Below are positions 1-33,663 of a stretch of DNA of 33,663 nt, one piece after another. The DNA is from Erysipelotrichaceae bacterium RD49 (lineage in GTDB: Bacteria > Bacillota_I > Bacilli_A > Erysipelotrichales > Erysipelotrichaceae). Where the stretch lies: contig JADGIS010000008.1 in NCBI GenBank assembly GCA_015233825.1, positions 1 to 33,663 on the forward strand, read 5' to 3'. The position numbers and the translations under genes were made by a program. The notes below the pieces were generated by a model. It worked only from the letters and a program-made list of their open reading frames with translations, did no database searches and was not told the DNA's origin. Within the stretch, counting starts at the first letter, position 1, and each line of letters begins with the position of its first letter.

Positions 1-185
1 TCAGAAAGAGTAACTCCGCAGCGAAGAACACTGGCCATGATGAAGTCTTCGAGACTGATTTTCTCTGACTTCGTTCTAGAGTAGGCTCCTGTATTTTTGG
101 CAAGTTTCTCGGATTCTTCTTTAGCGACAGAATGAGTAAGCTCTAGAAAGCTTGTGATCAGTGCTGTGACTTTTTTAACATTCAT
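1..185 (-). CDS. Transposase-like protein, N-terminal fragment (runs off window)
   Basis: A reading frame opens with ATG at 185 on the minus strand and is still open at base 1, giving 61 codons. A GAGGT ribosome-binding site lies about 7 bases before the ATG. The protein starts MNVKKVTALITSFLEL and continues with SEKISLEDFIMASVLRCG. A 'K-[IL]-S-x-x-D-F-[IV]' block near residue 45 is reminiscent of the N-terminal region of IS4-type DDE transposases. The catalytic DDE domain would lie outside the window, so the family call is a guess from style. The gene being an open, translated frame is better supported. An IS200-type remnant starts about 200 bases away, which fits a mobile-element landing zone. 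Confidence 0.45.
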   Translation of the reverse strand, partial: MNVKKVTALITSFLELTHSVAKEESEKLAKNTGAYSRTKSEKISLEDFIMASVLRCGVTLS

Positions 186-314
186 AAAGCGGACCTCGGA
201 ATGACTATTAAAAATCTTATCGTCATTACTATATAAATGATTTGAGATTATATCGGTTTGTCAAGCCAAAGACCCATCTTTATAAATCGAGAATTGTTCA
301 CGTAAGAAAAACAT

Positions 315-340
315 ATTAAGCTTAGAATGGTTAGCTTAAT
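315..340 (+). repeat. Hairpin upstream of TnpA remnant (possible IS left-end structure)
   Basis: ATTAAGCT (315-322) pairs perfectly with AGCTTAAT (333-340) across a 10-base loop. It lies about 50 bases before the TnpA start. IS200/IS605 elements carry subterminal hairpins recognised by TnpA as single strands, so this could be the left-end hairpin. The element boundary itself cannot be fixed from one copy. Confidence 0.3.
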
Positions 341-389
341 GACATTGATATTATAATGATTAAAATAATCAGTTATAAGAGGTGCATCC

Positions 390-670
390 ATGCGATGTGC
401 CAAAGAAAAAGGCTGGATTTTCAACCAGCACAGCTGCTTCCTGCTTCAATATCATCTGGTGCTTGTCACCAAGTATCGGCATCCAGTACTAACGGGTGGA
501 ATCAAAGATTTCGTCTATTCCTACCTAAAAGACAAGATGAAAGCGGCAGGATTAAGGGTTCTGGAAATGAACGGCGAGCCGGATCATATCCACTCCACAT
601 CCTGTTTGAAGCTCCGCCCAGCATCGATCTGGCCAAATCTGGAGCATGTCTTATTTCATTTGTACTGTGA
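390..670 (+). pseudogene. tnpA: IS200/IS605-family TnpA transposase remnant
   Basis: TnpA of IS200/IS605 elements is a Y1 HUH transposase acting on single-stranded DNA. Here an ATG at 390, preceded by AGAGGTG, opens a frame reading YHLVLVTKYRHPVL and then EMNGEPDHIH, which contains the HUH metal-binding motif. Directly after it, TCCAC is duplicated (about 589-598) and the frame shifts. The correct continuation, HILFEAPPSIDLAK, is in the next frame. That frame ends at TGA 668-670, before the helix carrying the catalytic tyrosine. Protein-like traces may extend to about 712. The gene cannot make a full TnpA. No tnpB is adjacent. The duplication and both frames are directly visible; the family call rests on the motif and surrounding residues. 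Confidence 0.8.
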
Positions 671-768
671 GTGATCGCAACGCAAAAATATCGAAACGAT
701 ACATACAGGATCAAGACATCAAATAGTCCCACAACAACTTTCAGAGGCTGATTGTGGTGGGCATTCAC

Positions 769-839
769 CCCCGACTGAACGGCATTCAAAAACAAAAATG
801 AATTCCAAAGCAATCTCAAATTATTCCATTCAGTCGGGG
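769..839. repeat. 11-bp inverted repeat at the TnpA remnant / DeoR boundary
   Basis: CCCCGACTGAA (769-779) is matched by TTCAGTCGGGG (829-839) with a 49-base interval that itself holds a smaller ATTCA/TGAAT pair. The right arm covers the stop codon of the truncated DeoR gene. It lacks a T-run, so a terminator is unlikely. It could be the right-end structure of the degenerate IS element whose insertion removed the regulator's C-terminus. Confidence 0.5.
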
Positions 840-1537
840 TGCTCTGCCCTTAAGAATAGATCGAATTCATCTAGCATCCCAATCGTGTATACGTTGTAGA
901 CATCAAATTTGGAAGAATCTGCGATGAGAATCTTTTGGCTGGCACTGTTCATCACTTTACGCTCCCAGCCGATTTCTTCTGTATTCCCGACTCCAAATCC
1001 GGTTAAGTCTTTCAAGCCGTCCGAACCGATGATTGCCAAGTCAAAATGAATCTGCTCAAGCATCTGCTCAGCAAAATAGCCGCTGCAGCGTTTTCCCTTT
1101 TTAGAAACGACACCTCTCACCAGCAGCACTTCGAAATCCATCTACAGGCCAATTTCAGCGACATTCATCGAATTGGTCACAATCGTTAAATCCCGCTTGG
1201 AGCGAAGCAGATCCAAGCCCGCATACATCGTCGTACCTGTGTCCAAATACACGACTATCCCATCTTTGATCTCCTGGATCGCCCGCCAAGCGACAACTTT
1301 CTTTGCCTCGGTATTCGAAGCTGCCCGCTGCTCAAACGGCATTTCGATCGGCTTTCTGTTGGCCCTGGCAAAACCATGCCTTCTTGTAACGAGGTCCAGT
1401 TTTTCCATCGTATCTAAATCCGTACGGATGGTCTCGGTAGTTACCCCAAGCTGCTTGGCCAAAGCATGGACAGACAATACTTCACTGTCCCTCAGCAAAT
1501 CGAGGATTCTTTTTTGCCGTTCTTCTCTTTTTCCCAT
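830..1537 (-). pseudogene. DeoR-family transcriptional regulator, copy 1, broken by in-frame TAG
   Basis: DeoR-family regulators bind DNA through an N-terminal winged helix and sense phosphosugars with a C-terminal domain. The start at 1537 follows AGAGGAAA. The helix-turn-helix (residues about 5-55, with QLGVTTETIRTDLDTMEK) and sensor motifs DTGTT and VTNS are intact. Codon 132 is TAG (1142-1144), followed at once by ATG. The frame then continues unchanged through GYFAEQ, FGVG and EEIGWERK to TGA at 830. It also lacks about 25 C-terminal residues present in copy 2 (3201-4001), ending where an inverted repeat begins. By eye the two copies are about 60% identical. It is probably a pseudogene, but the TAG-ATG junction could allow a separate second fragment to be translated. 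Confidence 0.85.
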
Positions 1538-1570
1538 CTCATTTCCTCTTTTAAAACCAGCTTTTCACTT

Positions 1571-1747
1571 TTTTTCTGGACATCAAAATTTTAACGTCAG
1601 AATAATTTTGCTTTCCAGAAAATTTTTTCGGAAGTCCAATAAACAGTAGAAATGTCCATTCTCGTCTCCGTACTAAGGTCAAGAAGAGATCTGATTTCGA
1701 TAACAGGTCTCATTTATATTCATCTCGATCCAAATTTTTTCTGGACA
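1571..1747. promoter_or_regulatory. Three-copy TTTTCTGGA repeat in the DeoR copy 1 / HAD divergent region
   Basis: TTTTTCTGGACA occurs at 1571-1582 and again at 1736-1747, and TCCAGAAAA (the inverse of the core) at 1614-1622. All lie between the DeoR copy 1 start (1537) and the HAD gene (1944). DeoR proteins often bind repeated short T-rich half-sites near their own promoters, so these are candidate operators for copy 1. Their number and mixed orientation parallel a different repeat beside DeoR copy 2. No promoter pair was clear here. Confidence 0.45.
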
Positions 1748-1943
1748 GCCCATGAATAAGTCAGATTTCGCCGATTTCAAAATCCTTTTTTCTGTCCCTG
1801 CACACAGTCCATTGAATATAAAACCCAAAACACCAGCTGGATGTTTACCTGGAGGTCACGCCATTGATTTTGAATTTCCTGACTCCAAAATCTCGCTGGT
1901 CTGGAAACGGCTGAATCTTTGCAGCCAAAGGAGAACACTGGTT

Positions 1944-2939
1944 ATGAATCACATCGTTTTAAAACAAATCCATAAAACCAAATTGGGATCCCTTTTTCAT
2001 CTCCTGATTTGTCTGGCCAGATTTTTCCGGTATTTGGATCCAACGCGGGATCTGCCTTCCTTATGCGCTTTGCAGTCAGTATCTTTTGAAAGCGAGTATT
2101 TGGTTGAACCCGAGATTACAAGCCCCACCACCACCCCAATCCGGACCCTGTTTTTAAATGTTGATGAAACCTTACTGGATGAAAAGCATCCTGATCTGGA
2201 CCAATCCTCATTTAACGCCTTACGCACTCTCCAAAAGCGCGGAATAAAAATCGCCTTAGTTACGATGCGGAATATGGCCGCGGTTTTAAGTCTTTCGAAA
2301 CTGAATGAATTCCCTTTTGATGGCTATATTCTGGCTGGCGGCAGTGAAATTTTTGATGGCAAGCGCCGGCTGATCGAGCACACGGCCTATATTCCCGCTG
2401 ACCTAAAAGCCATTTTCGATGAATGCCAAACCAGACAAATCCCTGTTTTCTTTTATGGAAAAAAACCAAATTTAACAATATGGACGAAAGAGTCTCAAGC
2501 ATTCGCCGCCAAGATGCATTTTCTTCCTATCGAAATCAAGCCTTGGAGCGGAGAGGATATCTCCATGCTTACGATTATCAGTACTGATCCTGAACAAGTT
2601 CAATCCATCCTGGAACTGACTCCGGGGCTAAGCTGGATTTCTTCTGGGTCAAACCAGCAGCATCTCTATCCAGAAGGTGCAAGCCAAAGAAATGGCATCA
2701 AGAAGATGCTTGCCTATTGGAATTTAGAAGGCTCTTACTCCGCAGCTTTTGGCAAGAACAAAGCCAATCAAAACGTACTGGCACAAACTGCCTTCATCGC
2801 ACCGTCCCCCTTGCAAGGCAGCATGGCCAACCAAACAGACTTTGACTGGAGGGACCATCAGGAAAATTCAATTTCCTGCGTTTTAAAGACTCTGGGCCTG
2901 CTGGAAAATGATCTCTCAAAACCTATAGGAATTGATTAA
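1944..2939 (+). CDS. HAD-superfamily (Cof-type) protein with degenerate active site
   Basis: The fold resembles Cof-type HAD phosphatases, which dephosphorylate sugar phosphates or nucleotides. I start it at ATG 1944 (331 aa) because AAAGGAGA sits 9 bases upstream. The frame is open from 1752, but that ATG lacks a ribosome-binding site. About 70 residues of unclear origin precede the HAD core. Motif I reads LFLNVDETLLD, so the nucleophile Asp is Asn72. Motif II keeps Thr107 (LVTMRN). The motif III lysine region reads GASQRNGIKK. Motif IV, normally GDGxND, reads FGKNKANQ, with both aspartates lost. The cap segment (FDGYILAGGSEIF) remains. I infer a catalytically dead protein, either a repurposed pseudoenzyme or a decaying gene. 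It diverges from the broken DeoR copy 1. Confidence 0.7.
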   Translation: MNHIVLKQIHKTKLGSLFHLLICLARFFRYLDPTRDLPSLCALQSVSFESEYLVEPEITSPTTTPIRTLFLNVDETLLDEKHPDLDQSSFNALRTLQKRGIKIALVTMRNMAAVLSLSKLNEFPFDGYILAGGSEIFDGKRRLIEHTAYIPADLKAIFDECQTRQIPVFFYGKKPNLTIWTKESQAFAAKMHFLPIEIKPWSGEDISMLTIISTDPEQVQSILELTPGLSWISSGSNQQHLYPEGASQRNGIKKMLAYWNLEGSYSAAFGKNKANQNVLAQTAFIAPSPLQGSMANQTDFDWRDHQENSISCVLKTLGLLENDLSKPIGID

Positions 2940-3128
2940 CCGGCTCTTCCCGCCACACGCTTCTCAGTGCCTGTGGGAGCGGTGCATCAGTTTTCTTCCC
3001 TGCAAAAAGACCAGTCTTCCTCTCTGGCTGTCGATTGTCCTGATTTAATTCATCTCGTTGTGCGACTTTGACAGCTGATCTTTGCCATGTAAGATCCAGA
3101 AATGACCGGTTCACCCGTTATACTCTTC

Positions 3129-3164
3129 AAAAGCACCGCTGTTCGGCTCCACAGCGGTGCTTTT
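3129..3164. terminator. Bidirectional intrinsic terminator between HAD gene and DeoR copy 2
   Basis: AAAAGCACCGCTG (3129-3141) pairs perfectly with CAGCGGTGCTTTT (3152-3164) around a 10-base loop. The A/T ends of the stem give a T-run on either strand. It lies between two convergent genes ending at 2939 and 3201. Confidence 0.85.
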
Positions 3165-3200
3165 GGCATGTTCAATCATTCCAAGCACCTTTTCAACTCT

Positions 3201-4001
3201 TCAAATTTTCCTTTTTCTTTTCCGTGTATCTCGTTCTTTTTGGCCATCTGTTTCTATCAGCCTAACTTTTTCAGTTACCTTATCGCGAACTTGATCCTCG
3301 ATAAAGTTTGTAATCAAAAGATCCACTTCATCTAAAGACCCTGAACGATACATATTGTGGTGTTCAAACTTCGAAGCATCCGCAATCAAAACGATCCGGT
3401 CTGCATTTTCGACCACTTTGCGCTCCCAGCCGATTTCTTCGGGAAACCAGACGCCGAACCCTTCCATATCTTTTAAGCCATCAGTTCCTAGAATAGCCAG
3501 GTTGAAGTGGATATGTTCAATCATCTGTTCAGCAAAGTAGCCAACGCAGCGCTTTCCAGTTCCAAAAAGTTCCCCACCAACCAGAAGGATCCTGAAGTTC
3601 AGATGGCGGCGGACCATTTCAACTACAGCCAGGGAGTTGGTCACGATCGTCAGATCTTTTTTGGATTGCAGCAAATCAAGTCCCGAAAACAAAGTCGTGC
3701 CTGCGTCTAGAAACACAGTCATTCCGTCTTCAATTTCCGCAATTGCCCGCCAGGCAACCGCTTTTTTATCTTCAAGATGGGCTGTCCGCCGCTGATCAAA
3801 AGGCAGTTCAACAAAATTTCGCACTGCTCTTGCATACCCATGCCCGCGTGTAATCAAGCCATTCCTCTCAAGAGCATCCAAATCAGTGCGGATGGTTTCA
3901 GGGGTAACAGCCAGCTGCTGTGCGAGCTCGCTGACGGATAGTTTTTCATTATTCGTCAATAAATCATAGATCTGATTCTGACGGTCTTCTTTTTTACTCA
4001 T
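3201..4001 (-). CDS. DeoR-family transcriptional regulator, copy 2 (intact)
   Basis: A 266-residue DeoR/GlpR-type repressor of normal family length. The ATG at 4001 follows AAAGGTGAG. The winged helix (about 5-58) contains QLAVTPETIRTDLDALER. The phosphosugar-sensing DeoRC domain shows DAGTT, VTNS, LLVGGE, GTDGLKD, EEIGWERK and LIADASKF, so effector and DNA binding both look preserved. The C-terminus ends in a strongly basic tail (KERDTRKRKRKI), not typical of the family. It is divergent from the twin small genes at 4221 and 4645. Repeats in the shared upstream region bracket its own -10, suggesting autoregulation and control of the small genes. The effector is unknown. It is paralogous to the broken copy at 830-1537. 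Confidence 0.88.
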   Translation of the reverse strand: MSKKEDRQNQIYDLLTNNEKLSVSELAQQLAVTPETIRTDLDALERNGLITRGHGYARAVRNFVELPFDQRRTAHLEDKKAVAWRAIAEIEDGMTVFLDAGTTLFSGLDLLQSKKDLTIVTNSLAVVEMVRRHLNFRILLVGGELFGTGKRCVGYFAEQMIEHIHFNLAILGTDGLKDMEGFGVWFPEEIGWERKVVENADRIVLIADASKFEHHNMYRSGSLDEVDLLITNFIEDQVRDKVTEKVRLIETDGQKERDTRKRKRKI

Positions 4002-4096
4002 GACAGCTCACCTTTCTTTGCCGGGCTTTTGTAAGTCCAAAGCCAATCCAATCAAGCTTTTTTATTGACCAAAAGCCCAGCCAAACGATTTTTTCT

Positions 4097-4160
4097 GTTT
4101 CAAAAATATTATATCCCAAAATAATTTTTGAAACTAAGTTATAAATTTAGTTTCAAAAAT
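4097..4160. promoter_or_regulatory. Three copies of GTTTCAAAAAT: candidate DeoR copy 2 operators
   Basis: GTTTCAAAAAT occurs at 4097-4107, inverted (ATTTTTGAAAC) at 4124-4134 and direct again at 4150-4160. All three copies are perfect over 11 bases. They sit in the divergent region between the DeoR gene (start 4001) and the first small gene (start 4221). The first pair flanks the DeoR -10, and the third lies just after a TATAAA (4140-4145) that could serve the small genes. Binding by the adjacent regulator is inferred. Confidence 0.6.
4108..4136 (-). promoter_or_regulatory. Promoter of DeoR copy 2
   Basis: On the minus strand a perfect TATAAT -10 occupies 4113-4108, with a weak TAGTTT -35 (4136-4131) at 17-base spacing. 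The start point would be near 4101, about 100 bases before the DeoR ATG. Both boxes are interleaved with the GTTTCAAAAAT repeats, which fits repression by occlusion. Confidence 0.5.
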
Positions 4161-4220
4161 TAAGGTGGAAATTTGAAATTGTGCGTTGCATACTGAAGAT
4201 GCAAGAAGGAGAGGGCAAAC

Positions 4221-4577
4221 ATGAATACCAAATTTATTAAAAATAGAATCAATAATAAAACTCGTCACAATACTATGAATACGATGGAAGGTAGTTTCAG
4301 TGCCAAAGATCTTCGCTTCGTATTTGATCTTTGCAAGAAAGCCGGTGTAGCTGTTCTTTACAATAACGGCCGCAACCAGATTTCTGACTGGACACCCCAA
4401 GCTGCTGAGTTTATCGAGGCTTATAATCTGTATCCCGTTGTCATTGAAGACTGGAAGGGTGAGCCCGTCTATGGATTAAAAGTTTTAACAAGTGATGTCA
4501 TTTTGCTGGAAAAAATCAGCCGCCGGCTTCCCGCATTAGCCAATCCAGCAGCTCACCAGATTCAGGCTGCCTTTTAA
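4221..4577 (+). CDS. Small protein of unknown family, tandem paralogue 1 (118 aa)
   Basis: I do not recognise this family. The ATG at 4221 has a strong AAGGAGAGGG site. The first 30 residues are Asn/Lys/Thr-rich and poorly conserved with the twin. From DLRFVFDLCKKAG onward the protein is compact and mixed in character, with one cysteine and an aromatic stretch containing NNGRNQISDWTP and EDWKGEPVYGLKV. It ends RRLPAL, then AHQIQAAF. There is no signal peptide or membrane segment, so it is probably cytosolic. It matches the next gene at 74 of 89 residues from DLRF to the end. It probably forms a two-gene operon with it, divergent from and likely controlled by DeoR copy 2. Function is unknown. 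Confidence 0.85.
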   Translation: MNTKFIKNRINNKTRHNTMNTMEGSFSAKDLRFVFDLCKKAGVAVLYNNGRNQISDWTPQAAEFIEAYNLYPVVIEDWKGEPVYGLKVLTSDVILLEKISRRLPALANPAAHQIQAAF

Positions 4578-4644
4578 TCGAGCATTCTAATCTGAACTGA
4601 ATAGAAAGTTTTAATAAGTGATTTTACCTAAAGGAGAATAACTG

Positions 4645-4986
4645 ATGAACATTAAAAACTTAAACATGTATGCAAACAATGAAAACAACCCGCTGGCAGG
4701 AAACTTTACACGCAAAGATCTTCGTTTCGTATTTGGTCTTTGCAAGAAAGCAGGTGCGGCTGTTCTTTATAATAACGGCCGCAACCAGATTTCTGACTGG
4801 ACACCCCAAGCCGCTGAGTTTATCGAGGCCTATGATTTATACCCTGTTTTGATTGAAGACTGGAAGGGTGAACCTGTTTATGGACTGAAGATATTAAGCA
4901 ATGATCCCAATCTGCTGGCAAAGATTCACCGCCGGCTTCCCGCTCTTACCAACCCAACAGCCCATCAGATTCAGACTGCTCTTTAA
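4645..4986 (+). CDS. Small protein of unknown family, tandem paralogue 2 (113 aa)
   Basis: Twin of the gene at 4221. The ATG at 4645 follows AAAGGAG with normal spacing, 67 bases after the first gene's stop, with no terminator between. The N-terminal 25 residues differ from the twin, and the core starting at DLRFVFGLCKKAG is nearly the same. A 41-base stretch (4771-4811) is identical to 4362-4402, and synonymous changes lie either side, so the duplication is recent or kept alike by gene conversion. Differences concentrate in the segment after YGLK (ILSNDPNLLAKIH against VLTSDVILLEKIS), which may be the functionally diverged surface. No known domain is recognised. Confidence 0.85.
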   Translation: MNIKNLNMYANNENNPLAGNFTRKDLRFVFGLCKKAGAAVLYNNGRNQISDWTPQAAEFIEAYDLYPVLIEDWKGEPVYGLKILSNDPNLLAKIHRRLPALTNPTAHQIQTAL

Positions 4987-5066
4987 TCAATTTCTGAGCG
5001 AATCAACCTTACTCTACAAATCGCACACCCAAAATCCTATCGCTCGTCCTCGTGCATAGGAAATAA

Positions 5067-5125
5067 AGAAGGAAAGACAGTCCAGATTTGAGATGTCCAC
5101 TCGAATCTGGACTGTCTTTCCTTTT
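5067..5125. terminator. Strong bidirectional terminator after the twin small genes
   Basis: A 20-bp perfect stem, AAGGAAAGACAGTCCAGATT (5069-5088) with its complement at 5104-5123, has a 15-base loop and a short T-run. It serves the small-gene operon on the plus strand. On the minus strand AAGG/AAAG-side sequence also ends in Ts, so it may serve the rRNA methyltransferase gene (stop at 5176). Confidence 0.85.
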
Positions 5126-5175
5126 ACTTCGGGATCTTATTGGATCTTTTCTAGCCCTCTATAATGATGCAAGAA

Positions 5176-6510
5176 TTATATTCCAGCTATATGCGCGTTC
5201 AAAGTCTCATCTTTGACTATCAAAGCAGCGCATTCCATTCCGGTGGTATTTGGAAACATGTCGACTGGCTGGATCTTGAGCGCTCGATATCCCACCTTTT
5301 TAAACTCTCCCAAATCACGTGCTAAAGTTCGCGGATTGCATGAAATATAGACGACCCGTTTGGGAGCAAGCGCAGCAATATCTTCAATTCCCCGGGTGGT
5401 CATGCCTTTGCGGGGCGGATCGACCATCACCACGTCAGCCGGCTTTGTATTTTGGTGGGCAAACTTCGTCGCATCCATACAGATGAAATCAGCATTTTCA
5501 ATTCCATTGCGCTCTTGATTCTCTTTGGCATTCTCAACTGCTTCAGGGACAATCTCCACCCCAGTGACATGACCTGCTTTACGGGCTGCCAACAGGCCGA
5601 TCGTTCCTGTGCCGGAGTAAAGTTCAATGACTTCATCGGTTTTATGTAAGTCTGCCAGTTCTAAAGCTTGAGCGTACAAAACTTCCATCTGCTTGGGATT
5701 GACCTGGAAGAAGCTTTTAAAATGCAGCTTGATGTCAAGATCCAGGCACTTTTCATCCAGCGAATCGCTTCCATATAAAACCGTATATTGATCACTTAAG
5801 ATGACGTTGTCATTCCGCTTGTTTTCATTGAAGACCACACTGGATACTTCAGGAAAGGCAGCCACGAGTTTTTGGGTCAGTCCTTCAAGCCCCTTGTTTT
5901 GGCGGCCGATAAAAACCACCTGGACCTTTCCGGTTGCATCGGAGTGCCGGATAAAAAGGTGGCGGAGGCTTTCAGCTTGATTCAGGCTTAAGTGGTCCAG
6001 GACCCATTTGTAGATCTCATTGATTTTTTTCGATTGAATCATGCAGTGCTCAACCGGAACAATATCGTTGGTCCTCGCTTTATAAAAGCCGCCGACGACA
6101 CGGCCATCTTGAATACCGATCGGAAACTGTGCTTTATTGCGGTAATAATAAGGATAATCCATTCCCAAAGGGGGCAGCACTTCAATATCGGGATCCACTT
6201 TTGCGAACAGGTCTTTGAGCTGTTTTTCTTTATAAGCCAGCTGTCTTTCATAATTGACATGCAGCAAAGCGCATCCGCCGCATTTCCCTGCTTGGGCACA
6301 AACCGGCTCGACTCTGTCCTTGCTCGTGACCAGACGCTGGACCACTTTTCCAATCGCATACGTCTTTTGCATTTTAATGATCCGCACAATCACCTTTTCT
6401 TGAGGGAGCAAGTCGGATACAAAAACGGTTAGCCCATCATGGTGGCCAATGCCAAATCCTTGATCAGACAGATCTGTGCACTCGAATTCAAATTCATCAT
6501 TCTTTTTCAT
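5176..6510 (-). CDS. rlmD: 23S rRNA (uracil-C5)-methyltransferase, RlmD/RlmCD type
   Basis: Transfers a methyl group from SAM to C5 of a 23S rRNA uridine. Firmicute members (RlmCD) may modify both U747 and U1939. I start it at ATG 6510 (444 aa) because the TRAM domain begins right after (residues about 8-60). A GTG at 6576 would add 22 unlike residues. Neither start has a strong ribosome-binding site. Cysteines 71, 77, 80 and 156 give the CX5CX2CX75C arrangement of the RumA-type Fe4S4 cluster. The SAM site reads ELYSGTGTIGLLAARKAG. Motif IV is VDPPRKG. The catalytic Cys391 lies in ISCNPRTLARDL. All key residues are present. The gene stands alone, closed by the terminator at 5067-5125. Confidence 0.93.
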   Translation of the reverse strand: MKKNDEFEFECTDLSDQGFGIGHHDGLTVFVSDLLPQEKVIVRIIKMQKTYAIGKVVQRLVTSKDRVEPVCAQAGKCGGCALLHVNYERQLAYKEKQLKDLFAKVDPDIEVLPPLGMDYPYYYRNKAQFPIGIQDGRVVGGFYKARTNDIVPVEHCMIQSKKINEIYKWVLDHLSLNQAESLRHLFIRHSDATGKVQVVFIGRQNKGLEGLTQKLVAAFPEVSSVVFNENKRNDNVILSDQYTVLYGSDSLDEKCLDLDIKLHFKSFFQVNPKQMEVLYAQALELADLHKTDEVIELYSGTGTIGLLAARKAGHVTGVEIVPEAVENAKENQERNGIENADFICMDATKFAHQNTKPADVVMVDPPRKGMTTRGIEDIAALAPKRVVYISCNPRTLARDLGEFKKVGYRALKIQPVDMFPNTTGMECAALIVKDETLNAHIAGI

Positions 6511-6576
6511 AATTTTTATCTTATCATTGTCAGCCGCAGGCTTTTCGTCGGCCGCTTGAACGATCCAAAAGATCAC

Positions 6577-6904
6577 GCCAAATCATTTTCTGCGGCTTTT
6601 TATGGCTTTTGATGCGTCTTGAATGGGAGGGCTTCTTCTTTGCATTCGATCCTGGTATTCGCTCGAGACTACGATGACCCTTTCCAGTATTTATTTGGCA
6701 AAGCAATTCATCGCACCAAAAGGCTCCATTCAACACATCGTGCTTTACAGATAATTTTTATGCTTTCGCACATTCAATTCCTTTTCATTCCCGATCATCT
6801 TCCAAAACTTCAGCCCAGGTTCCTGCCCTGATGCCGAAATCGTTTTCAATAAAATCCCGCTTCATATTTCTTTAAAATGTCCCGAGAATTAGCGGGAGAA
6901 TGAA
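6577..6904. other. No gene recognised between rlmD and the MarR promoter
   Basis: Short frames exist on both strands here (for example 6619-6831 plus and 6530-6736 minus), but they lack ribosome-binding sites and protein-like composition. The stretch probably holds the rlmD promoter and untranslated leader. A short TCCCG/CGGGA inverted pair lies near 6880-6898. Nothing else was supported. Confidence 0.5.
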
Positions 6905-6963
6905 TTGACAATAAAATATAGACACTCAATAATATAGAGGTCTATTTGATAGCATTCTATATT
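6905..6963 (+). promoter_or_regulatory. Promoter of marR-ABC operon with overlapping dyad operators
   Basis: A consensus -35 TTGACA (6905-6910) and AATAAT -10 (6928-6933, 17-base spacer) are visible. Several dyads overlap the start region: ATAGAC (6918-6923) with GTCTAT (6940-6945), AATATAGA (6931-6938) with TCTATATT (6956-6963), and CTATTTGATAG (6942-6952). MarR proteins usually bind such palindromes at their own promoters, so autorepression by the gene at 7087 is the natural inference. Confidence 0.7.
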
Positions 6964-6972
6964 TCTAATTTC

Positions 6973-7008
6973 GGATTCCTGCCCGGCTGCGGATCAGGAA
7001 TCCCTTTT
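6973..7008 (+). terminator. Terminator-like hairpin in the marR leader (possible attenuator)
   Basis: GGATTCCTG (6973-6981) pairs perfectly with CAGGAATCC (6995-7003), followed by CTTTT. It lies downstream of the operon promoter and about 80 bases before the MarR start, so it would stop transcription inside the leader unless bypassed. No convincing alternative antiterminator fold was found by eye. Confidence 0.5.
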
Positions 7009-7086
7009 ACGCATTGGAAACAGACAAAAAACGGAATGCAGCAATAGAAACACAATCAACCCGCAGCCCATAGAAAGGAGATGGCC

Positions 7087-7557
7087 ATGGAGAACCCGCC
7101 AAAGGGAGTTGGTTTTTTAATCGCTGTCATCCACCGCACAGTGCGGTCCCGCGTCAATTCCATTTTAAAAGATGCGGACCTGACCAAACCACAGATGGAT
7201 GTCCTGATGTTTTTAAAACGCAATGAAGATGAAGACCATCGCGTCATTCAGCGCGATTTGGAAAACTATTTCCAGATTACCAACCCCACCGTTTCAAGCA
7301 TGATCAACCGTTTAGAGGCCAAAGGCCTGATTGAACGCATCACTGATTCCAACGATCGCCGGATTCGGCAGATCGTTCTGACTGCTAAATCCAAAGATTT
7401 GCTCCATAGAATGAATGCGACGATCAAAGAAGCGGAAGAAAACATGCTCGAAGGCATCAGTTCGCAGGAACTGGAACAAGGAATGCATTTTCTAGAAACA
7501 ATCCTGCACAATCTGCAAAGTAAGGAGGAACACAAATTTGATTGCCACACTTGCTAG
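7087..7557 (+). CDS. MarR-family transcriptional regulator
   Basis: A MarR winged-helix repressor that probably controls the exporter genes behind it. There are two in-frame ATGs. The first (7081) directly abuts AAGGAG with no spacing, so I take 7087, giving 156 aa. The recognition region is IQRDLENYFQITNPTVSSMINRLEAKG in general form: ITNPTVSSMINRL (about residues 68-80), followed by the wing with SNDRRIRQIVLT. Helices LLHRMNATIKEAEENMLEG and the C-terminal LEQGMHFLETIL form the dimerisation part. It overlaps the next gene by 20 bases, which indicates translational coupling. The promoter with nested dyads lies at 6905-6963. Inducing ligands cannot be read from sequence. Confidence 0.9.
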   Translation: MENPPKGVGFLIAVIHRTVRSRVNSILKDADLTKPQMDVLMFLKRNEDEDHRVIQRDLENYFQITNPTVSSMINRLEAKGLIERITDSNDRRIRQIVLTAKSKDLLHRMNATIKEAEENMLEGISSQELEQGMHFLETILHNLQSKEEHKFDCHTC

Positions 7558-9280
7558 ACAAATCAAGCAATACAAACGTGAAACCATCCTCACCCCGATT
7601 CTAGTTGCACTAGAAGTTCTCTTTGATATCTTGATTCCCTTTTTCATGTCAAAGATTGTGGATGATGGGATTACGCCTGGCAATATGGACAACGTCTGGC
7701 TCTATTCCGGCTTGATGTTGGCTTGTGCTGTTGCAGCACTCATCTGCGGCGCCTTGTCGGGAAAGTATGCCGCTATTGCATCAGCCGGGTTTGCCAAAAA
7801 TCTGCGGGAAGCTGAATTTAAAAATATTCAAAACTTCTCCTTTTCCAATATCGATGAGTATTCAACCGGGGGGCTGATTACACGTTTGACCACTGATGTC
7901 ACCAACGTCCAGAACTCATTCCAGATGATTATCCGAATCGCGGTTCGTGCTCCGCTAAACTTCATCATGGCCCTGGTTATGGTCATGTATTTGAGCTCAA
8001 CCATCGGCTGGTGGCTGATTGGCATCATTGCCCTTTTGGCGATCGCAATCGGCATTCTGATCTCGCGGGCTGGACCGATCTTTAACAAAATGTTCAAGAT
8101 GTATGACCGCTTGAATGAAGAAATCCAGGAAAATATCACCGGCATCCGCCCCGTCAAATCCTTCGTTCGCGAAGACTATGAAATCGACCGGTTCAATCAG
8201 CGAAGCCAGGATATCTATACAGTTAACCGCAAAGCTGAACTGCTGATGATTCTCAACCAGCCGCTCATGCAGGCCGCTGTGTATGCCTGTATTTTATTGA
8301 TCGCCTGGATCGGCGCACACTTGATCGTTGGCGGTTCAATGGAAGTGGGCGTTTTATTTTCGTTGTTCTCTTATGTCATGAACCTGCTGATGTCCTTGAT
8401 GATGTTTTCCATGATCCTGGTTATGGTCACCATGTCAGCAGCCAGTGCCAAACGAATCACTGAAGTCATCAACCAGGTTTCCTATCTGGACTCACCAAAA
8501 GATGGCCTCAAAGAAGTCAAAGATGGTTCTGTTGAATTTGACCATGTGTACTTCAATTATGCAGAACAGGTTGACGGCCACTACGTTTTGCGCGATATCA
8601 ACTTTTCGCTGCCTTCGGGAACCACGCTTGGGATTTTAGGCGGAACCGGTTCTTCTAAATCTTCCTTGGTCAGCTTGATTCCTCGTCTTTATGATGTAAC
8701 CAAAGGTTCAGTCAAAGTCGGCGGCGTTGACGTCCGTGATTATGATTTGAAAGTTTTACGCGACAGCGTAGCCATGGTATTGCAAAAAAACGTTCTCTTT
8801 TCCGGGACCATCAAAGAGAACATGCGCTGGGGAGATGAAACGGCGACCGATGAAGAAATCGTGGAAGCCTGCCGTCTTGCCCAAGCAGATGAATTTATCT
8901 CGCGCATGCCGAAAGGCTATGACACCTATATTGAGCAAGGGGGTACGAACGTTTCCGGCGGGCAGCGCCAGCGTTTGACCATTGCGCGTGCTTTGCTCAA
9001 GAAACCGAAAATCCTCATTCTGGATGATTCGACTTCCGCTGTCGACACCAAGACGGACTACTTAATCCGCGAGGCTTTCAAAACCAAAATTCCAAACACC
9101 ACCAAGATCATCATCTCGCAGCGTGTTTCTTCTTTGCAGGATGCGGATCAGATCATGGTTCTTGACCGCGGCCACTTGATCGCAATGGGCACCCATGATG
9201 AACTTCTAAAAACCAATGAGATCTACCGCACAACATGGCAGGCTCAACAGAAAGGAGACGATAACGATGCCAGGTCCTAA
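7538..9280 (+). CDS. Heterodimeric ABC exporter subunit with degenerate ATP site
   Basis: Fused transmembrane plus ATPase half-transporter (580 aa) of the BmrC/LmrC-like multidrug exporter type. It starts at TTG 7538, preceded at the right distance by AAGGAGG inside the end of marR. Six membrane segments span about residues 15-305. In the ATPase domain the Walker A is GGTGSSKS (368-375), where the Gly before Lys374 is Ser373. Q-loop Gln416 and a good signature VSGGQRQRL (472-480) are present. Walker B reads ILILDDSTSAVD, with Asp497 in place of the catalytic Glu. The switch His is Gln528 (IISQRVSS). Asp-for-Glu and Gln-for-His are normal for the non-hydrolytic subunit of heterodimers; the Walker A change is not. 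It overlaps the partner gene by 14 bases. Confidence 0.9.
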   Translation: MIATLARQIKQYKRETILTPILVALEVLFDILIPFFMSKIVDDGITPGNMDNVWLYSGLMLACAVAALICGALSGKYAAIASAGFAKNLREAEFKNIQNFSFSNIDEYSTGGLITRLTTDVTNVQNSFQMIIRIAVRAPLNFIMALVMVMYLSSTIGWWLIGIIALLAIAIGILISRAGPIFNKMFKMYDRLNEEIQENITGIRPVKSFVREDYEIDRFNQRSQDIYTVNRKAELLMILNQPLMQAAVYACILLIAWIGAHLIVGGSMEVGVLFSLFSYVMNLLMSLMMFSMILVMVTMSAASAKRITEVINQVSYLDSPKDGLKEVKDGSVEFDHVYFNYAEQVDGHYVLRDINFSLPSGTTLGILGGTGSSKSSLVSLIPRLYDVTKGSVKVGGVDVRDYDLKVLRDSVAMVLQKNVLFSGTIKENMRWGDETATDEEIVEACRLAQADEFISRMPKGYDTYIEQGGTNVSGGQRQRLTIARALLKKPKILILDDSTSAVDTKTDYLIREAFKTKIPNTTKIIISQRVSSLQDADQIMVLDRGHLIAMGTHDELLKTNEIYRTTWQAQQKGDDNDARS

Positions 9281-11171
9281 TTCGATGCCAAAAGGCCCAA
9301 TGCCCGCTGGAAAACCAAAACTCAATCCTGAAGGCTTAAGCCGGCTGTTCAAAATGATCTGGAACGATTATCGCTGGTCGATTTTGATCATTGCCTTTCT
9401 GATCTGCTTTTCGGCTTTTGCCAACGTCTATGGCAATACCTTCCAGCAGTCTTTAATTGATGACTACATCAGTCCGATGCTTCAAAGCGGAAGCAAGGAT
9501 TTCACTCCCTTGCTTCATGCCATTGCCCAGCTTGCCATGATTTATCTGCTGGGTATTGTTTCCACCTATACTTGGAACCGAATGATGGTCCGCATTTCTC
9601 TGGGGACTTTAAACAACGTTCGTGAGCGCCTGTTTGCCCATATGGAATCTCTGCCGATCAAATATTTTGATACCCATGCCCATGGCGATATCATGTCGGT
9701 TTATACCAATGATACGGATACGCTGCGCCAGATGATTTCCCAATCCATTCCACAGGTCTTCTCCAGCCTGGTTTCAATTATCATGGTGGTTGTGGCTATG
9801 GTTTCCATGTCCTGGGTTTTGGCAGCCATCACTTTCTTGTTTGCCTTCTGCATGCTGATGATTGCCAGAACCATTACCCACTCCTCCGGCCGCTACTTTC
9901 GCGAGCAGCAATCCCAGCTGGGCAAGGTCAATGGCTATATTGAAGAAATGATCGAAGGCACCCGGGTTATTAAAGTCTTCAACCATGAATCGGCCGTTGA
10001 AGAAGCGTTTTCCGTCCTCAATGAAAACTTGTTCCAGGCTTCAAGCAAAGCCAATATCTATGCCAATATTCTGATGCCTGTCTGCATGAACTTTGGCTAT
10101 ATCTCGTACGTCGTCTGCGCTTTAGCCGGGGCTTACTTTACGATTCATGGCATGTTTGGCATGACGATCGGCACCATTTCAGCCATGCTTTCCTTAAACA
10201 AAGCCTTCAACAACCCGATCACCCAGATCTCCCAGCAGATCAACGCGGTTGTCATGGCGCAAGCGGGTGCTGCCCGGATCTTTGCTTTATTGGATGCGCC
10301 ATCGGAAACCGATCAAGGCATCGTTACATTGGTTCGCGCCAAACAAGTCGATGGCCAATGGGTTGAATCCAAAGAATACACCGGCCACTGGTGCTGGAAG
10401 CATCCGCGCGCGGAAGGCAAGTTTCAAATGGTTCCTTTGCGCGGTGATGTCGTATTCGATGATGTAACCTTTGGTTACGTTCCTGAAAAAACGGTTTTGC
10501 ATGATATCAATCTTTACGCCCATGCCGGCCAGAAAATTGCGCTGGTTGGCGCCACCGGGGCTGGAAAGACGACCATCACCAATCTGGTCAACCGCTTCTA
10601 CGATATCAATAAAGGGTCCATCACGTATGATGGCATCAATATTGACCTGATTAAAAAGCCAGATCTGCGCCGTTCGCTTGGTGTGGTGCTGCAGGATACC
10701 CAGTTATTCTCCGGCACGATCATGGATAATATCCGCTTTGGCAAGCTGGAAGCAACCGATGAAGAGTGCATTGCAGCCGCCAAGCTCGCTCGAGCCGACA
10801 GCTTTATCAACCATCTTGAAAATGGCTATAACACCTATATTCATGCCAATGGTGAATCCCTTTCCCAAGGCCAGCGCCAGCTGTTGGCCATTGCCCGCGC
10901 TGCGGTAGCCAATCCGCCGGTTTTGATTCTGGATGAAGCCACCTCCAGCATCGATACCCGCACTGAACGCCTGGTTCAGGAAGGGATGGATGAGTTGATG
11001 AAAGGCCGAACCGTCTTTGTCATCGCTCACCGCTTGTCGACGATTATGAACTCCGATGCGATCATGGTTCTCGACCAGGGCCGCATCATTGAGCGCGGCG
11101 ACCACGATTCTTTGATCAAGAAAAAAGGCGTTTACTACCAGCTTTACACGGGCGCCTTGGAAATGGATTAA
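9267..11171 (+). CDS. Heterodimeric ABC exporter subunit with consensus ATP site
   Basis: Partner half-transporter (634 aa). The ATG at 9267 follows AAAGGAGA and overlaps the end of the first subunit. It has a Pro/Gly/Lys-rich N-terminal tail, six membrane segments (about 35-320), then a linker of about 45 residues containing GHWCWKHP between membrane and ATPase domains, as seen in BmrD-type partners. Walker A is GATGAGKT (428-435). Q-loop is VLQDTQ. The signature reads LSQGQ (532-536), a mild variant. Walker B is ILDEATS with Glu557, and the switch His588 lies in IAHRLST. It therefore supplies the hydrolysing Walker A/B/H set, matched with the good signature of subunit one. Likely role: drug or lipid export at the cytoplasmic membrane. 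Closed by the terminator at 11278-11305. Confidence 0.92.
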   Translation: MPGPNSMPKGPMPAGKPKLNPEGLSRLFKMIWNDYRWSILIIAFLICFSAFANVYGNTFQQSLIDDYISPMLQSGSKDFTPLLHAIAQLAMIYLLGIVSTYTWNRMMVRISLGTLNNVRERLFAHMESLPIKYFDTHAHGDIMSVYTNDTDTLRQMISQSIPQVFSSLVSIIMVVVAMVSMSWVLAAITFLFAFCMLMIARTITHSSGRYFREQQSQLGKVNGYIEEMIEGTRVIKVFNHESAVEEAFSVLNENLFQASSKANIYANILMPVCMNFGYISYVVCALAGAYFTIHGMFGMTIGTISAMLSLNKAFNNPITQISQQINAVVMAQAGAARIFALLDAPSETDQGIVTLVRAKQVDGQWVESKEYTGHWCWKHPRAEGKFQMVPLRGDVVFDDVTFGYVPEKTVLHDINLYAHAGQKIALVGATGAGKTTITNLVNRFYDINKGSITYDGINIDLIKKPDLRRSLGVVLQDTQLFSGTIMDNIRFGKLEATDEECIAAAKLARADSFINHLENGYNTYIHANGESLSQGQRQLLAIARAAVANPPVLILDEATSSIDTRTERLVQEGMDELMKGRTVFVIAHRLSTIMNSDAIMVLDQGRIIERGDHDSLIKKKGVYYQLYTGALEMD

Positions 11172-11277
11172 GTTTTTTTCGATGCTGTTTCAAATGCAGC
11201 CTTGCCTATGGATTTCCATCCGGATCAGCCATTTCAAATCCTTCGTTTTGCAAAGCAAAATATTGAAAGAAATTTTG

Positions 11278-11305
11278 TCCGTCCCAGAATTTGGGGCGGA
11301 TTTTT
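11278..11305 (+). terminator. Intrinsic terminator of the marR-ABC exporter operon
   Basis: TCCGTCCCA (11278-11286) pairs with TGGGGCGGA (11292-11300), including one G-U pair, around a 5-base loop, and is followed by five Ts. It lies 107 bases after the second exporter gene and just before the next gene's leader, so it could also act within that leader. Confidence 0.75.
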
Positions 11306-11318
11306 GCGTATACGCAAA
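11303..11318. promoter_or_regulatory. 16-bp perfect palindrome before the ArdC-like gene
   Basis: TTTGCGTATACGCAAA is a perfect palindrome lying directly before the AGGAGGTG ribosome-binding site at about 11319-11327. Its position suggests an operator, or an RNA hairpin that controls translation of the gene at 11332. Its left end is the T-run of the preceding terminator. Confidence 0.5.
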
Positions 11319-11331
11319 CAGGAGGTGTTGT

Positions 11332-12264
11332 ATGAACGATAAACACATCAACCAACTGCTTGCCACTTTGCAAGAGGGCGTCAATACGCTCACCAGCTCA
11401 GAACAGTACCAAAACTATCTGAAAACAATGGCCCGCTTTCCAAGCTACTCAGCTCGAAACTGCCTGCTGATCTTCACCCAAAATCCCAATGCCACCTTGG
11501 TGGCCGGCTATAAAAGCTGGAAACGACTCTTTGGCCGGCAGGTGCGCGAAGGGGAAAAAGGGATCCGGATTCTGGCTCCCTACTCCTACACGGTGGAAAA
11601 AACAGCCGGCTTCAATCAGATCAAAGAAACACGCATCGGCTATCGCAGTATCTGCGTCTTTGATATCTCCCAAACCGAGGGCCCAGAGCTGCCCGCCCTG
11701 CCCCAGCCAGCCTTACTGTGCGGCAAATGCGGCTTCTTGCAGGCAAGCATTCCAATTCTCAGCAAACTGACCGGCTTTGCCATTTATCCTGCCGTCCTTT
11801 CCAATGGCCATATGGGTGAATGCTGGTTTAGCCAGAAGCAGATCTTTTACAGCGAAACACTGGAAGAAAAGCATATCTTCAAAACGCTCATCCACGAATG
11901 CACCCATGCACTGCTTCATGATTTTTCCAATGACAGCCAGATCGATGATTTTGAGCACCAGCTCTATCTCAATGCTGACCTTCGTGAAATTGAAGCAGAA
12001 TCCGTCAGCTACGTCGTCTGCCAGGCTCTTGGCCTTGACAGCGCTGACTACTCCTTTCACTACATCGCCAACTACAAGCAAAACCATGCGTTTTTAACCG
12101 AGTCCTTACAGCGAATTGCCCGCACTGCACAAGTAATCTTACAAGCTTTAGCTCCGGATCTGTTTTGTAGCTATGAGCCAAATAACAATAAATATCCTTT
12201 CAATCAACAGGCTTGTTTGACAAGTAGACAGGGATCAACACCTGCTTCTTCTACACGTCCATAA
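11332..12264 (+). CDS. ArdC/LtrC-like ssDNA-binding domain with zincin metallopeptidase
   Basis: Proteins of this architecture are carried by conjugative elements, where ArdC-type domains bind single-stranded DNA and counter host restriction. The ATG at 11332 follows AGGAGGTG, giving 310 aa. The ArdC N-terminal-like region (about 5-90) has the conserved SARNCLLI, then GYKSWK and VREGEKGI. A gluzincin-like domain follows with HECTH (188-192) and a downstream REIEAESVSYVV helix where Glu221 or Glu223 would be the third zinc ligand. There are also Cys130, Cys133 and Cys139-type residues in LLCGKCG. The last 35 residues are polar and look unconserved. No relaxase or other transfer gene is near, so it is an isolated cargo or remnant, apparently intact. 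Confidence 0.8.
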   Translation: MNDKHINQLLATLQEGVNTLTSSEQYQNYLKTMARFPSYSARNCLLIFTQNPNATLVAGYKSWKRLFGRQVREGEKGIRILAPYSYTVEKTAGFNQIKETRIGYRSICVFDISQTEGPELPALPQPALLCGKCGFLQASIPILSKLTGFAIYPAVLSNGHMGECWFSQKQIFYSETLEEKHIFKTLIHECTHALLHDFSNDSQIDDFEHQLYLNADLREIEAESVSYVVCQALGLDSADYSFHYIANYKQNHAFLTESLQRIARTAQVILQALAPDLFCSYEPNNNKYPFNQQACLTSRQGSTPASSTRP

Positions 12265-12296
12265 ATCAATTCCGCCTTATTCTTTCTTGGGCGCAT

Positions 12297-12336
12297 AAAA
12301 ACATAAAGGGAGATAGCTATCTCCCTTTATGTTTTT
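12297..12336. terminator. 40-base perfect palindrome, bidirectional terminator
   Basis: Arm AAACATAAAGGGAGATAG (with two further leading As) is followed without spacer by its exact complement, ending in five Ts. It forms a 20-bp arm on both strands between the convergent ArdC-like and yjdF genes. The yjdF stop codon (TAG at 12319-12317) lies in the centre of the palindrome, so the last codons of yjdF are part of the stem. Confidence 0.9.
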
Positions 12337-12733
12337 GCTTTCTTTTTTGTTGTTTCAGCCTGAACCGGAGCTCTTGATCTGCCTGATGCACTTGCCGATT
12401 GGTGTTTTTTTGCTGCGCATGCCTCTGTTCCTGTTGTAATTTCAAGGCTTGCTGCGATTTGGTGCCGATTCCAGCATTCGAAATCTGTTTTTTAGCTTCC
12501 CTTTGCATCCGTTTAGGGTTTCGCTTAGCTTCTTTGACAACCACATTTATAGCTGGGCTAAATCGGAGCTGGTCATATTTTTCTAGAACAAAACGGTAAA
12601 CTTCATAGTCTCTGGGTTCAGCACCAAAAACCACTTTGCACGCTGACAGTTGACCTTCTGATATCCTTTCAAAAATTCCGACCCAATATGGATTTTCAAA
12701 AAACACAGTTAGCCTGCTCGAAACTTTGTCCAA
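12317..12733 (-). CDS. yjdF: YjdF family protein (DUF2992)
   Basis: YjdF proteins are small Firmicute proteins of unresolved function whose genes are controlled by the yjdF RNA, which responds to azaaromatic compounds. The 138-residue sequence shows the family's hallmarks: LTVFFENPYWVGIFER at the N-terminus, CKVVFGAEPRDYEVY, LRFSPAI, NPKRMQREAKKQ, GIGTKSQQALK and a highly basic Gln/Lys-rich tail ending QKRKQKHKGR. The start is TTG at 12733, with TAAGGAGGAA just upstream. That site is complementary to a segment of the leader, so translation is probably gated by the riboswitch. It is single-gene, terminating in the palindrome at 12297-12336. Confidence 0.92.
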   Translation of the reverse strand: MDKVSSRLTVFFENPYWVGIFERISEGQLSACKVVFGAEPRDYEVYRFVLEKYDQLRFSPAINVVVKEAKRNPKRMQREAKKQISNAGIGTKSQQALKLQQEQRHAQQKNTNRQVHQADQELRFRLKQQKRKQKHKGR

Positions 12734-12738
12734 AACAA

Positions 12739-12900
12739 TTCCTCCTTAAAACTGTAATGAACAAAGAATGGACGACCTAAGGAGGAAGGTTACTTACATC
12801 ATTTGATGCGGCTGGACTACCTACCAGCTCTGCAGAAACTCTGCGTTGTGTTTTTATCTTTGCCTATCAAAGTTACCACAGATCAAAGATTTGCGCAGAT
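12739..12900 (-). ncRNA. yjdF riboswitch with anti-Shine-Dalgarno stem
   Basis: The minus-strand leader of yjdF is highly structured. An outer stem TCTGCG/CGCAGA encloses ATCTTTG/CAAAGAT. These are followed by hairpins GCAGAGTTTCTGC and CTGGTAGGTAGTCCAG, then GCATCAAATGATGT and AAGTAACC. The end of the motif carries TTCCTCCTTA (plus-strand 12778-12787), an exact complement of the gene's TAAGGAGGAA site (12739-12748), giving a 10-bp sequestering stem. Order, position and neighbouring gene match the known yjdF RNA, which senses azaaromatic heterocycles. Control is probably translational, since there is no T-run. Confidence 0.8.
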
Positions 12901-12927
12901 AATCGTACAGTGTTTGGTTGAATCCAC

Positions 12928-12969
12928 GAAAAAATCCGCCTCCTCAAGAGAATTTGGGGACTGCGGATT
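12928..12969 (-). terminator. Terminator of the ABC-2 export operon
   Basis: On the minus strand AATCCGC (12969-12963) pairs with GCGGATT (12939-12933), followed by six Ts. It lies 18 bases after the permease stop at 12987 and upstream of the yjdF riboswitch, separating the two transcripts. Confidence 0.75.
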
Positions 12970-12986
12970 CTTTTATATTTACGAGT

Positions 12987-14645
12987 TTATGAAACATTGT
13001 CCAGATACTTGTGGAACCATTTCACCGGCTGCTTCCAGAGCAGGCCGATCATCACAACCTGGATGACGAATACAGTCGCAATGGTTAAAACCAAGGAATT
13101 CGAGAGAGAATAAATCAACCATGCAGCCACAAAGATGATCACCCCCATCAAAAAGGATGCAAACATGCCTAAAAAGACATTCAGGTTATTTTTGACAGCC
13201 TGGGCTTCATCCTGCCAATCCAGCTTCGGATGGTAAATATCCATTAAAAGCGAGGTCTGACAAGAGAGATAACTTGGCACGATGGCACCGAGCAAGGCGC
13301 CAATCAGGGCAAAAAACTGAAAGCCGATAAAAAACAAGATGCCCCCGATCATGATCAAAGAGGAAAGGATGGCCAAAATCATGGCAACATTGATTTTAGC
13401 TTGGAGCTGTTTTTCGATGGGGACAGGAACACTCTTCATCCACGCCAAACCCGCCCGGCCGCCGCGGGTAATGGCCGTCTGGGTGGTGGCAGTCGATCCG
13501 CCAACCATATAGCCAATCACCATGCCCACCAGCATTGCGGCCCAGAACATCGGCAGATTCACCGTTTTTAGCATCGCATTGATCATCAGGCTGAGCTGGG
13601 CTGAATCGATCTCGGTATTTTTAAATACAAAATAAATCGGGACCATGAAGGCAATCGGCAAAATAAACGCGCCCAATACGTTATTGGTCAAGTAGGCAGG
13701 CGTGCGCACGAGGGTATCGATTTCAACTTTCGCTAAAAGCGAAGCCATGCTGCCATTCATGACATCTTTGTTGGCCGCTTTGCGTTTTTTCGGAGAGCTG
13801 CCAACCGCATTGGTCGCCGCGACCAGATAAAATTTGCTGGCTAAAAACTGGAAGAGCAAATAGCTGCCAGCCAGAATAGCCACATTGATTCCAAAGTTCA
13901 AAAGCGAAGGGCGCAGAATCCCTTCAAACGCTGCCCACGCCGATGGAAAGAGATAAATCGGGATTGAGCCGCCCAAGGCATTGAACATAGCCGCTGAACT
14001 GTGAGCATCGTTATTGGCCTGGGACATCATCTCGGGGTTGCCGTAAATTGCACTCATCATGACCAAGACCAGGACAACCGTCATGATCCCAAACAAGGTC
14101 ATAAATTTATCTTTGCTGCGAAAAAACGGCAGAAAACGCATCATCAAAATGATTACTCCCGCTAAAATAAAGATCGTTGAAAGCCCGGTAAATATTCCGT
14201 ATCCAAACATCAGCACGCACTGCAAAACCGAAAAGACACCCGAGAGGGCAGCTGCCCCGGTCATGGTGATGACCACCGCCAAAAGAAGCGGCCCAATCAT
14301 CGAAAGAATGAGCAGTGTTTTGGCATTGATGATTTCTTTGGCCCGCAGCGGCATAGCCAATAAAACAGGCAGATCTTTGGAAAAGTAGTACGTGCTGGGA
14401 AAGGTTGCAAATAACATCAGCACCAGGATCATGCTGATAATCATCAACAAGGAACGCAGCATCACCTCGCTTTGCCCGCTTTGAAATGAGAACAAAATCA
14501 GTGCGCCATATAAGCCGATATAGACTCCGCCGATTACCAGCACCAGAAGCATCACCAACAGGTTGCGCCGGCCGCGCTTGGTTTTGAGCGACAGGCTGAA
14601 ACCGTCATGAAACATCGTCCGGTACAAAAGCCAAGTTTTATTCAT
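12987..14645 (-). CDS. ABC-2-type exporter permease (putative)
   Basis: A 552-residue integral membrane protein with about twelve hydrophobic segments. These include clusters at residues 28-52, 65-85, 110-135, 140-170, 185-205, 255-280, 330-350, 365-385 and 420-550. A cytoplasmic loop around residues 285-320 carries KKRKAANKD. It resembles the large 'putative ABC exporter' permeases found next to a single ATPase rather than the shorter ABC-2 permeases. Its ATG overlaps the ATPase stop by 8 bases (14638-14645), so the two are translationally coupled and form one transporter. The substrate cannot be read; peptide, drug or lipid export are all possible. Terminator at 12928-12969. Confidence 0.82.
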   Translation of the reverse strand: MNKTWLLYRTMFHDGFSLSLKTKRGRRNLLVMLLVLVIGGVYIGLYGALILFSFQSGQSEVMLRSLLMIISMILVLMLFATFPSTYYFSKDLPVLLAMPLRAKEIINAKTLLILSMIGPLLLAVVITMTGAAALSGVFSVLQCVLMFGYGIFTGLSTIFILAGVIILMMRFLPFFRSKDKFMTLFGIMTVVLVLVMMSAIYGNPEMMSQANNDAHSSAAMFNALGGSIPIYLFPSAWAAFEGILRPSLLNFGINVAILAGSYLLFQFLASKFYLVAATNAVGSSPKKRKAANKDVMNGSMASLLAKVEIDTLVRTPAYLTNNVLGAFILPIAFMVPIYFVFKNTEIDSAQLSLMINAMLKTVNLPMFWAAMLVGMVIGYMVGGSTATTQTAITRGGRAGLAWMKSVPVPIEKQLQAKINVAMILAILSSLIMIGGILFFIGFQFFALIGALLGAIVPSYLSCQTSLLMDIYHPKLDWQDEAQAVKNNLNVFLGMFASFLMGVIIFVAAWLIYSLSNSLVLTIATVFVIQVVMIGLLWKQPVKWFHKYLDNVS

Positions 14646-15357
14646 GTCCAGTCACCCGAATGAAGATTTCTTCCAGCGAGCAGTCTGGATGCTGTTCTTT
14701 TAGAGCTTCAAGCGTACCATTGTATTTCAAATCACCGTGATCAATCAGCAAAATCTTGTCGCACAGTTTTTCCGCCACCTCAAGGACGTGAGTAGAAAAG
14801 AAGATCGTCTTGCCTTTGGCGGCCTGCTCCCGCATTTTTTCTTTCAAAATATAGCTGGCTGTCGGATCCAGCCCGGTCATTGGTTCATCCAGAAACCAGA
14901 TCTGTGGATCACAGACCAGTGCCCCGATGACAATCGCCTTTTGGCGCATCCCATGAGAATAGCTGTTCATCTGCTCATCCAATGAGCTTTCCAATTCAAA
15001 TTCTTTGGCGAGCTCTTCCATGCGCGCTTCGATCTGCTCAATCGGCCGATCATAAATACGGCCCATGAATTTAATATACTCACGTCCTGTTAAGCGCAAG
15101 AAGATATCCGGGCTGTCCGGCACAAGTACAAAGCTTTTCTTGGCTTCAATCGGATCTGTGACAATATTATGGCCATCCAGCAGAATTTCGCCGGCATCCG
15201 GCTGCAAAATTCCCGTCATCATATTGATCGTTGTGGTCTTACCTGCTCCATTGGGACCGATAAAACCAGTAATGGTTCCATCGGGGATCACAACACTCAG
15301 ATCTTTGACCGCCGTTTTGTCACCAAAACGCTTGGTGACATGGTTGATTTCAATCAT
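14638..15357 (-). CDS. ABC transporter ATP-binding protein (ABC-2 exporter)
   Basis: Stand-alone 239-residue ATPase driving the permease encoded next. I start it at ATG 15357 (MIEINHVTKRFG) because AGGAGG lies just upstream; an earlier in-frame start would run through the operator palindrome. Walker A is GPNGAGKTT (about 35-43). Q-loop region is LVPDSPDIF, where the usual Gln is replaced by Pro-Asp as often seen in ABC-2 ATPases. Signature is YSHGMRQK. Walker B is WFLDEPMTGLDP with the catalytic Glu, and the switch His sits in STHVLEVAEKLC. The C-terminal HPDCSLEEIFIRVTG matches the drug/peptide ABC-2 group. Expression is probably controlled through the palindrome at 15369-15388. Confidence 0.92.
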   Translation of the reverse strand: MIEINHVTKRFGDKTAVKDLSVVIPDGTITGFIGPNGAGKTTTINMMTGILQPDAGEILLDGHNIVTDPIEAKKSFVLVPDSPDIFLRLTGREYIKFMGRIYDRPIEQIEARMEELAKEFELESSLDEQMNSYSHGMRQKAIVIGALVCDPQIWFLDEPMTGLDPTASYILKEKMREQAAKGKTIFFSTHVLEVAEKLCDKILLIDHGDLKYNGTLEALKEQHPDCSLEEIFIRVTGHE

Positions 15358-15368
15358 ATTTCCTCCAA

Positions 15369-15388
15369 AATGTGGAAAATTCCACATT
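15369..15388. promoter_or_regulatory. 20-base operator-like palindrome before the ABC-2 operon
   Basis: AATGTGGAA (15369-15377), AA, TTCCACATT (15380-15388) is a perfect 9-bp inverted repeat with a 2-base centre. It lies directly upstream of the ATPase ribosome-binding site. It is typical of a dimeric repressor operator, such as GntR (YtrA) type. No regulator gene is adjacent, so the binder would act from elsewhere. Confidence 0.6.
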
Positions 15389-15468
15389 TATTTAAGTAAT
15401 TGTTAAAATGATAGTCCTCCCTTTGCCTTCTCGTCAATGGATCTTTGCATCCTTACAATCTAGAAAGA

Positions 15469-15494
15469 AAAGCGCTGGTGAAATCGCTTTCTTT
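15469..15494. other. Short GC-rich hairpin with T-run in the divergent intergenic region
   Basis: AAAGCG (15469-15474) pairs with CGCTTT (15485-15490), followed by CTTTTCC. The region between the ABC-2 operon start (15357) and the patatin gene (15680) otherwise shows no gene. The hairpin could be a weak terminator or leader structure of the patatin transcript. Confidence 0.3.
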
Positions 15495-15679
15495 TCCTAT
15501 GCACCCTTTCGCAATTCGGTCAAAGAAAACGACTCAAAAAACAAAGGATATTCATGTATGAATGATTTTTAATTGAAATTATATTTATTTGATTCAATTT
15601 GAAGCAGTTGTTTTTGTCTTTCCTTCGGCAACTCGGGCGCCCGGGGCAGTTTTTAACAATCTGTGGCTACAATAAACCT

Positions 15680-17161
15680 ATGACTATGACAACATTTAAA
15701 ACCAATCCTGATCAGACATCCCTCTCTGATCAGACGACTTTAAAACCTGCTGTTCAATCGAATCCATCTCAATTCGAAACCATCCACCCAGCAGATGAAT
15801 TTCCCTCCCAATCAGGAACGCTTTTAGAAGGCTCCCAGGAAACGGAAGCCAAAGATATCCAAAGTCCAGGACAATCCGCGGATGCCGGCCGCGCTCTGAT
15901 TCTTGGCGGCGGCGGATCTCGCGGCAGCTATACGATCGGCGCTTTATACACCCTCATCGAACAAAAACATCAATACGATTATGTCAGCGGGATCTCCATC
16001 GGTGCGCTGGTCGGTGCGGCTTACGCCACTGGACAGCCAGTCGATTTTAGCGCAATCATCAACGGCTTTTCCAATGAATCTGTTGCCACCGGCCTTTTCC
16101 AGTTTCCAAAACGCAACGATGCTTTGAAAGCAAGCCCCGGCAATTTTGATGAATTCGTTTATCTTTTCCAGCAAGACGGTCCAAGTGTTTTGCCCCTGCG
16201 CACTAACTTTGGCAATCTCTTTGATTTCGAGGCATTCAAAAATTCACCGATCGACTATGCCTGCCTGGCTGCAGATCTTTCTGCCAATCAGGCGGTCCGG
16301 TTTACCAAAGCAGATATGATCGATAAAGAGGATGCCATCAATAAAATCCTCGCTTCTGCTGCTTATTTTCCTGCATTTGAATATGTCAATATCAACGGCA
16401 GCTACTATGCAGATGGCGGCTATCTCAACTCTACACTGGGGCAAGATGCAGTGGAGATGGGAATGAACCATCTCGATATCATCGCCTTAACGGATCCCAA
16501 CGCTCCAGTCAACTATTGCCAAAAACAAACAGATGTCCTGGTCCGGCCGATTCTCAAACTGGCCTACTTTCTTGATTTTGACAAGCCGACGATGCTTCGC
16601 CAGATTGAGCAGGGCCGCTTAGAAGCCTTGAAATACATGGGACTGACACCCGGCTATATTTACACCTTCTATCCAGAAGATGCCTTTTTGTTCAAAACCC
16701 TGTCGAAAACAGCAGTGGCGATCTTAAACAAAAACCACATCTCCCTCAACAATGAAATGCTCATTGGCGGCATCTCCGAACTGCTTGGCTACAGACCAGG
16801 AGCGCTTGATAACAAATATATGAAAGACTACCAGATGGGACTGCTTTTAGAATGCTTAGGCTTGATTACAGGCATCTCTCCTTATCAACGCTACCATGTC
16901 CTGCCGTTTGTCAAAGAAATCATCAATCATCTGGAAAACTATAAAGTTGTGATTCATCCAGGCGAAACGGGCAATGGCTTAAAAATGGACCGCTTTGGTG
17001 CTGAAGATTTAATGGCATTTTTCCATCATGCCTTAACGGTCAACGACGGCAGCCTTCCCGATCAATATGATCTGATCAAAAAGAAATTCCGCTCGCTCTA
17101 CTACCTGGCTTTAGCCTGGTATATCCTGGACAAGTTCTCGCTGATCATCAATCTGTTCTAA
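15680..17161 (+). CDS. Patatin-like phospholipase family protein
   Basis: A Ser-Asp-dyad lipid acyl hydrolase of the bacterial patatin (RssA/YchK-like) type, presumably cytosolic or membrane-peripheral. From ATG 15680 it has 493 residues. The first 70 are a Gln/Ser/Thr/Pro-rich, repeat-bearing tail (SDQTSLSDQT-like) with no signal peptide. The oxyanion loop GGGGSRG is at 76-82. The nucleophile Ser106 is in GISIG, and catalytic Asp245 in DGG. All required residues are intact. The C-terminal 220 residues form a family-typical extension without recognised motifs. No ribosome-binding site precedes ATG 15680 or the alternative TTG at 15599 (520 aa). A TACAAT box at 15668-15673 lies so close that a leaderless message is possible. 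Confidence 0.88.
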   Translation: MTMTTFKTNPDQTSLSDQTTLKPAVQSNPSQFETIHPADEFPSQSGTLLEGSQETEAKDIQSPGQSADAGRALILGGGGSRGSYTIGALYTLIEQKHQYDYVSGISIGALVGAAYATGQPVDFSAIINGFSNESVATGLFQFPKRNDALKASPGNFDEFVYLFQQDGPSVLPLRTNFGNLFDFEAFKNSPIDYACLAADLSANQAVRFTKADMIDKEDAINKILASAAYFPAFEYVNINGSYYADGGYLNSTLGQDAVEMGMNHLDIIALTDPNAPVNYCQKQTDVLVRPILKLAYFLDFDKPTMLRQIEQGRLEALKYMGLTPGYIYTFYPEDAFLFKTLSKTAVAILNKNHISLNNEMLIGGISELLGYRPGALDNKYMKDYQMGLLLECLGLITGISPYQRYHVLPFVKEIINHLENYKVVIHPGETGNGLKMDRFGAEDLMAFFHHALTVNDGSLPDQYDLIKKKFRSLYYLALAWYILDKFSLIINLF

Positions 17162-17203
17162 GTCAGCGAATCGCTCTATCCTCCATCCAATGTCATAAAA
17201 CGC

Positions 17204-17236
17204 GTCTGCTCAGAATCTGGTCAGGCTCGTTTTTTG
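17204..17236 (+). terminator. Weak terminator candidate after the patatin gene
   Basis: GTCTG (17204-17208) pairs with CAGGC (17222-17226), including one G-U pair, and is followed by TCG and six Ts. It is short, but it is the first T-run hairpin after the stop at 17161. Confidence 0.4.
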
Positions 17237-17394
17237 AAGTGAATGGTTTCCAACTTTTGATAAAATCTGGTTTTCATTCTTAAAAAAACCTCTCTTTTGC
17301 AAATAGACAGACCCATTGGACCACAACAGAAGTTCTGGATGGAATGCTGAGCATCAGAGATTCGTCTTTGCTTGAATCCCGCTATACTCTTTTC

Positions 17395-17583
17395 ATCAAA
17401 AGCGGTGCATCTGCTGATCACTCTCCGCAATCCAAGTGGATTTGCGTGAACATCGGACGTGTAAGTGCATCCTTTTTACTGCCAAAAGCAGAAAATCGAG
17501 AACACCATGAAACAAGACGTCTTGATGGCGCCTGCAGGACTACAGAGTTGGTCCTGCGCATTTCAGGGTGTTCTCTTTTTTTT
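17395..17583 (+). ncRNA. Candidate structured RNA with multibranched terminator
   Basis: This gene-free stretch contains a TATACT -10 (17383-17388, poor -35) followed by several hairpins, for example CGCAATCC with GGATTTGCG (17426-17446). It closes with an outer stem GAGAACACC/GGTGTTCTC (17498-17506 and 17567-17575) and eight Ts. Inside that stem are two further hairpins: the 12-base palindrome CAAGACGTCTTG (17513-17524), and GCAGGAC/GTCCTGC (17534-17540 and 17551-17557). A three-way junction ending in a T-run suggests a short independent RNA of about 190 bases. It could instead be only a complex bidirectional terminator for the convergent genes ending at 17161 and 17603. No known RNA class is recognised. 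Confidence 0.45.
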
Positions 17584-17602
17584 GAAGAGTTGGGATAAAG
17601 CT

Positions 17603-18274
17603 TTATTCAATATAGTAGCGGCCGGACTGATTATAATAGGCAAAATGGTTCGGTAAAAAAGCAGCCTCAACTGTCGTATCAGCCGATTCACCCGTTTCTG
17701 CCGGGATCATTTTGCTGGCAGCTGTATCTGGGCATTTGACTTCACTTGCGGCGGCACAATCAAAAAAGTCCCCATTAACCATCCAGTCGACGGTCTGTGA
17801 ATCCAGTCGATGTACGTAAACCGAACCTGAAAACTGTTTTGCAATTCCAGTTTTACGATCTGTACAATCCAAAGCTGACCAACAAATTTCATCCATTCCT
17901 TTTGGGCTTCCCCCCAATTCAGTTGTCTTATAGTAAAGCTGAATCCCTTTTGGCTGATAAGAAGAAGAACTGGGTACAGGAATGATTGAATGCGCATAGG
18001 CTGCTGTTCTCAAGACCTCTAATGCCTTAAGCTCATCAATTTGAAGACCGGGATTTTGGTCTTGCAGGCTTTCCATTTTCCTGTTGACCAGATGTGCAAT
18101 GACTTCACCTTGATCTAAGTCGCACTCTTTTGCGATACAATCCACCATTTCATCAAATGTAAATTCTTTTGGCCGGATTTGATCTTTGTCATTTCTTTTT
18201 TGATCCTGAACAAAGAAAAGCATAACCCCCAAAAAAGCCAGCCCACAAACGAAAAATAAGTTTTGCTTTTTCAT
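17603..18274 (-). CDS. Membrane-anchored or exported hypothetical protein (223 aa)
   Basis: The ATG at 18274 is preceded by AGAGGAGAAGG. Residues 1-24 (MKKQNLFFVCGLAFLGVM and following) form a signal or anchor helix with a short basic N-terminus. The remainder is soluble and extracytoplasmic, with acidic and amide-rich segments. Near residue 45 lies DCIAKECDLDQGEV, and there are six or so cysteines (for example ICWSALDC, FFDCAAASEVKC) that could form disulfides outside the cell. No domain is recognised. It lies 135 bases after the frameshifted membrane-protein gene at 18410-18779, probably in the same transcript, and ends next to the structured RNA or terminator at 17498-17583. Confidence 0.7.
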   Translation of the reverse strand: MKKQNLFFVCGLAFLGVMLFFVQDQKRNDKDQIRPKEFTFDEMVDCIAKECDLDQGEVIAHLVNRKMESLQDQNPGLQIDELKALEVLRTAAYAHSIIPVPSSSSYQPKGIQLYYKTTELGGSPKGMDEICWSALDCTDRKTGIAKQFSGSVYVHRLDSQTVDWMVNGDFFDCAAASEVKCPDTAASKMIPAETGESADTTVEAAFLPNHFAYYNQSGRYYIE

Positions 18275-18409
18275 AAAATACCTTCTCCTCTAAAAACTGC
18301 TCCGGATTTTCCAGTGGATAGACTCTTACCCGCATCGTATTTCTTATGCACCTTTTCCAAGCCCAGCTACTCATTTCTGAGCATTTTATCTTCTTCACTC
18401 AACCGCCTA

Positions 18410-18779
18410 TCACACATCAGGATTCCTGCCAGGGGGCTTCCCAATCTCCATTTCCTGTTTTCCTGTAAAGTCCGAATAAGAATTCCAAATCAGGGCTGCC
18501 GGGAATTCGAACACAATCGCCAACGCCTGAAAGCCCAGGCCCAGACTGCGAAAAAACGGATCGATTTCAAAGCGGTAAGGATCAGACTGGACATCGATTT
18601 CCAAATTGGATTGATCTGGCAAAGCGCGCAAGAGAAACGAATCATCCTCCACGGCAATTACTTTGACGCCGATAGAGTAAAAGTCACCCAAACGATGCGA
18701 AGCAATCCAATGGATGCCTAGGACAGTCAATATCCCAAGCAAGAGCAGAATCAGCAGTTTCTTTTATAATTCGTTTCAT
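18410..18779 (-). pseudogene. Small membrane-anchored protein, frameshifted in its signal anchor
   Basis: An open frame from about 18742 to 18410 encodes a hydrophobic N-terminus followed by about 90 soluble residues (VKVIAVEDDSFLLRAL, then PYRFEIDPFF and LALAIVFEF-like segments). Upstream of it there is a TAA. However, ATG 18779 in another frame starts MKRII, and removing one A from an AAAA run (plus-strand TTTT 18762-18765) joins it smoothly to KKLLILLLLGILTVLG. That gives a proper basic-plus-hydrophobic signal anchor. A GGAAGGATGAG site lies upstream. So the gene carries a +1 frameshift, a sequencing error, or a slippage site. No family is recognised. Confidence 0.6.
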
Positions 18780-18934
18780 TGTTCATCTCATCCTTCCTTA
18801 TGTACTGGTCGACGATTCTTGTAAGTGGTTCATTCCACTCCAGCTTCTATATTCCTATTTTATCAAAAAAGTTAACTTTTATTCAGATTACCAATAAATT
18901 GCATAGGCAGTTTAAAATAGATCGAGATTTCATA

Positions 18935-18986
18935 TAAAAAGCTCTAAACCCATTGGGTGGAATACCCACATTCAGGTTTAGAGCTT
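18935..18986 (-). terminator. Terminator of the ligA-camS-gatCAB transcript
   Basis: AAGCTCTAAACC (18939-18950) pairs perfectly with GGTTTAGAGCTT (18975-18986). An inner TGGGT/ACCCA pair extends the hairpin. On the minus strand the stem runs into five Ts, about 70 bases after the stop at 19056. Confidence 0.85.
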
Positions 18987-19055
18987 GGATTTCAAAATGA
19001 CTTATGAATTTTGAGAACACGGCTTATTTCAGACAATAAAACAACATTCTGCGGC

Positions 19056-19757
19056 TTACTGATAATATTCTTCTCCGTATCCTTCAACCGCTTCTTCACC
19101 GCCTGCATTGGGATCGGTGGTTTCATCGGCTGGCTGTTCCGCATTTGTACCCGGAGTTTGAATCACCTGGTTTTTAACTGCTTCGGCAAGATCGGGATTG
19201 CGCGGCTGCGTGATGACATCTGTCACCTGATCACCGGCACCACTCTTGGAAACTTTGACAAAACGCCAGCCATCCACTGGATGGTTGTCATCAACGATAT
19301 AGTTGTAGGAATCGATTTCTAAGTCGTAGTTTTTGCCTTCTGCTGAGTTGGTAAAGTACGTCTCTATAGGCAGATGCTCATTGACAATGTTATAGGCCTG
19401 GTGAGCGGCTGCTTCGAGAGTATTCTGGTCGGCGGTATCCACCAAATTCAAGTGAATGCGCAAGGTAGCACTTTTCAAATCCAGGGTGGCTGTTTCCATG
19501 CCTCCGATCTGCATGAGTTCACTTTGAATCGCACTTAATTGTGTTTCCTGGATCTTTGGGTTCAAATCATTGGGGCCAAAACGGTTGCCTTCAACTGGCT
19601 GATCACTTTCTTTGGCACTGGTCAGCAGTACATAGCCAACAACAAGAACCGGAACCAGGATGATCACAAGCGTCAGCCAGACAAGCTTATGGCCTTGTTT
19701 GACCTTTTGCCGCTTAGGCTTGCTTGGACGTTTACGTTTTACGGGTGTATCTGACAT
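19056..19757 (-). CDS. Single-pass membrane protein of unknown function downstream of gatB
   Basis: A 233-residue protein with a GGAGG site before ATG 19757. The cytoplasmic tail (residues 1-24, KRKRPSKPKRQKVKQGHK) is strongly basic. One membrane helix follows at about 26-48 (VWLTLVIILVPVLVVGYVLL), then an extracytoplasmic domain. That domain has a repeated-looking alpha/beta region (MQIGGMETATLDLKSATLRI) and ends in an acidic Gly/Glu/Tyr tail (GYGEEYYQ). It lies 85 bases after gatB with a terminator beyond, so it is probably the last gene of the ligA-to-gatB operon. I do not recognise the family, and nothing ties it to tRNA charging beyond position. Confidence 0.75.
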   Translation of the reverse strand: MSDTPVKRKRPSKPKRQKVKQGHKLVWLTLVIILVPVLVVGYVLLTSAKESDQPVEGNRFGPNDLNPKIQETQLSAIQSELMQIGGMETATLDLKSATLRIHLNLVDTADQNTLEAAAHQAYNIVNEHLPIETYFTNSAEGKNYDLEIDSYNYIVDDNHPVDGWRFVKVSKSGAGDQVTDVITQPRNPDLAEAVKNQVIQTPGTNAEQPADETTDPNAGGEEAVEGYGEEYYQ

Positions 19758-19842
19758 GTATCTCTTGCCTCCAGTGTGAGCTTAATATATCACAACCGGC
19801 ATCCCTTCCAGGGATCCGGATTCATTCTTTCGAAAGTGTATT

Positions 19843-21267
19843 TTAACGTTTATTGAGCTCTTGAACAAGCAGGCCGTTGGCTTTTTTCGGATTCGCCTGA
19901 CCTTTAGACGCTTTCATCACCTGACCCATCAAGAATCCCACAGCCCGTTTTTTGCCGTTTTTAAAGTCTTCAATGGATTTCGGGTTTTCATCCAGCACCT
20001 GGTTGATCATCGCAATCAGTGTTGAATCGTCCGAAACTTGCTGCAGGCCTTTTTCTTGGATGACATCATCCGGCTTTTTGCCATTCATCAATTCTTCAAA
20101 GACTTCCTTGCCCTGCTTGCCTGAGATGGTTCCTTCATCGATGAGATTGACCAGGCGAGCCAGGTCTTCTGGATTGGCTGGGTTGCTGGCAAAACTCTTG
20201 TTGTTTTTATTGAGCCAGGCAGCCAGTTCAACGATGACCCAGTTGGCTGCCTTTTTTGCATCTTTGGCTGTCTTCATCACTTCTTCATAGAAGTCAGCCA
20301 TGTCCCGGTCATTGACCAGAACGGATGCATCGTAATCGGACAGACCGAAGGATTGCTGGAGCCTGGCCATGCGCTGCTCCGGCAGTTCTTCCAGATTGTT
20401 TAAAATCGAGTCAATCCAGGCCTGGTTAAGCTGAATTGGGAAAATATTAGGTTCCGGAAAGTACTTATAGTCGACGGTTCCCTCTTTTTTACGCATCAGG
20501 ATCGTTGTTTTGCTTGGTTCATCAAAGCGGCGGGTTGCCTGTTCAATCGACTCGCCTGCCTCTAACAATGCCGTCTGGCGTTCAATTTCAGCCTGGACGG
20601 CTTTTTGAACGTTGGCAATCGAGTTCAGGTTTTTGATCTCCACTTTGGTTCCCAGCTTGCTGGGATCATCGGAGATGGAAATGTTGACATCGCAGCGCAT
20701 CGATCCTTCTTCCATCTTGACATCCGAAACGTTCAAATAGAACAAAATCCGGCGCAATGCTTCCACATAGGCTGCAGCTTCCTGGGCTGAATGCATATCC
20801 GGGCGGGAGACGATTTCAACCAGCGGCGTGCCGGCGCGGTTGAAATCAATATAGGTGCCGGTTTCTTTATGGAACTGCTTCGCGGTATCTTCTTCCATAT
20901 GGATTCGTTCTACGCGGACCTGTTTTTCCCCTTCATCCGTCTGGATGGTCACATAGCCATCTTTACCGATCGGATGAAACTGCTGGGTGATCTGGAACCC
21001 TTTGGGCAGATCGGAGTAGTAATAGTTTTTCCGGTCGAATTTGACCAGCGGATCAATCGTGCAATGCAGGCCGCCGCAAGCCTTAATGGCTAACCGGACC
21101 GCTTCTTTGTTTACGCAAGGCAGGCAGCCTGGATGGCCAAGGTCAATCACCGATGTCTGGGTATTGGCGACTTCACCAAAGCTGGTCGGGGCACCGGAAA
21201 ACATTTTGGTTTTGGTTTTGAGCTCGCAATGGATCTCAATGCCAATGGTTACTTGATAATCAGACAT
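19843..21267 (-). CDS. gatB: Asp-tRNA(Asn)/Glu-tRNA(Gln) amidotransferase subunit B
   Basis: GatB binds the mischarged tRNA and phosphorylates the attached Glu or Asp before amidation. The start is ATG 21267 (474 aa), giving MSDYQVTIGIEIHCELKT after an AGAGGAG site. An earlier in-frame start would add eight residues inside gatA. The N-terminal catalytic region carries GIEIH, KMFSGAPTSFG, DLGHPGCLP, DLPKGFQITQQ and MRCDVNISI. Residues about 330-470 form the helical and YqeY-like tail that contacts the tRNA elbow. It overlaps gatA by 8 bases, so subunit synthesis is coupled. Nothing unusual was seen in length or motifs. Confidence 0.96.
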   Translation of the reverse strand: MSDYQVTIGIEIHCELKTKTKMFSGAPTSFGEVANTQTSVIDLGHPGCLPCVNKEAVRLAIKACGGLHCTIDPLVKFDRKNYYYSDLPKGFQITQQFHPIGKDGYVTIQTDEGEKQVRVERIHMEEDTAKQFHKETGTYIDFNRAGTPLVEIVSRPDMHSAQEAAAYVEALRRILFYLNVSDVKMEEGSMRCDVNISISDDPSKLGTKVEIKNLNSIANVQKAVQAEIERQTALLEAGESIEQATRRFDEPSKTTILMRKKEGTVDYKYFPEPNIFPIQLNQAWIDSILNNLEELPEQRMARLQQSFGLSDYDASVLVNDRDMADFYEEVMKTAKDAKKAANWVIVELAAWLNKNNKSFASNPANPEDLARLVNLIDEGTISGKQGKEVFEELMNGKKPDDVIQEKGLQQVSDDSTLIAMINQVLDENPKSIEDFKNGKKRAVGFLMGQVMKASKGQANPKKANGLLVQELNKR

Positions 21268-22630
21268 GTACAGGCTCCTCTCTCCAGTCAATCAATTCTT
21301 CAAGGCCGGCAGCCACATTGAACAGTTCCTGCTCTTCAAAGGCACGTGCCGTCAGGTTAATGCCAAAAGGCAGGCCATCCGCCAGTCCAAGGGGCATGGT
21401 TAAGGACGGATAGCCGGAGAAATTGGCCAGCTGCATATGTTCTTCTTCAAAGCGGTCCTGCCCAAAGCGGACATCGCTGCTCTGTTCGATAAGCGGGGCA
21501 GTACTCACGGCCGCAGGCGCCAGAATGACGTCCACGGTTTTGAATAAATCCGCATACGCCTCCACAATCAAGCGGCGGATTTTCTGGGCTTTTTTAAACA
21601 GGCGGTCCTGGTTTTCTTCAAACAAGGAATAAGAGCCGATCACAAAGCGGGCTCTGACATAACTGGAAAAACCAGCTGTGCGCGAATTGGTCATGACTTC
21701 TTCGACGCTGCCGCCTGGCTTGCGCACTCCAAAGCGCAGCCCATCCAGGTTGGAATGGTTGGCAGTGGCTTCCGCATTGGCAATCGTTTTATAGATCGGT
21801 GCGATCAATTCCATTAATTTGGTATCCATTTCGACTTCAACCACTTCAGCGCCGGCTTCTTTGATCTTTGCTACAAGATTGTCAAAGGCTTCTTTGATGA
21901 CGGGATCCGTGATTTTATCGGCAACGGTTTTGAAAACGCCGATTTTCTGGCCTTTCAGGTTCGGATTGAGGTTTTTGGCATAGTCTTCCACCGGCAAAAA
22001 GGAGGAAGTCATGTCATGATCGTCACGGCCGGCTAAAATCTCTAAGGCTTCAGCCGCATCGGCGATGGTTTTGGTGAAATAGCCAACCGTATCCAGACTG
22101 GAAGCGTAAGGAATAATGCCATAACGGGAAATGCGGCCATAGCTTGGCTTGACCCCAATCACGCCGCAATAGGCAGCGGGTTTTCGAATCGAGTCACCGG
22201 TATCGGTTCCAATGGCCAGCGGCGTAGTTCCTGCAGCAATCAAAGCTGCACTGCCTCCAGAGGATCCACCGGTAATATGCTCTGGATTCCACGGGTTGCG
22301 GGCGGGTCCAATGATCGCATTGCGGTTGGTACCGCCCATGCCTAACTCATCCATGCTGGCTTTGGCTACGATGACGCCGCCGGCATCTTTTAATTTCTTG
22401 GTAATGGTTGCATCATAAACCGGAACATAATTCTCGAGGATCCTGGAACTGGCAGTTGTCCGGATTCCTTTGGTGGAAACATTGTCCTTCAAAACAATCG
22501 GCACCCCAGCCAGAGATCCCTGGTTTGGATTTTCTTCAGGCTCTTCAACGATCGTGATCGCGGCATTGAGGATGGGCTGAAGTTTGGTGATCCGCTCAAC
22601 GGACTGTTTTGGGGTCAGTTTGCTTTCCAT
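21260..22630 (-). CDS. gatA: Asp-tRNA(Asn)/Glu-tRNA(Gln) amidotransferase subunit A
   Basis: GatA is the amidase-signature glutaminase that releases ammonia for GatB. At 456 residues it is about 30 shorter at the N-terminus than typical GatA, beginning almost at the core. The start abuts gatC and has AAGGTGGTG inside the gatC end. The Ser-cisSer-Lys triad is Lys48 (VLKDN), Ser123 (TGGSSGG) and Ser147, spaced 75 and 24 residues apart as in well-studied GatA. The residue before the nucleophile is Asp146 (TDTGDSIRKPAA), where most families have Gly (TGGS). It works as a complex with GatB and GatC, allowing this organism to make Gln-tRNA(Gln) by the indirect route. Confidence 0.95.
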   Translation of the reverse strand: MESKLTPKQSVERITKLQPILNAAITIVEEPEENPNQGSLAGVPIVLKDNVSTKGIRTTASSRILENYVPVYDATITKKLKDAGGVIVAKASMDELGMGGTNRNAIIGPARNPWNPEHITGGSSGGSAALIAAGTTPLAIGTDTGDSIRKPAAYCGVIGVKPSYGRISRYGIIPYASSLDTVGYFTKTIADAAEALEILAGRDDHDMTSSFLPVEDYAKNLNPNLKGQKIGVFKTVADKITDPVIKEAFDNLVAKIKEAGAEVVEVEMDTKLMELIAPIYKTIANAEATANHSNLDGLRFGVRKPGGSVEEVMTNSRTAGFSSYVRARFVIGSYSLFEENQDRLFKKAQKIRRLIVEAYADLFKTVDVILAPAAVSTAPLIEQSSDVRFGQDRFEEEHMQLANFSGYPSLTMPLGLADGLPFGINLTARAFEEQELFNVAAGLEELIDWREEPVHV

Positions 22631-22924
22631 TTATTTCACCACCTTTGGTACATGGACATGGCCCATGCGGACATCTGGCACATTGGCCAGCGCTTCTTTC
22701 TGGTCTAAAACTTCGGCCACTTCATCTTCGCGAAGGAAGATGGTGGGTGTTTCAAACGGATAGACCATTGGTTCAACGCCTTCGGTATCAATGGCCTCAA
22801 ACAATTCGACTTGTTTTTCTACTTCAATAAAATCTTTTTTCAGCTCTTCAATCTCTTCGTCGCTTAAATCAAACTTCAGATCATTGGCAAGCTTGCGAAA
22901 GTATTCATTTGAAAACTTTTCCAT
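22631..22924 (-). CDS. gatC: Asp-tRNA(Asn)/Glu-tRNA(Gln) amidotransferase subunit C
   Basis: GatC is the small belt that wraps GatA and GatB together. The 97-residue product has the usual pattern: an N-terminal helix pair (RKLANDLKFDLSDEEIEELK) then VEKQVELFEAIDTEGVEPM. The C-terminal arm follows, with LREDEV, where the DxV motif packs on GatA, and VRMGHVHVPKVVK. ATG 22924 follows AAAGGCG. It ends one base before gatA begins and leads the gatCAB block. A structured 150-base gap separates it from camS. Confidence 0.95.
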   Translation of the reverse strand: MEKFSNEYFRKLANDLKFDLSDEEIEELKKDFIEVEKQVELFEAIDTEGVEPMVYPFETPTIFLREDEVAEVLDQKEALANVPDVRMGHVHVPKVVK

Positions 22925-22993
22925 GATTCGCCTTTCTGTATTTCATTGACTTCAATCGACCCTGCCGCTTTAGACATTTTTAATCGGCAGCGG

Positions 22994-23061
22994 CCAGGAT
23001 CATCCAGCCATCTATGTAGAAACGCTTATGAAGATAAGACGATATCCTGGCTGGATCCTGG
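22994..23061 (-). repeat. Interrupted hairpin between camS and gatC
   Basis: CCAGGATC plus CAGCCA (22994-23010, with a 3-base insertion) pairs with TGGCTGGATCCTGG (23048-23061) around a long loop of about 37 bases. A second CTGCCG/CGGCAG pair lies closer to gatC. Neither has a T-run. It may be a processing site, or adjust gatCAB expression relative to ligA-camS. Confidence 0.4.
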
Positions 23062-23074
23062 GTGGAGATCTCTG

Positions 23075-26174
<3,100 letters not shown>

Positions 26175-26180
26175 CTATTT

Positions 26181-26202
26181 GGTTTCTGATTGGTTTCTGA
26201 TT
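26181..26202 (-). repeat. Tandem 11-bp repeat in the ligA leader
   Basis: GGTTTCTGATT occurs twice in tandem (26181-26191 and 26192-26202), about 20 bases before the ligA ribosome-binding site. Beyond it, TGAAGAAG (26211-26218) pairs with CTTCTTCA (26226-26233). The function is unknown; it may be a recent slippage duplication in the untranslated leader. Confidence 0.6.
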
Positions 26203-26258
26203 CACTTCTCTGAAGAAGATGCCCTCTTCTTCAAGATAAGCAGAAATGTCCAACTTGT

Positions 26259-26289
26259 ATTGTAGCAAAAATCGAGGCATCCTCTTCAA
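26259..26289 (-). promoter_or_regulatory. Promoter of the ligA operon
   Basis: On the minus strand TTGAAG (26289-26284) and TACAAT (26264-26259) are separated by 19 bases. The -10 is extended (TGCTACAAT). The start point would be near 26252, leaving a 90-base leader before ligA that contains a hairpin and the tandem repeat. Confidence 0.65.
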
Positions 26290-26606
26290 TCGAATCAACC
26301 GCTCTTGCAAACGCAAGAAAAGGTCCTCCAAAAGATAGGAAGGACCTGAATTGTGAGAGCTTGAAAGCTATTCATCAGAGGAATATAAAGATCGTTTTCA
26401 AGAGAATTGTGCTTGAGAGTGACAATGGCAGGCAGTTTTGCCTGCGTTTGAATTTCGGCGATATCTTCTGGCGGATTGGCGGGGTTCTTCCCAGTCGAGA
26501 CAACCGTATACAAATAGGGATGAATCGTTCTGTCCATTTGGAGAATGTTAATTGAGTGGACATTTTGAATCAAATGCCGCTTGCCACAATACAAACTTGG
26601 CAAGCC
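26290..26606. other. No gene recognised between ligA promoter and the CLC gene end
   Basis: An open frame at 26603-26295 (minus) begins right after the channel gene, but lacks a usable ribosome-binding site and would run through the terminator at 26321-26347. A GCAGGC/GCCTGC hairpin lies at 26428-26445. Otherwise this is the 3' untranslated region of the channel transcript. Confidence 0.45.
26317..26347 (-). terminator. Probable terminator downstream of the CLC gene
   Basis: AGGTCCT-CC (26321-26329) pairs with GGA-AGGACCT (26338-26347) with one bulged base. On the minus strand it is followed by TTTTC. It is a fair hairpin with a short T-run, about 260 bases after the channel stop. Confidence 0.5.
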
Positions 26607-27932
26607 TCATTGGCTGGCAGGGGCTTGTTTTTCGATCTGCTTGTTGGCAATATTCACGCTCTCTGGATATTCAATGGGCCGAAAAGCCACATCCAATCTT
26701 CGCTGAAGGCTGTAAATCGAGCGGTTGCCATTGACTAGATAGGCAGCCGAACTGCACACAAAGAAAAATGGAAAGTAGTCAAAGCCAAAAATTTCCATGC
26801 CAATCATCATTGAGGCAAGCCAGGTATTTGTTCCCGCGCCAAACACGGCTGCATACCCTAAAGCTGCCCCAAAAATCGAGGGATAGCCAAGAAGTGGTGC
26901 GATCACACCTCCTAAGCTGGCCCCTATCGCAAATAACGGCGTAACTTCGCCGCCGATAAAGCCCATTGAAAGCGACAAGACACTCAACAAGAACTTCAGC
27001 GCAAAATCCCAAGGATAGATCTGCCCGCCTGTGCAGGCAGCCGTGATCAAATTGATTCCTGATCCACTGTAGCGGCCATCAAAGAAAATCCAAAGCAGCA
27101 GCCCGAGTCCACTCGAAAACAAGGCAATGCGCAGATACGGATCAAGCGGATGATGATCAAAATAGCGGTGGGCCCGGTGCATGCACCAGGCAAAAAAACC
27201 GCCCGTTAAACCAAAAATTACACCCAGAATCATCAGCCGCCAGGCATCGCCAACCAGCGTGAATTCAAAGGGATATGGCAAAGGAAAAGCTTCTTTTCCC
27301 AAATGAAACAAACCCGAAATTCGAGAAGCGCAAAGGCCGGCAGCCAGGGCAGGAGCCAAAGCCCGGTATTCAATGACACCGCTGACCAAAACTTCCATTG
27401 CGAAAAAGACAGCCGTAAACGGGGTTCCAAATAACCCCGCAAAGCCCGCAGCCATACCGGTGATCAAGAAGATCGTCTTGCGCTCTTTTAAATAGGGAAT
27501 CTTTCTGCTGATGACATTGGAGACAGCGGCTCCAATCTGCATCCCGACTCCTTCTTTACCAACCGATGCCCCGGCTAAATGGGAAAGCCAGGTGCTGATC
27601 ATCATCAGCACAATAATCCTGGCCGGCATTCTTGTTTCTTTACCCTGGTTGATTTTGAAAACCAGGCTGATTCCCTGCCTTGCTTTTGAGCCAAAGCGGT
27701 TAAACATCCAGACAATCAGCATACCGACAACAGGCAGGCTGAGCAGCCATAAGCAGTTTCCATACTTCTGGTGAAACGTTGTAACCAGGTTAATGCCTTC
27801 GACAAAAACCACTTCAAATAAAGAGACAATCACCCCAATGAGCGCCCCAGCCGCAGCCAGGACACACATTTCACCAATGATCCGTCCCTGCCGCTCCAGT
27901 CGGCCACAAAGCCCTTTTATCATCTCGGACAT
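26607..27932 (-). CDS. CLC-family anion channel or transporter
   Basis: CLC proteins move chloride or fluoride across the membrane. The 441-residue product has about 14-16 membrane helices. The ion-path motif is GKEGVGMQIG (126-135), with the gating glutamate Glu127. The helix-N region reads GFIGGEVTPLF (325-333) rather than the GxFxP of chloride types. GGEVTPLF is what I associate with CLC-F fluoride exporters and related clades, so fluoride export is a possibility. The GREGT-like part of that clade's signature is only partly matched. The C-terminal 25 residues are soluble, with no CBS domains. It follows pcrA by 31 bases, probably in the same transcript. No fluoride riboswitch fits in that gap. 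Confidence 0.88.
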   Translation of the reverse strand: MSEMIKGLCGRLERQGRIIGEMCVLAAAGALIGVIVSLFEVVFVEGINLVTTFHQKYGNCLWLLSLPVVGMLIVWMFNRFGSKARQGISLVFKINQGKETRMPARIIVLMMISTWLSHLAGASVGKEGVGMQIGAAVSNVISRKIPYLKERKTIFLITGMAAGFAGLFGTPFTAVFFAMEVLVSGVIEYRALAPALAAGLCASRISGLFHLGKEAFPLPYPFEFTLVGDAWRLMILGVIFGLTGGFFAWCMHRAHRYFDHHPLDPYLRIALFSSGLGLLLWIFFDGRYSGSGINLITAACTGGQIYPWDFALKFLLSVLSLSMGFIGGEVTPLFAIGASLGGVIAPLLGYPSIFGAALGYAAVFGAGTNTWLASMMIGMEIFGFDYFPFFFVCSSAAYLVNGNRSIYSLQRRLDVAFRPIEYPESVNIANKQIEKQAPASQ

Positions 27933-27963
27933 ACTTACTCCATCTCTTTTCTTGTTCTCTTGT

Positions 27964-30174
27964 TTATTCTTGCTTGGCTAAGGTCAAATACGATTTCATA
28001 ATGCTCTTCTTACCAACAGCCGCATCGAACTGAACCACAACCACATTGCCTTTTTCCTCTAAGACAACGCCCTGGCCAAATTTTGCATGGTCCACAATCG
28101 CCCCGGGCCGCAGTTTGGCTGGCAGCTTCGTCTTTTTGCGGCGGGCGGCAAGCGTCCTGGCTTCTTTGAGAAAATCAGGATTCTGGAAATGATTCTTCGT
28201 CTCCTGTTCTTTCTTTTCACGCTCTTCTTTCTGGCTTTGTGATTCTTCCGGAATCTCCATTAAGAAAGAAGAAGGCAATTTATCACGGCCGGCCTGATAG
28301 CTGAAGCCCCGATTCCACAAAATATATAAACGTTCCTTGGCTCTGGTCATAGCCACATACAACAAACGGCGCTCTTCTTCTTTGGCGGCATTGCCGCCTT
28401 CATCGACAGCGCGCCGGCTTGGGAATACATCTTCGTTAAGCCCCGAGATCATGACCACCGGGTATTCCGTTCCTTTGGCAGCGTGGACAGTCATTAAAGT
28501 CACCAGATCCTGCGTATCATCCATCTGTGATTTTTCTGTCAGTAAAGTAACCTGCTGCAAATAGTCAGAGAGCGTCAGGTTCTCGTCATCGAGCAGGGCG
28601 GCTTCGATATCGTTTTTAATTTCCTGAATATTTTCAGCGCGGGTTTCGCCGTCCTCTTCTTTTTCAAGCATGGCTTCATAGCCGGTTTTATCGGTAATGA
28701 TATCAATCAAATCCGGCAGATCTTCAACGTCTTCGATATTGTTTAAATCCTCGCGCAGTTCATCGACCAAGTCGACAAATTTCTTCGCTTTTTTGGCAGT
28801 AGCCGGTTTGAGGGTCTGGGGGTTTCGCATAACTTCCAGCATATTGACATCCCGCTGGCTGGCTTCAGCGCGGATATCATCCAGCGATTTCTCACCGATG
28901 CCGCGTCTTGGCACATTGATCACCCGCTCAACTGCTAAATCCAGCGACTTTTGGCTGGGGTCGTCTTCGGTTGGCGGAGTGAGCAGTTTTAAGTAGGCCA
29001 GGATGTCCTTGACTTCTTTGCGCTCATAGAAGCGAAGGCCGCCAATGATGCGGTACGGAATCTGATAGAGACGCAGCCCTTTTTCTATCGCCCGCGACTG
29101 GTAGTTGGAGCGATATAAAACCGCCATGTCTTTCCAGGCCAGCTTATGCTTGCGATGCTCTTCCTCGAGCAGTTTGGCAATCCGCATCCCTTCAGCCTCG
29201 TCATCCATGCATTCTTGAAAGACAATCGGATCGGCATCGGGCTTGCTGGTGAAAAGATCTTTTTTGACGCGGTTGCGGTTGTGGCTGATCAGTTCGTTGC
29301 TGGCATCCAGGATCGTTTTGGTCGAGCGGTAGTTTTCGTCAAGAATGACCGTTTTGCAAGGCTGGAAATCCTTTTCAAAATTCATGATGATATCCACGCT
29401 CGCATTGCGCCACGTGTAAATGGTCTGGTCGGGATCGCCGACGACGCAAAGAATTGCATCAGGGCGGGTGAGATTTTTGATGATGTCATATTGGATGGGA
29501 TCGACGTCCTGGAACTCATCGACATGCAGATAATCCAGCCGGTTCTGCCACTTTTCGCGAACGGTCCGGTCGGTTTTTAAAAGCATGTCAGTTTTGAGCA
29601 GCAGATCATCAAAATCCATGGCCTTCATATCCTTGAGTGCGTTGTAGTAATCCTGAAAGACGAGCGCGATATGGACATTTTCCCAGCCTTGGGCTCTTTG
29701 CAGGGCTTCATCAGGAGCCAATCCCTGGTATTTCCAATGGGAAATCTGGCCTAGAGCTTTAGCCGGACTCAGATCTTTAGGCGATAGATTGTGGAGTTTA
29801 TAGCTTTTGCGCAAAATGGTGCGCTGGTCATCGGGATCGACGATTGTAAAGTTTTTAGGATAATCAACCGCACTGGCATCTTCTCGCAAGATCCGCACAC
29901 AAAGGGCATGGATCGTTGAAATCCGGACATTTTTTGCATCCTGCGGACACTGGTTCTGCAAGCGGGTGCGCATTTCCGCAGCAGCTTTATTGGTAAAGGT
30001 AATGGCTAAAATCCGGCTTGGATACACGCCCAGGTCGTTGAGGAGGTATTCAATGCGCGCCATCAAAACCCGCGTTTTGCCGCTTCCTGCTCCCGCAATA
30101 ATGCGAACATGTTCATCCGTGCACAGCGCGGCTTCTTTTTGATTGGGGTTCAGCGAATTTAATAGTGGTTCCAC
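27964..30174 (-). CDS. pcrA: ATP-dependent DNA helicase PcrA (UvrD/Rep family)
   Basis: A 3'-5' superfamily 1A helicase for repair, rolling-circle replication and removing RNA polymerase or RecA from DNA. I choose GTG 30174 (736 aa): AGGAGGT lies 8 bases upstream, and the product MEPLLNSLNPNQ fits the family start. The upstream ATG at 30192 would place that site inside the gene. Motif Q is LNPNQ. Walker A is GAGSGKT (28-34). Walker B is DEFQD. Motif III is GDPDQTIYTWR. Motif IV is ENYRS. Motif V is TVHAAKGTEYPVV, and motif VI is LLYVAMTRAKERL. The C-terminal Tudor-like domain (AKFGQGVVLEEKGNVVVVQF) binds RNA polymerase. All are intact. Confidence 0.96.
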   Translation of the reverse strand: MEPLLNSLNPNQKEAALCTDEHVRIIAGAGSGKTRVLMARIEYLLNDLGVYPSRILAITFTNKAAAEMRTRLQNQCPQDAKNVRISTIHALCVRILREDASAVDYPKNFTIVDPDDQRTILRKSYKLHNLSPKDLSPAKALGQISHWKYQGLAPDEALQRAQGWENVHIALVFQDYYNALKDMKAMDFDDLLLKTDMLLKTDRTVREKWQNRLDYLHVDEFQDVDPIQYDIIKNLTRPDAILCVVGDPDQTIYTWRNASVDIIMNFEKDFQPCKTVILDENYRSTKTILDASNELISHNRNRVKKDLFTSKPDADPIVFQECMDDEAEGMRIAKLLEEEHRKHKLAWKDMAVLYRSNYQSRAIEKGLRLYQIPYRIIGGLRFYERKEVKDILAYLKLLTPPTEDDPSQKSLDLAVERVINVPRRGIGEKSLDDIRAEASQRDVNMLEVMRNPQTLKPATAKKAKKFVDLVDELREDLNNIEDVEDLPDLIDIITDKTGYEAMLEKEEDGETRAENIQEIKNDIEAALLDDENLTLSDYLQQVTLLTEKSQMDDTQDLVTLMTVHAAKGTEYPVVMISGLNEDVFPSRRAVDEGGNAAKEEERRLLYVAMTRAKERLYILWNRGFSYQAGRDKLPSSFLMEIPEESQSQKEEREKKEQETKNHFQNPDFLKEARTLAARRKKTKLPAKLRPGAIVDHAKFGQGVVLEEKGNVVVVQFDAAVGKKSIMKSYLTLAKQE

Positions 30175-30274
30175 AATCCTTACCTCCTGCATTTTTCAAT
30201 TCGAAACGTACTTGAAATTTTATTTTAACATAAGCTTTCGAAAGAAAATCTCTTGTTCGTTCCTGAGCCAAAAG

Positions 30275-30322
30275 AGCAGCGGAGTTTGGGATTCTTTTGA
30301 CCGGCTGTTTCAGGCCGCTGCT
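30275..30322. repeat. Structured segment upstream of pcrA
   Basis: AGCAGCGG (30275-30282) pairs perfectly with CCGCTGCT (30315-30322). An inner GGCTG/CAGGCC-type hairpin (about 30303-30316) makes a compact fold of 48 bases. It lies between the upstream gene's terminator and pcrA, so it could be in the pcrA leader or simply a backup terminator. Confidence 0.4.
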
Positions 30323-30334
30323 ATTGTTGACAAA

Positions 30335-30379
30335 TAAAAAGCGGGTATATAAACTCAAATTGAATTTATATACCCGCTT
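30335..30379 (-). terminator. Terminator of the 391-aa hypothetical gene
   Basis: AAGCGGGTATATAAA (30339-30353) pairs perfectly over 15 bp with TTTATATACCCGCTT (30365-30379), with an 11-base loop. On the minus strand it is followed by five Ts. It lies 14 bases after the stop at 30393. Confidence 0.88.
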
Positions 30380-30392
30380 GAATTTACATCCG

Positions 30393-31568
30393 CTATCCAG
30401 CGTAAAAACCGGACTGCATAATGCAAGTGCGCAGATACTTCTGCTCCTGTAAACTCTTGCAGAGCACATGCTCATACAAGTAGCGCTCGTCATCGCGGAT
30501 GATGGCATCCAGATAGCGGATTCCATCGACTTCGTATTCATCGATCCAGACAACGTTGCCATTGTCTTCATGAATCGGTTCAACCGCTTTGACCGCTTCC
30601 AAATTAGGAAGAATGGAGGGCTGCTTGGAAGCCTGGATCAGCCAGCTCCACTCCTCGTTTTCACCATAGGGGGCCATCAAGAAAACAGACTGTGTAGCGG
30701 GATCGTAACTCCTTTCGGCAGTGCCCGGAGCAACGACCTTCGCATCTTCAAATACATGGTAGACTTCGCGTGTCCGATATTGAACAGCTTCCCGGTCCAT
30801 TTCAACTGCACCCTCTAATTTATTTTCGCGTCCTAAAAGGTGAATCAGCTCATTGTATGCCTTGAGCGGCAGCGGCAGGGTTGGATCCATGCGGAAAGCA
30901 ATTTCAAGATCATCGCAGATTTCATCGGCGATTTTCTCGGTCTGTTCGTTCATTTTGGCAAACTGGCCATAGCCTTCCTTGGCAAGCAGAGTCAACGCTG
31001 CGTTGCGATAGAACCGGGCATCCCGGTCCCAGTCGTTCCAGACATAAAAATGGTCCATCAGATCTGAAAGGTTCTTATTCTTGAATTCTTCTTCATCCAT
31101 ATCCCCGGTAGCTGTGAGAACTTTGCCTTTTTCTGGTTTGGGCAGATAGTAGGTTTCATCAAACATATAGTTCTTGTTGCGGAATTGGGGATCTTCAAGA
31201 ATCATTTTGCGGACATAATCCAGCTCGTTTTCATAAAGCTGCACCAAACGATCCCAGTCTTTGTCTTTGTCATATTCAGTGTCGTCGATCATTTCATAGT
31301 CACCCGGAATTTCTTCCTGAATGTCTTCAAACAGATCCACGACAAAGGCATGGAATCCTGGGCCGCCTTGTCTTGTATTGGCGGAAAGAATCATATCCTT
31401 GTCTTCTTCGATTACAACAATTTTGCCTTGCGGGCAGACGAGAATTTCAACATCATGTCCACGATCTTCAATTTGAACACCTTCGCGGGCAGCGAGGGCA
31501 CCTAAAACTTCATAGAGTTCATCCATCTGCGCTTGAGAACGATTTTTGCAGATTAACTGTACAAACAT
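30393..31568 (-). CDS. Acidic cytosolic protein of unknown function (391 aa)
   Basis: I do not recognise this family. ATG 31568 follows AAAGGATAG. The protein has no signal or membrane segment and is strongly acidic (runs such as EEDKDM, DDTEYDKDKDWDR and DMDEEEFKN). The first 90 residues look like a compact alpha/beta domain: MFVQLICKNRSQAQ, then VEILVCPQGKIVVIEED. The middle (about 180-270) is helical and repeat-like, with NAALTLLAKEGYGQFAKMNEQ. The end (290-380) is another beta-rich part with SVFLMAPYGENEEWSWLIQA and an acidic core. It is a single-gene transcript with its own terminator, and its position before pcrA may be lineage-specific. Confidence 0.75.
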   Translation of the reverse strand: MFVQLICKNRSQAQMDELYEVLGALAAREGVQIEDRGHDVEILVCPQGKIVVIEEDKDMILSANTRQGGPGFHAFVVDLFEDIQEEIPGDYEMIDDTEYDKDKDWDRLVQLYENELDYVRKMILEDPQFRNKNYMFDETYYLPKPEKGKVLTATGDMDEEEFKNKNLSDLMDHFYVWNDWDRDARFYRNAALTLLAKEGYGQFAKMNEQTEKIADEICDDLEIAFRMDPTLPLPLKAYNELIHLLGRENKLEGAVEMDREAVQYRTREVYHVFEDAKVVAPGTAERSYDPATQSVFLMAPYGENEEWSWLIQASKQPSILPNLEAVKAVEPIHEDNGNVVWIDEYEVDGIRYLDAIIRDDERYLYEHVLCKSLQEQKYLRTCIMQSGFYAG

Positions 31569-32057
31569 TGGAGTCTATCCTTTCTATACTTCTTCAGGAC
31601 ATCTTTATTATTTCATTTTGCGGCGATGAAGACTGCAGGCGTGCCCGTTCATTTTGAGCGGGCCTCATTAGCTTGCATTCACATTCTTAGCAATCAGAGT
31701 ATGATTCAACTCAAAATGTTTTCCAGCTGGAAAAAGCGGTTCCAAAATTGGAAAGTCCGATGCCTGAAGAGCTGAACATCTTGTTCGAGTCTCTTAAAAA
31801 GTCAAGCTATGTCCGATTAAGGCATAGTCATCTTCATTTTAAGCGGTTTTCGCTGGAAGTCCGGCCAGATGAACAGAGTCTCGAAAAGACCATCTGCACC
31901 CACGATTCACAACCAGCTTCCGTTTTTGGCGGACCGAGGCTTCTTTTGGCCAAGGAATGCTTCCAGCTTTTACTTGCTGCTTTTGCAAATTTCAGGATGG
32001 CTTTTGATCAGGGAATGTCGTTTGCTTTCGTCTATACTGGAAGCAGAGGTGAGCACA
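31569..32057. other. Gene-free region between two divergent genes
   Basis: It should hold the promoters of the acidic-protein gene (minus) and the methyltransferase (plus). A TATACT -10-like box lies at 32033-32038, though without a good -35. A 9-bp hairpin GCCCGTTCA/TGAGCGGGC (31643-31651 and 31655-31663) has no T-run. An open frame at 31748-32101 (plus) overlaps the methyltransferase start and has no supporting features. Confidence 0.4.
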
Positions 32058-32963
32058 ATGAATCAGATTGCATCCGACTGGAAGGATTACGAAGTCATTG
32101 ATGCCGGCAATAAGGAAAAATTAGAGCGCTGGAGCGACGTTATTTTACGCCGCCCGGATCCGGTTGCCTTATGGCCGATTGACGACGAATCCGCCTGGAA
32201 AAAAGCCCATGCTGTTTATCACCGCTCGTCCAAAGGCGGCGGCAGCTGGGAATATAAAAAGCCGATCAAAGAATTCTGGACGATCGGCTACAAAGATTTA
32301 CGCTTTAAAATTTCGCCGACCGGTTTTAAACATACCGGCCTGTTCCCTGAACAGGCTGCCAACTGGGATTTCATCATGAATACGATTCGGCAGGCAAAAG
32401 CCGAAGATCCCAACCGGCCGATTCGAATTCTCAACTTGTTTGCGTATACAGGCGGCGCAACCATGGCTGCAGCCAAAGCAGGTGCGGACGAAGTCGTTCA
32501 TCTGGATGCTTCCAAAGGCATCAATGCCTGGGCCAAGGAAAACATGGAACTCAACCACTTAGAAGACAAGAAGATCCGCTTTTTAGTGGATGATGTCATG
32601 AAGTTTATTGCTCGTGAAAAAAGGCGGGGCCGTAAATATGATGGCATCATCATGGATCCGCCTTCCTATGGACGCGGTCCAAACGGTGAAGTTTGGAAAC
32701 TGGAAGATAATATCTTTGAACTGATCAACCAGGCCAAAGACCTGCTCAGTGACAATGCTTTGTTTTTCTTGGTCAACTTGTATACCACCGGCTTTCCATT
32801 GACTACGCTCAAACAAACGCTTGAACGGACAGTTGGCCGTGAATTTGGCGGCTACGTCGAAGTGGGTGAAACATTGCTTCCCATTACCCGTGAGCATGCC
32901 CTGCTTCCCTGCGGCTTATTTGGCCGCTGGACCAGCTTCAAGCCAGACTGGCTGGACGAGTAG
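32058..32963 (+). CDS. Class I SAM-dependent methyltransferase (RlmI-like, COG1092 type)
   Basis: Probably a 23S rRNA cytosine-C5 methyltransferase-like enzyme of the RlmI/RlmK family, but lacking the N-terminal PUA domain (301 aa against about 390). I use ATG 32058, giving MNQIASDWKDYEVIDAG, because GAGGTGAG lies upstream. The frame is open further back, to 31869, but without a site. The SAM-binding core has motif I LNLFAYTGGATMAAAKAGA (about 133-151) and VVHLDASKG for motif II. Motif IV is IIMDPPSYGRG (about 199-209), and NLYTTGFP follows. The N-terminal domain carries VALWP and GFKHTGLFPEQA. The substrate is uncertain. A terminator follows at 33046-33078. Confidence 0.85.
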   Translation: MNQIASDWKDYEVIDAGNKEKLERWSDVILRRPDPVALWPIDDESAWKKAHAVYHRSSKGGGSWEYKKPIKEFWTIGYKDLRFKISPTGFKHTGLFPEQAANWDFIMNTIRQAKAEDPNRPIRILNLFAYTGGATMAAAKAGADEVVHLDASKGINAWAKENMELNHLEDKKIRFLVDDVMKFIAREKRRGRKYDGIIMDPPSYGRGPNGEVWKLEDNIFELINQAKDLLSDNALFFLVNLYTTGFPLTTLKQTLERTVGREFGGYVEVGETLLPITREHALLPCGLFGRWTSFKPDWLDE

Positions 32964-33045
32964 CTTTGTCTTCCAGCTTCAAAATCCCATCTTGAATTCT
33001 GTCTTTGAGTTCTTGTCTGGGTCCAATCCATCAAATGGCTGAATT

Positions 33046-33078
33046 GCTCGTTTTTCCTGGTGAAAGGCGAGCTTTTTT
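33046..33078 (+). terminator. Terminator of the methyltransferase gene
   Basis: GCTCG (33046-33050) pairs with CGAGC (33068-33072), with extra inner pairing (CCT/AGG), and is followed by six Ts. It is 83 bases after the methyltransferase stop. Confidence 0.75.
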
Positions 33079-33663
33079 CTTGGCTGCCTGTAAGCCGGCA
33101 GATGTCATTGCTTGCGATCCGCAATTGATTCTCTTTAACAGAGCTGCTTACGACACGAACAAGCCAGCGTCTGGAACTGGATGAAAAATACGATCCCCCA
33201 GCTTGGATACCAAATCATGAAGAGACCACGAAAAATGCCCATTCGAATGTTGTGGCCTATAACGTCTCCTAGGCAGCAGCTTTGGAATCCGGGACAGCCG
33301 CATTCCCGTCATTCTCTATCCATTCTTATTTTCGAAAAGGATCCGTGCTCTTTTTCAGCTTTTTCCAAGATCAGCAAAAAAAAGCCCAGCCTCTGCAGTT
33401 GTTTGAAAACAGCAGAGAACTGGGCTCTTGTTTGATTCAAAAGATGGGCCTGACAAAAATCTTTTTCTTAGTGAATTCGACCAAAATTGTTCACAATAAG
33501 AAGACAAAAGATAGTCTAACGCATCGATTACAAATCCAATGCCATTCGGTTTGGCGGCAAATAGTATCTTTCGATCAATATCGGCAATTTATTAATTACC
33601 TTCCCGCTACGCCTATCTTTTAGAGATTATATTCTTATCCAAAGATTGTCTTTTAGCCTCATG
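33079..33663. other. Right-end region with no convincing gene
   Basis: Short frames on both strands (for example 33181-33435 and 33282-33623 plus) lack ribosome-binding sites and overlap the terminator at 33376-33426. On the minus strand, fragments such as NGIGFVIDALDYLL appear between stops, which may be remains of a decayed gene. None could be identified. Confidence 0.4.
33376..33426 (-). terminator. Strong leftward terminator near the right end
   Basis: AGCCCAG (33383-33389) pairs with CTGGGCT (33420-33426), and inner CTCTGC (33391-33396) pairs with GCAGAG (33412-33417). On the minus strand the stem is followed by eight Ts. It implies a transcript arriving from the right, beyond or within the last 240 bases. 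Confidence 0.8.

Follow-up and report, generated by a model that had tools for sequence, protein, structure and literature searches.

Two adjacent small genes of Erysipelotrichaceae bacterium RD49, encoding proteins of 118 and 113 residues, lie divergent from an intact DeoR-family regulator, which raises the question of what these proteins are and what role they may have behind a switch of their own. The analysis covered a stretch of 33,663 nt of contig JADGIS010000008.1, referred to here as the window. A sequence-only reading had presented the pair as an undescribed twin operon without any known family, tied perhaps to sugar-phosphate state. In the present work the genes are named capA and capB.

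The twin genes and their regulator

The features of the locus are as follows:
3201–4001, minus strand: DeoR2, regulator of the DeoR/GlpR family, intact and oriented divergently from capA-capB
4097–4107, plus strand: operator-like half-site GTTTCAAAAAT
4124–4134, minus strand: operator-like half-site GTTTCAAAAAT, inverted copy, the middle one of three
4150–4160, plus strand: operator-like half-site GTTTCAAAAAT, pairing with the inverted copy at 4124
4206–4212, plus strand: ribosome-binding site (Shine-Dalgarno) AAGGAGA of capA
4221–4577, plus strand: capA, 118 aa, very probably a HAD-IIB C2B cap that stands alone; residues ~24–107 are homologous to caps
4631–4637, plus strand: ribosome-binding site (Shine-Dalgarno) AAGGAGA of capB
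4645–4986, plus strand: capB, 113 aa, very probably a HAD-IIB C2B cap that stands alone; residues ~20–102 are homologous to caps
5073–5119, plus strand: strong terminator-like hairpin of 20 pairs at the end of the capA-capB unit

The twin genes, their divergent placement and the 41-base identical stretch described earlier were all found in the sequence, the latter starting at 4362 and being the longest identical run between the two genes. The pair shares a 300-nt duplication with 80% identity and no gaps. Their cores are strongly alike, with 77 of 95 residues identical by our count (74 of 89 had been reported). More than half of the nucleotide differences (29/54) sit in third codon positions. 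The substitution rates between the copies (dN 0.115, dS 0.737, dN/dS 0.16) indicate that both have been retained as proteins since the duplication, which argues for selected proteins rather than debris and agrees with the real, constrained fold that had been proposed. The further suggestion that the copies are two specialised versions draws slight support from the last third of the core, after YGLK, where dN was 0.23 compared to 0.04–0.09 elsewhere (minimum of 0.04 in the middle); the higher value is nevertheless still well under the local dS.

DeoR2 showed the architecture of the DeoR/GlpR family, with an N-terminal HTH_DeoR domain (E=7e-15) and a C-terminal DeoRC sensor domain (E=4e-39), both above the Pfam cut-offs. 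Between this gene and capA lie the only exact copies of GTTTCAAAAAT in the window; three perfect copies had been claimed, and all three are exact, but the middle one is inverted, which leaves two direct copies and one inverted. The inverted copy at 4124 and the copy at 4150 form a near-perfect palindrome with 19-nt arms (4122–4162). As this paired pattern has a single occurrence in the 2.97 Mb assembly, the DeoR2 switch appears to serve the capA-capB locus alone. We infer that DeoR2 represses capA-capB through these palindromic operator-like sites, and the earlier notion of a twin operon with a dedicated DeoR switch is supported. Phosphorylated metabolites are the usual ligands of DeoRC sensor domains, and the proposed link to sugar phosphates is plausible. 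DeoR2 shares with the sugar-phosphate-responsive DeoR/GlpR repressors the HTH_DeoR and DeoRC domains, the divergent layout and the palindromic sites in between, while its target here is an apparently cap-only pair in a unit without an enzyme or transporter.

Relationship of the twin proteins to HAD caps

The HAD phosphatases form one of the largest enzyme superfamilies, in which the cap is regarded as the determinant of substrate specificity and the core as the site of the chemistry. Direct searches with the twins in Pfam, NCBIfam, PHROGs and the PDB sequences returned nothing usable: taken singly, capA and capB had zero matches in Pfam and NCBIfam and no significant match in PHROGs. The relationship emerged instead because a search of the organism's own genome with capB as the query reached, as its third match, a full-length HAD gene in the same window (HAD1, ORF 1944–2939, E=1e-6). 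By BLASTP, the twins aligned with the HAD1 cap over 78 residues at 27% identity, gap-free. A profile built from the twins alone also aligned with independent HAD proteins at the cap and in register. Against six full-length HAD-IIB proteins from the host and related genomes, with HAD1 left out, hhalign gave 97.1% (E=6.7e-11, score 69.5), while the best score among 30 column shuffles was 23.2. The alignment covers template columns 86–158, which are the cap columns.

An AlphaFold model of the cap, obtained from three input sequences (capB, capA and the HAD1 cap), displayed alternating helices and strands at modest confidence (mean pLDDT 59, pTM 0.53). When this model was compared to the PDB with Foldseek, the top six matches were all HAD-IIB proteins (3fzq, 1ymq, 2rb5, 2pq0, 2rar and 2qyh), as were most of the top 13. 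The matches reached a probability of up to 1.00 and a TM of about 0.5–0.57 over 81–87 columns (about 83 residues), with none better than E=0.001.

On these profile and model comparisons, capA and capB are very probably stand-alone C2B cap domains of HAD-IIB (Cof-type) phosphatases. In cap sequence and predicted fold they resemble the HAD-IIB phosphatases (PF08282/TIGR00099, cap type C2B, e.g., PDB 3fzq and 1ymq) over a stretch bounded approximately by the two cap hinges. The C2B cap is a trait of PF08282 that the twins show in a free-standing form instead of inserted in a core; the phosphatases carry one cap domain within the enzyme, and here two tandem genes encode it. The Rossmann core is wholly absent from the twins, as are all four HAD catalytic motifs (including motif I DxD, the Lys of motif III and the acidic residues of GDxxND in motif IV), and the twins therefore cannot hydrolyse phosphate esters. 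A search of the open-licence literature yielded no account of a HAD cap that exists as a separate protein. The original view that the pair matches no family, and would thus represent a new fold without kinship to HAD proteins, agrees with the lack of any significant Pfam, NCBIfam or PHROGs match for either protein alone. We regard it as very improbable, as the profile-profile, own-genome and structure matches converge on one domain in one register, so that a characterised domain is clearly matched.

HAD1, its regulator and the distribution of relatives

HAD1 is located 1.3 kb upstream of the twins and has a DeoR-type partner of its own:
830–1537, minus strand: DeoR1, DeoR2 paralogue (59% identity), divergent from HAD1, with one in-frame TAG at about 1142–1144
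1572–1622, no strand assigned: palindrome TTTTCTGGAC.../...CCAGAAAA in the DeoR1–HAD1 intergenic region, candidate operator of DeoR1
1944–2939, plus strand: HAD1, HAD-IIB (Cof-type) protein whose catalytic motifs are degenerate; the frame is open from 1752 and translation probably starts at 1944, with AAAGGAGAA at 1927–1935
2157–2159, plus strand: AAT codon (Asn) in place of the motif I nucleophile Asp of HAD1
2373–2651, plus strand: HAD1 cap domain, homologous to capA/capB

HAD1 matched PF08282 (Hydrolase_3) with 61.3 bits (cut-off 20.9), its reading frame is open end to end and the cap is retained. Its motif I reads FLNVDET, where intact relatives have FFDVDGT; in motif III Gln replaces Lys, and motif IV is GKNKANQ in place of GDSENDN. 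Because the nucleophile Asp has become Asn and motifs III and IV are lost, HAD1 is probably inactive as a phosphatase, judging from its residues. The statement that no enzyme or transporter is present had overlooked this HAD-type ORF, but it stands for the capA-capB transcription unit, which contains neither. About 60 residues (1944–2130) precede the HAD core of HAD1, an extension absent from the other HAD-IIB proteins studied here. The palindrome ahead of HAD1 differs from the one ahead of the twins. By eye only, 390–674 resembles an apparently truncated fragment of an IS200/IS605-type transposase (YHLVLVTKYRHPVL...GEPDHIH). A third DeoR paralogue, with 46% identity to DeoR2, was observed on contig C58 (L028:1492–2259), where it adjoins a GntR-type regulator and an ABC ATPase and has no HAD neighbour.

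The survey for relatives of the twins spanned 273 genomes from the family and 316 from the order. No further cap-only gene was detected in the 316 genomes of the order, and the credible matches outside the host genome were full-length HAD proteins; the conservation of the stand-alone form must therefore be read from the two paralogues alone. Two short-frame matches, L073 (E=0.003) and L076 (E=0.0065), were rejected as probable chance, their frames being broken by stops, and tblastn of L073 with the twins and HADs revealed no similarity. A scan of the genome contigs with a capB peptide pattern found no relative, and none was found in plasmids, phages and viral contigs.

Decay of the neighbourhood, namely a HAD1 without catalytic residues, a stop codon in DeoR1 and the transposase-like fragment, together with the absence of orthologues from 316 genomes, would suit cap genes that are functionless remnants of a decaying HAD gene. 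We consider this unlikely: dN/dS between the copies is 0.16, each gene has its own ribosome-binding site, the domains end cleanly, the regulator is intact and a terminator is present.

Homologues of the twins, within full-length HAD proteins, occur where neither a neighbouring DeoR gene nor the repeat is present, and the constant association that the sequence-only reading had looked for is not seen. Among the HAD loci inspected (L061–L063 and L065–L067), none had an adjoining DeoR gene; at L061, a DeoR-like C-terminal fragment starts about 5 kb upstream of the HAD gene. A DeoR2 scan of the genome contigs returned distant DeoR genes only. Outside the host genome, two of 16 DeoR relatives had a HAD neighbour: L079, in another genus, is divergent from an intact HAD-IIB gene, and L092 lies directly 3' of one. 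The HAD proteins at these two loci are not the closest to the twins. Given this proportion and about 20 HAD-IIB genes per genome, an ancestral DeoR/HAD module is therefore only suggestive.

The neighbourhoods of DeoR relatives also presented other recurring genes. In other genera, one to three tandem proteins of ~90 aa are divergent from DeoR relatives (L080:2378–2683, L082:2376–2681, L086:2330–3376, L090:2434–3105 and L091:689–1356). These share the pattern HLEPxxF...YARxYVLDNGIAGxVYM...YYLDR...LYRKVALD, have no Pfam match and are laid out like the twins, as small paralogues divergent from a DeoR gene. They were ruled out as the twins' family (hhalign 0.1%). Across L078–L091, DeoR relatives repeatedly adjoin, by eye, a YfiH/laccase-domain-like gene (ATTLKD..PEQNNMALHVC) and a cation-efflux-like gene, a conserved neighbourhood.

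Proposed origin and role of the caps

The simplest history of the locus is one of tandem modules, in an order of events that we infer. The ancestor would have been a DeoR-controlled HAD-IIB sugar-phosphate phosphatase, whose C2B cap, the substrate-specificity lid, gave rise to capA and capB. The DeoR/HAD module would have been duplicated in tandem. In the DeoR1-HAD1 copy, the cap may have been kept while the catalytic residues were lost; in the DeoR2-capAB copy, the entire Rossmann core may have been lost and the cap duplicated again, with purifying selection keeping both. When DeoR2 leaves its private palindromic operator, capA and capB would be made. They would then act as small non-catalytic binders, either of a ligand, the phosphorylated metabolite once recognised by the cap, or of a partner protein. 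We rather favour such a non-catalytic binding role when both forms are taken together.

In the partner form, the twins would dock in trans, as a cap or a decoy, on a HAD core and alter its specificity or block it; the first candidates are HAD1 or an active HAD phosphatase of the cell, and DeoR2 is also possible. Caps ordinarily close over a HAD core and the degenerate HAD1 adjoins the twins, but HAD1 already has its own cap and a capless HAD core was not identified. Docking of this kind is held here as a tentative possibility. A precedent is PcrP/PA2803 of Pseudomonas, a HAD protein without catalysis that binds proteins and probably touches Acp3 through its cap (PMC12632274). Both PcrP and the twins are HAD-derived and non-catalytic; PcrP belongs to the C1 class and has kept its core with a shortened cap, whereas capA and capB have lost the core and kept the cap.

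In the ligand form, capA and capB would act on the inducer signal, buffering or modulating it through binding of a sugar phosphate (or of DeoR2), and would provide feedback on the DeoR2 switch. The general binding of phosphorylated metabolites by DeoRC sensors and the uniqueness of the operator pair in the genome are consistent with this; much of the HAD phosphate-binding site, however, sits in the core, which the twins lack. This form is possible, with rather less than even confidence.

The cap identification removes an apparent orphan family. If selection has indeed maintained a duplicated cap that became separate from its core, the lid would be useful in itself. An apparently dead full-length HAD protein and a pure cap lie side by side, each behind a DeoR paralogue, and the question can therefore be tested directly. 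We advance with caution the conjecture that the duplicated stand-alone C2B caps, controlled by a DeoR switch of their own, have HAD proteins or the regulator itself as their targets in trans; if true, the substrate lid of an enzyme would have become a regulatory or binding protein in its own right.
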